A stretch of 64,000 nt of DNA from Anaerolineaceae bacterium (GTDB taxonomy: Bacteria; Chloroflexota; Anaerolineae; Aggregatilineales; Phototrophicaceae): assembly GCA_002699585.1 (NCBI GenBank), contig PABP01000035.1, forward strand, positions 250,052-314,051, given 5' to 3'. Below, one piece after another: positions 1-64,000 of the stretch; position 1 is the first letter of the stretch, and every line of letters begins with the position of its first letter. The notes beneath the pieces are model-generated. The model did not search any database, was not told the DNA's origin, and saw only the letters and a program-made list of their open reading frames with translations. Position numbers and translations under genes: made by a program.

Positions 1-270
1 ATCCGTTAGGTCCATACCCAGAGCATCCGCTACCGCAGACATCATCGGCTCATCCTCGGCCCACATCATGCCGGGACCAAAGTCACCCATCATGCCCATA
101 CCACGCCCCCGCATCATACCGGGACCAAAATCAGTACTATCCCAGTTATGCATCCAACCTGGGCCGTAGGGTTGCACAGAACCACTATCATCCTGGGCAG
201 CAACGACAAACACTCCAGCTGCAACAAGTACGAAGATGGTGACTAATGTGATCATTGCTCTACGTGACAT
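1..270 (-). CDS. Secreted Met/Gly-rich protein, N-terminal part (runs off the window)
   Basis: The ATG at 270 follows an AGGAG Shine-Dalgarno eight bases upstream. The 90 visible residues begin with a short basic stretch and one hydrophobic segment (about residues 6-25) ending in VVAA, so the protein is exported or membrane-anchored. After that come repeated GPGMM units and a run MRGRGMGMMGD, giving many closely spaced methionines. Methionine clusters like this bind Cu(I) in several periplasmic copper proteins, and the gene follows the sensor kinase on the same strand after a 97-base gap, so a copper-binding role is an inference. I do not recognise the family. The C-terminus lies outside the window. 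Confidence 0.7.
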   Translation of the reverse strand, partial: MSRRAMITLVTIFVLVAAGVFVVAAQDDSGSVQPYGPGWMHNWDSTDFGPGMMRGRGMGMMGDFGPGMMWAEDEPMMSAVADALGMDLTD

Positions 271-367
271 CGGAAAAACTCCTGTTTGGTTCATTTATGT
301 ACCCAGGATGCCACAGATGTTTAGTAGGTTCATGTTGCTTATATAAAGTTTCTGTAAAGCTCAGGAA

Positions 368-1471
368 TCAGGCTATTTGTAAGGTGAAACTGAAGGTGCT
401 TCCCTGACCAAGCCCTTTGCTCTCTGCTCGAATTTCACCACCCTGGGCTTCGATCAGGTGCTGGGCTACTGTCAGGCCGATACCACTCCCCCCACTAGCA
501 CGTGCGCGCGATTTATCGACGCGGTAGAAACGTTGAAAAATCTTACCCAGATCGTCGGCAGCGAGGCCCACACCAGTGTCTGAAACATCAATGCGGACAG
601 TATCTGTTTCGCATTGCGCTCGGACATGCACATCACCTTCTTCGGGCGTGTATTGCAGAGCATTGCCGAGCAGGTTAGTCAGTACCTGGGCGGTGCGGTC
701 CATATCGGCTTTGACCAAAGGTAGACTTTCCGGCACATTGACATGCAGCTGGATATTTTTATCGCCGAATTGAGGTTGCATATGCTCCACCACCATACGG
801 ACAATTTCGTGAGGTTGGAGCGCTTGGATATCTAACTGGGCCTGCCCAGCTTCCGTGCGCGAAAGCTGCTGCAAATCCTGCACAAGTCGTTGCAGACGAT
901 CCGCTTCTCTATGGACGACCTGATATGTTTCCGGAGTGGCCGGCAGCACGCCATCTTGCAGACCTTCCATATAGCCCTTGATGCTCGCCAGCGGTGTCTT
1001 TAATTCGTGAGTGACATCACCCAAAAGGCGCACACGCATGGCTTCCGTGTTTGCCAAAGATTCCGTCATACGGTTGAAGCTGTGAACCAGGTCTGCTAAT
1101 TCGTCTCCGGTATCGGCCTGTAATCGCTGCTCATAGTGGCCATCTGCGATGCGTTGGCTGAGCAAGACTAGCTTCTGAATGGGGCGAACAATTCGCTGGC
1201 TGACAAACCAGCTTATAGCCAATGCCGCCACAATTGCGACGGCTCCAGCAATGACCAACGCATTGTTAACCGAATTTTGAAACGAGGCTTCAAGTTCGGC
1301 ATCGATCACTTGCATGCGTTGGCCCATCATGCCCGACGTTCCCCCTTGCATGTGGGTCATTTGGTCAAAGAAATTGGCCGGGGCAACTAAGGCTGTTGCA
1401 GTCGCCAAAACAGCCAGCGCGATTGCGACCACGACGATATGGGATAAGAATAACTTGTATACCAGTTTCAT
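368..1471 (-). CDS. Sensor histidine kinase of an OmpR-type two-component system
   Basis: The 367-residue protein has two membrane segments (about 8-30 and 71-90) flanking a short extracytoplasmic loop that holds the Met-rich run QMTHMQGGTSGMMGQRM, which could contact metal. A HAMP domain (about 90-142) is followed by a HisKA box with phospho-acceptor His155 in GDVTHELKTP. The HATPase domain shows N (TNLLGNALQY), G1 (DTGVGLA) and G2 (GGSGIGLTV) boxes. The start codon overlaps the end of the response-regulator gene by four bases (ATGA), so the two are cotranslated. Architecture resembles BaeS/CusS-type kinases. Given the copper neighbourhood, metal or envelope stress is the likely signal, but this is inferred. 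Confidence 0.93.
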   Translation of the reverse strand: MKLVYKLFLSHIVVVAIALAVLATATALVAPANFFDQMTHMQGGTSGMMGQRMQVIDAELEASFQNSVNNALVIAGAVAIVAALAISWFVSQRIVRPIQKLVLLSQRIADGHYEQRLQADTGDELADLVHSFNRMTESLANTEAMRVRLLGDVTHELKTPLASIKGYMEGLQDGVLPATPETYQVVHREADRLQRLVQDLQQLSRTEAGQAQLDIQALQPHEIVRMVVEHMQPQFGDKNIQLHVNVPESLPLVKADMDRTAQVLTNLLGNALQYTPEEGDVHVRAQCETDTVRIDVSDTGVGLAADDLGKIFQRFYRVDKSRARASGGSGIGLTVAQHLIEAQGGEIRAESKGLGQGSTFSFTLQIA

Positions 1472-2157
1472 CTCGGTTCATCCGCGAATTTGTAGCCAAC
1501 ACCTCGAACGGTCACAATGAACTGCGGGTCAACAGGATCTATTTCCAGCTTTTGCCGGATGTGCCCAATATGGACATCAACAACACGGTCTTCGCCGTAG
1601 AAATCATAGCCCCATACCCGTTCCAGTAATTGTTCACGACTGAGGACCATCCCAGCGTAAGTAGCCAGCGTCGCCAGTAGTTTGAATTCCAAAGCTGTTA
1701 GGTCGATCAACTCGCCGTCGCGCTCGACTTCATGGCGCGACACATCAATAGTCAGGTGCTCGAAGGCGAGAATCTGCCGTTCGTCCGCGGCTGCATTGCG
1801 TCCGCGCCTGAGAATCGCTTTGACACGAGCGGCCAGTTCACGCGGGCTGAAGGGCTTGGTCAGGTAATCATCGGCTCCAACGGTTAACCCCATAACACGG
1901 TCAAACTCTTCTGACTTTGCTGTCAGCATCATCACATAGACGTCGGACTCGCGACGGATGTTTTGCAGAACTTCCATACCGTCCATTTCAGGCAGCATGA
2001 TATCCAGAATGACGAGGTCGGGATTGTAACGACGAAACGCAGCCAGGCCGCTGGCCCCATCGCGTGCGAGATGGACGATGTTGCCATCTGCCTTGAGGTA
2101 GGCTTCGACAACGTTGAGAATACTTTCCTCATCATCAATTACTAGAATCGTCGCCAT
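1468..2157 (-). CDS. OmpR/PhoB-family response regulator
   Basis: The protein has 229 residues. The receiver domain carries the acidic pair Asp8/Asp9, phospho-acceptor Asp52 (LVILDIMLPEMDG), a conserved Thr (MMLTAKSE) and Lys (LTKPFSPREL). The C-terminal winged helix contains LTALEFKLLATL and the usual terminal motif VRGVGYKF. It is the first gene of the pair and overlaps the kinase by four bases. It is a DNA-binding activator or repressor in the cytoplasm. It is one candidate, besides CsoR, for acting on the nearby copper promoters, although OmpR-type proteins usually bind direct repeats rather than the palindrome found here. Confidence 0.94.
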   Translation of the reverse strand: MATILVIDDEESILNVVEAYLKADGNIVHLARDGASGLAAFRRYNPDLVILDIMLPEMDGMEVLQNIRRESDVYVMMLTAKSEEFDRVMGLTVGADDYLTKPFSPRELAARVKAILRRGRNAAADERQILAFEHLTIDVSRHEVERDGELIDLTALEFKLLATLATYAGMVLSREQLLERVWGYDFYGEDRVVDVHIGHIRQKLEIDPVDPQFIVTVRGVGYKFADEPR

Positions 2158-2253
2158 GTAGTTCGTTTCCTGTCATGCCAAGTTACGGACAGCAATGGAA
2201 TCCTTTCACCTAAGTCTAGCTCCCCAAGTCAAAATTTACGCCATCAACAATCG

Positions 2254-3027
2254 TCAGTCCAGTAAGCCTTTAAGACGACGCTGCTTAATTTCGTAGTTTC
2301 GCAATTTCTCTGCTAAGAGACGGCCATTACGGCTTACATCATTAGCAATCAGAGGGAACGCTAGGCCAACGACGGCTGCGCCAAATCCGATACCGGAGAC
2401 TAAGCGCATCCATGCATTGAATGATCCCAACTGGTCCCCCACATAAAACCAGTCTGGCAGTGCGTTTGAAGTGAATTCTGCAAGCCAGGTGTTACTATAG
2501 CGAAAACCAGCAAAAAGACCCCCATTAAAGTCACTAAGCATGTGTGTCGTTCCATCCAGGGCCATCGGCAGCATCAGCAAGATGAAAGCCCAAACAGGTA
2601 GTCGCTTCCACTTATGTTGACGTGCCGTGCCCGCATATAGCAAGGCAAATAACCATGTCGCACCGTACATATAGACCATACGATCTGACCAGGCGACTTT
2701 CCAACCGATGGCATCATTCCCCTGGAAATACTTTAAAGTCAGCATTGTCGTTGTTAGATTGTCGGTCAAGGTTATCGGTAATTGTTCTGGACTATACATA
2801 ATTTGGCTTCCGAACAGAAAAAAAGAGCGTTGTGCCATCTGATGACACAGAGGCGCGTAAAGCGTATATATGAGATCTGCAAAGAGTTGAATGCCCAATT
2901 TAGCCATGATTGGTGCGATGAACGGCAAAAGATTGAATAAGCCAAAACCTATCAGGAAGACACCTACCCAGTTTTGCAGGATCCAATGTGTATATCGCAC
3001 GACACGAACTTTATGCGCTTCTTTCAT
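2254..3027 (-). CDS. DUF2085-family multi-pass membrane protein
   Basis: The 257-residue protein has several hydrophobic segments and the DUF2085 signature LCHQMAQRSFFLFGSQIMYS (Cys-His-Gln followed by RSFF and Gly). The biochemical function of the family is not established. I chose the ATG at 3027 over an in-frame TTG at 3081, because the palindromic regulatory site at 3089-3100 and its -10-like hexamer at 3058-3063 would place the transcription start downstream of the TTG. The distance from operator to ATG (61 bases) also matches the other copies of this site. It is divergent from the rhodanese/copB unit and probably a member of the same regulon. Confidence 0.75.
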   Translation of the reverse strand: MKEAHKVRVVRYTHWILQNWVGVFLIGFGLFNLLPFIAPIMAKLGIQLFADLIYTLYAPLCHQMAQRSFFLFGSQIMYSPEQLPITLTDNLTTTMLTLKYFQGNDAIGWKVAWSDRMVYMYGATWLFALLYAGTARQHKWKRLPVWAFILLMLPMALDGTTHMLSDFNGGLFAGFRYSNTWLAEFTSNALPDWFYVGDQLGSFNAWMRLVSGIGFGAAVVGLAFPLIANDVSRNGRLLAEKLRNYEIKQRRLKGLLD

Positions 3028-3057
3028 AATCTCAATCCACACGTTTGCTCCAAGACA

Positions 3058-3100
3058 AGAATAACCCTGTTTTACGAGCAATTATCCCCGCCATATGGCG
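3058..3100 (-). promoter_or_regulatory. Copper-regulon palindrome, copy 1, with -10-like hexamer
   Basis: The perfect 12-bp palindrome CGCCATATGGCG occupies 3089-3100. Reading toward the DUF2085 gene, 25 bases later comes TATTCT (3063-3058). No convincing -35 is present. The same arrangement recurs at six other promoters in the first 13.3 kb. The palindrome would be centred near -43, the position used by class II activators; a repressor overlapping the -35 position is the alternative. Confidence 0.65.
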
Positions 3101-3149
3101 TATTTCTGGCAAGAAGTCTTCCTGACGCCTCTTCTACAAAGTGTAAACG

Positions 3150-3191
3150 CGCCAGATAGCGGATGTGTTGGACACCGACTTCAATTAATGT
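3150..3191 (+). promoter_or_regulatory. Copper-regulon palindrome, copy 2, with -10-like hexamer
   Basis: CGCCAGATAGCG at 3150-3161 is one mismatch away from the consensus. The hexamer TAATGT at 3186-3191 follows 24 bases later. The site lies 64 bases before the start of the rhodanese lipoprotein gene, which probably heads the unit containing copB and csoR. Confidence 0.6.
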
Positions 3192-3225
3192 AATGCTATC
3201 AGAGGAGACTTATAGGAGGAGTTAA

Positions 3226-3663
3226 ATGAGGCGTCTACTAGGAACCATGTTGGCTGTTGGGGTCACTATTCTGATCAGCTCGTGCACACCAACAAATAAC
3301 GAAGATCAGCCGACAACGATACAAGAAGCGGACGTGACAGCGATATACCACACAATGACGATCGAAGAATTGGCAAATGTGATGGCAAACAATGAACGAA
3401 CATACACCGTTGTAAATGTGCATATTCCCTACCAGGGTGAAATCGAAGGCACAGATGCCAATATTGCCTTTGACAATGTAGATGCATTGACAGAAGCACT
3501 GCCTGATAAGAGCACACCTGTTGTCCTGTGTTGTAGATCAGGCAGTATGAGTGAACAAGCAGCTCAAGACCTTGTCGAACTGGGATACACCCAGGTTTAC
3601 GATGTGCCAGGTGGCATGAATGCTTGGCAATCCAGCGGACGTACCTTGGTTGATACGCAGTAG
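3226..3663 (+). CDS. Rhodanese-like lipoprotein
   Basis: The 145-residue protein starts at an ATG preceded by AGGAGG-type ribosome binding sequence (ataggaggagttaa). A lipoprotein signal ends in ISSC, with lipidated Cys20. The rest is one rhodanese domain: DVDALTE region, then the catalytic loop CCRSGSMS with active-site Cys103, and the C-terminal [11 protein letters not shown]. It should sit on the outer face of the membrane and carry a persulfide or sulfane sulfur, or act as a thiol/copper-handling protein. It ends ten bases before copB. Rhodaneses have been seen beside copper operons (CopZ/CstA-like cases), but the substrate here is unknown. Confidence 0.88.
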
Positions 3664-3673
3664 GAGAAAACAA

Positions 3674-5800
3674 ATGCAACAGGAACATATGCCTAAGCAC
3701 ACGGATCATAACCATCATTCCTCCGAGCACACTCAAGACATGCAGGCACAGACTATGGACCATGCAGGGCATGGCACCACCGAGAATCACTCAGATCATA
3801 AGCACAGCCACGGTGCACATGTAGATCATACGGGTCACGAGTTGATGTTTCGTAACCGCTTTTGGGTCAGCCTTGTGCTGACAATTCCGGTGCTGCTGTT
3901 CAGCCCGATGATCCAGGAGTGGTTTGGCTTAAGCATGCCGGAATTCACGGGAAGCAATCTGATTGGACCAGCCTTTGCAATCGTAATCTTTTTATATGGT
4001 GGTTTGCCATTCCTACAGATGGCACTGCCCGAAATCCAGAATCGCAAACCGGGTATGATGACCCTGATTTCGCTAGCGATCACGACGGCGTTTATCTACA
4101 GTCTCTTTGCGGTCTTTGCTTTACCTGGCAGTGGATTCTTCTGGGAGATGGCAACCCTGATCGATATTATGCTGCTTGGCCACTGGATGGAAATGCGTAG
4201 TGTTCGTCAGGCATCCGGCGCGCTAAACGAACTAGCCAAGCTCATGCCGGATACCGCCGAGATGATTACCGAAGATGGTCAAATCAAAGAAGTCAGCGTT
4301 GCTGATCTCAAAAACGATGACCTTATCCTGGTTCGTCCCGGTGCCAGCGTGCCAGCGGACGGCAAGATTGTTGAAGGCCATTCGGATCTGAATGAATCGA
4401 TGATAACGGGTGAGTCAAAACCCGTCGAGAAAGGCGAAGGCGATAGCGTTATCGGCGGCACAATCAACGGTGACGGCAGTTTGCGAGTACGTGTATCCGC
4501 TACGGGCGATGAAACAGCCTTAGCAGGCATCATGCGCCTGGTACAAGAAGCCCAGGGTAGCAAATCGAACACACAGATCCTGGCGGACAAAGCGGCTGGC
4601 TGGTTATTCTACGTTGCGATTGCTGTAGCCGCCATCACCGCAGTTTTGTGGCTCATTGCTCTGGGCTTCGAAGTTGAAGTGCTGGAACGGGTCGTGACTG
4701 TACTGGTGATCGCCTGCCCCCATGCTCTTGGGCTAGCCATTCCGCTAGTGGTGGCCATCAGCACGTCGATTGGCGCACGCAACGGTATCCTCGTGCGCGA
4801 CCGGCTGGCGTTGGAAGAAGCACGCCAGATCAATACCGTGATTTTCGACAAAACAGGGACGCTCACTGAGGGACGCTTCGGTGTCGCCAACATGCAACTC
4901 GCTGAAGGCTGGGACGAAGACCGTGCATTGGCGCTGGCCCTGGCCGTCGAAGGGGACTCTGAACACCCGATTGCGCGAGGCATTCGCCAGAAGGCTGAGG
5001 ACGCGGGCGTACAGGCTGTAACCATTAGCGACTTTGAGGCCATCAAGGGACGCGGCATTAAGGCAACCCACGGCGGGAAGACTGTTTATGTCGGTGGCCC
5101 ACGCTTGCTAGAAATGTTGGAGCTGGAGCTTTCTGGCGCAATGGATGCGTTCCGTAATCAGGCAAATGAGGATGCGCAGACAGTCGTCTACATGGTGGTT
5201 GAGGATCAGGTTGTGGCCGCATTTGCCCTTGCCGATGTCGTCCGCGAAGAAAGTAAAGCCGCTATCGAACGGTTGCATGACATGAACATCGAAGTTGCGA
5301 TGCTGACAGGTGACAGTCAACATGTCGCTGATGCTGTTGCTCGGCAGCTAGGCATTGATACGGTCTTTGCCGAAGTTCTGCCTGAGCATAAAGATCAGAA
5401 AGTGGCGGAACTGCAAAGGCAGGGTAAGAAGGTGGCTATGGTCGGTGATGGCGTAAATGATGCCCCGGCCCTGACGCGTGCTGATATTGGCATCGCTATT
5501 GGCAGTGGCACCGATGTAGCCATTGAATCCGCCGGGATTATTCTGGTACAGAGCAATCCCCTGGATGTGGTCAAAATCTTCGAACTCAGCCATGCGACGT
5601 ATCGCAAGATGATCCAGAATCTGCTCTGGGCAACCGGCTATAACGTCGTTGCGTTACCGCTGGCAGCGGGCATTCTGGCCCCCGTTGGGTTTATTCTATC
5701 TCCCGCAGTGGGTGCTGTGTTCATGTCACTCAGCACGATTATCGTAGCGATCAATGCACAGCTGCTGCGCAATACGAATCTCGCTAGTTCCACCGGGTAA
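3674..5800 (+). CDS. copB: CopB-type copper-translocating P-type ATPase (P1B-3, CPH motif)
   Basis: The ATG at 3674 has AGGAG seven bases upstream; an in-frame start further upstream would run into the rhodanese gene and lacks a binding site. The product has 708 residues. The first 55 are a His/Asp/Met-rich metal-binding tail ([12 protein letters not shown]) instead of HMA domains. Signature motifs are TGES, the transmembrane metal site Cys348-Pro349-His350, phosphorylation Asp392 in DKTGT, SEHP, and GDGVNDAP. The last membrane helices carry YN and MSLST, which are typical of the CPH subgroup. It exports copper (family reports differ between Cu+ and Cu2+) out of the cytoplasm using ATP. It lies between the rhodanese and csoR genes on one strand. 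Confidence 0.95.
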
Positions 5801-5809
5801 TAGTGACAG

Positions 5810-5847
5810 GCAGTATCGATATACAAGAGAAGGTATACCGATACTGC
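5810..5847 (+). promoter_or_regulatory. Hairpin/inverted repeat between copB and csoR
   Basis: Arms GCAGTATCG (5810-5818) and CGATACTGC (5839-5847) pair, and after one mismatch TATAC/GTATA continue the stem, giving about 14 pairs with an eight-base loop. No U-run follows, so it is not an ordinary terminator. It ends 27 bases before the csoR start. It may be an RNA-processing or attenuation element, or a CsoR operator read as DNA. Confidence 0.45.
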
Positions 5848-5874
5848 TACTCATCATGTTCATAAGGAATAGAC

Positions 5875-6147
5875 ATGACAGATAAATCACCAGAAAAGTG
5901 GAAGAGATCTATACAGCGCCTAAACCGGATACAGGGGCAAATCACCGCTCTTAAAGCCGCTATCGACCAAGACCAAGACTGTGAGTCGTTAATCATTCAA
6001 ACTCGCGCTATAGAAAAGGCAGTCTCAAGCCTGATCGCACATATTGTCGAGAATCACGTTGATTACTGTATGAGTTCTGTCTGCGAAAATGAAACGGATA
6101 CAGCAATAAGTTCCTTCAAAAGATTGATTAAATTGTCGCTAAAGTGA
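5875..6147 (+). CDS. csoR: CsoR-family copper-sensing transcriptional repressor
   Basis: The 90-residue all-helical protein belongs to the CsoR/RcnR (DUF156) family: RLNRIQGQITAL near the N-terminus, then the Cu(I) ligands Cys36 (QDC), His61 and Cys65 (HVDYC). The ligand numbering is the same as in the founding Mycobacterium CsoR. The ATG is preceded by AAGGA. Members repress copper efflux genes and release DNA when Cu(I) binds. It lies 74 bases after copB and upstream of copA. CsoR sites usually overlap the core promoter, so this protein is a candidate binder for the hairpin at 5810-5847 or for the repeated palindrome. Confidence 0.94.
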   Translation: MTDKSPEKWKRSIQRLNRIQGQITALKAAIDQDQDCESLIIQTRAIEKAVSSLIAHIVENHVDYCMSSVCENETDTAISSFKRLIKLSLK

Positions 6148-6159
6148 TGGATATTTGTG

Positions 6160-6202
6160 CGCCAGATGGCGCATGTGCATTTGGAGATCTTCCATTATTG
6201 TG
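6160..6202 (+). promoter_or_regulatory. Copper-regulon palindrome, copy 3, with -10-like hexamer
   Basis: CGCCAGATGGCG at 6160-6171 sits in an extended near-palindrome TGCGCC...GGCGCA. TATTGT (6197-6202) follows 25 bases later. An ATG at 6231, 59 bases downstream and preceded by AAAGGA, is where the regulated gene would be expected to start, but that frame stops after four codons. The promoter now probably serves copA. Confidence 0.65.
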
Positions 6203-6230
6203 AAATGGGATGTTAAAGGAATAGTGTTCA

Positions 6231-6567
6231 TGAGTGATCGCTGATTTGGCAGATACAACATTCCGCACGACTGCTTAAGTTAAGCACACTAGGCATCAAA
6301 TAATTTGGTGCCAAAGCCTTACACATGATCGCTGATAATCGCTAGTTTGAGAGGATCCGTCACTAGATGTCGCGCAATTCACGAGCTGTCTGGACGATCA
6401 GGCTTACAGTTCAAGACGTTAATACAGATTCGCTCGCAGCACAGCAAATTGGTACAGACGTAACCTCAGCTTTTCTTACCAACAATCAATTTGTCAACGG
6501 TGCACAACCACTAGAGGTGTTTACACAAATCATAGATTCTATGCTCGCACCAAGCGAGACAGAGTGA
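6231..6567 (+). pseudogene. Remnant of a DsbA-like (thioredoxin-fold) gene
   Basis: A ribosome binding site and ATG at 6231 open a frame that stops at codon five (6243-6245). Downstream, 6367-6567 encodes 66 residues. Their last ~45 resemble the C-terminal end of DsbA/FrnE-type oxidoreductases: AAQQIGTDVTSAFLTNNQFVNGAQPLEVF, where a cis-proline loop and a helix normally follow. The catalytic CxxC part is missing. An 11-base direct repeat, TGATCGCTGAT, occurs at 6236-6246 and 6326-6336, bracketing the degraded part. The short downstream frame could still be translated from its ATG at 6367, but a functional enzyme is unlikely. Confidence 0.55.
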
Positions 6568-6577
6568 GGTTGAAGAT

Positions 6578-9082
6578 ATGACAACACATACACGCATTGA
6601 ACTACCTGTCACAGGAATGACCTGCTCATCCTGTGTGAGGAATGTCGAACGGGCATTGGGGAGAACAGAAGGCGTTGAAGAGGCAGTTGTGAATTTCGCC
6701 ACAGAACGAGCCAGCGTCAACTACGACCCAAGTGTGACAAACATAACGAGTCTCATTGCAAAGATAAACAGTTCGGGTTATGGAGTGGCAACAGCAAAAA
6801 CCGAATTACCCATCACCGGCATGACCTGTACTAGCTGTGAGCGAAATGTAAGTCGAGCGCTGAGCAAGCCAGATGGTGTATTAGATGTCACTGTGAATCT
6901 TGCGACGGAACGCGCAGTTGTGACATATTTACCTGGTGTGGTTAATCGCCGTGATCTCATCACTGCAGTCGAAGCAGCTGGTTATGGTGTCATCGATACG
7001 GCAAGTACCGAATCGCCAGAGGATGCGGAGCAAGCTGCCCGTGAGGCCGAAATACAACACCAAAAACGCTTAGTAATCATTGGTGCAGTATTTTCAATCC
7101 CGCTTGTGCTTCTCGGTATGACACGCCATTTCCTGCACAGTGTACCTTTTCTAATGGAAGCCTTTCCATGGTTAGCACAAGATTACTGGTTGTTCGTATT
7201 TGCAGCATTGGCAACCCCAGTACAGTTTATCGTAGGTAAACAATACATAGTGGGTGCGTATAAGTCATTGCGAAATGGTACGGCCAACATGGATGTTCTT
7301 GTAGCAATGGGGACATTGGCTGCCTATGGTTATGGACTGATTGTACTAGCAGGCATTGTTTTCGGGTTTTCGGACGTGGTAGGCAAAGACGACTACTTCG
7401 AGTCAGCAGCCGTGATCCTGACGCTTATCACATTAGGTAAGTTACTGGAAGCACGTGCAAAAGGGCGCACTAGCGAAGCTATCAAGAAACTGATGGGATT
7501 GACTCCGAAGACAGCAACAGTTTTGCGCGACAATGAAGAGGTTGAAGTTGCTATTGATCAACTTCATATCGGAGACACGATACTTGTACGTCCAGGTGAA
7601 CGTGTACCTGTAGATGCTGTTGTAATCGAGGGTCGTTCGTCTGTAGATGAATCGATGCTAACGGGTGAAAGTATGCCTGTTAACAAGGCCGTTGGCAGCG
7701 AAATCATCGGAGGTACGATCAACAAGCAGGGACGACTAGTTGCAGAAGCTTCGCGAGTTGGAGCAGAAACAGCCCTGGCACAGATCATACGGTTGGTACA
7801 AGAAGCCCAAGGGTCAAAAGCCCCAATACAGCGTTTGGCCGACCAAGTTTCGAGTGTATTCGTACCCATTGTTATTGGATTAGCTCTCCTAACCATGATA
7901 GGTTGGCTAATCATTGGTCAGGTTTCATTTACTGCTGCCATGCTTGTGACCATTGCTGTGCTCGTCATCGCCTGTCCATGTGCACTCGGTCTAGCGACAC
8001 CGACCGCTGTCATGGTTGGTACGGGACGCGGTGCTGAGATGGGTGTTTTATTCAAAAACAGCGAGTCGCTCGAAAACGCTCATCATTTGCAGGTCGTCAC
8101 TTTGGATAAGACCGGTACGATCACACGTGGTGAGCCTGCTGTAACGGACGTGATTCCCACAAATGGGTTCGATGAATCCCAGGTGCTCTTGCTCGCTGCG
8201 AGTGTGGAACGGGGTAGTGAACATCCCCTTGGCGAAGCAGTAGTCCAAGCAGCAAAAGAACGACACATAAAGCTCTTCAACCCGGATCAGTTTGAGGCAG
8301 AGTCCGGGCGCGGTGTCAGGGCTGTGATCGATGGTCAGCAAGTCGTCGTGGGTAGTCCACGCCATATCCGAGAAATGGGATTGCCACTCCATACACTGGA
8401 AAGCTCAATCGAAAAACTTCAATCCAGTGGCCGTACTGCTGTGATTTTAGTTGTAGACGGTGTGATAGCTGGAGTCATAGGCATAGCTGATACTGTAAAG
8501 GCTGGATCAAGAGAGGCCATTGAGGGGTTGCGTGCTCTGGGAATCGAAGTCGTTATGATTACTGGGGATAATCAACTGACTGCAGATGCAATTGCTCGTG
8601 AAGTTGGGATTGATCGCGTGTTTGCTGAAGTGCTACCCAGCGATAAAGTAGCCGTTGTCAAGCAGTTACAGGCAGAGGGTAAAAAAGTCGGCATGGTAGG
8701 CGATGGTGTCAATGACGCGCCAGCATTAGCGCAGGCTGATGTTGGCATTGCCATCGGCACCGGAACTGATATTGCGATGGAAGCCTCGGATGTCACACTA
8801 ATAAGTGGTGATCTTCGCGGCGTAGTCCGGTCAATCGAGTTGAGCAAAGCCACGTTGCGTACAATCCACCAGAACTTGTTCTGGGCGTTTGTCTACAACA
8901 TCGTTCTAATTCCAGTGGCTATGATGGGTCTTCTCATTCCGATGTTCGCAGCTGGAGCAATGGCATTCAGTTCGTTCTTTGTCGTTAGCAACAGTCTCCG
9001 CCTGCGGCATCGGGAGATTAAGGTGAATCAGCCCACCTTTGCATCACCACGTAAGACAAGTCCAGTTACTGCATCAACATAA
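6578..9082 (+). CDS. copA: CopA-type Cu(I)-exporting P-type ATPase (P1B-1, two HMA domains)
   Basis: The 834-residue protein has two N-terminal heavy-metal-associated domains with MTCSSC (Cys16/Cys19) and MTCTSC (Cys84/Cys87). The membrane metal site is Cys466-Pro467-Cys468, the phosphorylated residue is Asp510 (DKTGT), and TGES, SEHPLG and [10 protein letters not shown] are present. This is the full set for a Cu(I)/Ag(I) exporter that receives copper from a CopZ-type chaperone. The ATG is preceded by GAGG. It ends at a bidirectional terminator facing the convergent copZ-like gene. It differs from the CPH-type copB upstream, so the island carries one pump of each class. Confidence 0.97.
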   Translation: MTTHTRIELPVTGMTCSSCVRNVERALGRTEGVEEAVVNFATERASVNYDPSVTNITSLIAKINSSGYGVATAKTELPITGMTCTSCERNVSRALSKPDGVLDVTVNLATERAVVTYLPGVVNRRDLITAVEAAGYGVIDTASTESPEDAEQAAREAEIQHQKRLVIIGAVFSIPLVLLGMTRHFLHSVPFLMEAFPWLAQDYWLFVFAALATPVQFIVGKQYIVGAYKSLRNGTANMDVLVAMGTLAAYGYGLIVLAGIVFGFSDVVGKDDYFESAAVILTLITLGKLLEARAKGRTSEAIKKLMGLTPKTATVLRDNEEVEVAIDQLHIGDTILVRPGERVPVDAVVIEGRSSVDESMLTGESMPVNKAVGSEIIGGTINKQGRLVAEASRVGAETALAQIIRLVQEAQGSKAPIQRLADQVSSVFVPIVIGLALLTMIGWLIIGQVSFTAAMLVTIAVLVIACPCALGLATPTAVMVGTGRGAEMGVLFKNSESLENAHHLQVVTLDKTGTITRGEPAVTDVIPTNGFDESQVLLLAASVERGSEHPLGEAVVQAAKERHIKLFNPDQFEAESGRGVRAVIDGQQVVVGSPRHIREMGLPLHTLESSIEKLQSSGRTAVILVVDGVIAGVIGIADTVKAGSREAIEGLRALGIEVVMITGDNQLTADAIAREVGIDRVFAEVLPSDKVAVVKQLQAEGKKVGMVGDGVNDAPALAQADVGIAIGTGTDIAMEASDVTLISGDLRGVVRSIELSKATLRTIHQNLFWAFVYNIVLIPVAMMGLLIPMFAAGAMAFSSFFVVSNSLRLRHREIKVNQPTFASPRKTSPVTAST

Positions 9083-9258
9083 GCCAGCAGCTTCAATGTA
9101 ACTGTGTTGAACATGGACATAAATTTAGTGCCTCTCATAGATTTGTGGGGGGCACAATCTCTTATTGCTAACGACCTGAGTATTTCCAACACATTACCGT
9201 AGCAGTAGATTGGGAATATAGGTGGGTGAGATAAGCCTACTCGACCTACAACAAACAC

Positions 9259-9286
9259 AAAAGCGATCACATGGGTGATCGCTTTT
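9259..9286. terminator. Bidirectional intrinsic terminator between copA and copZ
   Basis: AAAAGCGATCAC and GTGATCGCTTTT form a perfect 12-bp stem with the loop ATGG. The stem begins with an A-run and ends with a T-run, so it can terminate both strands. It sits between convergent genes. Confidence 0.85.
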
Positions 9287-9321
9287 GCATGGAGAGTGAA
9301 ACAAGAAAAATTGGTCTTGGC

Positions 9322-9525
9322 CTATTCAGGAGCGTAATCAATCTCGGCCATTTTACTACGGATGGCTTCCCAATCTGCCGGACTGTCCCATTGGATAGTA
9401 ACTAACTTTGTATTAGGGTTACCATCGACTTTGACGATACCAGCGAGCTCACCTACTTCGCTCTTGATGGTATTGATGCATCCGTCGCAACCGACGTTGG
9501 GAACTTTTACGGTCTTTGTTTCCAT
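9322..9525 (-). CDS. copZ: CopZ-like heavy-metal-associated domain protein
   Basis: The 67-residue protein is a single HMA domain. The metal loop is GCDGC (Cys13 and Cys16) rather than the usual MxCxxC, so the conserved Met is replaced by Gly. The C-terminal IDYAP matches the loop that usually covers the metal. It would shuttle Cu(I) in the cytoplasm to CopA or to CsoR. The start at 9525 has GGAG eight bases upstream. It is transcribed divergently from the thioredoxin/CcdA unit, from a promoter carrying its own palindrome copy. Confidence 0.85.
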   Translation of the reverse strand: METKTVKVPNVGCDGCINTIKSEVGELAGIVKVDGNPNTKLVTIQWDSPADWEAIRSKMAEIDYAPE

Positions 9526-9564
9526 GATTTGGACTCCATATTTGATGTTTTCGGTTCGAATTTC

Positions 9565-9607
9565 AGTATAACTCCTCTAAGATTCAAAGCGCACACGCCA
9601 TTTGGCG
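9565..9607 (-). promoter_or_regulatory. Copper-regulon palindrome, copy 4, with -10-like hexamer
   Basis: CGCCATTTGGCG at 9596-9607, followed on the minus strand after 25 bases by TATACT (9570-9565). It lies 71 bases before the copZ-like start codon. The -10 is a good match to consensus, while no -35 is obvious. Confidence 0.7.
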
Positions 9608-9723
9608 GGTCTTTAAACGTAATGAACAACTGAGGTGGCCACGCACAGTGGAATATATTTCAGGGCAAGATAGATTCTCATCCGTAAGGCATTTCTAAAG
9701 TTGAAGTCCTGCTCCTCATAACA

Positions 9724-9765
9724 CGCCAAATGGCGCATTTTCAAATTGCTCCGCTGGAATATCAT
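9724..9765 (+). promoter_or_regulatory. Copper-regulon palindrome, copy 5, with -10-like hexamer
   Basis: CGCCAAATGGCG at 9724-9735, followed after 24 bases by TATCAT (9760-9765). It drives the TlpA/CcdA/TlpA unit, with a leader of about 150 bases before the first start codon. The 400-base stretch 9526-9925 contains only this site and copy 4. Confidence 0.65.
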
Positions 9766-9925
9766 CAATTTAAGTATGGTACGGATTCGGTATAAGACGT
9801 ATCTATCTTGTTATACCAAGCAGCGCTAACCATTTGCTGTTAAATACCGCCAAGTTATGGAAGAGGACTACATAAACAAAGCACGGTCGTGAGAAAACGT
9901 ATGCCATCCAATGTAGGAAACTAAT

Positions 9926-10609
9926 ATGCGTTCGCGATTTCCTCTATCGGAGATTCTGCTGACTGTCTTCATAATTGCCATTGGGGTTACGACTGTCATC
10001 TGGTTTGTCTATAGCGTGCAAATGAGAAGGCAACCTGAATCAGATGCAAGTTCTTTTCCTAGTACTCCAACCGCGTCACAAATGCTATCAAGACCTAATG
10101 GTCCTTCCAACATCGAGATTCAAGTTGTCAGATCCACTATTAAGCCAAGGCCTGCCTCGGACTCAAGATTATCAACGGGAGACTTTGCACCTGATTTTGA
10201 ACTGGCTTCACTCGAAGGCCATATGTTGAAACTATCAGATTTTGCAGGTAAGCCAGTGATCATCAATTTCTGGGCATCATGGTGCGGTCCGTGTCGACTT
10301 GAAATGCCAGAAATGATTCGTGTATACGAAGCACATCAGGCACACGATCTGGTTGTTCTGGCCATCAACATGTCCTTCCAGGATGACCGCGACAGTGTGC
10401 TTGACTTTGTTACCGAGTTCGGAGTTCCGTTTCCGGTCCTGCTTGATGATGAGGGCACAATCACAACCGAGATTTACAGTGTCCTCGGAGTACCGACTAC
10501 ATTCTTTGTCAAAGCAGACGGCACCATCTTACAAGAGTATATTGGTGCAATGTCTGGAGAACTAATCGATAAGTACGTTTCGGACCTATTGCCAGACGAT
10601 GTCTCCTGA
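9926..10609 (+). CDS. Membrane-anchored TlpA/ResA-type thiol-disulfide oxidoreductase
   Basis: The 227-residue protein has one N-terminal membrane anchor (about 8-30), a linker of about 60 residues and a thioredoxin fold. The fold shows FWASWCGPC (Cys120 and Cys123), the family-typical LSDFAGKPVIINF before it and a cis-Pro in GVPTTFF. It acts outside the membrane, reducing disulfides with electrons passed through a CcdA-type protein, for example on apocytochrome c or copper proteins. It precedes the CcdA-like gene directly, so the two probably work as one electron relay. Confidence 0.9.
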   Translation: MRSRFPLSEILLTVFIIAIGVTTVIWFVYSVQMRRQPESDASSFPSTPTASQMLSRPNGPSNIEIQVVRSTIKPRPASDSRLSTGDFAPDFELASLEGHMLKLSDFAGKPVIINFWASWCGPCRLEMPEMIRVYEAHQAHDLVVLAINMSFQDDRDSVLDFVTEFGVPFPVLLDDEGTITTEIYSVLGVPTTFFVKADGTILQEYIGAMSGELIDKYVSDLLPDDVS

Positions 10610-10659
10610 AAACATTGAAGACCAATCTGCAGTGGCCAATACATATCAAGGAGAACATT

Positions 10660-11448
10660 GTGACACAGAATTTCCTGATCAATGAAGACAAACGAAGCGC
10701 AAACAAAATAGCACGAACTAAGACTTTTCTTCATGCACTAGCGTTTGTGGCTGGGTTCTCATTAATCTTTATTGTTGGGTGGGGTGGTGCGGCAACAGTT
10801 TTTGGTCAGTTATTCAGTACATACAAGCGTGAATTGGCACAAATTGGCGGCATTATTATCATTGCCTTTGGCCTTGTGAACTTAGGCATTCTGAGGATAC
10901 CGTGGCTTTATTATGATACTCGAATTGAGTATCAAACGGGACACCGTCTGGGATTATTGTCTTCTGGACTAATGGGAGTATTCTTTGCAGCAGGCTGGAC
11001 GCCATGTATTGGAACCACACTCGGTGCCATACTGACGATGGGGTTCAGCCAAGAAACATCTGCACAGGCAATGGTGCTGGCTAGCGGTTATGCATTTGGA
11101 ATGGGTATCCCTTTTCTTATTATTGGGCTAGGCGTAGAACGCTTCGCAGCATGGTTAACGCACTTTCGCAAACACATGAGAAAAGTACAAATCATCAGTG
11201 GCCTTCTACTCATCCTGATCGGTATTTTGCTTTTCACCAATCAGCTCACAGCAATTGCAATCTGGGCACAGCGAAATGGATTGTATGCTGATATTGCGCT
11301 CGGTGGTGCTGCCACACCAACTTACTTGATAGCCATCATAGCGGGTCTTGTTTCTTTCCTTTCGCCGTGTGTTCTGCCACTGGTTCCTGCATATATTGGT
11401 TATCTAAGCGGCCACGCTGTCCGGGATGATAGGATTCATAATGGATAA
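10660..11448 (+). CDS. ccdA: CcdA/DsbD-type membrane electron carrier with permuted order
   Basis: I start at the GTG at 10660, which has AAGGAG six bases upstream; an in-frame TTG at 10615 has none. The 262-residue protein carries both halves expected of CcdA, each with its reactive cysteine: GWTPCIGTT (Cys116) and SFLSPCVLPLVPAYIGYLSG (Cys237). In ordinary CcdA the SPCVLPLVP helix is the first transmembrane segment. Here it is the last, and the protein opens directly with what is normally the second helix (KTFLHALAFVAGFSL). No SPC helix is encoded upstream. It moves electrons from cytoplasmic thioredoxin across the membrane to the flanking TlpA proteins. Confidence 0.88.
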   Translation: MTQNFLINEDKRSANKIARTKTFLHALAFVAGFSLIFIVGWGGAATVFGQLFSTYKRELAQIGGIIIIAFGLVNLGILRIPWLYYDTRIEYQTGHRLGLLSSGLMGVFFAAGWTPCIGTTLGAILTMGFSQETSAQAMVLASGYAFGMGIPFLIIGLGVERFAAWLTHFRKHMRKVQIISGLLLILIGILLFTNQLTAIAIWAQRNGLYADIALGGAATPTYLIAIIAGLVSFLSPCVLPLVPAYIGYLSGHAVRDDRIHNG

Positions 11449-12001
11449 TATTCTTCCTCAAATACCTCGCAAAAATGAGCAAAAGTCGTTTGGATGGTTT
11501 TCTATACTCTTGCTGGCTTCAATCTTGGTTGTCGGAACTGTAATTGGTATCCAGCTGGCAAACCAATTGCAGACACAACCTACGTCTGGACCTGCACCTG
11601 ATTTCGAGTTGACTACCTTTGATGGTGAGACTTTCAATCTGAGTGATCTACGTGGTCAAGTCGTGGTGTTAAATTTTTGGGCGAGCTGGTGTGTTCCCTG
11701 CCGCGATGAAGCGCCTATACTGGAGTCATTATGGAGGCGCTATCGCAACCAACGCGTTGTAGTCGTTGGTGTCGCCTATGCAGATAGCCAACAAGGTTCG
11801 CTTGAGTTCATTGAGGAATTCAATATCTCATATCCTAATGGGCCTGATGTGGGAACGAGAATTTCAGATGAATATCGGATTACAGGGGTTCCTGAAACTT
11901 TCGTAATCAATGAAGCCGGTGAGATTGTCTTCTTTATCCCCGCACCAATTTCGGAAGGTCAGCTGGACGCAATCATTCGACCGTTGTTAGCAAAATCCTG
12001 A
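11441..12001 (+). CDS. Second TlpA/ResA-type thiol-disulfide oxidoreductase
   Basis: The 186-residue protein has a single membrane anchor (about 15-40) and a thioredoxin domain with FWASWCVPC (Cys84 and Cys87) and a cis-Pro in TGVPETF. The ATG at 11441 overlaps the end of the ccdA-like gene by eight bases (ATGGATAA), which suggests coupled translation; an ATG five codons earlier is possible but less well placed. With the preceding TlpA and the CcdA it gives one carrier and two extracytoplasmic thioredoxins. The different active-site dipeptides (GP versus VP) suggest different redox potentials or partners. Confidence 0.88.
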   Translation: MDNILPQIPRKNEQKSFGWFSILLLASILVVGTVIGIQLANQLQTQPTSGPAPDFELTTFDGETFNLSDLRGQVVVLNFWASWCVPCRDEAPILESLWRRYRNQRVVVVGVAYADSQQGSLEFIEEFNISYPNGPDVGTRISDEYRITGVPETFVINEAGEIVFFIPAPISEGQLDAIIRPLLAKS

Positions 12002-12034
12002 TTTGCCCCTTAAACAGATTTATGCCAGTCAATA

Positions 12035-12076
12035 CGCCAAATGGCGTGTTACACAATATCAATTTTGGGATATCGT
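12035..12076 (+). promoter_or_regulatory. Copper-regulon palindrome, copy 6, with -10-like hexamer
   Basis: CGCCAAATGGCG at 12035-12046 within TACGCC...GGCGTG, followed after 24 bases by TATCGT (12071-12076); an alternative TATTAT overlaps at 12076-12081. The next start codon is 12217, leaving a leader of about 130 bases. Confidence 0.65.
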
Positions 12077-12216
12077 ATTATTTGGACCCAGAATAAATAA
12101 GCTCGCCCCATTTTTTGTTCAAAAGCCATGTGTGTTCTGCAGTTTTCTAGGGAGAGATGTAAAGCATGCCACCCTTTCTGATAATGATATGAAACCATCA
12201 ATGTGGAGACAAAATA

Positions 12217-13029
12217 ATGAAAATAATAGTTAATCTCTTTAGATCTCAGCTCATAATAACATTCCTATTTGTGTTAGGGACTCTCGCTGCATTGGGTTGG
12301 GCGCTTGTTGATGCGCAGGACAGCAATGATCATGATGAACCTTGCGATGTTGTCGAATTGACTACCCACTGGGCAGAACACGCGGTCGACTTAAGCAGTT
12401 TTGCTCAGACCGCTCAAACAGATTTAGACGAAGCGCTAAAAGAGTTGTATATCGCCGGTATTGCGTACCAGGCATTGGCAATACAGTGCGGTTTTGATGA
12501 CGTTATGGTTGCAACACGGGAGCATAACACGGAACATGAACTAGAGACATTGGGCAGTGAGCATGCCTTAGAAGATGAACATAATTTGGATGCTGTTACT
12601 TTTGCAATGTCTATTGGAGACCCTGAAAATGGGCAGGTTTTATTTAATACGCTGCAACCACAAACAGGATTTGCATGTGCAACATGCCACTATGTTAACA
12701 GTACAGATCGGTTAGTGGGTCCGGGTTTGTTGGGCATTGGTGATCCATCCCATGATCCCAGCGAACATAGTGATAGCAGTATGGATGGCATGGACATGAA
12801 CATGGAAGGTATGACTAGCGAACCTAACGCAGGTGAAGATATTCATGACGAAGATAACGAATCTGTTTCTATGGATGACGTAGCCGAATATATCCGAATA
12901 TCTATTCTTCACCCCAATGAATTCATTGTGGAGGGTTTTCCAGAAAACCTAATGCCTGCAATCTATAGTGAGATTTTCTCGGAAGAAGAAGTCAATGATT
13001 TGATCGCCTATCTGCTTACATTACAATAA
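12217..13029 (+). CDS. Exported c-type cytochrome with a His/Met-rich insert
   Basis: The 270-residue protein has an N-terminal signal or anchor (about 10-32). A helical region to residue ~125 contains two isolated cysteines, Cys43 and Cys91. A cytochrome c domain follows, with haem site CATCH (Cys154, Cys157, His158) and a probable axial Met in ENLMPAIY near the end. Between the haem site and that Met lies an insert of about 50 residues rich in His, Met, Asp and Glu (EHSDSSMDGMDMNMEGM), which looks like a metal-binding loop. It would carry electrons outside the membrane. The TlpA/CcdA genes upstream could serve its maturation. The protein is larger than usual mono-haem cytochromes. Confidence 0.87.
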   Translation: MKIIVNLFRSQLIITFLFVLGTLAALGWALVDAQDSNDHDEPCDVVELTTHWAEHAVDLSSFAQTAQTDLDEALKELYIAGIAYQALAIQCGFDDVMVATREHNTEHELETLGSEHALEDEHNLDAVTFAMSIGDPENGQVLFNTLQPQTGFACATCHYVNSTDRLVGPGLLGIGDPSHDPSEHSDSSMDGMDMNMEGMTSEPNAGEDIHDEDNESVSMDDVAEYIRISILHPNEFIVEGFPENLMPAIYSEIFSEEEVNDLIAYLLTLQ

Positions 13030-13040
13030 TCTCGATAGAG

Positions 13041-13075
13041 ATGCCGATTGGAATAGCATTCCAATCGGCATTTTT
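13041..13075 (+). terminator. Intrinsic terminator after the cytochrome gene
   Basis: ATGCCGATTGGAAT (13041-13054) pairs perfectly with 13058-13071 across a three-base loop and is followed by TTTT. It starts 12 bases after the cytochrome stop codon. Confidence 0.9.
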
Positions 13076-13203
13076 GCTCATCGACTTTTACGTACCCACT
13101 CTAACTCCACAATGTAACCTCTCGTATTTAACGATGCTAGAACCTGTCTCTTCACCATCAATGACAAAGGGAAGGTGATGAATATTCAATTGGTTTCAAA
13201 ACC

Positions 13204-13245
13204 CGCCAAATAGCGCATGACCTAAACGCGTCAAAACGGTAACCT
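13204..13245 (+). promoter_or_regulatory. Copper-regulon palindrome, copy 7, with -10-like hexamer
   Basis: CGCCAAATAGCG at 13204-13215 has one mismatch from consensus (the same one as copy 2) and is followed after 24 bases by TAACCT (13240-13245). It lies 61 bases before the first gene of the ABC-exporter operon. Confidence 0.6.
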
Positions 13246-13276
13246 GAAGTTAGATAGTTCTATTGTAGGTATTGAC

Positions 13277-14389
13277 ATGAGCGTCCCAATTGTAAGACGT
13301 AACCTATTGCATGAAAGAGGGAAATTCGGCCTGCATGTTACAGGTATCGCTGCAACTTTGATGCTCGTTAGTCTGCTTCTTGGATTCCGAGATGGTATGT
13401 ATTCTTCATTAACTGCCTATATTGATCATACAAGAGCAGATCTTGTTGTTTCGCAATTTGGTTCTCAGAGTCTTTTTTCGGCTAGCTCCAGCTTGCCTGC
13501 CTCGTTACACGAAGCAATAAAGGAAATTCCAGGTACAAGCGAGATCGATCATATTCTTGTTGCTGATACGATTTTCTCACATGCAAATCTCAAATTACCC
13601 GTCCTTGTCATCGGCTATAACTGGCAAACTGGATTTGGAGGCCCTTGGAACATCGGTAAAGGGCGCAGTTTGCAAGCTGATGACGAAATTCTATTGGATA
13701 CCTGGTTGGCCTGGCGTAGTGGCCTGGATGTTGGTGATCGTGTGTATGTGCTAGGCAAGGAGTTTACAGTTGTTGGCCTAACCAGAGAAACTGCTTCATG
13801 GATGAGCCCCTATATCTTCGTCTCTCTCTCATCTGCTGAAGACATCCTCCACCTTCCTGGTGATGCCAGTCTTTTTCTTGTCAACTTGGGACAAGGAGCC
13901 AACCGCAACAACTTTACAGAAGCAATCACCACTGAATTCGACAATGTAGATGTGCTGACGACAGACGAGATCGCCGCTGCCGATCGCAAGTTTCTTGCGA
14001 CTGTACTAGATCGTCCGATTGGAGTCATGCTCATCATCAGTTCGATCATTGCGATTGCCGTCATGGGACTGATCATTTACACCAGCATCATCAATCGTCT
14101 ACCAGAATTCAGCACACTCAAGGCAATTGGTTCCAACAACAATTGGCTTCGGTGGCTGGTCATTCGTGAAACATTATTGCGAACACTTTTAGGATTTGGC
14201 CTTAGCCTTATCATGTCTTACCTGGCAGCAAGGCTTATCGAGTATGTGTGGCCGCAATTTACCGTCACACTTCGTCCAGAAACCATTCCTAGCATTGGTT
14301 TGGCAGCACTTATCATGTCAATCGTCTCCGCACTTTGGCCAATTCAACAGATCGCCAAAGTCGACCCAGCAATTGTATTCAAGGCTTAA
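13277..14389 (+). CDS. FtsX/MacB-type ABC transporter permease 1
   Basis: The 370-residue protein has one N-terminal membrane helix (about 20-37), a large extracytoplasmic domain of the MacB periplasmic-core type, and three C-terminal helices with the FtsX-family coupling sequence near FSTLKAIGSNN. Such subunits do not form a channel. They pass ATP-driven motion to the outside (mechanotransmission), moving lipoproteins, peptides or toxic compounds. It forms one operon with the next permease (11-base gap) and the ATPase. The promoter palindrome places the exporter in the presumed copper regulon; its substrate is unknown. Confidence 0.9.
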   Translation: MSVPIVRRNLLHERGKFGLHVTGIAATLMLVSLLLGFRDGMYSSLTAYIDHTRADLVVSQFGSQSLFSASSSLPASLHEAIKEIPGTSEIDHILVADTIFSHANLKLPVLVIGYNWQTGFGGPWNIGKGRSLQADDEILLDTWLAWRSGLDVGDRVYVLGKEFTVVGLTRETASWMSPYIFVSLSSAEDILHLPGDASLFLVNLGQGANRNNFTEAITTEFDNVDVLTTDEIAAADRKFLATVLDRPIGVMLIISSIIAIAVMGLIIYTSIINRLPEFSTLKAIGSNNNWLRWLVIRETLLRTLLGFGLSLIMSYLAARLIEYVWPQFTVTLRPETIPSIGLAALIMSIVSALWPIQQIAKVDPAIVFKA

Positions 14390-14400
14390 AAGGGACTACT

Positions 14401-15513
14401 ATGGCTAAGTTGGCTTGGCGCAATTTGACACAACAGCCGCTGCGTTTTGCTATCAGCGCTGGTGGCGTTGCTCTGGCAGTCGTTCTGATTCTTGCGATGA
14501 GTGGCGTATTCGCTGGTTCCGAGGAACATGCGGTCCTGTACATGCGTAACCAACCCGCCGAACTCTGGGGGATGCAGGCCGGCGTTTCCAATCTTCACAT
14601 GAGTTCATCAATACTATCAGAAGAAACTGTCCAGCAGATTCAGCAGTTTCCAGGGGTAGAGCAAGCGATCGGCGTTTTGTATGCGAGCGCTGGTGTCGAC
14701 GTTGGTGAGACCGAGATTTACAGCTATGTGATTGGCATCGACCCAAATGCACCCTATGGTGGCCCTTGGTCGCTCGTAGAGGGAAATGGTAGTCCAGGCT
14801 TGAATGAAATTGCCATTGATCGCGATCTGGCATACCGATATGGTCTGACATTAGGAGATACGGTCAGCATCCTTGGATATCCCTTAACTATCACTGGACT
14901 TAGCGAAGGGACATTTGGAATCGCAACCAACGTTGTGTTTGTCAACAAAACAGCTATGGCACTTCTGATGGACGTGTCACCCCAATCAGCCAGCTATGTG
15001 CTCATTGAACCTAAGACAGATACAAATGTAAACAGTCTAGAAAACGCTCTGAACTCAACAATACGAGACGCCAATATTATGTCTCGTGCAAACTTCATTG
15101 GTAGCGATCAGGAAATGATCCGTCAAATGGGAGCGGACATTCTCCAGATGATGAATGTAATTGCCTACATCATCGGCCTCTTGATCATTGGAATTACTGT
15201 TTACACAGCTACGCTAGAGCGTGCTCGTGAATTTGGTGTTCTGAAGGCAATTGGAGCAAACACCAGACAACTAGTAAGCACAGTGTTTATACAATCATAT
15301 TTAATTGCAGGTATTGGATTTAGTGCTGGTATAGGCTTAGCTTACTTAGTTTCTATACTTGTGGCTCGCCTGTCACCGGAAATTCTGATCTTAATTGAAC
15401 CACGTCAGTGGTTGTCGCAGTTGCCAGTTTTGGTGATTGTTACTGGGGTTGCATCGCTACTCCCCGTTCAGCGCATCAGATCAATCGACCCACTGATAGT
15501 GTTCAAGGCATAA
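14401..15513 (+). CDS. FtsX/MacB-type ABC transporter permease 2
   Basis: The 370-residue protein has the same layout as the preceding gene: one N-terminal helix, a MacB-core-like external domain and three C-terminal helices, with GVLKAIGANTRQL as the coupling region and the same ending (DPLIVFKA versus DPAIVFKA). The pair therefore arose by duplication and probably acts as a heterodimer. I start at the ATG at 14401, after AAGGGA; an in-frame ATG at 14335 lies inside the previous gene. Confidence 0.9.
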   Translation: MAKLAWRNLTQQPLRFAISAGGVALAVVLILAMSGVFAGSEEHAVLYMRNQPAELWGMQAGVSNLHMSSSILSEETVQQIQQFPGVEQAIGVLYASAGVDVGETEIYSYVIGIDPNAPYGGPWSLVEGNGSPGLNEIAIDRDLAYRYGLTLGDTVSILGYPLTITGLSEGTFGIATNVVFVNKTAMALLMDVSPQSASYVLIEPKTDTNVNSLENALNSTIRDANIMSRANFIGSDQEMIRQMGADILQMMNVIAYIIGLLIIGITVYTATLERAREFGVLKAIGANTRQLVSTVFIQSYLIAGIGFSAGIGLAYLVSILVARLSPEILILIEPRQWLSQLPVLVIVTGVASLLPVQRIRSIDPLIVFKA

Positions 15514-15525
15514 CGGAGACAAATA

Positions 15526-16227
15526 ATGCACACGAACTACAGCCTAGAATTGATCCAAATAAACAAGATTTATGGAAGCGGCGCTACAGAAGTCCGAGCC
15601 GTTGACAGTGTTGATTTGCAGGTAAACCCAGGCGAGATAGTGCTGATTATGGGACCATCCGGGAGTGGGAAGACAACCCTTCTGAGTATTGCAGGTCTGC
15701 TCTTGAGGCCCACCTCCGGCACGATCCATGTCAATGGTATATCGACCTCGATTCTGAATGAAAATGAGCTCGCACGAATACGCCTAGAATCCATCGGTTT
15801 CGTGTTTCAAGCATATAACTTGATTGCATCATTGACTGCCCGTGAAAATATTCAGTTGGTTATGAATATGGCGGGAGCCAGAGACCACAAAGCGCAGGAG
15901 CGATCTCAGGAGCTATTGGCATTATTGGGATTAGAAGAACGCGCTAATCACCTTCCTGCTGATCTGTCGGGAGGACAAAAACAGCGCGTTGCCATAGCCC
16001 GAGCGCTCGCAAATGACGCACAGTTAATCCTTGCCGATGAACCCACAGGTAATTTGGACAGCAAAACAGGATACGAGGTTATGGAACTTCTATGTTGTGG
16101 ATTAGATCGAGAAAAAGGACGTTCGATTGTCATTGTCACACACGATCACCGATTAACAGACATCGCCGATCGAGTTCTATGGCTGGAAGATGGTCAACTA
16201 CAGGAGAATGCCGTCGGCATGATGTAA
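15526..16227 (+). CDS. ABC transporter ATPase (LolD/MacB type)
   Basis: The 233-residue protein has Walker A GPSGSGKTT, Q-loop FVFQAYNL, signature LSGGQKQR, Walker B LILADEPTGNLDS and the switch His in VTHDHR. The TGNLDS extension is characteristic of the LolD/MacB/FtsE subgroup, which matches the two FtsX-type permeases directly upstream. It energises that complex from the cytoplasm. An ATG at 15526 with GGAGA upstream follows the second permease after 12 bases. Confidence 0.95.
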   Translation: MHTNYSLELIQINKIYGSGATEVRAVDSVDLQVNPGEIVLIMGPSGSGKTTLLSIAGLLLRPTSGTIHVNGISTSILNENELARIRLESIGFVFQAYNLIASLTARENIQLVMNMAGARDHKAQERSQELLALLGLEERANHLPADLSGGQKQRVAIARALANDAQLILADEPTGNLDSKTGYEVMELLCCGLDREKGRSIVIVTHDHRLTDIADRVLWLEDGQLQENAVGMM

Positions 16228-16277
16228 TAGTCAATTACAAATGAACACGAAGTGAACCAAGTTGATAGGTTGATGAA

Positions 16278-16508
16278 ATGATGATGATACCCGTCGGGAT
16301 AGCTCTCGTAATTGTAGCGATACTGCTTGCCCAATATATAAGCAACGACTCACAAATCGAAGTAGCTGATAAAGAAAAGCGTAAGGCAATACCCCAAACA
16401 GCGCGTGATATTCTTAGCGAACGCTACGCGAACGGTGAACTCACACGCGAGGAATATCTGACAATGCTAGATGATATTCAGGCCAACGAGCAACATCGGT
16501 TGGGTTGA
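16278..16508 (+). CDS. Small membrane protein with SHOCT domain
   Basis: The 76-residue protein has one membrane helix (about 4-20) and ends in a SHOCT motif: ARDILSERYANGELTREEYLTMLDDI. SHOCT is a short helical module found at protein ends and thought to aid oligomerisation. This protein is typical of small membrane proteins found next to multicopper oxidases and copper genes. It is separated by one base from the next gene and is probably cotranscribed with the ABC exporter. Confidence 0.85.
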   Translation: MMMIPVGIALVIVAILLAQYISNDSQIEVADKEKRKAIPQTARDILSERYANGELTREEYLTMLDDIQANEQHRLG

Positions 16509-16509
16509 C

Positions 16510-18174
16510 ATGGAGAAGCCAAAAAGTTCTGCAAGGCAACGACAGTTGGCGCGTCAGAGCCGACAAAGTCGGCAGCCCATGGCCGTTCGAAACAGTGATG
16601 CACATCCTCAAAAACCGTTCACTGGAATTTCGCTAAACATCCTGCAAAAGACCGAATGCAAACATCCCACAGCTATCAAGTTTGTCGGCCTAGCACTCAT
16701 CGTATTGATTCTGCTTATTGTCGTTCTCAACATATTCTTTTCAAATCGCTTACCACCTAACGTGTTTATTCTCGATAATGCTGTAGGTGGGATGCCGTTA
16801 GATGAGGCAATCAGTTTGCTAGAATCTACATGGGCGCAAGACAGGACAATGACTTTGTCTTCGGAAACTCAGGAATGGATTGTCTCACCAACTCAATTAG
16901 GTATCCATTTGGACGCTGAAGCCAGTATCGCCATTGCTATGGATGTTGGTGTGGCGGGTATTCCTTTTGGGGTTTATGTAGATCCCGTTATTTCCATTGA
17001 TCGAGATAGGATGCTGCAATTCCTTCAATATTTATCAGACGAAATTTATGATCCACCTGTAAATGCAAGATACGAGTGGCGTAACAACTCTACAATTGGC
17101 ATTCCCGGTCAGGTTGGGACTGAGCTAGATGTTGACGCCACACTAAATCAGATTTATCAATCACTCGCAGAAGGTCCTCAATTTGAGTTTCTTCTGGTTA
17201 CCTCAACTATTACGCCACCTTCAGGCAACCCAGAAATTTTGCTAGAGGAAGCCGAGAAGTTTATCACAGCACCGTTCGAACTTAGCGCTTACGATCCTTT
17301 TTCAGATCGCTCTTTCAGCTTCACGGCCACACCCGAAACCCTGGGCACCTGGATTGAGGCAAGTGAGAGTCAACTAGTTGCGGTGCAAGAAACGCTTGGC
17401 GAGTACATCGAGACAGTCAATCACTCATCTGAGGTGGATTTACCTGAAAATACCTACCTTGACCTCACTGAAGTTGTCCAATCTGTGAATCGAGCTTTGT
17501 CTACACGCTCAAACTCAGCACAAATTATGCTCCGATCTCGGCCTATTCTGTATGAAGTGAATTCTGGTGACACAGGTTACGGAATTGCTCGCAAAGCTGG
17601 TATTCCTTTTTTCCTGATCGAGCAAGAGAATCCAGACATTGATCTGAGCATCCTGTCGCCCGGAGATGTCGTCACCTTACCATCGCGCGATGTAACACTG
17701 CCAATACAAGTGATTTCCAACAAACGGATCATTGTTGACCTGGAAACTCAAACACTGGCTGCATATGAAGACGATGAATTAGTCTTTAACTGGCAGATTT
17801 CCTCAGGAATTTCTGAAGCCCCAACATCGCCAGGCGTATATCAGATACTTAGCCATGAGCCTGTAGCATCTGGTAGCAGTTACTCTCTATGCGGCGAGGC
17901 AGGTTGCGGCCAGTGGGAATTGAACTGGTTTATGGGCATTTATGAGGTAGTCCCAGGACTAGTAAATGGATTTCATGGAGCGGTCTTACTACCAAACGGC
18001 ACCTTTTTAGGTGGAAACAACGTAGGAACGCCCTATACATTAGGGTGTGTAATGTCTCGTGATGACCAGGCAAGACAGCTCTACGAATGGGCGAATGAGG
18101 GAACTATCGTGGAGATCATCTCAGCCGATTATCCGCCACAAAGTGAGCTTGCTCGCCGTGTTATCAACTTCTAG
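16510..18174 (+). CDS. Membrane-anchored L,D-transpeptidase with PG-binding and LysM domains
   Basis: The protein has 554 residues from the ATG at 16510, one base after the SHOCT stop; an in-frame ATG at 16471 lies inside that gene. A basic cytoplasmic tail (to ~55) and one helix precede two VanW/YoaR-like PG-binding modules, then LysM (VNSGDTGYGIARKAG...LSPGDVVTLPS). A C-terminal YkuD domain follows, in which HGAVLLPNG and TLGCVMS supply the catalytic His and Cys. It crosslinks peptidoglycan or attaches proteins to it. Copper is reported to inhibit L,D-transpeptidases, so a dedicated enzyme in a copper operon is a reasonable but unproven link. Confidence 0.9.
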   Translation: MEKPKSSARQRQLARQSRQSRQPMAVRNSDAHPQKPFTGISLNILQKTECKHPTAIKFVGLALIVLILLIVVLNIFFSNRLPPNVFILDNAVGGMPLDEAISLLESTWAQDRTMTLSSETQEWIVSPTQLGIHLDAEASIAIAMDVGVAGIPFGVYVDPVISIDRDRMLQFLQYLSDEIYDPPVNARYEWRNNSTIGIPGQVGTELDVDATLNQIYQSLAEGPQFEFLLVTSTITPPSGNPEILLEEAEKFITAPFELSAYDPFSDRSFSFTATPETLGTWIEASESQLVAVQETLGEYIETVNHSSEVDLPENTYLDLTEVVQSVNRALSTRSNSAQIMLRSRPILYEVNSGDTGYGIARKAGIPFFLIEQENPDIDLSILSPGDVVTLPSRDVTLPIQVISNKRIIVDLETQTLAAYEDDELVFNWQISSGISEAPTSPGVYQILSHEPVASGSSYSLCGEAGCGQWELNWFMGIYEVVPGLVNGFHGAVLLPNGTFLGGNNVGTPYTLGCVMSRDDQARQLYEWANEGTIVEIISADYPPQSELARRVINF

Positions 18175-18197
18175 TTACACTCAGGGATGAACCATAA

Positions 18198-19709
18198 ATG
18201 AAATTGAGTAGACGCGATTTTCTAAAGTATGCTGGTATTACAGGCATAGCAATCACAGGAGGTTATATCGCGAGTCAGTCGCAAGCTATCGTAAGAGGCC
18301 AGACTTTGGCAGGATCAGTAGCAAGGGGTGCTAGTCCCGACTTCGATGCCGATGTCGATGTAGTCTTACTTGCGATTGAGAACCAGCAACAAATTCTGGA
18401 TGGACCACCTACCAAAGTTTGGCGTTACGAAGGTGATCTCATTACTGGCGAAGTTCATAATTTGCAGCCCTTGGTCAATTCATTTCTTGGACCGACAATT
18501 CGGGTCCGAACTGGCCAGAAAGTACGTATTCGCTTCAAAAATGAATTACTAGAAAGTAGCAACGTGCACTGGCATGGTCTCAAAGTGCCAGACTACGCTG
18601 ACGGGCATCCACGATTCATCGCTCAAAATGGCGAAGAATATGTGTACGAATTTGAGGTGAAAAACCAGGCTGGCACCTATTGGTATCATCCACATCCCCA
18701 TGAACGTACAGGAGCGCAAGTCAATGCTGGCTTGGCAGGCTTGTTTATTGTTGAAGATGATATCGAGGATACTTTCGAACTGCCTTCTGGAGAATTTGAC
18801 ATTCCACTCGTAATACAAGACCGACGTTTTGATACAGATAATCAGTTGATGTACACCAACGGCTTGCACGACCAAATGATGGGATTCTGGGGAGATACCG
18901 TATTGGTAAATGGACAGGCAAACGCACGCTGGTCTGTATCAACCCGTCCTTATCGACTTCGCTTTCTTAATGGCTCAAATTCCAGACCGTATATACTCTC
19001 CTGGAGTGACGAAAGCGGATTGTATGTTATTGGTACGGACGGTGGATTGATTGAACGGGCTGTGCTGAAGCCTTACATTACGCTGGGACCTGCGGAGCGT
19101 GCAGAAGTATGGATGGATTTCAGCGAACATTTAATCGGAACAGAACTCCAGCTGTTAGACCTTGGATCCGGGCAGCCTGTGGTTGTTGGAACATTTGTTA
19201 TAGATCGTCTCAGTGAACAACGACAATCTGCACCGATTTCGTTACGCGAGCAAAATAGATTTGATCCAGAACTCGCTGTGAATGCCGATAATCCACGTGT
19301 GTTCGAGTTTTCAATGGGTCGTATGGCACCTACGATAAACGGCCTAACCTTCGAAATGGAAGCTATCGCTGACAACGAAGTGGTAAATCTGGGTGATATA
19401 GAAATCTGGGAATTTCGTAATAATGTCCAGTCGGGGGGAATGATGCCAATGCCACATCCGATCCATATGCATGGACGGCAGTTTCAGGTCATTGAACGTA
19501 GTATGCATCCCGACTTCGCGCGACAATGGGAATCCATCACAGTCGGTTATCTCGATTATGGCTGGAAAGACACGATCTTGCTGCTACCAGGGGAGACTGT
19601 ACGGATTGCAGTTCAATTTGATGACTATCCCGGATTGTTTGTTTACCATTGTCACACTCTGGAACATGAGGATCTGGGGATGATGCGGAACTACGAAGTA
19701 CGAGCATGA
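18198..19709 (+). CDS. Tat-exported multicopper oxidase (CopA/CueO/SufI type)
   Basis: The 503-residue protein begins with a twin-arginine signal (SRRDFLK, then a moderately hydrophobic segment). Copper ligands of the three-cupredoxin laccase family are present: HWHG (His124/126), WYHPHPH (His164/166/168), HPIHMHG (near 420) and HCHTLEHEDLGMM (His484, Cys485, His486, His490, Met495). This gives a type 1 site with Cys485 and Met495 plus a trinuclear centre. It should oxidise Cu(I), or phenols and metals, at the cell surface with O2. It is the last gene of the exporter unit and ends at a strong terminator. Confidence 0.95.
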   Translation: MKLSRRDFLKYAGITGIAITGGYIASQSQAIVRGQTLAGSVARGASPDFDADVDVVLLAIENQQQILDGPPTKVWRYEGDLITGEVHNLQPLVNSFLGPTIRVRTGQKVRIRFKNELLESSNVHWHGLKVPDYADGHPRFIAQNGEEYVYEFEVKNQAGTYWYHPHPHERTGAQVNAGLAGLFIVEDDIEDTFELPSGEFDIPLVIQDRRFDTDNQLMYTNGLHDQMMGFWGDTVLVNGQANARWSVSTRPYRLRFLNGSNSRPYILSWSDESGLYVIGTDGGLIERAVLKPYITLGPAERAEVWMDFSEHLIGTELQLLDLGSGQPVVVGTFVIDRLSEQRQSAPISLREQNRFDPELAVNADNPRVFEFSMGRMAPTINGLTFEMEAIADNEVVNLGDIEIWEFRNNVQSGGMMPMPHPIHMHGRQFQVIERSMHPDFARQWESITVGYLDYGWKDTILLLPGETVRIAVQFDDYPGLFVYHCHTLEHEDLGMMRNYEVRA

Positions 19710-19780
19710 TAGAAAATAAACAGTTCGTACAAGATTGGCAACTATCCCAAGCTGGTATCATCCAGGCATGCTGCAAACAA

Positions 19781-19818
19781 AAAAAGCAGGGCCATCTTCG
19801 AAGGTGGCCCTGCTTTTT
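19781..19818. terminator. Bidirectional terminator between the oxidase and doxX genes
   Basis: AAAAAGCAGGGCCA (19781-19794) pairs with TGGCCCTGCTTTTT (19805-19818), and CTTCGAAG closes further pairs inside. A- and T-runs on both sides allow termination in both directions between convergent genes. Confidence 0.9.
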
Positions 19819-19840
19819 AAGTGCGAGATCTGTTGTGAGA

Positions 19841-20446
19841 TCAGTCTCCCGCTTCTGATACTGTTTGGTATACTGGCGTCGGCTCGGTATCGGTTTGGCT
19901 TCGATTCCACGGCGTACCCAGGAAATTGAGTAGGAAGTAGTCTGCGCCAATATAACCTGCGACCTTCCAAGCCAGGACCAGGCTAATAGCGGCCACAAAG
20001 AGGAGCGGATTGGTACTGGCGGAACCGGCCATAATGTAATTCCAGTTCATTAGGCCACCCAAGAAGGCCGCGATACCAACAAAGGCGCCGATAATCAAGG
20101 CGATACCAACGAGTAACTCACCGTAGGCAACTAACTGGGCAAACCAAGTATAGGCCTGCGCATCCAATAGTGACTGGATAAAGTCACGATACCAATCAAA
20201 GGCAATCGGCGGACGCCCCTGTTCGGGGATCATAACGGCATTTTCCCAGTATCCCTTCAAAGCGAGTCCGCCGCCCGTCCAGGCTTCTGCACCAATTTTG
20301 TGAGATGCAGCCTCAATCCACTGCCATCCCAACCAAACACGAACGACCAGCCATACCACTGAGTAACGCGGGTTGTTCAACAGATTCTTAACAAACGCGG
20401 GTTCGTCGATGACGCGGTTTGACCTGTGCGAAAATAGGTTATTCAT
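19841..20446 (-). CDS. DoxX/DoxD-family membrane protein
   Basis: The 201-residue protein has four predicted membrane helices. The first follows VVWLVVRVWLGWQWIEAASHKI, typical of DoxX, and later ones include YGELLVGIALIIGAFVGIAAFLGGLMN. Family members include the small subunit of archaeal thiosulfate:quinone oxidoreductase and quinone- or thiol-linked membrane proteins of uncertain activity. It lies 126 bases downstream of the NarL-type regulator gene. Its own upstream region shares a motif set with the promoter of the redox operon, so it is likely a target of that regulator. Confidence 0.87.
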   Translation of the reverse strand: MNNLFSHRSNRVIDEPAFVKNLLNNPRYSVVWLVVRVWLGWQWIEAASHKIGAEAWTGGGLALKGYWENAVMIPEQGRPPIAFDWYRDFIQSLLDAQAYTWFAQLVAYGELLVGIALIIGAFVGIAAFLGGLMNWNYIMAGSASTNPLLFVAAISLVLAWKVAGYIGADYFLLNFLGTPWNRSQTDTEPTPVYQTVSEAGD

Positions 20447-20518
20447 CTGAGGCTCCCATATGCTAATCTGTCTTTTCTTGTTGACTCCATCATATGGTTT
20501 TTCAGGAAGGCCTTGTAG

Positions 20519-20587
20519 CAGGTAAAACCCGCTTTGCCTGTCAGGTAAAACGATATGTTTTCACTGATTGCGTCAGGGTTTACCTGA
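20519..20587 (-). promoter_or_regulatory. doxX upstream motif cluster (TCAGGTAAA-type repeats)
   Basis: Three related elements occur: CAGGTAAAACCCGCT (20519-20533), TCAGGTAAAA (20541-20550) and the imperfect palindrome TCAGGGTTTACCTGA (20573-20587), which overlaps the stop codon of the regulator gene. The first and last have close counterparts at 26513-26528 and 26546-26560, before the other transcription unit of this cluster. This suggests binding sites for the NarL-type regulator encoded next door. Confidence 0.55.
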
Positions 20588-21238
20588 CTCCGTCAGGATG
20601 CCATACATTAATGCCGACTTGACTAGCTGAGCACGTGTCTCTAGTTCCAATTTTTCCATACCGCGCGCACGATACGTTTCCACTGTTTTTACACTAATGA
20701 ATAGCTCGTCAGCGACCTCCGCGTTGGTAAAACCCAATGCGACCAGGCGCAGCACGTCATGCTCGCGTTCAGATAACTGCTGCCAGGGATTTGTCTCCGT
20801 TTTCTCCTGAGTTTCTGTCATCGATTCGATCAGTTTCTGGGTCATTACTGGATGAACAGGTTGCTCGCCACGCAGTACGGCGTAAATAGCCATCAGCAAT
20901 TCTGTATCGACAGCTTGTTTAAGCACATAACCAGCCGCACCAGCCTGAAGCGCCTGCTGCAAATAGGCTATGTCATCGTGCATGGTCAGAATGAGAACCC
21001 GGCTGTCAGGAATCTGCTCCTTGATCCGAGGAAGGGTTTGCAGCCCGTCCAGTCCTGGCATGTTTATGTCGAGAAGAATCACATCAGGTTGTAGATCAAT
21101 AGCGAGTGACAGCGTTTCTCTACCATCACCGGCTTCACCCACGACTTCTAGATCATCCTGTTTGTCGATTAACAGCCGCAAACCGGAGCGCAACACTGCA
21201 TGATCGTCTGCCAGCAATATCCGCTTTACATCACTCAT
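20573..21238 (-). CDS. NarL/FixJ-family response regulator
   Basis: The protein has 221 residues from the ATG at 21238, which overlaps the kinase stop by eight bases (ATGAGTGA); in-frame ATGs 15 and 45 bases upstream lie deeper in the kinase gene. The receiver has Asp11/Asp12 and phospho-acceptor Asp57 (ILLDINMPGLDG), with Lys in YVLKQAV. The C-terminal LuxR-type HTH reads LSEREHDVLRLVALGFTNAEVADELFISVKTVETYRARGMEKL. It is the last gene of the redox operon and pairs with the kinase just upstream. Autoregulation is suggested by the shared promoter motifs. Confidence 0.94.
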   Translation of the reverse strand: MSDVKRILLADDHAVLRSGLRLLIDKQDDLEVVGEAGDGRETLSLAIDLQPDVILLDINMPGLDGLQTLPRIKEQIPDSRVLILTMHDDIAYLQQALQAGAAGYVLKQAVDTELLMAIYAVLRGEQPVHPVMTQKLIESMTETQEKTETNPWQQLSEREHDVLRLVALGFTNAEVADELFISVKTVETYRARGMEKLELETRAQLVKSALMYGILTESGKP

Positions 21239-22637
21239 GTTCGCTGTTTCCATTTGTGTGCTGACTGTCAAAAGAAAGCTCAATGAAGAGCGTGGTACCC
21301 TGGCCCGGCTCAGTTTCGATAGTCAATGTGCCGTCAAAAAGCGCGGCTCGCTCTCGAATGCCTTGAAGGCCGAGGCTTTTACCATTTTGCTTTTCCGCCA
21401 GGTCGAAGCCGATGCCATTGTCCTCGACGATTATCCGTAACGTATTCGCTCGACGGTCAATAATGACACTGGCACTGCTGGCCTGGGCATGACGCACGAC
21501 ATTTGTCAGTGATTCCTGGATCACACGGTAGATTACCGTTTCCATATCAACCGGCAGTCGTTCACCAATATCGCGCGAGATGAAATCCACTTGGATGCCG
21601 AAGCGCTGTTGATAATCGTCGATATACCGCTGCATCGCACTAACCAGGCCCAGATCATCCAGGGTACTGGGTCGCAGTTGCCATGACATCTGGCGCACGT
21701 CATCCAGCGTATGGCTAACTATAGCGCGCAAGGCATCGATACGCCCAGGAACCTCCACTAAATCGTCAACATCTTTAAGGTTATGTAATCCTACGAGAAT
21801 CGATGTCAACGACTGCCCGGTACTATCATGGAGTTCACGAGCAATACGTTTGCGTTCTTCCTCTTGTGCCGCGATAACCTTGCTAACATACTGTGTGCGA
21901 AGTTGCTCCCGTTCTTCCCGTTCAACCTCAGCCTGTGCCAATGCCTCAGCCATCCCGTTGAATGCAACCGCAAGCTCGCCAATCTCATCATCGGCCCACT
22001 GCGAAACTCGCCGGGAAAAATCGCCTGTAGCAACAACCTGTGTTGCCTCGACTAACTCATAGATTGGACGAGTCAAAATCCAGGTCAAGAAGAAGGCTGC
22101 AGCGAAACCAACGGCGATCATGACCAACGTAATCGTCACTAGTTGGAACGTGACTTCAGTTACTGTCTGTTCCACGGTGATGTCAGCAACGCCGAGATGA
22201 AGTACGGCGTCGGATTCCCGTACGGGCACCGCAATATCAACAGCTACCTGAGTATCATCAGTAAAGGGTGGTCCATGATCCCAGGTACTAATCTGCTGGA
22301 TTGTTCCTTCGACGGAAATATACAGGATGGATGTGTTATGACCAGCACTTGAGTAGTGTTCCTGCCTGCCGATGAGGTAGGCTCGCGCCTCAGCAAATGA
22401 CTCATCCTGGATGAATGAGGCCACGCCTTCGGCGAATTGTCCGGCCAATGCCTTTCCCTGATCCAACAAACGTCGTTCCAGCGTATCTGTGAGGACGCCG
22501 CGCATTTGTAGGGTTACAAAAGTCCCCAGCAGGATAATCACACTCAGAACGATACCCAGGACTTTGACACGGATGCTGACGGCACCAGCGATTTGCCAGA
22601 AACGTTGAAACAACCGCGATGCAAGTAGGTTATTCAT
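21231..22637 (-). CDS. NarX/DegS-like sensor histidine kinase (HisKA_3)
   Basis: The 468-residue protein has a first membrane helix at about 23-45, an extracytoplasmic sensor region of about 115 residues, a second helix near 165-190 and HAMP. A coiled coil leads into the HisKA_3 box RIARELHDSTGQSLTSI with the phospho-acceptor His. The HATPase shows ESLTNVVRHAQAS and DNGIGFD. The sensor region matches no family I recognise. Its start overlaps the end of the CuA-cytochrome gene by eight bases, so it is translated with redox proteins. This suggests that it reports on the redox or nitrogen-oxide/oxygen state they handle. Confidence 0.92.
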   Translation of the reverse strand: MNNLLASRLFQRFWQIAGAVSIRVKVLGIVLSVIILLGTFVTLQMRGVLTDTLERRLLDQGKALAGQFAEGVASFIQDESFAEARAYLIGRQEHYSSAGHNTSILYISVEGTIQQISTWDHGPPFTDDTQVAVDIAVPVRESDAVLHLGVADITVEQTVTEVTFQLVTITLVMIAVGFAAAFFLTWILTRPIYELVEATQVVATGDFSRRVSQWADDEIGELAVAFNGMAEALAQAEVEREEREQLRTQYVSKVIAAQEEERKRIARELHDSTGQSLTSILVGLHNLKDVDDLVEVPGRIDALRAIVSHTLDDVRQMSWQLRPSTLDDLGLVSAMQRYIDDYQQRFGIQVDFISRDIGERLPVDMETVIYRVIQESLTNVVRHAQASSASVIIDRRANTLRIIVEDNGIGFDLAEKQNGKSLGLQGIRERAALFDGTLTIETEPGQGTTLFIELSFDSQHTNGNSEHE

Positions 22638-23628
22638 TCAACTCCGGTTCAAATGCCAGACTCCACAGATAGTCGACGAGCGCCCAGGTTTCTTCTCGTG
22701 TAAAGAGTGTACCAAAGTTGGGCATGTCAGTTCCCATCCCGCCACGCCGGATTTTAGCGTACAGCACATCAGGCCGCATCGAAAACATATAGGCGGGATC
22801 ACCGAATGCCGCTGGTTCTTCTGCTGTCAGGGCTGCTGCGAGTCCTTCGGCATTTCCGCTTTCGCCATGACACGCGGCACAGTTCTGGTTATATGTCTGT
22901 ACGGTGTCTGCGGTGTAGGTCGAATTTGCTGTCCACAAATAGGCGATAACGTCTCGTAGTTCGGCTTCTGAATGGGACGTGTTCAGCGCACTCAGGATCG
23001 TGAGACTCTCTGCAGGTGTGTGAGTACGGAGCCAATCAATCTCACGCAATTCATCGGGAACGACGACAGAATCGATTAGCTCGCTGCCACGCGCGGCAGA
23101 GGTCAGTTCAAATAATATGTTATCCTCATGATCTGCGCTGCCCGTATGCACGGCATCAATGTCGATACCTTCTTCAATCAGCCGCTCGATCACAGGATCG
23201 GGTTGAATCTGTGACGCTGCGTTGTTATTCTGCGGGTCGCGCACCTCGATGATACCCCGCATTCGCCAGTGATCGGGACTGCACCAGGTCGTGCAATAGT
23301 AAGTATACGTTCCTGGCTCGTCGAAGGTCAGCGAAATTTGTCTTTGTTCTCCGGGGTCAATGTGGCCGAGATTGATATCCAAGCCAGGGCCGATTGCCAC
23401 GCCATGAGTCACGTCCATCGACGTAAAACGCAGTGTCACTTGTTCACCCGCATCGACCCGAATGGCTGCTGGAGAAAAACCACCCCGTTCTGGGGCGTAC
23501 GCTTGCACCTCGAATATGGATTCTGCATTTAGTGTCGGTTCCAATACATAGCGGTATCCGATGATGCCGACTGGCAGTCCGAGGAGAATCACGGCCAACG
23601 TCATGCGTGCTGCTGCTTCTCGAAACAT
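22630..23628 (-). CDS. Membrane-anchored fusion of a CuA cupredoxin and a cytochrome c
   Basis: The protein has 332 residues from the ATG at 23628; a GTG nine codons earlier overlaps the previous gene. One anchor (about 8-28) is followed by a cupredoxin with all CuA ligands in order: His75, then CTTWCSPDHWRM with Cys112, Cys116, His120 and Met123 (Trp115 where COX2 has Ile). After a linker of ~110 residues a mono-haem cytochrome c domain has NCAACHG (Cys250, Cys253, His254) and a later Met in MGTDMPNFG. The layout is that of a caa3-type subunit II without its two-helix anchor. No subunit I is in the window, so the electron acceptor is unknown. Confidence 0.9.
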   Translation of the reverse strand: MFREAAARMTLAVILLGLPVGIIGYRYVLEPTLNAESIFEVQAYAPERGGFSPAAIRVDAGEQVTLRFTSMDVTHGVAIGPGLDINLGHIDPGEQRQISLTFDEPGTYTYYCTTWCSPDHWRMRGIIEVRDPQNNNAASQIQPDPVIERLIEEGIDIDAVHTGSADHEDNILFELTSAARGSELIDSVVVPDELREIDWLRTHTPAESLTILSALNTSHSEAELRDVIAYLWTANSTYTADTVQTYNQNCAACHGESGNAEGLAAALTAEEPAAFGDPAYMFSMRPDVLYAKIRRGGMGTDMPNFGTLFTREETWALVDYLWSLAFEPELNE

Positions 23629-23636
23629 CAGACATT

Positions 23637-25022
23637 CTATCCCAGATATAACCACATGAAAGCGAGTGTCACCAGTATGAGGAAGACGCTGTTGGGCAGC
23701 ATAACGGCAAAGGCTTTACGATGCAGTTTCATCTGCTCCCGTGCGATCTTGTAGCCTGTCTGTACCGAGAACAGCAGGCCTGCGACCAGTACGCCCGTTT
23801 GCAGGAAGGCAATCAACTGCGGTGCTGCGGGTACCCAGGGAACATCCACCGTATTGAACAGGTTCCAGCCCCAGCCAAAGGGGTCCGATAATACAGACAG
23901 TGCGTAACTGCCGTTGACGAGCACAAAACCCAGGCTGAACGCGACCCACGCTGCCAAACCCATCGGCACCAGCGTATAGGCAAAATCGATAAAGACCTGT
24001 CGCAGCGGGAGCGTACGCTTCATCAGTAGCCAGCTTGCTGCGCTGAAAGCCCCGAAAACACTGGGCACCAGTACCAGCACAAACGTCAGAAAACTGGTGG
24101 CATAAACCAGCCAGTGCGGTATAGATTGCATGTTGGCCGCATTCTTCAGTTCACCCCAGGGACCCAACAGCACGACCGAGTAGACTAGCGCACACGCCAG
24201 CATAATAAAAGCTTTATAAGCTTCGTCCAGCCGATGTTCTTTCTGAATGGTGAGATCCGTCCCAAACGGGCGCATGTTCAGAGCGATGTTATTCTTCGGG
24301 CAGGTTTTGAGGCACTCCATACACATACCGCAGTCGATATTGCGGTTGAGCTTGCCAGGATACACCATCCACGGGCAGCCGTAGCCGTATTCGTTCCCGG
24401 TTACACAGTCCTTGCTGGTATGAGTCAGGCAGACATTCGGATCGTTGACGCGCACTTCCAAAGGCGACACCATCGAATACAGGCCAATGAATCCACCCAC
24501 CGGGCACACATAGCGACAGAAAACACGGTTCTTGTAGAACACACTCAACACAACGCCAAGCAGGATAAAGCTCAACAACAGCCATGCACTCACTTGAGGA
24601 CGAGTCAGGATGATGACACTGAAGAGCGCCACACCGAGAAAGCCAAAGTTTTGAAGCCACATATTCTTTAATTGACGCGGCCAGCGCTTGTTCAGAGTAC
24701 GTAGTTTGGGCAGCCGTTTAGTTATGATGTTGCGCCGCTGTAACCACTCCCCCGGCGCGGGAATCGGACAGATTGAACACCAGAAACGCCCCAAAAATGG
24801 CACCAGCATGATGATGAGCAAGCCCCACCACACGATCCATACAAAAATGATGCCAAAGTTGCGACTGCCTACCGGAGTGCCGAACAACCCGGTCAGGATG
24901 ACCAGCGTGAAGACGAACAGCGTCAGCAGCATCATACCGGGCTGGAAGCTGCGCGACCGCAGCAAACGCTTCAGGCTGGGGAATGTCGTGAGCAGATCGA
25001 CGTGGCGTTTCTGGTCTAGCAT
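23637..25022 (-). CDS. Polyferredoxin membrane protein (NapH/NosR/CcoG-like)
   Basis: The 461-residue protein has about eight membrane helices and three Cys-rich stretches: FWCSICPIPAPGEW, FCRYVCPVGG and CGMCMECLKTCPKN. The last is a classic CxxCxxCxxxCP [4Fe-4S] site; the others resemble the paired CxxxCP motifs of NapH/NosR. Relatives pass electrons from quinol across the membrane to periplasmic reductases. It lies between the DUF1573-like gene and the CuA-cytochrome gene with gaps of two and eight bases, so it probably feeds or drains the CuA/haem carriers of the same operon. Confidence 0.88.
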   Translation of the reverse strand: MLDQKRHVDLLTTFPSLKRLLRSRSFQPGMMLLTLFVFTLVILTGLFGTPVGSRNFGIIFVWIVWWGLLIIMLVPFLGRFWCSICPIPAPGEWLQRRNIITKRLPKLRTLNKRWPRQLKNMWLQNFGFLGVALFSVIILTRPQVSAWLLLSFILLGVVLSVFYKNRVFCRYVCPVGGFIGLYSMVSPLEVRVNDPNVCLTHTSKDCVTGNEYGYGCPWMVYPGKLNRNIDCGMCMECLKTCPKNNIALNMRPFGTDLTIQKEHRLDEAYKAFIMLACALVYSVVLLGPWGELKNAANMQSIPHWLVYATSFLTFVLVLVPSVFGAFSAASWLLMKRTLPLRQVFIDFAYTLVPMGLAAWVAFSLGFVLVNGSYALSVLSDPFGWGWNLFNTVDVPWVPAAPQLIAFLQTGVLVAGLLFSVQTGYKIAREQMKLHRKAFAVMLPNSVFLILVTLAFMWLYLG

Positions 25023-25024
25023 GA

Positions 25025-25540
25025 CTACGAAATCCAGTTCGAGAGGATTGTCAACTCTTTTTCAGGCTGTTCCGGGTCTGTTGTGCGGATATGGACGCGG
25101 AAGTTATGCGGGCCATCCATACCCGGATGCATAGTAAAACGAGTCCGAATGGTGGCGATCTCTCCCGGCGATAGCGCACGATCATCTACTGTCATTTGCG
25201 AAGGACAGCACCCCTCGACAACTTCAATATAGGGTGTGTCGAGGATATGCAGGATTTCGTCGCCTACATTTTGAACAATAAACTCCGTCTCCACAAATCG
25301 GTTGACCACAACATCACCGTGATCGACAACTTCGTCTGAAAGTACCCGCAAGCTGGGCGCACCCACTACCTGTGGCTCAAAGTCCGGTGGGACGGTGCTA
25401 TCGGGCTGCGAAAGCAAGACAAGCGCAAAGAGGACAACCACAGTAGAAACAGCGCCGACGACCCACAAATAGTTTGGAGATGAGGCGCGATTAGGGTGTG
25501 TATGCGGCTTAGCTTTCCTAAGTTTACGTGTTTTGCTCAT
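25025..25540 (-). CDS. Membrane-anchored DUF1573-like immunoglobulin-fold protein
   Basis: The 171-residue protein starts at an ATG (25540) that overlaps the upstream gene by four bases; an ATG eight codons earlier is less likely. A basic N-terminus and one helix (about 20-42) are followed by a beta-rich domain with HGDVVVNRFVETEFIVQNVGDEILHI and a vicinal cysteine pair in VEGCCPSQ. The spacing resembles DUF1573 proteins, where the Cys pair follows the first strands. The domain is extracytoplasmic. Its function is unknown; in this operon it could be a copper or haem chaperone. Confidence 0.7.
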   Translation of the reverse strand: MSKTRKLRKAKPHTHPNRASSPNYLWVVGAVSTVVVLFALVLLSQPDSTVPPDFEPQVVGAPSLRVLSDEVVDHGDVVVNRFVETEFIVQNVGDEILHILDTPYIEVVEGCCPSQMTVDDRALSPGEIATIRTRFTMHPGMDGPHNFRVHIRTTDPEQPEKELTILSNWIS

Positions 25541-26007
25541 GATGTTGCCTTTCCTGTGTTCCATAGATGTACAAACATGAGTGCCATGCCGATCAGAGCG
25601 ATGGCAGCCGCTTTCCAGAAGGGACTATTTGGTGTGACGACCAGTTCACCGATCATGAAGGGGTGTAATGCACCGCAGCTCACCGAACAGCGAAAGCGGA
25701 ACTTGCCTGCTTCGGCTGCTGTGAATACGATCCGTTCGGAGATACCGGGTGTCACCCGCACCTTGGTGTCGTGCCCATCGAGGGCAAAACCGTGAACGAC
25801 ATCTGAAGATGTCAGCGTAATCGCTACCTGATCGCCCTGACGGACTTCAATGCGTCCTGGCATATAGGCATAGTCGGCTGCGTCGATACTAATCTCATGG
25901 GTAACGGGGTTCGCGTTTGCTGATGCTGGCCACCAGAAGACGACTGCCATAGTGACCAGCACCAGTGGAACAACGACAAATCGATAGGGTGGGCGGCGAA
26001 TTCGCAT
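25537..26007 (-). CDS. Membrane-bound CuA-type cupredoxin
   Basis: The 156-residue protein has an N-terminal signal or anchor (about 9-30), a cupredoxin domain and a second helix near the C-terminus (about 130-150). The ligands His72 (VVHGFAL), Cys107, Cys111, His115 and Met118 (RCSVSCGALHPFM) are exactly those of a binuclear CuA centre. It resembles a stand-alone COX2 or N2OR electron-entry domain. With the CuA-cytochrome fusion it gives two CuA domains in a single operon with no catalytic subunit, which is unusual. Confidence 0.88.
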   Translation of the reverse strand: MRIRRPPYRFVVVPLVLVTMAVVFWWPASANANPVTHEISIDAADYAYMPGRIEVRQGDQVAITLTSSDVVHGFALDGHDTKVRVTPGISERIVFTAAEAGKFRFRCSVSCGALHPFMIGELVVTPNSPFWKAAAIALIGMALMFVHLWNTGKATS

Positions 26008-26009
26008 GG

Positions 26010-26444
26010 CTATGCTTCCGGCATGGGTGTATCCGTTGAAGGTCCGAACGAACCATACGTGGCGTCGATATAATGTCGGATCTCAAGTTGGGACAGGCCC
26101 TCTTCCGAGAGACGCTTGACGTCCAGCGCAATATCGACACAAATGCCACAACCCGCTGCGTGGTTGTCGAACGTGATCGTGCCATTTTTATCGACGGACT
26201 GGATGAAGCAGTGCAGGTTACTGGTATGTCCCATCGCGCCGCAGCCACAATAACACGGTTGATAAATCAACTCTTCAGGGTGCTCAATGGCAAAGTGGTA
26301 GGCGGTCTGGACTGTTTGGGGAGCTTGACTGATATAGGTAGGCAGTTCGTCCGCGTAGCCACCGACATCTGACGGCGCGCAGGCAGCCAGCAGGATCGTC
26401 CCCACCAGTGCAAAGCTCAAAAATAACCATCGTTTAGAGGACAT
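26010..26444 (-). CDS. PCYCGC-motif lipoprotein
   Basis: The 144-residue protein has a lipoprotein signal (LLAAC, lipidated Cys22) followed by the PCYCGC domain: YQPCYCGCGAMGHTSNLHCF and, about 25 residues later, AAGCGICVDIA. Seven cysteines and two histidines suggest a metal or redox site outside the membrane. The family has no established activity. The ATG has AAGGAG upstream. It is the first gene of the redox operon and ends two bases before the cupredoxin gene. Confidence 0.88.
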   Translation of the reverse strand: MSSKRWLFLSFALVGTILLAACAPSDVGGYADELPTYISQAPQTVQTAYHFAIEHPEELIYQPCYCGCGAMGHTSNLHCFIQSVDKNGTITFDNHAAGCGICVDIALDVKRLSEEGLSQLEIRHYIDATYGSFGPSTDTPMPEA

Positions 26445-26512
26445 ATCACTCCTTAAGTGACAATCAGAGCAAGAATATGCCTCATCTTAGATTATTCAGA
26501 AGGAGCCAGGTA

Positions 26513-26560
26513 TCAGGTAAAACCCGCTGTTTTTGGGCGAATTTGTCAGGGTTATCCTGA
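26513..26560 (-). promoter_or_regulatory. Redox-operon upstream motif pair
   Basis: TCAGGTAAAACCCGCT (26513-26528) and the imperfect palindrome TCAGGGTTATCCTGA (26546-26560) lie 69 and 102 bases before the PCYCGC start codon. The first is nearly identical to 20519-20533, 73 bases before doxX. A -10-like TAATCT lies between the motifs and the gene. The rest of 26445-26757 shows nothing clear; the DUF305 gene starts divergently at 26758, so the same sites might act on it. Confidence 0.55.
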
Positions 26561-26757
26561 CATAGGGATTTTAGTGAGAGGGCCTGTAGGGGTTGGTCTT
26601 TGGCAAGGCTCATTCATGGGCCGCTTATCTTTTTATACGAGAGATTATCAAATGATTCCCCAATCTTCAATCAACCTTTGATACGCTACGCATGTTCAGA
26701 TACGACACATATGTTGGTACTGAGACTTACTGAGATTATCCAATCAGAAAGTGACTT

Positions 26758-27285
26758 ATGAATCAGGAAAATAACAGAAATTATCTGCGTTTTGCCGCCA
26801 TGATCGCGACATCCATGGTGGTCATGTTTGTTTTTATGTATTTGAACTCCTACGATATTTCCCACGTGCGCTGGAGCGAAACACGCGTCTACATGACCTT
26901 TATTATGGGCGCGGCTATGGCTGTGGTCATGTTGAGTTTTATGTGGGGCATGTATAACAATGTAAAGACAAATATCGCCATTTACGTAGGGAGCGTGATT
27001 GTCTTTATAGCTGCTCTCTTCCTGGTCCGCAGCCAGACGACGGTTGGCGACCAATCCTACATGAGCGCCATGATTCCCCATCATTCGATTGCCATCCTGA
27101 CTAGCGAAAACGCCCAGATCGAAGATGTGCGTGTGCGCCAGCTAGCCGACGAAATTATCGAAGCCCAGCGTCGTGAGATCAAAGAGATGGACTGGTTGCT
27201 GCAAGATATACAGCAGAATGGCATCGCAGATACCCAGGCCGAGGCGGACGAACGTCCTGTTCCTGAATTTGAAGCCCAGCCATAA
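26758..27285 (+). CDS. DUF305-domain membrane protein
   Basis: The 175-residue protein has three membrane helices and a helical extracytoplasmic domain with the DUF305 signature MSAMIPHHSIAILTSENAQ, where the Met and paired His can bind metal. Related proteins (CopM of cyanobacteria) bind copper outside the cell. It ends six bases before the convergent restriction-modification gene and closes the copper/redox island. Confidence 0.87.
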   Translation: MNQENNRNYLRFAAMIATSMVVMFVFMYLNSYDISHVRWSETRVYMTFIMGAAMAVVMLSFMWGMYNNVKTNIAIYVGSVIVFIAALFLVRSQTTVGDQSYMSAMIPHHSIAILTSENAQIEDVRVRQLADEIIEAQRREIKEMDWLLQDIQQNGIADTQAEADERPVPEFEAQP

Positions 27286-27290
27286 GCAGC

Positions 27291-30200
27291 CTACACTTCC
27301 CCATAGGGATACTTTGTCGTTTCTTCGATGAGTTGACGTTCCTCTGGCGTCAGGTCGAAAGCATCGTAGACGATGGCGTTCATGCGCGTTTCCAGGGTGA
27401 TGATCTGCTGCGTGAGCTGCTGATGCTTGCCCGTTTCTTCTGCCAGATAGCCACGCCAATCAGACCGTTTGCCCAGCGGAATCTCAACACCGAAGCGCCG
27501 ATTTATCTCGTCACTTAGGGCTTTCTCGTCGGATAGCTCCCACCAGCGATAGAGCGCGACCCGCGTGGAAATCTCGTCACCGTTGAACTCGTTGCGCAGC
27601 GTCTGACGGAAATTCTCGTGCAGTTGATAGCGTGACCGTGCCAACCCCGTGATTTCCTCCGCGAAGGTAGCCAGGTCACTTTCTTGCTGTGGTGTCAGGT
27701 CGGGGATAGGCAGGCGTTCAATAAATTGGAGCTTTGCCTGATATTGCCAAAGTCCCGCCCGTAATCTTAGAGGCGTAGCCATTTGAGAAAGGACAAACCA
27801 AATAGGGCGAGACGCGAGGATTGCCAGAGTGGTTAGGTTAGCAACAATTATGGTTCCTTTATCGTTGCAGTACGTAAGACTTGTATCCCATGAATAGCGT
27901 GGCAATTTCCCAATATCTGGAGCAAAAATCTTTGGTTTTTCAAATTCTTCAAAATAGGCTATTTGATCTTGGATTTCGTACCATTGATAGGAACCTGCTT
28001 TGCGGCCAGCCCACGTGCCTTTCCAATTATCCGGTCTTGGCTCTAATTGTGACCTAAATTTTTCCAAGTAAGTTTTGATTGCAGGGTAATCGTCTATCAC
28101 AATACCGCGACGGGTAAAGATCAGATATTGGTCACCATCTATTTGATACCAGGGTCGAAGATCTTGACCGCGAACCATCGGCTTGATTATTTCTGCACTG
28201 GTATGATGTTGTTGGATTAAGGTGTTTTTGGTTTGTGCATCTACTATGAAAGCATCGTTGAAGCCTGTAACAACTCCTCGATAAATATTGTTATTGACGT
28301 AATTACCAAGAGTCATACGATTCGCTGACAATTTCAAGTACAGACGGGTCAATTCAGCGGACTGAAACCGCCATTCATCCATTGCTGTGGCTTCGCTCAG
28401 GCTGTCGACCCAATCGCCTTTTTCCAGCGTGGCTTGTAGTTCAGTAAATGGCACATTGCCTTCCATAAACAGATTGTTGAAGGTGTCGCTGTTGGTATGG
28501 TTCCGCATGATGGCAATCGTCGGGTAGACCATCTCAGCCCCGCGGAAAGGCTGATTCTCGCCAAAGTTAGCCACCCATTCCATGCCTGCATTGTCATGAA
28601 TATACTGCCGGAAAGGTTTGGCGCTGTTGCTGTTCATGTACGTGCCGGAGGTGATATAGCCTAGTCGGTGGGCGTCTTTGACGAACTGCAAACCCAATTC
28701 ATAGAAGTACAGGAACAGGTCGGCTGTACCGCTGTAAACTTCATAATACTGCTGCAAAAACGGCTTAATCGGCTGGATGCGCTCCTGGCGCACATAAGGC
28801 GGATTGCCCACCACCGCATCGAAGCCGGGTGTCGCTTTGGGTTGGCCAGCGGCATCAAAAAATATCTCCGGGAAGGCCAGTTCCCAATGGAAGAAATGCT
28901 GTTCGCCAGCCAGTCGCTCGGCCTCGTTCACCAGGGATTGCAGCGCGGGCGGGGTCATGTCGGTGGTGGTCAGCTTGCGCACCGCCTGCCACTGCTCGCT
29001 GGTCAATTCCAGGCCAAAGTAACGCGCGGTCCACACATCCGCCGACTGTTTATAGGTGCTCAGGCGGCGTGTCAGGTCCGCATAAAGCTGCTCCTGCTTC
29101 TTCACATCGCCCACATTTTCCGCCACCGTGCCCTCGATGGCCGCCATCTGCGCCACAGCAAAGCGCACGCCCTCGGTAAAATCATCCAGGTCGAACAGTG
29201 TCACCTGTCCCGCAGCTTCGGCTTCACGGCGGCGCTTCTCCGCGCTCTGGATGCGGCGCTGGCGGTTCTTCTCGGCCTTCACATCGACCTCAGCATCATC
29301 AAAATCGCTCAGGCTGGCGCCTACCAGGCTGTTGCCCACCCGTATATGGTGGTCGAGGAAGGACAGCGGCTTGCCCTTGGCCAGTGTCGTCAGCCACATG
29401 CTCAGCTTGGCCAGTTCCACCGCCAGCGGGTTGATGTCCACCGCATAGATACAGGCGCTCGCCACCAGCCGCTTCCAGTAGATCAGCTCGTCCTCGTCGC
29501 CCAGGTCATGGGGCCGCAGCGCAAGCGCCGTCAGCCATTCTGCGATGTAGCTGGTCACATCCACCACAAAATGGCCGCTGCCCGTCGCCGGGTCGAGCAC
29601 GTTCAGCGCCAATACTTCCGATACCAGTCCATCGGCAACCTGCACATGCCATTGGCCATCTTCGTCCAGGGTGGCATGCCGCCCGGTAATGTCGGTCAGC
29701 AGCGGTTCTAGCGTCTTCTCCACAATAAAGCGCACGATGTAATCCGGCGTGTAGTAGCTGCCCGTCACCTTGCGCTCGTTGCTGCCCGTCCGCAGGTATA
29801 CCTGTCCCGCTTGCTTGAGGGCATCCTCAGCTTTCTTGGCAGGCACATACTGCTGGCCCTTCAGCATCAGCGGCTGGTCGGCCACGGCGAGTTCGTATTC
29901 CAGCAGCTTCTCGTAGATGCTACCCAGGTGACGCACATCCAGATCGCGATAATCCACAAACACGCGCTTCTGCCGACGATTTTCGGTCACATCCACCCGC
30001 GCCAGCTTGTCCAGTGCTGGAACCAGATAGGCATCCCCAACCACGTTATCCGCCAGGAACAGATGCTGCCGATCTGCAAACAGCTTGCCATTGTAGGGCG
30101 GCAGGTCCAGGCTGGGATCACCCGCGTCGATGGCGAAGAACAGGTCGCGCAGGCTATTGTAGAACGAACTGCTGTCGGCATTCAGCGCCCGATTGAAATC

Positions 30201-31157
30201 CAGATCATGGGCCACGCGCCGCTTGATGGCGGTCAGGCTGCGCTGGTTGGTGTAGGTCTCGTTGTCGAACATCGGCAGAATTTCGCGGCTTTCCGCGTAG
30301 AAGATGAACAGCAGGCGGTACAGCAGTACCAGGCTGTTCTCGTAGATGGTCCGCAGAGTCGTAGCATCCGCATCCAGTTGGTTGCGCCGATAGTCGAGGA
30401 ACCCCTGAGCGATCATCTCCAGCGCTTCATAGACTTCATCTTCCAACTTGTCGGTCAACTTTTGTGCAAAGTCTTCACTACCTGCCAGCACCTTCGCCAG
30501 CCAGCCAGAGGTAAACGCCTCTTTGCGGAAGAACGCATAGAAGTACAGGAAGTTGTTGAGGTTGTCGGCATCCAGTAGTTGGTCGAGGTCCACCGCATAG
30601 TAGCTGTTGTACTTGCTGGTATCGCGATGATACAGTCGCCAGAACCGTCCATCAGTGAGAATGCCCCAGGGTAGTTCGCTGTAGCGCAGGTACTCGTCAA
30701 TCTGTTGGGCGGGGTTGCGCTGTCCTGGCGCCGATTGGTCGAGGTTCACCCCCCAGCGCTTAGCATCGCCCACAGCCAGTGCATGCACAATCTGTTCCGG
30801 CGCATAGATTTCGCTAGTCAAAGCACGGGAATCCGCATCGCTGCTCACAAACACATAGTCCGGCTTGCGATGGCCGCGTTCCCTATAGCGCACCTTCACC
30901 TGTACCGAATAGCTCATATTCAGAGCGTCGAGCACGGGTTTGACCCATTGCTCTTCCAACTGCGCCTCATCCAGCAATGCAGGCTGTATCCGTTCCCGCA
31001 ATTGGCGCAGGTCGTTATAAGCTGCTGTCGCTTGACTTACCAAAATGACATCATCCCACTCAGGTAACGTAGGCACAATCTCATTCAGGTAGTAATCTGC
31101 AAATAGGCCGTTATTATGGTGAGTCGCACTCAGCGAACGCTGTTCTGTTTCAGGCAT
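27291..31157 (-). CDS. Type IIG-like single-chain restriction-modification enzyme
   Basis: The protein has 1288 residues from the ATG at 31157; an upstream in-frame TTG at 31202 is less likely. The N-terminal part contains a PD-(D/E)XK-like pattern (KPDYVFV ... AVGDAKRW). The centre is an N6-adenine methyltransferase with SAM motif VLDPATGSGHFVVDV and catalytic NPPY (VVGNPPYVRQE). The C-terminal third would be the target-recognition region. Such fused enzymes cut and methylate as one protein and need no partner. No other restriction genes adjoin. The gene sits between the copper island and the conjugation genes. Confidence 0.88.
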   Translation of the reverse strand: MPETEQRSLSATHHNNGLFADYYLNEIVPTLPEWDDVILVSQATAAYNDLRQLRERIQPALLDEAQLEEQWVKPVLDALNMSYSVQVKVRYRERGHRKPDYVFVSSDADSRALTSEIYAPEQIVHALAVGDAKRWGVNLDQSAPGQRNPAQQIDEYLRYSELPWGILTDGRFWRLYHRDTSKYNSYYAVDLDQLLDADNLNNFLYFYAFFRKEAFTSGWLAKVLAGSEDFAQKLTDKLEDEVYEALEMIAQGFLDYRRNQLDADATTLRTIYENSLVLLYRLLFIFYAESREILPMFDNETYTNQRSLTAIKRRVAHDLDFNRALNADSSSFYNSLRDLFFAIDAGDPSLDLPPYNGKLFADRQHLFLADNVVGDAYLVPALDKLARVDVTENRRQKRVFVDYRDLDVRHLGSIYEKLLEYELAVADQPLMLKGQQYVPAKKAEDALKQAGQVYLRTGSNERKVTGSYYTPDYIVRFIVEKTLEPLLTDITGRHATLDEDGQWHVQVADGLVSEVLALNVLDPATGSGHFVVDVTSYIAEWLTALALRPHDLGDEDELIYWKRLVASACIYAVDINPLAVELAKLSMWLTTLAKGKPLSFLDHHIRVGNSLVGASLSDFDDAEVDVKAEKNRQRRIQSAEKRRREAEAAGQVTLFDLDDFTEGVRFAVAQMAAIEGTVAENVGDVKKQEQLYADLTRRLSTYKQSADVWTARYFGLELTSEQWQAVRKLTTTDMTPPALQSLVNEAERLAGEQHFFHWELAFPEIFFDAAGQPKATPGFDAVVGNPPYVRQERIQPIKPFLQQYYEVYSGTADLFLYFYELGLQFVKDAHRLGYITSGTYMNSNSAKPFRQYIHDNAGMEWVANFGENQPFRGAEMVYPTIAIMRNHTNSDTFNNLFMEGNVPFTELQATLEKGDWVDSLSEATAMDEWRFQSAELTRLYLKLSANRMTLGNYVNNNIYRGVVTGFNDAFIVDAQTKNTLIQQHHTSAEIIKPMVRGQDLRPWYQIDGDQYLIFTRRGIVIDDYPAIKTYLEKFRSQLEPRPDNWKGTWAGRKAGSYQWYEIQDQIAYFEEFEKPKIFAPDIGKLPRYSWDTSLTYCNDKGTIIVANLTTLAILASRPIWFVLSQMATPLRLRAGLWQYQAKLQFIERLPIPDLTPQQESDLATFAEEITGLARSRYQLHENFRQTLRNEFNGDEISTRVALYRWWELSDEKALSDEINRRFGVEIPLGKRSDWRGYLAEETGKHQQLTQQIITLETRMNAIVYDAFDLTPEERQLIEETTKYPYGEV

Positions 31158-31278
31158 AGGGTATCTGTTTCTATTAGCAATGGGTATGTGACATGCTCTC
31201 AATTATAGCGTGTTTGCTGTACTCTGCCGGGGCTGATAACAAGCGTTTAGGTCGTTCTTTAATCGAGCATCGTGCACT

Positions 31279-31484
31279 GACTGCCGCTCACAAACATACT
31301 TCAAATTGAGAATTCACTTTTTTGAGGGATATCTCTTTTTATGAGGAATCGCACGCGGCAGTCGCAGGCTAAAGGCCTGCCCCTCAACGCCGGGGAGGCT
31401 TGGCGCACCACGCCTGCGGTGCGCCGCTTCTTCGCGTCTGGCGCCGCTCCGAAGCTGCTGGGCTTGGTCTACCAAGCCCAGCAG
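31279..31484. other. Cluster of strong hairpins, possible oriT or terminator array
   Basis: Outer arms GACTGCCGC (31279-31287) and GCGGCAGTC (31355-31363) are followed by GCAGGC/GCCTGC (31364-31380), GGCGCACC/GGTGCGCC (31402-31425) and a 14-bp stem CTGCTGGGCTTGGT/ACCAAGCCCAGCAG with a two-base loop (31455-31484). The stretch is much more GC-rich than its AT-rich surroundings and contains no believable gene. It lies 167 bases before the relaxosome-like gene, the usual place for an origin of transfer. The rest of 31158-31650 shows nothing else. Confidence 0.5.
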
Positions 31485-31650
31485 TCGGTGACAGCCTGTT
31501 TTCAGCCGCTACCTAGCCGCTCAACTCAGGAAACGGAGTGGGTCATCTCAGCAACCTGCGTTGACTTTCCACTGTGCTTTATCTGACAATAAATATAACG
31601 AAAATGAGCGACTGAATCGCTTTCATCTGTAAGCAATCACGGAGTCAAAA

Positions 31651-32061
31651 ATGACTCGTCAGCGCCGCCGATCTGTGCGCGTTTATGCGCGGATCACACC
31701 TGAACTATATACCCTGTTTCAGCAAGTTCGCATCGCCAAACGTTACGAATCCGACGCGGACCTAATGCGAGCTGCGCTACGAGCATATCTGCAAAAACAG
31801 TCGGATCAAGTCGCAAGTAAGCGGTATTTCAATGTGTCAATGCAGCGCCGATTAAGTCAAGTGGATTGGCATCTGACAGTCATCACCACATTGCTCGCAC
31901 ATGCGTTGGCCATGCTGATTTCAAGTGTCTCTGGCCAGAAACTATCGCCCGAAAAACTGCTTGACCAATCCATTCGGCTGGCTGCCGAAAAACACAGTGG
32001 TCTGACAAAGCAGCTTGAAGCATCGCAACCCGACGAAGAGAAAAGCGAGCTAATCGAGTGA
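31651..32061 (+). CDS. Relaxosome-type DNA-binding protein (MobC-like position)
   Basis: The 136-residue basic protein begins with an RHH-like stretch (RRRSVRVYARITPELYTLFQQVRIAKRYESDADLMRAALRAYLQ), followed by a helical region ending in an acidic tail. It starts after GGAG and overlaps the relaxase candidate by four bases (ATGA). Small RHH proteins in this position bind oriT and recruit the relaxase. The family is not recognised more precisely. Confidence 0.6.
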   Translation: MTRQRRRSVRVYARITPELYTLFQQVRIAKRYESDADLMRAALRAYLQKQSDQVASKRYFNVSMQRRLSQVDWHLTVITTLLAHALAMLISSVSGQKLSPEKLLDQSIRLAAEKHSGLTKQLEASQPDEEKSELIE

Positions 32062-32741
32062 AGAAACACGCCCTGGTCTGCAATCTGCTGTTCAAGCTGG
32101 ATAACGGTAAATCGCGGCGCTACATGGTCGATATGCTGAAGTACCTGCAATTTCGTGAGGATCGCAATCAACCTGCTCCTCAAGTCAGTCGCAATCGCTG
32201 GGTAGATCGTGGACTAGGAAGGCACTACAAGGCAATCACCAAGAGCCTTACGGAAATGGCAAAAGATCACACCAACAGAGACGAGGTGCTTCTGCGAATG
32301 ATGGTCGTTTCACCACATCCCAACCTGATGAAGCATCTACCCGCTTCACGGCGGAGGCGCGTCTTACACCAGCTCACAGAATCCATGATGGAGAACTTCT
32401 TCACATCACAGAACTTATCTGTGCCTGAATACAGCTATGTGATTCACGATCCACAGACAGATGATGATAATCAACGGTTACACAGCCATGTCATATTCCC
32501 CGCGACCACACCCGATATGGATGGACGACGTCACTATGATATCCGACGCAAACAAATGCCGCAGTTTCATAAAGAAAGAGATCGAACCATCACCCAGGTA
32601 TTGTCTCGCTATCTCGGGACAGAGCGTGTCGTTGAGATCGACAATGATCTGCTTACCGATGCTGAAAAAGAGGCACGAGAAAAAGCAAAGACGATTCCGA
32701 ATGACATCAACGATTTGAACCAATGGTTTGATATGAGCTAA
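32058..32741 (+). CDS. Relaxase/mobilization nuclease candidate
   Basis: The 227-residue protein contains QRLHSHVIFPATTPD, resembling the His-x-His motif of relaxases, where two histidines hold the metal. Several N-terminal tyrosines could act as the nucleophile (RRYMVDMLKYLQF). It has no helicase or primase extension. Its position between an RHH protein and the VirD4-type coupling protein supports the call. It would nick oriT and lead the strand through the secretion channel. The match to known MOB families is weak, so this may be a divergent group. Confidence 0.6.
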   Translation: MKKHALVCNLLFKLDNGKSRRYMVDMLKYLQFREDRNQPAPQVSRNRWVDRGLGRHYKAITKSLTEMAKDHTNRDEVLLRMMVVSPHPNLMKHLPASRRRRVLHQLTESMMENFFTSQNLSVPEYSYVIHDPQTDDDNQRLHSHVIFPATTPDMDGRRHYDIRRKQMPQFHKERDRTITQVLSRYLGTERVVEIDNDLLTDAEKEAREKAKTIPNDINDLNQWFDMS

Positions 32742-32743
32742 CG

Positions 32744-34573
32744 ATGCTGTACTGGTTATTCACTGAAGGGCGTTTGTGGTCGGCAGCACTGATTGTGCCT
32801 TCTGGCTTACTGACTATCCTCCTGACACTTATTCTCGCAAGCAGAACGAAGCAATCTCACTCACGTTTGCGAGTACTCACCTACCTTGCTTTTTCACTTG
32901 CACTCGCTGCCGGATTCATTCTGCTTCTGAGTCATTCAGCTATCCAACGAGGACGCAATACGTTGCCACCCATCCTCGACTGGCTTGTTGGCTGTCCAGC
33001 CACGGTTGATGGAAGCCGAATCCTGAGCTTCGGTGGATTATTGGTGCTGGTGCTTCTGGCCGGGAACCTCCTGTTGACCCAACAGATGCGACCTGCTTCT
33101 GTCCTTCAGGAATGGCTCAACTTATTGAAACGCCCCTACAAAAAACGCGGCAAGGTCGGTTCGTCCCATTTTTGTACGCCAGGCGAATTTCGCCGTTTCC
33201 GCAATCAAGATATCGATGGCATCATACTTGAGGGTGCTTTCTGGGGCGAGCGGAATCGGCGCTTAGACAGTGGCATCGAACAACTGTACCTTAGCAGTGA
33301 AGACGCCACGCGTGGCATCCTGGCACTCGGCAGCCCGGGGTCAGGCAAAAGCCAGGCTGTCATTTTGCCGATCATTGCCCAGAAAATGCAGGCAGGAATG
33401 TCACTTATTGTGGCTGATCCACAAGGCGAATTGAAATCGCATATTCTTAAATTGGCTGGTCTTACAGGACATGCCATTGCCATCCACGATCCCACGAGAA
33501 CCGACACGCCCCGATTCAATCTGGCAGATGGCATTCAAACCGTCTCGGATGCCCGTGCGATTGCTGATGTGCTCGTTTCTCGTTTACCCGGAGATAACCA
33601 GTTCTGGAGTGATGCAGCTTCATCCTTGCTGGCAGCCTGCCTACTACGATTTAAAACACTCGGTAAGATATATGCTGCTCTGGCAGATGCCAATCAGTTG
33701 GTCGAGAAAATCAACAGCCAACAGGATGACGCGCGGTTGTTGGCAAATAACTTCGTTGCCAGTGCCAAAAGCGATGGCAAAGTAGCAGCCAACATCCTTT
33801 CGACATTGGCAACTGCCCTGACTGGCTGGGCATCGTCTTCCGTGCGTGAGAACACAGCAGTCTCAGATTTTGCTGCTTCTATTCTGCTAAGAGAACCAAC
33901 CGTCATTATTCTCACTTGTCCAGGACGAATGCGTCAGGTTTATGCACCCTATCTTGGAGCCGTGTTACGACGACTCATGCTCGACCTGGACACATTCGCA
34001 GAACTGCATGGTGGAGCGTTACCAACATCCATATTCATTGTTATGGATGAGTTCCCAACGCTTGGGCGACTGGACGGCATTGTGTCTGATATCAACCTTG
34101 TGCGGAAACGTCGCATCAGCATCGTAATTGCAGCCCAAACGCGTGCACAACTTCAGCATATTTATGGAACACAAGGCACAGATGTTTTGCTTAGTGGGCT
34201 AGCAACTCAGATCGTATTTGGTGGATGTGATACACATACTGCCAGTTACTATAGCCAGGCCAGCGGACAAGCATCTATCGGCAACAAAAGAGATGATTTT
34301 GTACGGCCCCGCCCCTTGCTGACTTTGGATGAGGTGCAAAGCCCTCCGCGTGGGAACTGCCTTATCTTTATTCGATATACAGAGCCAAACTACGCCGCAC
34401 AATTGGTTCTCTGTGCGCAGCTTAGACGATTCTACGAGAATCCTGATTACCAAGCATCGCCGATGCCCTCGGTTCAACCTAGATTGCTACCGCGCCGAGG
34501 CAAGATTGAGTTATTCGATCATATTCCTTTGAGTTTAGGGGCTACAGAGCATGAACAAGACAGCGTTGGTTAA
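32744..34573 (+). CDS. VirD4/TraG-type type IV coupling protein
   Basis: The 609-residue protein has three N-terminal membrane helices (to ~125) and an ATPase domain. Walker A is GSPGSGKSQ (about 196-204), followed by IVADPQGELKS; Walker B is FIVMDEFPTLGRLDG; and the conserved IAAQTRAQLQHIYG follows. It docks the relaxase-DNA complex at the conjugation channel. It starts two bases after the relaxase stop. The 3' end overlaps the HU-like gene by 23 bases. Confidence 0.92.
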   Translation: MLYWLFTEGRLWSAALIVPSGLLTILLTLILASRTKQSHSRLRVLTYLAFSLALAAGFILLLSHSAIQRGRNTLPPILDWLVGCPATVDGSRILSFGGLLVLVLLAGNLLLTQQMRPASVLQEWLNLLKRPYKKRGKVGSSHFCTPGEFRRFRNQDIDGIILEGAFWGERNRRLDSGIEQLYLSSEDATRGILALGSPGSGKSQAVILPIIAQKMQAGMSLIVADPQGELKSHILKLAGLTGHAIAIHDPTRTDTPRFNLADGIQTVSDARAIADVLVSRLPGDNQFWSDAASSLLAACLLRFKTLGKIYAALADANQLVEKINSQQDDARLLANNFVASAKSDGKVAANILSTLATALTGWASSSVRENTAVSDFAASILLREPTVIILTCPGRMRQVYAPYLGAVLRRLMLDLDTFAELHGGALPTSIFIVMDEFPTLGRLDGIVSDINLVRKRRISIVIAAQTRAQLQHIYGTQGTDVLLSGLATQIVFGGCDTHTASYYSQASGQASIGNKRDDFVRPRPLLTLDEVQSPPRGNCLIFIRYTEPNYAAQLVLCAQLRRFYENPDYQASPMPSVQPRLLPRRGKIELFDHIPLSLGATEHEQDSVG

Positions 34574-34850
34574 TCACATTGCTCGACAAAGCAAATATAC
34601 TGCGACTCCACTCACACGTCTTCAGGTGCGGTGGGTGATAACGACATTGTTCGAGTCAATGTCAGACGAACTAACGACTCCTGGCAACCGAGTCAGCATT
34701 GAGGATTTTGGTATATGGGAGTGCCGTGTTCTGAAGAACAAAAATCATGGTCACTTGACCAGCAATGATGGTATCCAACGGCGCCCCACATCGGAGCAGA
34801 ATGTCATTACTTTTCGGACCTCAAAGCGACTTCGAGCAATGCTGAAATAG
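34551..34850 (+). CDS. HU/IHF-family DNA-binding protein
   Basis: The 99-residue protein shows the HU fold: helical N-terminus, then RVSIEDFGIWECRVL (matching the VxLxGFGxFxV of HU) and a basic arm ending VITFRTSKRLRAML. It bends DNA and could shape the relaxosome or help replication of the element. It is translationally coupled to the coupling-protein gene. The following 34851-35056 contains no gene I can support. Confidence 0.78.
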   Translation: MNKTALVNHIARQSKYTATPLTRLQVRWVITTLFESMSDELTTPGNRVSIEDFGIWECRVLKNKNHGHLTSNDGIQRRPTSEQNVITFRTSKRLRAMLK

Positions 34851-35056
34851 CTATTCTTCTATGCTCGCATCATTCTGGATAGCCCACTACTGCTGGTATA
34901 AGGCATTATTGAGCGTGATGGCGCAACGATAAATGTGCTGGCGAAGAAGTTCGCTGAGTTACCAATACGAGGCTTGACAAAATATGCGATGTGAAGAGAA
35001 CTAATCGGTTCAAGCGCAAGAGAAATGACTTAACAGATGAAGCTTTGCCACGACAT

Positions 35057-35395
35057 TTATGACTTCCTTAAAAGTCGAAGCGCCTCGATCAAGAAGTCTT
35101 TTCTAGGATGCGGTTCCCAAGTCGCACGTGAATCTTTTTCAGCGTCAGTCAAAGAATCTAACTGAACTAATAGTGGTTCGATAGCTCTTACGTCTCCCAA
35201 TAAGCCCAAACCCAGTACAGCCGCGCAATACTGATCTTCATTTATTTCACTGGACTGCGTTACAGATAACATTCTAAGTAGTACAGCAAATGCAGACACG
35301 TTCTTAAGTGCTCCAAGTACAACTGCACTAGCGCTAATCACATTTATGACTTCGTCCTGAATAAAATCAGACGCATAATGATGTGGCACCTCTTC
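35057..35395 (-). pseudogene. In-frame HEAT-repeat continuation of the TIR gene after a stop codon
   Basis: Directly after the TGA that ends the TIR gene (35396-35398), the same reading frame continues open for 112 codons. It carries HEAT-like helices such as YCAAVLGLGLLGDVRAIEPLLVQLDSL. A GTG at 35389 could start a separate protein, but no properly spaced ribosome binding site precedes it. The simplest reading is that one 449-codon TIR-HEAT gene has acquired a nonsense codon; a split gene or read-through are alternatives. Confidence 0.55.
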
Positions 35396-36406
35396 TCACA
35401 TTGAATAAAGATTGCCATCAAAGTCACCAACATAGTAGCCGTCTTCAATGTCTTGGATTTTAGGAATTTTTTCTTCCAACCATGTAATAATAGGCTCTGA
35501 AGCTTCAGGCTGGCCAGTCCTATATAGTGCCCAAATACAAAAAAACTCATCATCTTTATCACTAAAACCACTCAGTAATCTTCCCAGCTGTGCAACTTCT
35601 ACACCCTTATTTATTTCAGCTAGCGCCCAAATTGCGCGCAGCCTAAATGTGTCTTGTGCTTCAGCAATTTCAAGCAGAAACTGTGAAGCCTCGCTGTCCC
35701 CAATCCATCCTAATGACAATATTGCCTGTTCGATATCGTAATCATAGACTGATTGCGTCTCGACCTTTTGTCTCAAACGACTCTTTATGAATTCAACTAG
35801 ATGAGCAATAGCTTCGCTACTTCCAATAGAGCCTAGTGCAAGAGCTGTTGAGTAGCGCGTATCTATAGCCGCACTTTTCAAAAATGGCACAATATGTCCA
35901 ATCGCATTCGCATTTCCAATTTGTCCAAGTTTCTGAATTGCAAAATCTTGCTCTTCTTTATCACCAGTTCTTATCATGTCAATATATGGCAAAATACTGA
36001 CGTACTTAGATTTAATTGGTTCAATCGCCTGCAACAGCTGTTTTTCTGATTGTTCCTTTCGTTGCAACACAAAATTAATAGCTTGGTATTGGCTGACTTG
36101 GAGCTTTTTCAGTGCTTCACCCGTATTATTAAGCCGCTCCATAACAACAGGAATAATATCTAAGTGATTTGCCTTTGATATCTCTATTTCCTTCTTTATC
36201 CATTCCGAATTCAGAGCCTGTTCAGTAATAATCACTACCGTAGTGAATGCTGATTGTATAGCACGATAAATTTCCCTTTCCCACTTCTCGCCTCCAGGAA
36301 TTCCGTCGAGATCGATCCAGGTCACGTATCCTTCGGATTCAAGAAGGTTCTTTAAGCTTTCTGCAAAATAAGGTGTACCGCGTGAATAGCTGAGAAATAT
36401 GTGCAC
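35396..36406 (-). CDS. TIR-domain protein with HEAT repeats (probable NADase-type defence effector)
   Basis: Residues 1-125 form a TIR domain: MHIFLSYSRGTPYFAESL, the WIDLDGIPGG loop, and SEWIKKEIE in which Glu73 matches the catalytic glutamate of NAD-cleaving TIR proteins. Residues ~140-330 are HEAT repeats (AIGHIVPFLKS, YSTALALGSIGSSEAIAHLVEFIK). TIR domains fused to repeat sensors often act in phage defence by depleting NAD. The 336-residue product ends at a TGA after which the frame stays open. The gene is AT-rich and opposite in direction to its neighbours, as expected for cargo. Confidence 0.82.
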   Translation of the reverse strand: MHIFLSYSRGTPYFAESLKNLLESEGYVTWIDLDGIPGGEKWEREIYRAIQSAFTTVVIITEQALNSEWIKKEIEISKANHLDIIPVVMERLNNTGEALKKLQVSQYQAINFVLQRKEQSEKQLLQAIEPIKSKYVSILPYIDMIRTGDKEEQDFAIQKLGQIGNANAIGHIVPFLKSAAIDTRYSTALALGSIGSSEAIAHLVEFIKSRLRQKVETQSVYDYDIEQAILSLGWIGDSEASQFLLEIAEAQDTFRLRAIWALAEINKGVEVAQLGRLLSGFSDKDDEFFCIWALYRTGQPEASEPIITWLEEKIPKIQDIEDGYYVGDFDGNLYSM

Positions 36407-36701
36407 GTTGACTCACCAAAAACAGGAATCCGATATTTACCGGAATACTAAGATAAACTTTAGTTAAGAAGAATTAGTCTACAACGAAAATGATCATTGA
36501 ATCAATCTACCCAATCGTTGAAACGGCCAACTTTATTTGCCAAATGACGAAACTCTTAATTTTTGAATCAAGCAACGACCTACCTCTCACCTGTTCACTC
36601 AGCACTTGTAGATAACGATAACCCACTGATTTGCCTGTAATTCTTACCACCATAACCACAATGCTTAACTTCTGTATCGTCTCCCCGCCTGATGAGATTT
36701 A

Positions 36702-37200
36702 GTGCCGTTTGAGTTGCCACATTAGCACGGCGCGGGCGTACGTCCAGCCATAGGCTGCTGCTTCGGATTGCGCTCCGGGCTGGTGCCGTTCCACTCAGCG
36801 CGCAATCCGGCAGGGCTTTGCCGACCGGCGCCCTTGCCCGCCGTGCTCATTCCAGTGGCACAAACGGCACCTTACCAAATCATCGACCGAACCGGACACT
36901 GCTACAGGTGGATTGCAAAGCTCTGTGGCGCTGCGGATTATACGCAGCAGAAGCCTTATCGAGCAGCGTTCGGCTCCAAGATGCAACCTCCTCCCCGCAA
37001 TCCGGCGGGGTATGTCCGATGGTCGCGAACTGTATCCGCAAGGGTTACGTCGGAAAGACCTCTGAATATTGACTGGAGACACCGGTGTGTTGGCGACACA
37101 CCGCCAGTTGGTCACGTTCGGGCCGCAACCGGGCAGGATAGAGGAGCACACAACACGCGAGGCACGCTCAATGATGATGTCATCATCGAGCGTGTTTTTT
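36702..37200 (+). ncRNA. Candidate large structured non-coding RNA or DNA hairpin element
   Basis: A nested stem pairs GTGCCGTTTG (36702-36711) with CAAACGGCAC (36861-36870), TGCCAC with GTGGCA, and AGCACGGCG (36724-36732) with CGCCGTGCT (36839-36847). Inside lie CGGATTGCGC/GCGCAATCCG and CGGCA/TGCCG hairpins. Further hairpins follow (GCTGCG/CGCAGC near 36940, CCCCGC/GCGGGG near 37000, CGGTGTGT/ACACACCG near 37090). An intrinsic terminator closes the stretch at 37163-37200. No coding frame is convincing. It matches no RNA class I know (not RNase P, tmRNA or 6S). Confidence 0.5.
37163..37200 (+). terminator. Intrinsic terminator upstream of the SLOG gene
   Basis: CACGCTC-A-ATGATGA pairs with TCATCAT-C-GAGCGTG around a two-base loop, followed by six T. 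It lies only 24 bases before the SLOG start codon, so it ends an upstream transcript that has no gene, or works as an attenuator. Confidence 0.85.
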
Positions 37201-37224
37201 ATTTCTACAAATAGGAGGTCGACT

Positions 37225-37689
37225 ATGACCCAATCACAGATCGAACCAACGACGCATGTGCTGATCGCAGGCAGTCGCTATTCTACTCGGCAGATGCTGA
37301 ATTATGCTCGTCGCGTCGTGCGTCGCGCACATAGCAAGGGCTATACGATTCTCGTGGGTGACAATCCCAAAGGCGTCGATATGGCTGTCGTACGTGAATG
37401 CCGCCGACTTCAGGCGAAAGTCATTCTCGCTGGTGCAGGGAACTTCCCGCGCAATGGCGGTTGCAAACACGGCAGCTACGTCAAGGTGCATCGGGAACTA
37501 TATCGCGGGGTGGGCGGCACACTACTGGGCAAATACACCGTCCGCGACCGCTGGATGGTCGATCAGGCGCAGATAGGCATTTTCGTGTGGAACGGCGAGA
37601 GTCCCGGCACAAAGCAGGGCTACGACTACATGATCGCACGCGGCAAGGACGCGCACCTCATCACGTTCAGAAGAGAGGCCAAAACATGA
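37225..37689 (+). CDS. SLOG/YspA-like (DUF2493-type) protein
   Basis: The 154-residue protein starts after a strong AGGAGG. The N-terminal VLIAGSRYS and the central YTILVGDNPKGVDMAVVRECRRL match the Rossmann-like SLOG fold of YspA/DprA-type proteins, which binds nucleotide or nucleotide-derived ligands. A C-terminal part with FVWNGESPGTKQGYDYM fits the same family. It may sense a nucleotide signal in the element. It overlaps the next gene by four bases (ATGA). Confidence 0.72.
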   Translation: MTQSQIEPTTHVLIAGSRYSTRQMLNYARRVVRRAHSKGYTILVGDNPKGVDMAVVRECRRLQAKVILAGAGNFPRNGGCKHGSYVKVHRELYRGVGGTLLGKYTVRDRWMVDQAQIGIFVWNGESPGTKQGYDYMIARGKDAHLITFRREAKT

Positions 37690-39218
37690 GCGAGCACATC
37701 ATTGCCATAGCAACATATGGCTCACACCGAGTCAAGCATCCGCAGAATGGACAAAAGGTCAGTGCCTATAAGATTGGCTACACCACCGCTGCGAGCGCCG
37801 TTCTGCTCTCCCTCTACGGTGACCAGGCACAAGATGTGTCTTCCAAACAGGCCTCGTACCACTACATCCAGATCGATGCCGAGGTGATCGTCCGGCATGG
37901 CTATATCCTGCTGAAGTTAAGTGACGATGAGCTTACGCGCACCGAAACCATCACTATCCAGAGCCATCGTCCGGCGGTGTATCGCTGGCTGGAAGGTACA
38001 TGGCAGGAGTTCCCTAATATCCGATCTGCCGACTACCAACCGACTAGTGGAAGCAGCGGACCTAACTTCAATCCAACAGGCATGTTGATTGTGTCTGCAT
38101 CTACTGGCGAAGCCGAACCGGCAAGTGAGACCATCACTGCTGAAAAGAGCCAGCGCACTGAAAATGAAACACCGTGGTGGTGGCTTCGGGGTAACACCTA
38201 TCCCCACCGTGATGTACTCAAACGCTGGGGCTGTCGCTGGAGTAAGCGAAACAAGGCATGGTACTACATCGGCACGCAACTGCCGGACGCCGTGCGGCAA
38301 CTGACGGAGCAAGTCAACACGCCAAACGACAAGGTGATGTGTAACGATGATCGTAATCCGTGTTCGATCGAGGAAGCGACCGCCATATTGGGTATGCACC
38401 TGAATGATTCCGTGAATGCATCTATCCCCGTGGAAGATGACCCACAAATTGCGCCTAGTATCGACAATGCAGTCGATATGGCCGCTGAGGATGAGCCGAA
38501 AATCCGCATCACCAAACCGATGCTCGACCTACCTGATGGCGCTGAAGCTGATCCGATAATCGTGGCGGTACGTCAGACGACCTTGGAGACATTGCCTGTC
38601 CTACAAAGCCCACCCTCGGCAAGTGGCGGGCGTAATCTCCTTCGCATCCCACAATCGCCCTGCGGAGAACTGACGGGCAGCATCACAGGCAGCGTGTGGT
38701 GTTATGGTTATGCCGTGCATGAGGGCACCTGCGTGTACGTCAACATGGGCGGGCCGCGAATGGCTGTCGAGGCGATTCGCGCCAAGCTCAGCAAAGGCGA
38801 CATCGTGAATTGTGTGCCGATGGATGCGCCTGCGATTGAGCTGACGGCGGGTGAAGGCAACACGGGCATGTACACCGCCTTCATGCAGAACATCCCCGAA
38901 GCGAAGTTCACCAGCCTGATTCTGGTACATGAGATGCTGACACAGCCCAACTATGGTGGCAAATCGACTACGTTTATGGTGCATATATCCGATGAGCAGG
39001 CCATGAACCAACTGCGCGATCACATCATGAAGCTGGTGAAAGTGCCCGTTTTCGCAGAGTGGACGAACTACCTCTGGCACACAGGACAGGCCGTGAAGCT
39101 ACTTCGACCGACACGCACAGGTGGCGACATCAAGCTGTGGACGGTCGATCTGGATGCCGATGCGTGGACACGGCTTATTACAGGCGGGTTAGCAAAATCA
39201 GTTTTACGTCTTTCTTAA
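37686..39218 (+). CDS. Uncharacterised 510-residue mobile-element protein
   Basis: The ATG at 37686 overlaps the SLOG stop. The N-terminal 120 residues are mixed alpha/beta. Around residue 160 there is a module, TYPHRDVLKRWGCRWSKRNKAWYYIG, like the short DUF5710-type domain that occurs in plasmid proteins (position-marked GxxWxxxxKxWY). The C-terminal half contains repeated alpha/beta strands without a motif I recognise. It is well conserved in composition with neighbouring core genes and is probably a maintenance protein of the element. Confidence 0.6.
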   Translation: MSEHIIAIATYGSHRVKHPQNGQKVSAYKIGYTTAASAVLLSLYGDQAQDVSSKQASYHYIQIDAEVIVRHGYILLKLSDDELTRTETITIQSHRPAVYRWLEGTWQEFPNIRSADYQPTSGSSGPNFNPTGMLIVSASTGEAEPASETITAEKSQRTENETPWWWLRGNTYPHRDVLKRWGCRWSKRNKAWYYIGTQLPDAVRQLTEQVNTPNDKVMCNDDRNPCSIEEATAILGMHLNDSVNASIPVEDDPQIAPSIDNAVDMAAEDEPKIRITKPMLDLPDGAEADPIIVAVRQTTLETLPVLQSPPSASGGRNLLRIPQSPCGELTGSITGSVWCYGYAVHEGTCVYVNMGGPRMAVEAIRAKLSKGDIVNCVPMDAPAIELTAGEGNTGMYTAFMQNIPEAKFTSLILVHEMLTQPNYGGKSTTFMVHISDEQAMNQLRDHIMKLVKVPVFAEWTNYLWHTGQAVKLLRPTRTGGDIKLWTVDLDADAWTRLITGGLAKSVLRLS

Positions 39219-39253
39219 GCTAGTATTTTATGCTTGCGGAATATTATCTATCT

Positions 39254-40297
39254 TTAATACGGCCAATCATAGTCGGGATTAAAAATTTGTATTTTCTTGT
39301 TTTTCTCGATGTAATCGATAAATGACCGCATAATTAACGACACAAGTTTTAATAATTCAAGAGTAGTTGTCATATCCAAAGAGGTATCAAAACCAAAACG
39401 GTGAATGAAATTGTGTCGGCGATCTATAAGTTGCTGATAATGTTGGTGTAAAGGTTGTACACGATTGGCAACTTTTTTTCTGGTATTGAGAGCGTCAAAT
39501 AGACTAATATCAAACCATTCTCTGTAAGCTCTATCCATTTGAGCTAAATTTTGAAAGCTATACCAGTTTGCAACGACATCTTCCAAACTCACCCTGCCAT
39601 GAATAATTGGCAATACCTCACTAAACTCAAGCTTCTTGTTTTTGCTCTCCATCTTTACAGTAGCTTTTGGATCAAATCGCAGCAGTATAACGAAAACGTC
39701 AGAGAAAAATGATTCCAAGGCAGCTACACAGAATGCAGGAAGAACATTATATATAACGCGGCTTGGATCACTGCTTTCAAAGATTTCCCGGATGTGAGCT
39801 TCAGCCTCTTCCATAGGAGCAAAAATGGGTTTTGGGAGCACCTCCATCAACGTATCAATCTTAGCGATTATTCGCGCGTATGTAATATAGATGCCTCTGC
39901 CGCTAGAGTCTCTGGGATCAACTGATGGATTAATATAACGATTTTTACCAGCGTGATCGTTATGAAAACGTCCACCATATGCTCGTCGAAGTTGCCTAAT
40001 TGTCTCATCTTGTTTTCGTAGATCGAAATAACTAGATGAGATTCTTGTTCGCGTATGAATGTAAAATTTAGTGTTGTCGGTAATTTCGTCGTCAGGAGAT
40101 TGGTTGGGAACTATATTTGCCTCTACACCATTTATAGATTCATAGTTTTCTTCATCAAACCAACGATAGTGCCTAAGTTTCGGGGACGCAGCGAACAAGA
40201 AGTGACTATCCACTTGCACGTACCCTAGGTCCAACAATATCTTTTCATAATCCTCACGAGACCCGCGCTCAGGATATATAACTACTTCAATACTCAT
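39254..40297 (-). CDS. HEPN-like protein, possible RNase of a defence or addiction system
   Basis: The 347-residue protein starts at an ATG (40297) with GGAGG seven bases upstream; a TTG four codons earlier overlaps that site. Near residue 300 lies IDRRHNFIHRFG, an R-x4-H pattern typical of the catalytic centre of HEPN RNases, in an all-helical C-terminal region. The N-terminal part is mixed and unrecognised. The gene is AT-rich and transcribed against its neighbours, like the other cargo genes here. No antitoxin-like small gene adjoins it, so a toxin role is uncertain. Confidence 0.55.
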   Translation of the reverse strand: MSIEVVIYPERGSREDYEKILLDLGYVQVDSHFLFAASPKLRHYRWFDEENYESINGVEANIVPNQSPDDEITDNTKFYIHTRTRISSSYFDLRKQDETIRQLRRAYGGRFHNDHAGKNRYINPSVDPRDSSGRGIYITYARIIAKIDTLMEVLPKPIFAPMEEAEAHIREIFESSDPSRVIYNVLPAFCVAALESFFSDVFVILLRFDPKATVKMESKNKKLEFSEVLPIIHGRVSLEDVVANWYSFQNLAQMDRAYREWFDISLFDALNTRKKVANRVQPLHQHYQQLIDRRHNFIHRFGFDTSLDMTTTLELLKLVSLIMRSFIDYIEKNKKIQIFNPDYDWPY

Positions 40298-40364
40298 GAC
40301 TTCCTCCAAGGGGGCCGAGTTTTTGCACGAAAAATTAAATGTAGATTAACCGAAGGAATGAAAA

Positions 40365-43300
40365 ATGGCACGCCTTGAATCGAAAGCCGTTATGGGTTAT
40401 CTACCCATCGAAGAGCGCCACTATCCGGTGCTCTTTTCGTTAGTCGCATCCGCGACATCCGCCCATCGTCTGCTGGATCCCTTCGCCGGAGAAGGCGCAT
40501 TTCTGGAAGCTGCTGCAAAACGCTGGCAGGTCACGCCCTATGCTAATGAACTGGATGGCAACCGCGCCGAACAGTGTCTGCAGCGGTTTGGCGTTCGGCA
40601 AGCGGTTCGCTGTGATGTGGAACGGCTCATCGCCAGCAATAATGCCTTCTCAATCGGCTGGTTCAATCCACCCTACGACCATGATGCGACTGCATCGGGC
40701 AGCAAGCGCGTCGAGTTCCGCTACCTGCGCCACAGCTGGAAGTGGATTCAGGAGGGTGGCATCGTCATGTGGTGCGTCTACCGCACGCACCTGACCGGAG
40801 AGGCTGCCGCATTCCTGTCCAAAAACAGCACACAGGTCGATGTCTGGGCACTGCCAGGCAAACATCTGGGTCAGTACGATCAGGTCGTGGTGGTAGCAAT
40901 CAAGGGGTTGCAGCCCGATCCAGATGCGCTTTATGAGCAGATTCTGTCGCAGAAGGCACAGCCACGAGTGCTGGAAGTTCAGCCGGAACCGCTCTACAGG
41001 CTGCCGCCCGCGCCGGACAAATCACGGCGATTCGTGTTCGCACCGGATGTCATCGATGAAGAACAGGGTTTGCGGCTGATCGAAGCACAGGGGGCCTGGC
41101 AGACAAACGGCTTTCAGTCGCTGCTGGCGATTCCGCCGACGCCACCCCAGATCGAACCGGTGGTCGTACCGCGTCCGGGACACATGGCCCTGGTACTGGC
41201 AGCAGGCGTCGCCGATGGCGCTGTAATCGAAACCGAAGACTATGGCACAGTCGCCATTCGTGGTAAGACACAGCATGTGCAGCAAGTCGCCCGTGTCGAT
41301 GTCGAGAGTGATCCCACTGACCCGGATCGGCAGGTCAAGAAGACCACCATTCGCCTGAAACCCTCAACTACGCTGACACTGCTGGCGGCAGATGGCACAC
41401 TCATCGAGATGGATGGCGACGATGCTCTGCTGGACTTCATCACGCGCAACAAGAAAGCGCTGGCGAGCTACCTCAACAACCGCTTTTCACCGATGTACCG
41501 CTTCGACTTCAATGGGCTAAATCGCTTCCTGGATCGCGTGCGCCTCAAGGGCAAGTATCCGCTCTATGCCGCTCAAAAGCACGTCATTGCGGCTGTCACC
41601 AAAGGCTTTGAGAAGCGCGACAGCATCCTGCTGGTGGGCCAGATGGGAACGGGAAAGACCGCCATGGGAGGAACCTCGGCTATCGCCATTGCATCCGGTG
41701 CGGTCGATGCCATTGCCAGCGACATTCGCAACGATCAGGTCATCCTCATTGTGGCCCCGCCGCACCTGGTCGAGAAATGGAAGCGGGAGCTGCTCAGCAT
41801 CCACCCCAACAGTGTCATTGAACGGCTGGATCGGCATGAGGATGTCAAAGCTTTCATGGCGAAAGCAGCACGACTGGGCGCAAGCATTCCCAAGATCGGC
41901 CTCGTCAAGCGTGACCTGACCAAGCTTGGCTGCAGCCGTGAAACAGTAGTTGTCTGGCGCAACCAACCTGTCGCCCTATGGAAACATGACCAACCAGTTC
42001 CGGAAGGCTATGAACCCAGTCAGAGGATCGTCAAACAGCGCACGCCTAAGTGCCCACACTGTGGCCATACCGTTATGCAAGAAAAGAACGGCGCCAGCGT
42101 CGCAGCTTCCGAGAGTTGGCTCAATGCAGGTAAGCGGTCTTGCTCCGTCTGCATGACGCCGCTGTGGCAGGAAGTCCGCGATCGCGGTTCGCGTCCCAAG
42201 ACAGGTCAGAAGTATGCGCCCAAGAATCCGCGCTATCGGCTGGATGAGTACATCAAGCGACTGTATCCAGATCGAGTGTATCTGCTCATCTGGGATGAGT
42301 GCCACGAAGCAGCTAACGGTGACACCGGAAACGGTGAATCATTCGGACGATTGGCAGGCATCTCAAAGAAGATCCTGGCGATGACTGGCACGCCTTTCAA
42401 TGGCAAAGCGTCATCCCTGTTCAACATCGAGTATCACCTGAATCAGCGCATTCGCGCCCGCTACAACTGGGGAGGTTCTGATCGGCTGACTAGGAAGGAA
42501 CGCGGCACACATCGTTTCCAGGCGGTGGTCGATGCCAATAGCAAGCAACGTGGTCGAGCTGAATCGCAGTGGGTGAGTGACATGGGTGTGCGTGAGCAAG
42601 TGATCGAAGAGCGGCCATCCTACGACAGCAATACCGGAGCCTATACGGGCACATCAACCTATGAGCGGCCCTATGAAGAAGCGCCAGGGATCTCGCCGCT
42701 GCTGATTGCCGAAGTTCTCGATCACGCTATTTTCTTCTCATTGGGTGACCTGGGCAAAGCCCTACCAAAGTATGAAGAATCTGCGATTGCGGTCGAGATG
42801 GATGCCGATATTTACGAAGAATACGACAATACCCGCGCGCTGCTGAAAGACTATCTCATTCAACGTCGATGGGAAGGCGATACCAGTTTCAGGGGGGCCT
42901 ATCTGCAATGGTCAATGGGCTGGATCAATACACCGCATCGCCCTACCGAAATCATCCACAACATCAGGCATCCCATCAGCGGTGAGAAACGACCGCATAT
43001 CGTCACGCGCATCGGTTCCTATGGCGAAGATCGTATCTATGCCAAAGAGCAAGCCCTCATCGACCTTCTCAACGACGAACTGGCAAACGAGCGACCGTGT
43101 GTGGTCTATCTGCGGCAGACCGCCACCAAGGACATCCAGCCGCGCATCGAGAGTCTGATTCGCCAGCATGTGCCGCTTGCAGTACCCTACATTCTCAAGA
43201 ACACGGTGCAGGCGGAGCGGCGCGAGCGGGTCATCGACCAGCAGATCGCCAGCGGTGTGAATATCGTCATCTGTAATCCCGAGCTCGTCAAAACGGGCCT

Positions 43301-44351
43301 GGATTTGATCCATTTTCCCACTTTGATTTTTCATGAGATCACGTTCAACCTGTCGACGATGATGCAGGCAGCAGCACGCGCCTATCGCCTCAACCAGACG
43401 CACGAACAGTGCAAGACGGTGTACCTGTTTGCAGAAGGCACGATGGAGCATACCGCGGTGCAGCTCATGAGCCGCAAGCAGCGAGCGGCCAAGCTGTTGA
43501 CAGGTGACATCGGGCTAACGGGTTTGGACGCTTTGACTGAGGGCGAATCTGGGTTTGAGGAAGCACTCATGGATGCCATCGCCAAGGACGAAGCCCTGCT
43601 TGACCCCAGTGAGATGTTCCAGGCCAGTGCTGGACAGAGCGAACTGGACAACGAGGATTTGGCTTACTGGAATGTTGAGGTCGCTGACGAAACCATCTCA
43701 GAAGAATATACCGACGATCCGCTGCTACAAACCGCAATTGAACTCGGTGGTGTCATCGCTGAAGAGAAACCGGAACCGGAACCTGCTGTCTTCGATGCGG
43801 TCATCCCCGATACAGCCCGACTGGTGCGGTATGTGAGCCGCTATCTGGATACCGTGCATCTGATCCATGATGAGAACAAGCGAGCACGTCTGCAAGCGAA
43901 ACTGCTCACCGCCATGACCGATGGTGTGAAGAATGATGATGACACCTACAAGGTCATTGGCATGTTCGACCCGCAGTTCAGTCAGCACAGCGTGCATGAG
44001 GATGCCATGATCCGATATGTGCGCGGCTGGCTGAAGCAACATCGCTTCGTGTTCATGGGATGCGAAGACGAAACTGCCGCGACGGTGGTTGATCTGGCAA
44101 AGCAGGCCCTGGGGCTGACGCCAATCAAGCTAGACATCTTTGAGAAGTTGCAGGATATGCACGATGAGGCGCAGCAGGATGATCTCTCAGCCAAGTTGAA
44201 AGCTGCCCCGAAACCAGCTCAGCCAAAGAACCGCAAGCGCGTTATTGACCTGAATACAGTTCCCGAGGATGAACCTGTTGAAGACCGAGTTCTATCGCTA
44301 CGGATTGAGAACAGTGAAGAATCACTGCCTGTTCAGATGGCGATGTTCTAA
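40365..44351 (+). CDS. Methyltransferase-helicase fusion protein
   Basis: The 1328-residue protein has an N-terminal SAM-dependent methyltransferase (LLDPFAGEGAFLEAA at 37-50, NPPYD at 101-105, as in adenine-N6 enzymes). A linker domain precedes an SF2 helicase: Walker A VGQMGTGKTAMGG (about 424-436), DECH at 644-647 and MTGTPFNG. A Cys4-type zinc finger (CPHCGH ... CSVC) lies between Walker A and DECH. The second RecA domain ends in QAAARAYRLNQTHE. Proteins of this type occur on plasmids and phages and can protect incoming DNA or assist replication. A role in anti-restriction is an inference. Confidence 0.82.
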   Translation: MARLESKAVMGYLPIEERHYPVLFSLVASATSAHRLLDPFAGEGAFLEAAAKRWQVTPYANELDGNRAEQCLQRFGVRQAVRCDVERLIASNNAFSIGWFNPPYDHDATASGSKRVEFRYLRHSWKWIQEGGIVMWCVYRTHLTGEAAAFLSKNSTQVDVWALPGKHLGQYDQVVVVAIKGLQPDPDALYEQILSQKAQPRVLEVQPEPLYRLPPAPDKSRRFVFAPDVIDEEQGLRLIEAQGAWQTNGFQSLLAIPPTPPQIEPVVVPRPGHMALVLAAGVADGAVIETEDYGTVAIRGKTQHVQQVARVDVESDPTDPDRQVKKTTIRLKPSTTLTLLAADGTLIEMDGDDALLDFITRNKKALASYLNNRFSPMYRFDFNGLNRFLDRVRLKGKYPLYAAQKHVIAAVTKGFEKRDSILLVGQMGTGKTAMGGTSAIAIASGAVDAIASDIRNDQVILIVAPPHLVEKWKRELLSIHPNSVIERLDRHEDVKAFMAKAARLGASIPKIGLVKRDLTKLGCSRETVVVWRNQPVALWKHDQPVPEGYEPSQRIVKQRTPKCPHCGHTVMQEKNGASVAASESWLNAGKRSCSVCMTPLWQEVRDRGSRPKTGQKYAPKNPRYRLDEYIKRLYPDRVYLLIWDECHEAANGDTGNGESFGRLAGISKKILAMTGTPFNGKASSLFNIEYHLNQRIRARYNWGGSDRLTRKERGTHRFQAVVDANSKQRGRAESQWVSDMGVREQVIEERPSYDSNTGAYTGTSTYERPYEEAPGISPLLIAEVLDHAIFFSLGDLGKALPKYEESAIAVEMDADIYEEYDNTRALLKDYLIQRRWEGDTSFRGAYLQWSMGWINTPHRPTEIIHNIRHPISGEKRPHIVTRIGSYGEDRIYAKEQALIDLLNDELANERPCVVYLRQTATKDIQPRIESLIRQHVPLAVPYILKNTVQAERRERVIDQQIASGVNIVICNPELVKTGLDLIHFPTLIFHEITFNLSTMMQAAARAYRLNQTHEQCKTVYLFAEGTMEHTAVQLMSRKQRAAKLLTGDIGLTGLDALTEGESGFEEALMDAIAKDEALLDPSEMFQASAGQSELDNEDLAYWNVEVADETISEEYTDDPLLQTAIELGGVIAEEKPEPEPAVFDAVIPDTARLVRYVSRYLDTVHLIHDENKRARLQAKLLTAMTDGVKNDDDTYKVIGMFDPQFSQHSVHEDAMIRYVRGWLKQHRFVFMGCEDETAATVVDLAKQALGLTPIKLDIFEKLQDMHDEAQQDDLSAKLKAAPKPAQPKNRKRVIDLNTVPEDEPVEDRVLSLRIENSEESLPVQMAMF

Positions 44352-44414
44352 AAAACCCACACTGCCTACAGCCGCGATAGCTTCTGAACTCGGAGAACTT
44401 CAAAGCTTTCGTAG

Positions 44415-44927
44415 TCACTGGTTCAGATAGTCGCGAAAATCAATGCCTGTGGCTTCCTCAAACCAGCGCTCCATTTGTCGATACCGACTCAAACCAACAG
44501 CTTGAAACTCATCTAGCTGATCGTCTCTCTTCACTCCCAATATCCTCAAGGCCTCGTTTATGGGACCAAATGATTTGGGAATAGAACTGATTTTTGTCTC
44601 GCTTTTAAGAATCTGCTGACCGTTTTCCCATACAATAGCTTGCTGATAGCCACTTCCACCAAAAAAGTCCGCATTGATATAAGCAATTGCGGTTTCGTTT
44701 GATAACTCCGTTGTCATTTCAATGAGGATATCACCAAGCAGCCATTCCGAATCCTGACTATCTGCATCTCCATAACCAGAAGCTTCCAATAGTTGGCCAA
44801 GATAGACATCATTTAGGAGAAGATCAAATCCCTGGTTGAGTTCTACAACACTGACTCGTGCTTCTGGCTGTCGGAATTTACCGAATGTTCCACTCTTTGC
44901 AATAAAGCCGTGCAATGTATACCCCAC
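44415..44927 (-). CDS. Uncharacterised 170-residue protein, immunity-like
   Basis: The GTG start is preceded by GGGAG. The sequence AYINADFFGGSGYQQAIVWENGQ resembles a stretch seen in many small bacterial proteins (a YFGG-x-G-x-Q-A motif) that often accompany toxins or polymorphic systems. The C-terminus is helical (NEALRILGVKRDDQLDEFQAVGL). Function unknown. It is transcribed opposite to the core genes on both sides. Confidence 0.5.
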   Translation of the reverse strand: MGYTLHGFIAKSGTFGKFRQPEARVSVVELNQGFDLLLNDVYLGQLLEASGYGDADSQDSEWLLGDILIEMTTELSNETAIAYINADFFGGSGYQQAIVWENGQQILKSETKISSIPKSFGPINEALRILGVKRDDQLDEFQAVGLSRYRQMERWFEEATGIDFRDYLNQ

Positions 44928-44983
44928 TGAATTTCTCCCAAGAACTAGCTCCAGAAGTCGACAATAATAAAGAAGGATAAATC

Positions 44984-45556
44984 ATGCCAAAGAAGAAACG
45001 CAAGCAACAGACGACCCCACCGACCGTCATTACCCTGACCATGCCCGATGAAAAGCACATTCAGCGTAGTGGGACACTGCTCATCCGACGCGGCGATCTG
45101 GCGAAGCTATGCCAGTTCCATTACACCAATACAGGCGACATCGCCTCCGCTATCGATGATGCCATGCAACTCCTCACTGATCTGGAGCAGAATCCACCGG
45201 ATACATCAGCAGCAAAGTCAGCAATTCAGCCAGAATCGACAGCCGAATCCGCCTCAGTCGACGAAGAACCGACCATCGACGTACCGCTGAAGAAAGGCAC
45301 TCTGGCAGTGAAGATCAGCCACATCAAGATCACAGGTGGCGAAAGTGACGCTGCAGCTTATCGGCAGGCGACCTTACTCGCAGGTCGTTTGATTGACGGT
45401 GGGCTTTGGGATGGCAAATTGCCGATTCGTTTTGAGGATGTTCATGCGGTTGCGAAGAAGATGAAGCCGCTCACTGACAAGGATTTTTCGATGTTCACGC
45501 TAGAGGATTTTGTGCAGGTCGGAAATGTGGAGGTAGGAGATTCCGCAAGCTACTAA
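44984..45556 (+). CDS. Uncharacterised basic/acidic protein upstream of PRTRC C
   Basis: The 190-residue protein starts after AAGGA with a very basic run (MPKKKRKQQ), followed by a domain of strands and helices, an Ala/Glu/Ser linker and a second small domain (TLAVKISHIKITGGESDAAAY...). No motif is recognised. It precedes the PRTRC C gene by 36 bases and may be the local counterpart of an extra PRTRC cassette protein. Confidence 0.5.
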   Translation: MPKKKRKQQTTPPTVITLTMPDEKHIQRSGTLLIRRGDLAKLCQFHYTNTGDIASAIDDAMQLLTDLEQNPPDTSAAKSAIQPESTAESASVDEEPTIDVPLKKGTLAVKISHIKITGGESDAAAYRQATLLAGRLIDGGLWDGKLPIRFEDVHAVAKKMKPLTDKDFSMFTLEDFVQVGNVEVGDSASY

Positions 45557-45592
45557 CCCATTCGTATATCCAATAATGAGGAGAACAATCTC

Positions 45593-45811
45593 ATGACCGA
45601 ACAAACGAACAATATGCAACCGCGCATCTTCAAAATCGGAGCAACCACCATCTCGGAAGATGAATCGCTCGCTGAACGCAGCCTGGATGAAATCAAGGAT
45701 GTCCTCATGCACAGCTACCCGGAAGTCGCCCACGCGACGGTCAACACGCGCACTTCGGAGGATGGCACACAGATCATCGAGTTTCTGCCGAAGCCAGGTC
45801 GGAAAGGATAA
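45593..45811 (+). CDS. PRTRC system protein C (ubiquitin-like beta-grasp)
   Basis: The 72-residue protein follows the PRTRC-C pattern: RIFKIGATTISEDESLAERSLDEIKDVLMHSYPEVAHATVNTR ... IIEFLPKPGRKG. Length, the SPE/SLDEI-like helix, YPEVAHA and the ending in Gly-Arg-Lys-Gly all match. Members have a predicted ubiquitin-like fold and travel with ParB-, E1- and E2-like proteins on plasmids and mobile elements. The system has no proven function. The E2-like and ThiF-like partners are present at 48126-49630. Confidence 0.8.
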   Translation: MTEQTNNMQPRIFKIGATTISEDESLAERSLDEIKDVLMHSYPEVAHATVNTRTSEDGTQIIEFLPKPGRKG

Positions 45812-45814
45812 ACC

Positions 45815-46090
45815 ATGATCGACCTGAACGGACAGCCTCTGCGCGTGCTGACAGAGATTCTGAACAATCTCGCCCCTGTTGAGTTGGAAGGGATGCGGCT
45901 GCTTGCGCAGCTGCGTCCCGATTCACCACGTTTGCTGCCATCGGTTATCGGCATCGACCGCGACACGCTCCGCCGAGCAACCTCGGAGATCATCGACTAC
46001 ACAGGACGCTGCCAGCGGATGCGCTCCCGCATGATTGCCCTCAATCCTGTGCCGCTGACAGGGCTTACTCTGCCGGAGTTTGGCCTATGA
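45815..46090 (+). CDS. Uncharacterised 91-residue helical protein
   Basis: The small protein starts three bases after the PRTRC C stop codon, behind AAGGA, and overlaps the next gene by four bases (ATGA). It is predicted to be mostly helical. The conserved neighbours and coupling suggest that it belongs to the PRTRC cassette, but I cannot name it. Confidence 0.55.
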   Translation: MIDLNGQPLRVLTEILNNLAPVELEGMRLLAQLRPDSPRLLPSVIGIDRDTLRRATSEIIDYTGRCQRMRSRMIALNPVPLTGLTLPEFGL

Positions 46091-46899
46091 ACATCACCGA
46101 TTTTCACAGCCTCTACCAGTTACTTACTGCCGCAGCACTGGACGATCCGGTGCTGCGGTTGGCGTATACTGTCACGTGGCTCGATCCCCTGCGCGTAGAG
46201 CAGGAGGGCACGCTCGAAGATTATGATATGGCTGAAGATTACTACGATGGTCAGGGCAACGACCTCGAAGCGGCGCTGCATATCACTCGCGACTGCTTCC
46301 CCGATCTCTATGTGGAAGCGGTCGACAATCTGCGTGACGGCCAATCTGAAGAGCAGGTGGAAGAGCAGATTCGCGAGGGCATCAGCGAAGCAGGCATCCC
46401 GATGGAGATCGCCGAGTTTGAAGGCGCATATGCCTTCGGGATTCCGCTGCCTGCTTATGGCGCTGAACCGGAGAACCCTGAGTTCTACGCGACGCACCCG
46501 GATGTAATGCCTATCCTAGTGTGTTTCGGCGTATCACCCACGACCGATGGCTACCACATCGACATCCCTGATGAGGTCTACACCGCCGGGCGCTACATAG
46601 CACACCATCTAGCAGAGCATCCCGACGATCGCTATCGGCAAATATCATGGCTGATGCAGTGGCTGTTTGCCTGTTCGGGGAACAGCATCGTTGATTTCAA
46701 CTACGAGGTCATGTGCGAGATGCAGCCGCTGCCATGGGAGAAAGACGATGTTGAGTTTGCCATCGCCATGATCGCCGAAGCCGATGAGATCATGGTCGAT
46801 GTGTTCGCAGGGCTTGAAATGCTCGCCAGCCAGCCTGATCTATTGAAGGCACTTCAGTTTAATATCCACCGAACCTGCAGTACGATCCATCTCAAATAA
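46087..46899 (+). CDS. Uncharacterised acidic 270-residue protein of the PRTRC region
   Basis: This is a strongly acidic protein with many Asp/Glu and aromatic residues. The N-terminal half is mixed (RLAYTVTWLDPLRVEQEG) and the C-terminal half helical. It might correspond to a PRTRC F-type protein by position and size, but the sequence alone does not let me assign it. Its 3' end overlaps the convergent WD40 gene by eight bases, so the two genes face each other without a terminator. Confidence 0.5.
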   Translation: MNITDFHSLYQLLTAAALDDPVLRLAYTVTWLDPLRVEQEGTLEDYDMAEDYYDGQGNDLEAALHITRDCFPDLYVEAVDNLRDGQSEEQVEEQIREGISEAGIPMEIAEFEGAYAFGIPLPAYGAEPENPEFYATHPDVMPILVCFGVSPTTDGYHIDIPDEVYTAGRYIAHHLAEHPDDRYRQISWLMQWLFACSGNSIVDFNYEVMCEMQPLPWEKDDVEFAIAMIAEADEIMVDVFAGLEMLASQPDLLKALQFNIHRTCSTIHLK

Positions 46900-48010
46900 T
46901 ATTTAGAAGACTAAATGATGCCACAATCTGCATCATCTCCAGATCAAATATCGCCACATTTTCGTCTGTTAGTATGGCTAACAAATCCTGATCTGGGTTC
47001 ATCACGATTTGGCGAACATGCTCTTGTTCACTTGTAAATTCCCCAATTCGCTTACCAGTTTCAACTTCGTGAAACTGAACGGAGCTATCCCCAAAGGATG
47101 TAGCCAGAATAGGGCGCTGGCTATCAAACGCCATCAAGAGACCAGGCATACTATAGATATCGGATTCATCAAATCGAGATCTGACCCGAATGGTCTTGAT
47201 GCGGTGTCGAGTCCGTATGTCCCATAAATGGACACCATAACCATAGAAGTTGCGATCATTATAGTACCCATCCAGACCACCCAAAAGGATAATGTCATCC
47301 TGGAAGGTCATCGTTGTGATCGCGAGGGGATCACTATCTGACAGAGTCTGAAGATTGCTTGTCAGATCATTATAATTCCATCGTGGCGATCCTGTGACTA
47401 CATTCCACAGGGCGATGTCATCCCCAAAATATCCTGGCCAGACGTTATGTGTTAATACCGACATATCTTCTTCGCCGAAAAACATGTCCGTTATGATCTC
47501 AATGTCTGTATCCGGTTCGAAGTTGGAGACAAGTTGCCCATCTGTCGTGGCGATCTGTATTTGCGTATCGTAGTAGAGACCATAGTCAGCCTGAATATCT
47601 GAACTCGCAACAGCGATCAGATGTCCATCAGCGGAAACTGCAAGTGCTGTTACAGCTTGTCTCTCGGCTCTAATTGATGACACACTGCCACCTGATTGAA
47701 CAATAAAGACCACTGGTTCCTGAGCCACGTTGAATGCAATGGTTTTCGTTTGCTCGTTAACAGCAACATGGTTGATTGATCGATCTGTAATATGTGCCAG
47801 ATGGAGATGCTGTTCAGGATTCCGCGGATCTATGAGTGACAGGCCAGTGCTTGAACCGATTAGAACACATTCACCATACCAAGCAATAGTTGGCAGATAA
47901 TGTTGATTACGATCTGTCGGGTTAACAGGCGGTTCCATAATCTCAAAGTTTTCAAAGTCATCTAGGCAGGATGGACTCTGGGCATAAATAGCCGAACCCC
48001 ATAGAAACAA
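46892..48010 (-). CDS. Exported beta-propeller (WD40-like) protein with damaged 5' end
   Basis: The 372-residue frame begins at a TTG (48010) in the middle of a signal peptide: upstream codons read EIPLCLAI before LFLWGSAIYAQS. A GTG at 48036 with AGGGAGG seven bases upstream is the natural start, but its frame (KFLCA) hits TAG after six codons and is shifted relative to the gene. A one-base indel in the signal-peptide part is likely. Downstream are repeated propeller blades (HLIAVASSDIQ, DLLAILTDENVAIFDLE). It would work outside the cell, possibly in contact or surface binding. It lies between PRTRC genes. Confidence 0.65.
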   Translation of the reverse strand: MFLWGSAIYAQSPSCLDDFENFEIMEPPVNPTDRNQHYLPTIAWYGECVLIGSSTGLSLIDPRNPEQHLHLAHITDRSINHVAVNEQTKTIAFNVAQEPVVFIVQSGGSVSSIRAERQAVTALAVSADGHLIAVASSDIQADYGLYYDTQIQIATTDGQLVSNFEPDTDIEIITDMFFGEEDMSVLTHNVWPGYFGDDIALWNVVTGSPRWNYNDLTSNLQTLSDSDPLAITTMTFQDDIILLGGLDGYYNDRNFYGYGVHLWDIRTRHRIKTIRVRSRFDESDIYSMPGLLMAFDSQRPILATSFGDSSVQFHEVETGKRIGEFTSEQEHVRQIVMNPDQDLLAILTDENVAIFDLEMMQIVASFSLLNII

Positions 48011-48125
48011 AATGGCTAGGCACAGAGGAATTTCACAGTTTGACCTCCCTATAAAGTTGTACCTTCATAATAGCTGCAAACCATACGTGTAGCTGAAATC
48101 GCATATTTGGAGAAAGGAAAGCGTC

Positions 48126-48833
48126 ATGTACGCACAGGATTGGAATGGCCGCAGCCTGCAAACAGCTCTGGCCGAACAGCCGAGTTTACAGCTTAGCCTG
48201 TACAGCTTCGGCGCGATTCTCCGCAAGGCCACCGATAATTGCGGCTTCACCGAGTTCCCTGTCGATCCCGACGAAATCGCCCGCGCCCTGAGTGCGAAGA
48301 CCATCTTCACCACGGGCCTGATGACCGATGATGTGCTCTATGTGCATCAGAAAGGCGTCAAACAGACGGTGGTCGGCTTTCGCAAACGCCAGCGCACAGG
48401 TATCTGGCTGGAAGGCAGCGACGAACCCTTGCGCGTGCCTCTGCCCGATCTGGTGCTGATCCGCACAACCACCAACGGACAATCCCCGGACTATCGTCTT
48501 TATGCCGTGAAAGGCCGTCCAACAATGCTGGATGCTCCGCTGTTTCATACGCCACTGCCCAATGTCTATCAGAGCGGCGGCATCTGCTGGGGCAATATCG
48601 GGCTGGGAGCGATCCGGGGCACATCGCTGGCCCAGGACTGGGATACGCTACTCGGCACACGCTTCGGCTCGCACGCGGTATCCGGTAAGTGCAAGTCCCA
48701 TCCCGATGATGTGCGCAAGATGCTGATCGACCTTAACGCCAATCAGCGACGTCGAGTCTATCCCAAATCCGAACTCATCCCCGCCAACAAATCACTGGCT
48801 CAGGTGCTGGGTATCGAGGAGGAAAGTGCATGA
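48126..48833 (+). CDS. PRTRC system protein B (E2-like)
   Basis: The 235-residue protein has the family hallmark LFHTPLPNVYQSGGICWGNI, with His141, the PNVY turn and Cys154, which is the predicted E2-type catalytic cysteine. It would take an activated ubiquitin-like protein from the adjacent ThiF-like E1. It starts after a GGAAAG site and overlaps the ThiF gene by four bases (ATGA), so the two enzymes are made together. Confidence 0.82.
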   Translation: MYAQDWNGRSLQTALAEQPSLQLSLYSFGAILRKATDNCGFTEFPVDPDEIARALSAKTIFTTGLMTDDVLYVHQKGVKQTVVGFRKRQRTGIWLEGSDEPLRVPLPDLVLIRTTTNGQSPDYRLYAVKGRPTMLDAPLFHTPLPNVYQSGGICWGNIGLGAIRGTSLAQDWDTLLGTRFGSHAVSGKCKSHPDDVRKMLIDLNANQRRRVYPKSELIPANKSLAQVLGIEEESA

Positions 48834-49630
48834 AAATCTACACATTCGATCCGTTTTTACATCCGAAAGAGATCGTGCTGGTGGGCTGTGGTGGAACGGG
48901 CAGCCAGCTTGCGCGAGCTGTCGCCCGACTTGTCTACAGCATGAAATCCGCAGGACAATCTACGCCGAAAGTAAGCTTCATCGATCCTGATGTGATCGAG
49001 CCAGCCAACGTCGGACGCCAGCTGTTCATCCACGCCGAAGTGGGTCTACATAAGGCTGAGGCGCTGGCACGGCGCTTCAACTACAGTCTGGGACTCGCTA
49101 TCGAATGGCACAACGAAGCCTTCAATCCGGTTCGCCATATGGATCGCTATTCGGGTACGATTCTGCTGGGAGCGGTAGATAATCATCTGGCCCGTCGCGC
49201 TCTGGCCCAGGCCGAACGAGCGCTGTGGATTGATTGCGGCAATCATCGCAATGGCGGACAGGTTGTGATCGGCAACACCGATGACCGCGAGGCTGTGCTG
49301 AATGGGCTGGATGCTGCTAGCGATGTCACGCGCTACCTGCCGAATGCCGCCTTGCTATATCCCGAACTGCTCCAACCCGATGAGGATGAACCCACCGCCG
49401 ATCTGTCCTGCGCGGAACTGGCTCAGCAGGGGGAACAGGGCGTGCTTATCAATGGCTTCATCGCCAACATCGCCGCCGAGTACCTACGGAAACTGCTTCA
49501 GCGCGAACCAATTACCACGTATCAGACCATCTTTTCTGGTGATGTACTCTCCATGCGGAGCACACCGATTACAGCATCGAGTTTCCATTTTCTGCCAAAC
49601 TGTAATTTATCACACAGTCGCAGCAAATAG
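48830..49630 (+). CDS. PRTRC system ThiF-family (E1-like) protein
   Basis: The 266-residue protein has the ThiF/E1 Rossmann signature GCGGTGSQLAR (20-30), the acidic residue in IDPD (51-54) and the Arg finger in NVGRQLF (Arg63). DLSCAEL (Cys194) is the candidate catalytic cysteine typical of the PRTRC group. It would adenylate the C-terminus of the ubiquitin-like protein C and pass it to protein B. No metal-binding CxxC pairs are evident. Genes B and ThiF are separated from protein C by a cargo gene and two small genes. Confidence 0.85.
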   Translation: MKIYTFDPFLHPKEIVLVGCGGTGSQLARAVARLVYSMKSAGQSTPKVSFIDPDVIEPANVGRQLFIHAEVGLHKAEALARRFNYSLGLAIEWHNEAFNPVRHMDRYSGTILLGAVDNHLARRALAQAERALWIDCGNHRNGGQVVIGNTDDREAVLNGLDAASDVTRYLPNAALLYPELLQPDEDEPTADLSCAELAQQGEQGVLINGFIANIAAEYLRKLLQREPITTYQTIFSGDVLSMRSTPITASSFHFLPNCNLSHSRSK

Positions 49631-49657
49631 AGAAGCAATGCGGCGATTTATGGGAGG

Positions 49658-50854
49658 TCATTCTTGGGATAATCCTAGTCCCCCAAACCTAACAAAACCG
49701 TTTCGATTCTCTTTCACGGTATTCCATCGAGTAATCAGCGAATAAACGAATTCACCAGATGCCCGAGTTCCATTGGATAAATTTGAAATTTCTTGAAGAT
49801 CACACACATGGTAGTAAATTTGTCTATCTGGATCGCTTAGTTCAATTAGTTTATCTGCCACTATTCTCCAATTTACAGAATGGTGCATCTCCGAAATAAC
49901 GACGATAGCATGAATCATCAGATTAGTTTGGTTGTTTATAGCCAAAGTATTGGTACAAAAATTATCAGTGAAAATTTGTCTTCCGCTGCGAATATTCCTT
50001 ACAGTTCCTCGACATTGTTTTAGCTTGGCATCTATATCTTTGCGCATCTGTCTACCTAATGTTCGGCTTGTTTCATTCGTTGCATTTAAGGCACTTATTG
50101 TTTTTGCCTGTACTATGCATATGAAATTATCATCAAAGGCCAGAACATCTGTTAATTCTTTGCCTTTTTCAAAAAATGGGGATGAATGAACGTTGGCTGG
50201 AAAATGTCGTAGAAATACACCTGGAATTGCAACTTCAAAGCTTTTCCCTTCATCTGAATTGGTAATGTAATATGGATCTGTGGATAATGGCTCGTAGAGA
50301 TTCATTACTTCCCAATTAGCAAATGCAAGATCATAAATTCTAAGGTGTTCAAATTCGTTAGCCTCTTTAAGTTTTGCTCTAAGGATTTTGATCGCTAACT
50401 CTATCTGATTTTCTGAAGGGAGTGACTTGAAATCTGCTTCAATTGGATTTTCATCAATGTGGGATGTGATGAGATTGGTAGTTGCAGTTGCCGACATTAC
50501 GTTAAAAGGAATGCTCATTGAGACTCTCTCATTAAAAAATTCTGTTATAAGAGAATCTTGATTCAGAGCTTTATCTATTTTGATCCAGTCTTCGAATGAT
50601 GTGATCTCCATAGATACATTAATTGGATCTTCTTCTTGATCAAAAACAATACAACCTAGAAAGTGAATATTTCTCGATTCTAAATGAACTTTGGCGGTAT
50701 ATATCTTGATCTTACAGCCACTATATATAGCTTTTATCGTGTGAGTAGGAAATTTCAACAGCAGATACAATATTCCATCTGGAAGCTTTTCGATCCAAAC
50801 TCCACTATCGCTGGAGTTCATTTCGATACGCAACGCTTCACTTGGTATATACAT
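49658..50854 (-). CDS. Orphan nuclease-like protein with D...QxK motif
   Basis: The 398-residue protein contains ELTDVLAFDDNFICIVQAK, a pattern like the Mrr-type variant of the PD-(D/E)XK nuclease core (Asp, then Gln-x-Lys on the next strand). The preceding 200 residues are mixed and unrecognised; the following part is helical, then alpha/beta. The gene is visibly AT-rich compared with its neighbours and has a weak ribosome binding site. It may be a solitary restriction nuclease or other defence factor. Confidence 0.55.
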   Translation of the reverse strand: MYIPSEALRIEMNSSDSGVWIEKLPDGILYLLLKFPTHTIKAIYSGCKIKIYTAKVHLESRNIHFLGCIVFDQEEDPINVSMEITSFEDWIKIDKALNQDSLITEFFNERVSMSIPFNVMSATATTNLITSHIDENPIEADFKSLPSENQIELAIKILRAKLKEANEFEHLRIYDLAFANWEVMNLYEPLSTDPYYITNSDEGKSFEVAIPGVFLRHFPANVHSSPFFEKGKELTDVLAFDDNFICIVQAKTISALNATNETSRTLGRQMRKDIDAKLKQCRGTVRNIRSGRQIFTDNFCTNTLAINNQTNLMIHAIVVISEMHHSVNWRIVADKLIELSDPDRQIYYHVCDLQEISNLSNGTRASGEFVYSLITRWNTVKENRNGFVRFGGLGLSQE

Positions 50855-51075
50855 ATTCTATGCCATCTTTAGTAATAATCTGGAATATCAATAATAATCT
50901 ATAAGTTTCGGGAAAGAAACCAGAATAAGAGAATAATTCCTGCCTTTCGCAAAATTTACCGCATCAAAACTGTAACCGACTACAGATTCCGCAAGGACTT
51001 CTGGTTAAGTGATCTCAGACCAGAACTTCTTTCACAGGATATGCTCGATACTGTTCATGAAAATCAATCCCGTGT

Positions 51076-51306
51076 TCAGTCCCCGGTCGCGGTATCCTGA
51101 TCATCTGACCCCGCGAAACCATAATCTTCCAGCAACGTTTTCGTATTGTCCTGCTGCTTCTCTCGCCGAAATGCCTCGCGTGGCAAGTGCTGCTTTAAGT
51201 GGCGCAGACGCAATTTGAGGTAAATCGGCCATTCCCGATAGGCATGAAAAGCCTGCTCCTCTAGCTGTGCCAGTGGATTCTGCTCGTCCTCATCGAAATA
51301 AGGCAT
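51076..51306 (-). CDS. Small uncharacterised acidic-ended protein
   Basis: The 76-residue protein is helical and charged (YLKLRLRHLKQHLPREAFRREK), with acidic ends. It is the last gene of the secretion-system unit on the minus strand, after a gap of 15 bases. No family is recognised. The stretch 50855-51075 shows nothing else. Confidence 0.5.
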   Translation of the reverse strand: MPYFDEDEQNPLAQLEEQAFHAYREWPIYLKLRLRHLKQHLPREAFRREKQQDNTKTLLEDYGFAGSDDQDTATGD

Positions 51307-51321
51307 ACGCTACTCCCCTGG

Positions 51322-52107
51322 CTACATGTCCATGTCGACAGAGATGGCGAGTACAGGCTGTGACTCTTCTTGAATGTCAGCTTCAGGCTGCAACTCAACA
51401 CGCTGAATAGTCGGTGGAGAGTATAGTTCCATTGTCATCGCTCGCTGCATCCGCGTCTTGAAGGGGTCGGCTGGACCCTGTTTAAACAGTCTGGGATCGT
51501 CGCGGTTTGGGTCAAGTGTGCCGTTCTCAATGGCAATGCGCTCAACCATGTTCATTTCTTCCTGCAAACCGTCAATTGGGCGAATGCTCTTCAGAATAGT
51601 CTGTTCACGACGAGCATCATTAACGGTGTCGTACTCACCCAATGCAATGGATTCCATGTAAGGCTTGCCATCCCGCTCCCAGGTTTTCAGACTCTGCAGC
51701 TCGAACGTTCCACCGGAGTTAGGCACAATATCATAGGTGTAGTTGAGAGTCGCCAGTTCCTGCTCGCGATCAGTTGAAAAGGGGTCGGGTGGGCCATCTG
51801 TAAACATGCGGCCATCGCTACGTGCATAGTCAAGCGTGCCTTCTGAAAGCGCTAGAGATTCGGCTAACTGCATGGATACTTCCAAGCCTTCCGTGCCTCG
51901 TAGTTCAACCAAGTCGTGCATATCTTGATGCACAGCACTAATGCTGTTATAGGTACCCAGCTTCAATTTCTGTTCACCGCCACTCCAGGTTTTCACCGCC
52001 TCCAGAATGGGTGTGAAGTCATCATCGAAACTTTGCTCGAAGTAATACATGGGCTTTTCGCTATATGTTGAGTCAGTACGACTTGAATCAGTAAATGTAG
52101 GGTTCAT
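51322..52107 (-). CDS. Internally duplicated protein downstream of VirB4
   Basis: The 261-residue protein starts at the ATG 52107 after GGGAG; a TTG six codons earlier is inside that site. It consists of two copies of one ~95-residue domain: the first shows VKTWSGGEQKLKLGTYNS ... SEGTLDYARSDGRMFTDGPPDPF, and the second LKTWERDGKPYMESIALGEYDT ... ENGTLDPNRDDPRLFKQGPADPF. The family is not recognised. It has no signal peptide, so it works inside the cell. Its position after the VirB4 gene suggests a role in conjugation. Confidence 0.6.
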   Translation of the reverse strand: MNPTFTDSSRTDSTYSEKPMYYFEQSFDDDFTPILEAVKTWSGGEQKLKLGTYNSISAVHQDMHDLVELRGTEGLEVSMQLAESLALSEGTLDYARSDGRMFTDGPPDPFSTDREQELATLNYTYDIVPNSGGTFELQSLKTWERDGKPYMESIALGEYDTVNDARREQTILKSIRPIDGLQEEMNMVERIAIENGTLDPNRDDPRLFKQGPADPFKTRMQRAMTMELYSPPTIQRVELQPEADIQEESQPVLAISVDMDM

Positions 52108-52128
52108 GATTTTCTCCCTTATCAAACG

Positions 52129-54303
52129 CTAGGTATTGCTGAAACGAGCGTATTCCCCATCGGAGGGACGGTTGTAGAGATACCAAATGCCTTCATCCTG
52201 TACATCGAACAGATAGTGGAAGCGCGGCAGGTTGGCGATGATGTCCAGATGCTGGGCATTGAAGTGTTGAAACGCAGGATCATCGCGAAACACATGCAGC
52301 CCCTGTCGCTGGTTGAAAATCACGCGAATGGGACAATTCTCGAACACCAGCCGCGCTTTGTTTTCAAGAAAGACGGTCATCTGCTGATCAACCACCACCA
52401 ATTTCTTGCGACGGGTACGAAACGTCTTGGCGGCTTCAATCAGGAAATCAAGCAGCGAAGGATGACGCATCAAGCGATAGACCTCATCGACTGCGATGAT
52501 TCTGGGAGATTCATCGCTCAGGCTGTCGCGACGAATAGCGGACAGCACCTGTGTGTAGGCAATCGCCAGCATGATCGGATCCTGCTCCATTTCGTGGAAG
52601 GAGAAGACCTGTGGCTGGGCCTTGTTTCGTGTGGATAAATCCATGTTGGTCGGCCCGTTGACAAAAGCCGCCCAGGGACCACGCCCGGTACACAGTCCAG
52701 CAATTTCATCCGCCAGATCGCAGGCAATGCGCAGCAAGTGTTCCTTGTCACCCAGGCCAGAGAGCACGTCGCACACAGTCTCGGTAAGGGGAGCAATCTC
52801 AGGTGTAATGGTTCGCCAATCGTCGAAACCGCTGTAGAGCAGTTCGAGCGCTTCACCGAGCAGCGCCCGTTCCTGGTTGGCTTTCTGGTCACCTGACAAC
52901 TGGCGTCCAAGCAGGGTTTCATACAGGCGAATGGTGTGGGATTTTTGCTCAACTAGCGTCGGGAACATGACATCCTGTGGATTGAGGCAGGTATGTTGGG
53001 CACTCATCACATACCAGGGAATATTGAGTGCATGTGCCAGATGAGCACCATGTCCCATCGGTTCCAGCAGCGTGAAAGGCACATTCTCTTCAGCCCACTG
53101 CCTTAGAAGCAAACAGTTGAGGGCAAAAGTCTTGCCATAGCCGCTGACACCCACCCAGACTTCATGGGTGGCACGCTTATCCCGCCAGGAATTATGAAAT
53201 ACCGGATAGTTTGCACCTGCCGCTTCGCCGCGCAGTGTGCCCTCCAGCCCAGAGAGTTTACGATAACCCAAGGGTGCGAACAGCAGGGCCAGCTCACGCG
53301 ATGTCACGGGCCAAGTGGTGTGTGGAACAGCGATTTCAGTGGTGGATTGGGCAGCAAAAAACCGAGCTGCCTGTGCCTGCGCCTCGCCGATTTCAGCACG
53401 CAGCAAGAACCAGGGTTTCATGGCATCCATGATGTGATTGACACGCTGCTTGAGCGTGGTCAGATCATCTGCCGCAACTGCAATCACAATCTGCACATCA
53501 TGCAGCGCATCGCCTAGATTGAGTTCGGATAGGGTTTGGCGACAGTCGTTGACCTTTTTAAGCGAACGGCTGTCCTCGCCGCGCAGGGTTGCCAGATGCA
53601 CGGAGTAGGCCTGGACTACATTCTCAATTTCATTAATCGCTTCGTTGTGTGTCCATGTTTTGGCGATGTCGACGCATAGTGCCAGCGGGAAATTGGTGCG
53701 TAGAAGTTGGGCCATTGGACGTCCAAAATCCCAGATCGTTGGCTGAAATTGATAGCTGGCGAGCATTGCATAGAAAGGTCGGTGACTCCCTTCTCCGCTC
53801 GGCGCTAGATGCCAGTTGGTATACTGTCGATTGGGTGCAGCCAGATAATAGTCGCCCGAAAAAAGTGCAGGCCATTTGGCGGGTATGGCGACGGTATCCA
53901 GTGCTGCCGACACACCACGACTCAACGCGCGTGTGCTTGTACCGCGTTCGGTCCAGAAGGCGAGTCCACATATCGCCCGTTGATACTCAGCTTCGGATTG
54001 TAGCCGTTCGTAGTGGCGGCGATATTCCATGAGCAGCGCCTGCCGTTGGCCATTCTCAGTATTGAGAGCTGAAGTCACCACCTGATTGATGCGCGGCGAA
54101 AGGTCGGCTGGAAGTTGCCAGGTCACGAAGCGTGCGGGTCCAGTCAGACCGCGCAGCCACAGACTGAAGCGATTCTGCAATGACTGCAGTCCGTCAGATG
54201 TGCCGTGCAGCATGATGTCAAACGGATCGACCAGCAACGTATGAGAGGTAGGGGCCATGCGTCTGGATGTCATGCGCTTGGACTTGGTACGGGGCTCAAA
54301 CAT
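52129..54303 (-). CDS. VirB4/TrbE-type conjugation ATPase
   Basis: The 724-residue protein has an N-terminal domain of ~330 residues and a C-terminal ATPase. Walker A is GVSGYGKTFALN, Walker B IIAVDEVYRLMRHPSL, and the VirB4 features FRTRRKKLVVVDQQM and IFNQRQ follow. It powers assembly of the secretion channel at the inner face of the membrane. Together with VirD4 it gives the two ATPases expected of a reduced type IV secretion system in a monoderm host. Confidence 0.92.
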   Translation of the reverse strand: MFEPRTKSKRMTSRRMAPTSHTLLVDPFDIMLHGTSDGLQSLQNRFSLWLRGLTGPARFVTWQLPADLSPRINQVVTSALNTENGQRQALLMEYRRHYERLQSEAEYQRAICGLAFWTERGTSTRALSRGVSAALDTVAIPAKWPALFSGDYYLAAPNRQYTNWHLAPSGEGSHRPFYAMLASYQFQPTIWDFGRPMAQLLRTNFPLALCVDIAKTWTHNEAINEIENVVQAYSVHLATLRGEDSRSLKKVNDCRQTLSELNLGDALHDVQIVIAVAADDLTTLKQRVNHIMDAMKPWFLLRAEIGEAQAQAARFFAAQSTTEIAVPHTTWPVTSRELALLFAPLGYRKLSGLEGTLRGEAAGANYPVFHNSWRDKRATHEVWVGVSGYGKTFALNCLLLRQWAEENVPFTLLEPMGHGAHLAHALNIPWYVMSAQHTCLNPQDVMFPTLVEQKSHTIRLYETLLGRQLSGDQKANQERALLGEALELLYSGFDDWRTITPEIAPLTETVCDVLSGLGDKEHLLRIACDLADEIAGLCTGRGPWAAFVNGPTNMDLSTRNKAQPQVFSFHEMEQDPIMLAIAYTQVLSAIRRDSLSDESPRIIAVDEVYRLMRHPSLLDFLIEAAKTFRTRRKKLVVVDQQMTVFLENKARLVFENCPIRVIFNQRQGLHVFRDDPAFQHFNAQHLDIIANLPRFHYLFDVQDEGIWYLYNRPSDGEYARFSNT

Positions 54304-54306
54304 GGC

Positions 54307-54831
54307 TCAATCTTCCTTGCCTGACAAATCAGGTACAGGCATATCAAAGTCGTCTACGACTAGCAGGCGTGTACTATGGCCTTTGCCATCTTGCTGTGCT
54401 TCCCATTTCCGTGCTTCACACACGTCGCTGTAGATGGCCCATTGGCTATCTTTTGATCTCAAGTCAGCCTTTTGGTTTTGGAAGATGTCTTTGCTTCGTA
54501 AGTACGTGTCATTCGTATTCAGATTCAGTGCGAGTACGAGTTGGCTGGCTGTACCTGTGGAATTTTCAGATGCAACCAGCAGCAAACGGGCACGCCAACC
54601 AAGAACTAACCGCTGCCATAACGGCAGCCCACCGCGACTACCTGACAGCATCAGCAGCAATATGAAACTGCCAACCAGAATGGGTAAGCTCATGGTTGCA
54701 AAGGGCGTCATACGGCTGCCCATGAAGAGGAAGACCGCGCCAGTCCCGCTGAAGATCAGGCGCTTCATCGAGATACTGCCGAAACCCTTCTCCTCGCGCA
54801 GCCGCACATTGGACTTGAATTGAGCAGCCAT
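54307..54831 (-). CDS. Inner-membrane protein in VirB3 position
   Basis: The 174-residue protein starts at the ATG 54831; a longer in-frame opening upstream overlaps the pilin-like gene and lacks membrane character. Two adjacent membrane helices occur near residues 25-60 (LIFSGTGAVFLFM, LPILVGSFILLLML), followed by a cytoplasmic tail of ~110 residues. The position directly upstream of VirB4 and the paired N-terminal helices resemble VirB3/PrgI-type subunits, but sequence identity to them is not evident. Confidence 0.6.
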   Translation of the reverse strand: MAAQFKSNVRLREEKGFGSISMKRLIFSGTGAVFLFMGSRMTPFATMSLPILVGSFILLLMLSGSRGGLPLWQRLVLGWRARLLLVASENSTGTASQLVLALNLNTNDTYLRSKDIFQNQKADLRSKDSQWAIYSDVCEARKWEAQQDGKGHSTRLLVVDDFDMPVPDLSGKED

Positions 54832-54835
54832 CGTA

Positions 54836-55087
54836 TCAACCTGTGGTGATGCCCAATGCCGCGAGACCCCCGCCACCGACGAAGACCAGTAGCAGCAAGC
54901 CGATGGTGACCTGGGTCGCCATGCGCGGATTGTCGCGCTTCCAGTCGGAGATGAGTGGCCAGGACGAGCCAAGGTACATAATGGCCAGGCCGATCATGCC
55001 GATCACGGCCATGCTGCCGCTGATCGCCAACAACAGATCTTCAAGCTGGGTGAAAAATGTCTCAACTGAACCAGGAATATCATTCAT
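54836..55087 (-). CDS. VirB2/TrbC-like pilin-type membrane protein
   Basis: The 83-residue protein has two membrane helices (about 18-40 and 58-80) separated by a short charged loop (SDWKRDNPRM), with Gly-rich ends. This is the layout of VirB2/TrbC subunits, although no long signal peptide is present. It ends four bases before the next gene. It would form the channel or a pilus-like core. Confidence 0.65.
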   Translation of the reverse strand: MNDIPGSVETFFTQLEDLLLAISGSMAVIGMIGLAIMYLGSSWPLISDWKRDNPRMATQVTIGLLLLVFVGGGGLAALGITTG

Positions 55088-55119
55088 GAGAAAACCTTTC
55101 TGATATTAAGAAACTAAAG

Positions 55120-56787
55120 TCAGGGAATGTGAAGCATGTATTCGCGTTCTAGCAGAAAAAGACGCGCGTCAGATTGGCTCATAGATGGACCTGAATGTTG
55201 ACCTGAATACGGAAAGGTCAGATTCAATGAACACACAGCACCACCAGCTAATTGGGAAGGTAGATCGCTAGTGGTGGGGAAAGTCGGGATGCCCATCTCG
55301 TCCAGATGTATCGCCTGTCCTGCCAGTGACACCGGATTGCTATGTGGATTAAAGAGCTGAACTGTCACTTCAAGTTGGTCATCAGCGATGGCGATGCTCT
55401 CAACCTGTACCACAAGGTCGGCCACAGTAAGTACAGGTTCTGGCTGTCGAATCGAAAGTGCAAATGACGTTTCGCTTTCGCCACTGATTACAGTCCCGGT
55501 GGATACGGTCAAGACTGCCGATTCGAGATGCTCAGGTATCTCGAACCGCAGTCGACTGGTAAGCGTGGTGTGCGCTGGAATCTCATCTGGCAGCGTATGC
55601 GTTACAGGGCGAAGGTCGTCCCCGGTCGCAATCTGCAGCAACCAATTGAGGTTGGATGTGAGAATAGGTTCAGTCTGTGTGCTAATCTCAACATCGACTG
55701 CCAGCACAATGGGTCCAGTTGAAAAAGGTTGCTGTGATTGTAGCTGCTGCGATTGGTCAACTAAGCTGGCATCCAGAACACGAATAAAAATGCCGTCTCC
55801 GATTTCCACAGCGACGCCCATAGGCGTGTTAACAGTCAGTTCGCCTGCTTCGAGACGCTCAATCTCATTGCCAGCTTCGTATCTGGCCAAGATAACCGTG
55901 CGCTTATCGGTTAGCAAACCATCTGGCGCATATTCACCAATCAGGACCAGCGCCAGACCAGGCGTAACTTGCTGGAAAATGCTCGATGTCTGGCGCACCA
56001 CTTCTTGCGTGTTCTCATATAGGAAGGTCAGGACTGCGCCCGTGTTCATTTGTAGTTCAAAGCGTGTACCAGGTTGTAACGACTCCATAAACGCCGCATT
56101 CTCATCGCTGAAAGGGATACCCAGCACAGGCCGTACAATCAGGCCCGAAACCCATGAAGCCACATCTGGATTCGGATCGAAACGCCAGTCGGCTGTCTCG
56201 ACGCTGCGCTCCTGAACGACGAATACCCGTGAGCGTGTCGCATCAGGTGGATAGATTTGCAAGAGCACCGGATAGTAATCCTTGCTGAGTGGCTCACCAT
56301 CACGGATGACGCGGTCGGCTTCTTCAAGTGCCAGCGGTGTCGGCGTTGGGCTAATTGCCGGTGTGGCAGTTGCCGTCATGGAGGGTGTGATATCGAGTGC
56401 CACAGCGCTTGAATCGTCGCCACCAGAGAAAGTCGTCACCAGAAACAAAATGACCAGGCCCGCCAATGGCAGCAAAAGAAGTCCCAATAATCGGGGTACG
56501 CCACTGCGGACGGGCTGAATCAGCGATTCCTCGGGTGGCATCTCGTGTTGTTCACGCGCCGCCTGCCGAATATGATCAGGCACAATCGCCCAGCGCGTGC
56601 CTACCGGAACCAGGGACTGCTGCTTGTAAGCAGCAATGAGCTGACGCAGCACGCGCAGTTCGGCAGCATCGTCGAGTGTGGCGTTGGCCTTCTGCAACTC
56701 ACGCTGATACACGCGCCGATAGTAGGCCTGGCGCTCGGCAGGGACTGCATCCCACTGGTGATCCAGGCGATTCTGAGTCTGTGTCAT
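55120..56787 (-). CDS. Single-pass conjugation protein with large external part
   Basis: The 555-residue protein has a cytoplasmic N-terminus of ~110 helical residues (LDHQWDAVPAERQAYYRRVYQ), one membrane helix (about 110-130), a Thr/Pro-rich linker (TATATPAISPTPTP) and ~400 residues of beta-rich external domain. Its start overlaps the VirB6-like gene by four bases. Topology and place in the operon resemble VirB8/TcpC-type channel proteins of monoderms, but the external part is larger and not recognised. Confidence 0.6.
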   Translation of the reverse strand: MTQTQNRLDHQWDAVPAERQAYYRRVYQRELQKANATLDDAAELRVLRQLIAAYKQQSLVPVGTRWAIVPDHIRQAAREQHEMPPEESLIQPVRSGVPRLLGLLLLPLAGLVILFLVTTFSGGDDSSAVALDITPSMTATATPAISPTPTPLALEEADRVIRDGEPLSKDYYPVLLQIYPPDATRSRVFVVQERSVETADWRFDPNPDVASWVSGLIVRPVLGIPFSDENAAFMESLQPGTRFELQMNTGAVLTFLYENTQEVVRQTSSIFQQVTPGLALVLIGEYAPDGLLTDKRTVILARYEAGNEIERLEAGELTVNTPMGVAVEIGDGIFIRVLDASLVDQSQQLQSQQPFSTGPIVLAVDVEISTQTEPILTSNLNWLLQIATGDDLRPVTHTLPDEIPAHTTLTSRLRFEIPEHLESAVLTVSTGTVISGESETSFALSIRQPEPVLTVADLVVQVESIAIADDQLEVTVQLFNPHSNPVSLAGQAIHLDEMGIPTFPTTSDLPSQLAGGAVCSLNLTFPYSGQHSGPSMSQSDARLFLLEREYMLHIP

Positions 56788-59099
56788 GACGTCTCCTCGT
56801 CATGGCTTTCAGGCGTGGAGCCGTGCGCTTCAATGAAGTTGCTTGTGGCAATTTCTATTGCTGCGGGTTGAAGCGACATTGGTTGGGGTGATGGCGCGTG
56901 ATGAATAGCAATTGCCTGTGGTAAGGCTCTGGCAGCCGCTTCTAGTGCGCGAACAGCACGATTCATATCGGTGGAGGAACGCGATTCATTACCTGGATTC
57001 TGCCTGAGCGCGGCTTTCAAGCTTGTGGACAATCCCGCTTCGGTACGGGCTTCGGTCACGACTTGTTGCACCTGGTTCGGTGTAGCATTAAGGCCAACAG
57101 CCTGTTTAACAAAATGCCCCACAGCCGCAGTGTGTTGCCCAAAAGGATAGGTGTTGGGTGCAGTCGGAATCCCAGCTTGCTGCGCCACTGCATTTGTGGC
57201 CTGCTGATGGGTAATGCCAGGCGATGACTGGCCAGCCAGGTTGTTTCGTGTCATGCCAGATACAGCCGCAGAAAGCGCTGTCGCCAGCTCGGGAGCCTGA
57301 AGCACATACTGCCCTGATGCCCGCTGCTCAGCCTGATGAAAACTCTGCGACAGCGTTCGCAGCGTCTCCATGCTCATGGGTACGCTGGTTGATCCAGCAA
57401 CCTGTGTCTTGAGAGCACTGACGAACGCGTCCGATGTAGGATGAAGCTGAGGCTGCTCGCTGCGAAGGTTGCGAATCGCCGTCGCGACTTCGCTCATATC
57501 ATCTTCGGTATGCGCATCCAGTAGACGGGCAATTTCAGGGGCCATCACCGGACCAAAGGCAGCGTTCAGACCACTCTGAGCAGTCTGCAAATCAGATGCT
57601 TGATAATAATTGCGAACGATTTCTTCAGGATGTGAATGTGCCGAATGGGTACATTCTGAGGTCGCTGTGTCTGAATCCTGTGATGCTGCGCGTTTCGGTA
57701 ACACAGCACCTGCGAGCACCGGACCGAGCGCCGTTCTGGCAACAGCACCTTCCGCAAACTCGGAGGCAACCTGGCCGAAGCGTGTGCCGCGCAAGTTGGG
57801 CATCAGTGAGGTCATGTAAGCAGCTCGCAGCAGCGTTGGGTTGCTACCGAAGGCGATGCCTGCCGACTGCGCCAGCGAATTGCCTGAACCGAGCGCTAGC
57901 GCCGTGCCGACCGCTCCCATCGCACCACCAGTAGCCATCCCCACAGCACCCGCTGCGGCACTTCCGGGTGAGGGGATGGTTCCGCCAGTGACCTGACTCA
58001 TGGCACTGAACAATCGGTTGATCCCGTTCCAGATCGCTTTTAAGGAAGCAAGTAATAATACAGCGACTAAGAGTAGTCCAACCAGCGCCGTGCCAAATGT
58101 CACGACCGCATTGCCTGTGACTGCCCCGACAAGCACAAAGCTGATAATGAGCGATAGAAATAGCGACATGATGATCGATTGCACGAACAGCTCAATCACC
58201 AGATCAAGCACGCTCCAAACCAGCACTTCAGTGTGTTTGAAGAAAGCGAACAGGATGGCGATGAAGGCTGAGGCAAAAGCCAGTCCCATGGCAATGGCCA
58301 GCGCCAGATGAATGATCTGTTCCAGCACGCCAAACAGCGCCACCAGGATGCCCATCAGCAGCCGTGAAATACCCTGAACCCCACGGCCAATCGCCGTTTC
58401 GCGTTCAACCTGCCCCATACCAGGGAAAGCTGCGCTGCCCGTTGCTGGATCGAAGTATCCACCTTCATTGAGAAATGACCAGGGCAGTCGTTCTACCGGG
58501 TGTGGGGCGCTGTCAGGTGCGATGACGTCATAGCCATCCGCGCCAATATAACTCATGGCGACATCCAGCCCGTCCACATCCTGATCCGAGGGAAGAAAGG
58601 GTGCGAACTGATTGACAGGCTCTGGAATGGGTGCTTCGGTGCCGTTGCCAATATCCGACAGTACGGCCAGTGCACCGCCGCCATCGGCCATGATCGCCAG
58701 CCCCTGCTGATAGAAGGTATCGGCAATGTCACGGCGTGCGTCTTCGATGCCACCATAAATCTGGGCACCCCCCTGAAAGAGCAGCAGCGCCACCAGAAAC
58801 CAGACCACGGCACTCTTGAATTCGACCACACGCACCCGCAGAAACATGGCGATCAGGTAGGAAAGCGCCAGAATCAGCAGCGCAATGGTGAAGGTCGGTA
58901 CGAGGAAGATACCCGTTTGTGCGCCAAGTGCGTTCAGCAGTGGTGTGAAGGCCTGTGTCACCAGCCAATCGGTCAGTGACATGACCACGTATCCAGTTAG
59001 CAGGAGTGCTCGCTCCAGGCTCCAGATCACAGCAGCCATTTCAAACAGCACACTGTAAACGAGCTGCATCACCGGAACCACAATGGCACCATCTAGCAT
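56784..59099 (-). CDS. VirB6/TrbL-type polytopic conjugation protein
   Basis: The protein has 771 residues from the ATG 59099 (GGGAGG upstream); the frame is open further upstream but without membrane character. The first ~420 residues hold about eight membrane helices, including the gene's most hydrophobic stretch near residue 290-380. The rest is a long Gln/Ala/Ser-rich, mainly helical tail that would lie in the cytoplasm. This matches TrbL/VirB6 proteins with large C-terminal extensions in monoderm elements. Confidence 0.78.
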   Translation of the reverse strand: MLDGAIVVPVMQLVYSVLFEMAAVIWSLERALLLTGYVVMSLTDWLVTQAFTPLLNALGAQTGIFLVPTFTIALLILALSYLIAMFLRVRVVEFKSAVVWFLVALLLFQGGAQIYGGIEDARRDIADTFYQQGLAIMADGGGALAVLSDIGNGTEAPIPEPVNQFAPFLPSDQDVDGLDVAMSYIGADGYDVIAPDSAPHPVERLPWSFLNEGGYFDPATGSAAFPGMGQVERETAIGRGVQGISRLLMGILVALFGVLEQIIHLALAIAMGLAFASAFIAILFAFFKHTEVLVWSVLDLVIELFVQSIIMSLFLSLIISFVLVGAVTGNAVVTFGTALVGLLLVAVLLLASLKAIWNGINRLFSAMSQVTGGTIPSPGSAAAGAVGMATGGAMGAVGTALALGSGNSLAQSAGIAFGSNPTLLRAAYMTSLMPNLRGTRFGQVASEFAEGAVARTALGPVLAGAVLPKRAASQDSDTATSECTHSAHSHPEEIVRNYYQASDLQTAQSGLNAAFGPVMAPEIARLLDAHTEDDMSEVATAIRNLRSEQPQLHPTSDAFVSALKTQVAGSTSVPMSMETLRTLSQSFHQAEQRASGQYVLQAPELATALSAAVSGMTRNNLAGQSSPGITHQQATNAVAQQAGIPTAPNTYPFGQHTAAVGHFVKQAVGLNATPNQVQQVVTEARTEAGLSTSLKAALRQNPGNESRSSTDMNRAVRALEAAARALPQAIAIHHAPSPQPMSLQPAAIEIATSNFIEAHGSTPESHDEETS

Positions 59100-59124
59100 G
59101 GTCGTCCTCCCTTGTGCGCCAAAC

Positions 59125-59979
59125 CTATACTCCACACCAGGTACACCATTCCGGAAAGTCCGGTCGTGATGTGGGTGTACTAGTCGGTCGTCCAGCGGCT
59201 GGAGTCGGAATATTGGGATTTCTGCCAGGGTTGGTGTTGCACGGCGGTTGGGCATCCGTTAGCCAGTAAGCGATATTGCCACCTACTAAATCGCCTGCGC
59301 GTTCGCTCGCCAGCGGATCGAGAATCCAGCCAAGCTGCGTTGGTGTGCCTATCGGGGTGAAGGCTGCCAGTTGCACCCGCAATGATTCACCAGTAGCGAG
59401 TGTGATCGCGTCTAGCATGTTGGCTGTCAGGTGGATGCCTGCCGCCTGTGCTGCCTCCGCCGACGCCCACCACTGCCCATATTGCATACCCGAGTCAGTC
59501 CGCACTTTGGCGATGAAGACCTGCCCACCGGGCAGCGCCGCGTAGGTCTCTGAGCCAATATTCTCGATTTCGACGAACCAAGTCACGACCTGTCTGTTGT
59601 CGATGACGACAGTCTGTAGATCATCGATTCTCAAGCGCAGACGCACCGCCGAATCGAATCCGCCAATATAGACATCCGCTCCCAGCGAGAAACCACCCGT
59701 CACAATAAATGGCGTTGGCGAAGGCCAGGGCGTTAAGGTTGGACGCGGCGTGCTAGTGGCTCGCGGTAGGTAGTATCCCGGCGTGCCTCCAAATGGCGGC
59801 ACATAGATTGGAGGGGCTATTGAGGTCGGCGGCTGAGTGTGGGTCGGCAGCGGCACGCTAGTGGCACAGATGAACTGCGGCACATCCAGAATCCGCACCT
59901 GTGAGGGCTGCACATTGCACGCCAGGATCATCAGGCAGAGAAAGAGAATTGCCAGCATGGAGCTGATAGCAGTTTTCAT
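59125..59979 (-). CDS. Conjugation-operon lipoprotein with Pro-rich linker
   Basis: The 284-residue protein has a lipoprotein signal (LMILAC, lipidated Cys21), a Pro/Thr-rich spacer and a beta-rich domain around LRLRIDDLQTVVIDNRQVVTWFVEIENIG. Its start overlaps the preceding exported protein by four bases. It would sit on the cell surface and may serve as a stalk or adhesin of the conjugation machine. The family is not recognised. Confidence 0.65.
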   Translation of the reverse strand: MKTAISSMLAILFLCLMILACNVQPSQVRILDVPQFICATSVPLPTHTQPPTSIAPPIYVPPFGGTPGYYLPRATSTPRPTLTPWPSPTPFIVTGGFSLGADVYIGGFDSAVRLRLRIDDLQTVVIDNRQVVTWFVEIENIGSETYAALPGGQVFIAKVRTDSGMQYGQWWASAEAAQAAGIHLTANMLDAITLATGESLRVQLAAFTPIGTPTQLGWILDPLASERAGDLVGGNIAYWLTDAQPPCNTNPGRNPNIPTPAAGRPTSTPTSRPDFPEWCTWCGV

Positions 59980-61400
59980 GGGATCAACCCTGGCTGATTA
60001 GCTGCATCCAGCAGCAGCGTCCAGCGCGCTGATTGCGATGCACCGCGACCGAGACGAATGTCGAATGTTTCACCTAAGTAAGGCACGACGACCATCACAG
60101 GTTGATAGACCTCGGCAGTCAGATGAGCATAACCACGTTCATCGGTGGTGGATGTGGTCAGCACGCGGTTGGTCGTCGTATCCAGTAACCGAACCGTCAT
60201 GTCACGTACACCTTCGTTGGGTTCAGCGCTGTCGTTGCGATTGAGGTCGTAGGCGATGATGACCTCCACCGTGACGCGCGTCGGTGGCTCCGGTGTGCTG
60301 GTGGGCAGTGGTGTGGCTGGCGCATATACCAGTTCAAACGCAATGGCTTCTCGAGAATTGCCTGTTGGTAGGATTTCGGGGGTTGGTTCGCTGGTCGGCA
60401 TCGGCGGACCATGAAAGACATCGACTGCATCGATGGCGATGGCGTGCTGACCGGATACGCCATACAGCGCTGCAATGTCTAGAACGTGATAGCCTGGCTT
60501 GAGAAAATAGGGACCAGCCAAATGGAACGTAGGGTCTTTTGAGTAGGTATCTATGCGTTCCAGTGGCTGACCGTCCAACAGCAATCCCATGGCACCACCC
60601 TGTGGATGTGCCTGGTAAATCAGGCGAATGGCATCGCCTGTAAATGGAAAACGCAGCCGCGCATTGCCTGAAGCCGATTGACGATATCCTCCTGCGGATG
60701 CCCTGGCGTCTGACTTCAGCGACCAGCTGCCAATCACTGCTATGAAGGCACTACTCTCCTGGCGACGCCAGCCAAACTCAGGTGTCGCTGTTGGCTGCGG
60801 CTGGGCCATTGCACTGTGCACAGAAACAGTCTGCACCGGATAGACAGGTATTGGTTGTAGGTTAATTGGCGTGACGACGAAAGGCGTGACGACGAAAGGC
60901 GTGATGATGATCGGTTGAGGGACGACAACCGTTCGCGGTACAACGATTGTCTGTGGCACAACGACAGTCTGCTCCACAACGACTGTGTTCACGACGATTG
61001 TTGCGGTGGGAGTAGCCGTTGGCGTCGGAGTTTCTGTAAGGGTTACTGTTGCAGTAGCTGTTGGCGTTGCTGAAACAGGTGTTTCCATTGGCGTCATACG
61101 GGTTGGACTCAGACTAGAGGTCGGAGTTAGGGTGGGAAGCACATGAAGTGTTGGCGAAGCAGATGGCATTGCTGTGGGCAATACGACAGTCGGCGTTGTG
61201 ACAGTCGGTGTTGAACCTGACTGTGCCGAAACTGTTCCTGCTTGCCAGAGCGGACTTGTAGCCAGGAAGAACTGCCCTGTCAGCAGTAGAACGAGTATCG
61301 GAGCTTTCTGGAATGTCCAATGGAAACACCTGAGGATATGCATGCTGCCACGCGCCTTGCGAGCTCGAATTGACCACTGATTCCAGCCTATAACAGGCAT
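59976..61400 (-). CDS. Exported Thr/Pro-rich stalk protein of the conjugation operon
   Basis: The 474-residue frame has a signal peptide (LVLLLTGQFFLATSP ... AQS). A second ATG at 61343 fits the signal better, but neither start has a strong binding site. A ~110-residue low-complexity spacer of TPTATPT units and TPFVV repeats (DNA repeat unit of 15 bases at 60868-60912) is followed by a beta-sandwich-like domain (DAIRLIYQAHPQGGAMGLLLDGQPLERID) and a C-terminal SdrD/Cna-B-like domain (IAYDLNRNDSAEPNEGVRDMTVRLLDTTTN). It probably acts at the cell surface for contact during transfer. Confidence 0.68.
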   Translation of the reverse strand: MPVIGWNQWSIRARKARGSMHILRCFHWTFQKAPILVLLLTGQFFLATSPLWQAGTVSAQSGSTPTVTTPTVVLPTAMPSASPTLHVLPTLTPTSSLSPTRMTPMETPVSATPTATATVTLTETPTPTATPTATIVVNTVVVEQTVVVPQTIVVPRTVVVPQPIIITPFVVTPFVVTPINLQPIPVYPVQTVSVHSAMAQPQPTATPEFGWRRQESSAFIAVIGSWSLKSDARASAGGYRQSASGNARLRFPFTGDAIRLIYQAHPQGGAMGLLLDGQPLERIDTYSKDPTFHLAGPYFLKPGYHVLDIAALYGVSGQHAIAIDAVDVFHGPPMPTSEPTPEILPTGNSREAIAFELVYAPATPLPTSTPEPPTRVTVEVIIAYDLNRNDSAEPNEGVRDMTVRLLDTTTNRVLTTSTTDERGYAHLTAEVYQPVMVVVPYLGETFDIRLGRGASQSARWTLLLDAANQPGLIP

Positions 61401-61514
61401 GTGCTAATCACGAAACAGGTTTCTGAGTCACGTTCCGGAGGCTTCTTAACCTGGCACGGGAGATTCCTGAGATATTGTCCTGAATAGCTGTTGAGAAGCT
61501 CTTATGAGGAATTG

Positions 61515-62165
61515 TTATGAAGCAGACAGGCTGGCTTCGATGGGAAAATCGGAGGGAGAGGAGATCAAACCGTAGTCCAGCGCCAGACTCACGAGTTCGC
61601 CATTGCTGCTGGCATCAAACAGATCGCGCAAGTACTGCTGGATTTTATGAATTGCTGTTGGCGAGCGCTTCAACAAGTTGGCGATTTCAATACCACGCCG
61701 ATGCTGCCCCATAAGATACAGCACATGCAAATGATACGGCGTGATGCGGCTGTAAATGTCGTCGTGGATATAGGCCCGATCCAGCGCTTTGGCTGCTGTG
61801 GGCGACAAATAGGTGCTGCCATCCAGGATTTCTTGAACCGCGGTTAGGAGTCGTTTCTGGAGTTGATCCTGTAAGCACAGATAGCCACGAATGCCGTGCT
61901 TGATTGTGAGTTTGACAAAGAGTGGTGAATCAATGGTTGTCACCACCAGAATCGGTACAGCATACTCACGATAGGATGCTTGCTTTTGCAGTCTTTTTAA
62001 CCGCACTTCATCGGTGATAACCAGATCAGGTAAAACATCTAGTGTAATAGCATGTGTTTCTGCGACAGGTTCAACGTGATAATCTGCAAGCAAATGCAGG
62101 ACAGCAACCTGTACAAGATCCCACCGCAAGCAAACATGAATCTGAATGTCTTCTGATAATGCCAT
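61515..62165 (-). CDS. NarL-like regulator with degenerate receiver
   Basis: The 216-residue protein has a receiver-like domain in which the phosphorylation-site position is kept as Asp52 (LVITDEV). The N-terminal acidic pair that binds Mg2+ is missing, so it may not be phosphorylated. The C-terminal LuxR-type HTH is recognisable (ITPYHLHVLYLMGQHRRGIEIANLLKRSPTAIHKIQQYLRDLF). It is a good candidate to control the secretion operon, which begins 115 bases downstream on the same strand. Confidence 0.68.
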   Translation of the reverse strand: MALSEDIQIHVCLRWDLVQVAVLHLLADYHVEPVAETHAITLDVLPDLVITDEVRLKRLQKQASYREYAVPILVVTTIDSPLFVKLTIKHGIRGYLCLQDQLQKRLLTAVQEILDGSTYLSPTAAKALDRAYIHDDIYSRITPYHLHVLYLMGQHRRGIEIANLLKRSPTAIHKIQQYLRDLFDASSNGELVSLALDYGLISSPSDFPIEASLSAS

Positions 62166-62251
62166 ACATCACCTGGATGTATTACTATTTTGTGTATTGT
62201 ATCACATATAAAGATGTTCACCTTTCGCCTCATGTCTGCTGATATTTGACA

Positions 62252-63202
62252 TCATGAATCGATGAAATCCGAATATTTTCCACGTGTATAACGTTTCGGA
62301 TCGTTCAAGCTAAGCTTTCCGGGCGGCAATTCCCAGGACTCTTGCAACGCCGTCAGAATAAAACCCGGTGGATTGTACGCTTCGGCCTGCCTGGCGCGCG
62401 TCAAGGCTGAGTCAATCTGATCAATGTCAAAGCGATTCACCACCCAATGAGACTTCGAAAGTGAAAACCCCATATCAACAAGCGACAGCAGCACTGAATT
62501 GGTTTTCTCCAGAGCATAGTCGTACACGTCGTCATCGTATAGGTCGTAGTCATCAGCATCGTAGTTATTCAGATCAAGGGAATTCTGATCTTGCGAATTC
62601 TGATCGGGATCATGAATACCTGCTGTTGTTGTTTGATTGTCTGTATCGGATTGATGTAAAGATTGTTGGTTAATGCCTGTTATGGGTTTGGCGGTTTCCG
62701 CCCCGTCGTTTGGGTTGACGGCGCCTCGTGAATCTGGTAGTTCCGACCCATCGGATTCGTCAGGAATCGCTACATGGAAAAGTGTCTCCAGGTACTCTAA
62801 CTCCAGCCCCAGATAGCTGGCGATCTTTCGCAGAAAGGTGCCGATTTCCAATCGATAGTGCATCGTGGGCACGCCATTCGCTTTACGCACCTCGCGTACC
62901 ACACCGACCGCTTCCAGCAGCGCCAGTCCATGCACGCGCTTTATCTGCCCTTGCGACAAGTTGCACTCGGCATCCCAGTCACGCCACGATTTGTAGACCC
63001 AGCCATCGCGCTTGCTCTTGGGCGTCCAGTAGATCAGCCGCAGCAGCATGAGGGCGGTGTTGGCATCTCCCGTGAGCTTAGACAAGAGCGCATCCACGGA
63101 GCGAATATCCCGTCGATTCACTTCGCGCACCAGTTGTCTCAAACCACCTAATAAATCAGTTGTTATTTCATGTGTTTGCGAAGTCATAGTTTGCGTCGTC
63201 AT
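62252..63202 (-). CDS. Replication-initiation-type protein with winged-helix core
   Basis: The 316-residue protein starts at the ATG 63202 behind GAGGAA. Residues ~25-140 form a winged-helix-like domain (RLIYWTPKSKRDGWVYKSWRDWDAECNLSQGQIKRVHGLALLEAVGVVREVRK) of the type found in plasmid and phage replication initiators and DnaD-like organisers. An Asp/Asn/Tyr-rich stretch (LNNYDADDYDLYDDD) follows, then a C-terminal helical part. It may bind the replication origin of the element. Confidence 0.6.
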   Translation of the reverse strand: MTTQTMTSQTHEITTDLLGGLRQLVREVNRRDIRSVDALLSKLTGDANTALMLLRLIYWTPKSKRDGWVYKSWRDWDAECNLSQGQIKRVHGLALLEAVGVVREVRKANGVPTMHYRLEIGTFLRKIASYLGLELEYLETLFHVAIPDESDGSELPDSRGAVNPNDGAETAKPITGINQQSLHQSDTDNQTTTAGIHDPDQNSQDQNSLDLNNYDADDYDLYDDDVYDYALEKTNSVLLSLVDMGFSLSKSHWVVNRFDIDQIDSALTRARQAEAYNPPGFILTALQESWELPPGKLSLNDPKRYTRGKYSDFIDS

Positions 63203-63359
63203 GATGAGTTCCTCACACAGATATCTTATGTCAATAACAGATTGCAAATCGAAACCCGCGTCCTGTCCAAAACAGGCCGAAAAGTCTAGTAATTAAGTTG
63301 CAAGCGACTCAGGAGCGTGATACAGTGTGAGTGTCGAATTCAAACTGAAATCATGTCCA

Positions 63360-63372
63360 TCGCAACTTGCGA
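63360..63372. promoter_or_regulatory. Short perfect palindrome upstream of the replication gene
   Basis: TCGCAACTTGCGA is a perfect inverted repeat (six bases each side of one central base). It lies 158 bases upstream of the replication-type gene, next to a ParB-like gene, so it could be an operator or partition site. The evidence is positional only. Confidence 0.35.
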
Positions 63373-63380
63373 AGTGACAT

Positions 63381-63408
63381 ACCCACCGCAGCCAGGGGTG
63401 GGTTTTTT
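63381..63408 (+). terminator. Plus-strand intrinsic terminator with no upstream plus-strand gene
   Basis: ACCCACC (63381-63387) pairs with GGTGGGT (63397-63403) and is followed by TTTTT. It points along the plus strand, where no gene precedes it. The interval 63203-63506 contains no other feature I can support. Confidence 0.7.
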
Positions 63409-63506
63409 GTTTCTATGGTGGACCACGATCTGAGGCCTGGCACGTCGCAATCGAAAGTAAACCCGGGTTTACTTTATGAATTAACTTCACTAGGCTTGTT
63501 CGATTT

Positions 63507-64000
63507 TCAAACATGGTCATCTATCCATTTTTCTGCTTCGGAAAGTAGGGTTTGAAAACGCTGAATTCGTAGCCGTGCCATGTCAGCATCGTCAGTGGAT
63601 AACAAGGCCCTGGCAATTTCATCGCCAGAAGAATGCGTATCTTTTCGCAACAGCCGAGCAACACGTAAGGTCGCTTTGTCAAAAGTGTCTAACTGTGATT
63701 CAGTAGATTCCACTTTTGGATCACACAGCTCCCGCACTTGCTTGCTGGTCAGCCGATAATCAATGATTTGTCGAACCATCTCGGCATGATAAGTCGGCTC
63801 AAGATTGAGCACATAACGGAGCTTCTTCTCTTCGATTTGATAAAGATCAGCTAATTCCATAGCCTCGTCAGCCAGACCAAGCAGTGCCTTGATCTGGCTG
63901 AAGCGCATCTTGCTGATGCCGCCCATTGCGGCCAGAATCTGAACGCTCGCTTTTGGCTTGCCGCGCAGATGTAGATCGAGTGCCTGGCGATAGAAGTCGT
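63507..64000 (-). CDS. ParB-like partition protein, C-terminal part (runs off the window)
   Basis: The frame is open from the right edge to 63507, giving at least 164 residues; an ATG at 63926 is internal. The sequence has an HTH-like helix set (KASVQILAAMGGISKMRFSQIKALLGLADEAMELADLYQIEEKKLRYVL) as in ParB/KorB proteins, where one helix reads the site and the next region dimerises. It would act in segregation of the element. It may also be the ParB-type partner of the PRTRC cassette, but the N-terminal domain that would decide this lies outside the window. Confidence 0.6.
   Translation of the reverse strand, partial: DFYRQALDLHLRGKPKASVQILAAMGGISKMRFSQIKALLGLADEAMELADLYQIEEKKLRYVLNLEPTYHAEMVRQIIDYRLTSKQVRELCDPKVESTESQLDTFDKATLRVARLLRKDTHSSGDEIARALLSTDDADMARLRIQRFQTLLSEAEKWIDDHV

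Follow-up and report, generated by a model that had tools for sequence, protein, structure and literature searches.

What occupies the roughly 500 bases that precede a SLOG-like gene in the 64,000-nt stretch of DNA analysed here (the window), and does it act as DNA, as the leader of an mRNA or as an RNA in its own right? The window contains a conjugative element, which encodes a VirD4-like coupling protein, a VirB4-like ATPase, a weak MobQ-like relaxase and PRTRC genes. A preliminary description of the locus had reported about 500 bases lacking any credible gene and had interpreted them as either a large ncRNA of a mobile element or the leader of an operon, naming a replication or recombination DNA hairpin as the alternative.

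A three-domain fold at the head of an operon

The nested arms on which that description was based are all present (GTGCCGTTTG/CAAACGGCAC, TGCCAC/GTGGCA and GCACGGCG../CGCCGTGC); they enclose two hairpins, as described, and further hairpins follow. The lack of a credible gene was also borne out. A 2-nt indel among homologues disrupts the frame within the best-conserved block, so the open reading frames of the region are not genes, and a coding gene was ruled out. The limits of the RNA had to be revised. We place its 5' end at ~36689, and not at 36702 as first proposed, because the outermost helix P1 pairs 36689-36694 with 36881-36886, and the terminator, initially counted as part of the RNA, is a separate hairpin located after 37146. 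The core thus defined measures ~460 nt, or ~510 nt with the terminator included, and comprises three domains, the second being the most conserved portion (Table 1). The terminator itself stood as described: direct folding confirmed a hairpin with a T-run (about -18 to -22 kcal/mol) that ends 24 bases 5' of the SLOG ATG at 37225. A generic consensus terminator scan did not list it in the window; its long stem with a mismatch probably falls outside the scanner's rule. The plus strand between 36690 and 37205 folds at -224 kcal/mol, compared with -189 ± 6.6 kcal/mol for shuffled sequences (z = -5.4; 0 of 100 shuffles as stable), and the minus strand of the RNA region gives a z of -4.2.

Table 1 Positions in the window of the structured RNA, its parts and the neighbouring genes.
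Feature	Position	Strand	Basis or remark
RNA core, type 1, three domains	36689..37146	+	Alignment A3 and consensus fold
Domain 1	36689..36886	+	Helix list, pair counts
Helix P1 of domain 1	36689-36694/36881-36886	+	Outermost helix, from alignment
Long nested arm of domain 1	36701-36744/36823-36871	+	Helix list
Hairpin of domain 1	36745-36760	+	Helix list
Long hairpin of domain 1	36761-36813	+	Helix list
Domain 1/2 junction, GGCACCTTACCAAATC	36866..36881	+	Equivalent CACCT^TAACAAA is the IS110 insertion site in relatives
Domain 2	36889..36976	+	GATTGCAAAGCT..TGGCGCTGCGG..TATACGCAGC; basis of models R1 and R3
Domain 3	36988..37146	+	Closing helix CTCCTC (36988-36993)/GAGGAG (37141-37146)
Inner helices of domain 3	37012-37030/37116-37136	+	Alignment, helix list
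Hairpin of domain 3	37068-37112	+	Alignment, helix list
Intrinsic terminator	37163..37200	+	Hairpin 37163-37194, T-run 37195-37200
SLOG-like gene, first after RNA	37225..37689	+	Shine-Dalgarno AGGAGG at 37213-37218
Second operon gene	37686..39218	+	WWW..WYYIG repeat protein, no Pfam family; kept in intact type-1 loci
DUF6094-like methyltransferase and helicase	40365..44351	+	Co-occur with RNA
PRTRC protein B and PRTRC ThiF	48126..49630	+	Mark element type

Covariation and the nature of the paired molecule

A DNA search of relatives retrieved homologues at 70-76% identity in three genomes (G012, G045 and G038) and a further one upstream of the SLOG gene in SZPD01000001 (L012). We aligned 13 full-length RNAs of this first type (alignment A3) and derived the consensus fold from the same alignment. 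The fold contains 132 pairs, 55 of them with at least one compensatory change. Across the type-1 alignment, 96.3% of the cells of these pairs are paired, versus 86.9% in shuffled alignments and 35-44% when partners are slid, a control biased towards structure since the fold comes from the alignment being scored. The covariation score is 0.310 versus 0.141 in shuffles, which ignore the relatedness of the sequences, and none of 500 shuffles reaches the observed value. An independent check came from a separate alignment of 18 RNAs of a second type, described below, whose fold has 115 pairs, 63 of them compensatory. The covariation search in related elements suggested at the outset thus detected compensatory changes well beyond the controls.

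The same alignments bear on whether the pairing takes place in DNA, that is, whether the region consists of inverted repeats acting as an origin, an oriT or a recombination hairpin. Such a function would suit a conjugative element with relaxase-like and coupling-protein genes nearby, the insertion of IS110 elements into the RNA gene, and the domain-wise recombinants between types found at L046, L038 and L042. However, G-U cells greatly exceed A-C cells in the type-1 alignment (118 versus 23), and the loop of one apical hairpin alternates among members between GCAA and UACG or UGCG, the usual swap among stable RNA tetraloops. This asymmetry and the GNRA/UNCG exchange indicate that the paired molecule is an RNA read on the plus strand, not a DNA cruciform, and the terminator downstream implies transcription. 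We consequently regard the DNA hairpin put forward in the preliminary description as very improbable. The sequences show that the locus is a non-coding structured RNA, encoded on the plus strand and made of three conserved domains.

The size and complexity of this RNA resemble those of group I and II introns, RNase P, OLE, ROOL, GOLLD and HEARO/omega RNAs, of which it could be a diverged member. Rfam 15, however, gave no gathering-level match in the window. Its cmscan returned just chance-level matches in the region at E values up to 5, none at E values up to 2 for the type-1 RNA of L036 and the type-2 loci, and no match to the GOLLD, ROOL, OLE, group I/II intron or RNase P models. ARAGORN detected neither a tmRNA nor a tRNA in the window. 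A known Rfam family, a tmRNA or an intron was accordingly rejected, and membership in a known class is the least probable of the readings that we considered.

At least three sequence types in one order

R1, a covariance model built on the conserved core, matched 15 of the 154 genomes of the order, with E values down to 1e-29. It matched no genome outside the order when 396 genomes of the class and 400 of the phylum were sampled. We had at one point taken other SLOG operons to be devoid of the RNA; this was wrong, as their upstream regions hold a diverged RNA in the same layout, to which covariance model R3 is blind. This type 2 has in common with type 1 a GGGCTTGTGCCGCT..CGCTCA loop in domain 1, a CACCTTAACAAA junction and the domain 3 strands GTCGTGGATG../CATCCAGGC. 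Helix P1 is formed by GGTCGATG../CATCGACC in type 1 and by TGTGCATTT/AAATGCACA in type 2, the latter identified by eye, and appears to be kept by unrelated sequences in the two types. DNA matches to type 2 occur in 26 of the 154 genomes of the order, which brings types 1 and 2 together to 34; a type-2 DNA search of a class sample yielded nothing outside the order. Type 3, with profile matches at E values of 1e-8 to 1e-13, occurs in genomes of family f8, again in the same layout. Compared across loci, the RNA has diverged in sequence into at least three types with its fold and position retained.

The RNA of locus L046 (L046:3827-4278) is a chimera, with domains 1-2 of type 1 and domain 3 of type 2, which points to recombination at domain borders. 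The genome of the window itself holds a second related element (L057, G000:C1:72300-76800) with a diverged type-2 RNA, RNase HI and SLOG. At L045 (9941-10106, minus strand) the RNA lies beside a decayed IS110 gene and upstream of a DUF488-like gene, and its domain 1 seems to have shrunk to a short hairpin.

A phage or plasmid origin of the RNA was rejected, as neither public collection gave a DNA match. Three pattern scans of viral contigs returned just single exact-pattern matches, judged to be chance. One of them is an HNH gene in L016, and the match at L078 (24 bases by blastn, 4.5e-5) merely restates the pattern searched.

A constant place before a variable first gene

In intact loci the RNA heads the operon and is encoded on its strand. 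The first gene after it varies: it can encode SLOG, a DUF488-like protein (Pfam DUF488-N3a), an unknown 224-aa protein or, in type 3, yet another product. Behind this variable gene come the same second gene and then the helicase-methyltransferase genes. Homologues of the SLOG protein come from Anaerolineae records (Chloroflexota). Elsewhere, homologues with ~60-78% identity lie downstream of the RNA. The helicase-methyltransferase is present in 32 of the 34 genomes with a type-1 or type-2 RNA, compared with 46 of 154 overall (Fisher p ~1e-19, a value that overstates independence since the genomes are related); in the two RNA genomes without it (G012 and G072), the RNA is near a contig end. Apart from the operon as a whole, we found no constant protein partner adjoining the RNA.

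Other genes accompany the RNA in the window and in some of its relatives. An RNase HI gene belongs to the same operon in G000:C1, G001 and others, and lies directly upstream of SLOG in some elements. In several elements RNase HI and SLOG are fused in one open reading frame (for example, L036:5441-6349 and L038:9662-10570). Directly upstream of the RNA in the window, a minus-strand gene (35396-36406) encodes a TIR domain and HEAT repeats (PF13676, PF13646) and is possibly a defence gene. A weak HEPN_RiboL-PSP-like protein is encoded, also on the minus strand, at 39254-40309, a position within the operon that separates the second gene from the helicase-methyltransferase.

Separate transcript or leader

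The constant place of the RNA keeps alive the leader reading of the preliminary description, in which a cis-acting RNA would sense a ligand, a protein or the state of the element and control terminator read-through or translation of the SLOG operon. The RNA is always directly upstream of the operon and on the same strand, mostly ~40-110 nt from the first start codon, and most SLOG-first loci carry a terminator, the layout on which the preliminary argument was built. Specifically, when the 105 nt 5' of the first start codon were scanned, 15 of the 18 SLOG-first loci, including the window, showed a hairpin with a T-run, versus 2.2 in dinucleotide shuffles. The corresponding counts are 4 of 12 for DUF488-like-first and 0 of 4 for MSQT-first loci; a terminator directly 3' of the fold is thus a feature of SLOG-first loci and not of most DUF488-like- or MSQT-first ones. 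The terminators found at this place are of at least four dissimilar sequences. Lying ahead of SLOG, they favour a separate transcript in the SLOG-first elements. A promoter scan upstream of the RNA in the window gave one site, with 0.8 expected, and thus no convincing promoter. Several type-1 loci that begin with a DUF488-like or MSQT gene have no terminator and a gap of only 38-75 nt from the RNA to the start codon, as expected of a leader.

Several observations fit poorly with a leader. The identity of the first gene changes between loci, and many leader-like loci have no terminator. The terminator forms a hairpin of its own 3' of domain 3, which is already closed, and inspection by eye revealed no conserved alternative pairing with the terminator stem. 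The anti-SD-like CTCCTC finds its partner GAGGAG within domain 3 and looks structural rather than a mask of the Shine-Dalgarno sequence. We dropped the mask, as this pairing holds in all members but one, L046, where CGUCC/GGACG apparently keeps the helix (by eye; the column count does not show it). On balance, we hold a cis-acting leader to be unlikely, although it is the main rival reading, above all at loci lacking a terminator. Since a terminator precedes SLOG in most SLOG-first loci and the first gene varies while the RNA remains at the operon head, we favour a discrete ncRNA.

IS110 elements insert into the RNA gene

At two loci (L038:6642-9167 and L042:3821-6412), an IS110-family element (PF01548, PF02371) splits the resident RNA between domains 1 and 2, at CACCT^TAACAAA. 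The inserted element carries its transposase gene and, ~50 nt further on, a complete RNA of another subtype; the remainder of the resident RNA follows 3' of the element. L013 and L045 hold decayed forms of this arrangement. Within the order, this transposase subtype was found only beside the RNA.

Such proximity could mean that the RNA originated as the guide (bridge) RNA of an IS110-family element and stayed behind in conjugative elements. It closely follows the transposase gene at L038 and L042, L013 and L045 show the arrangement in decayed form, and the subtype was found in no other surroundings in the order. Yet most RNA loci have no transposase, and the guide-like segments are found upstream of the transposase, in the left end of the IS. 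In L042, two segments of this end match the target: AAATGCA has the same sequence as the left target, and TTGTTAAG is the complement of CTTAACAA in the right target; the matches in L038 are weaker, and its left guide fits the type-2 junction better than the actual insertion site. By its place and by that of the target-matching segments, the 460-nt RNA does not qualify as a bridge RNA, which is encoded in the IS end and contains target- and donor-binding loops. Bridge RNAs of the IS110 group are located in the IS left end (PMC11208160). As the guide-like segments occupy this same position, the 460-nt RNA is target and cargo rather than guide, and an origin as bridge RNA is very improbable. Because the IS110 element breaks the RNA gene and yet supplies a complete copy, its cargo suggests that an intact RNA is needed by the host element, although this does not amount to proof.

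A probable RNA gene of PRTRC-type conjugative elements

The locus is probably a discrete gene for a large structured ncRNA, belonging to a family of conjugative elements with a PRTRC cassette in one order of Anaerolineae. This agrees with the first of the two readings offered initially, that of a large mobile-element ncRNA, as the covariation analysis supports the RNA and the VirB4, VirD4 and PRTRC genes mark the element as conjugative. The RNA would be transcribed from its own promoter, and the transcript would stop ahead of SLOG and fold into a stable RNA or RNA-protein particle. This particle may serve the upkeep or transfer of the element itself, the RNA acting in trans as a separate molecule and not as a switch fused to an mRNA. 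More tentatively, and with greater doubt than trust, it could represent a new class of large trans-acting RNA essential to this lineage of conjugative elements, for instance an RNA or RNP machine for replication, transfer or incompatibility. An RNA-guided IS110 transposon would then prey on it by targeting the RNA gene, and the intact copy brought along by the transposon would let the host element survive the insertion.

To our knowledge, very few bacterial RNAs are so large and structurally conserved, and the biology of PRTRC-type conjugative elements is almost unstudied. OLE, ROOL, GOLLD and HEARO RNAs are proven or suspected unusual machines. The family described here adds dozens of natural variants of three sequence types, a number sufficient for solving the fold and for guiding experiments, and points to an unrecognised RNA component of these elements. 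As a natural experiment, the IS110 insertions suggest that simple disruption of the RNA gene is not tolerated.

Comparison with known large RNAs and leaders

GOLLD and ROOL are large, multi-domain, covariation-supported ncRNAs of mobile elements, of unknown function (PMC12286853). The RNA described here shares all these structural traits and its association with mobile elements, but it has no Rfam match, measures ~460 nt whereas many GOLLD members exceed 800, resides in conjugative PRTRC elements instead of phages and prophages, and is fixed at the head of an operon and not near tRNA islands. It resembles OLE RNA in being large and conserved with an intricate fold, and differs in its lack of an Rfam match, its host group and its neighbours. 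The HEARO/omega RNA of IscB-IsrB is a large structured RNA that ends shortly 5' of a mobile-element protein gene. Our RNA also ends near a downstream protein gene of a mobile element; however, it has no Rfam match, and the genes downstream encode SLOG, DUF488-like and other proteins, not IscB or IsrB. With IS110 bridge RNAs it has a physical IS110 link at a few loci, but it is the insertion target and the cargo. Like attenuator and riboswitch leaders, it precedes an operon and is followed by a terminator at many loci; unlike them, it has three closed domains, a variable first gene and a terminator apart from the fold. We found no account of such an RNA in the open-licence literature, although a report that we have not seen may exist. 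Large, ornate ncRNAs of mobile elements are a known kind; what is new, as far as tested, is this particular RNA family, together with its host element and its connection to IS110.
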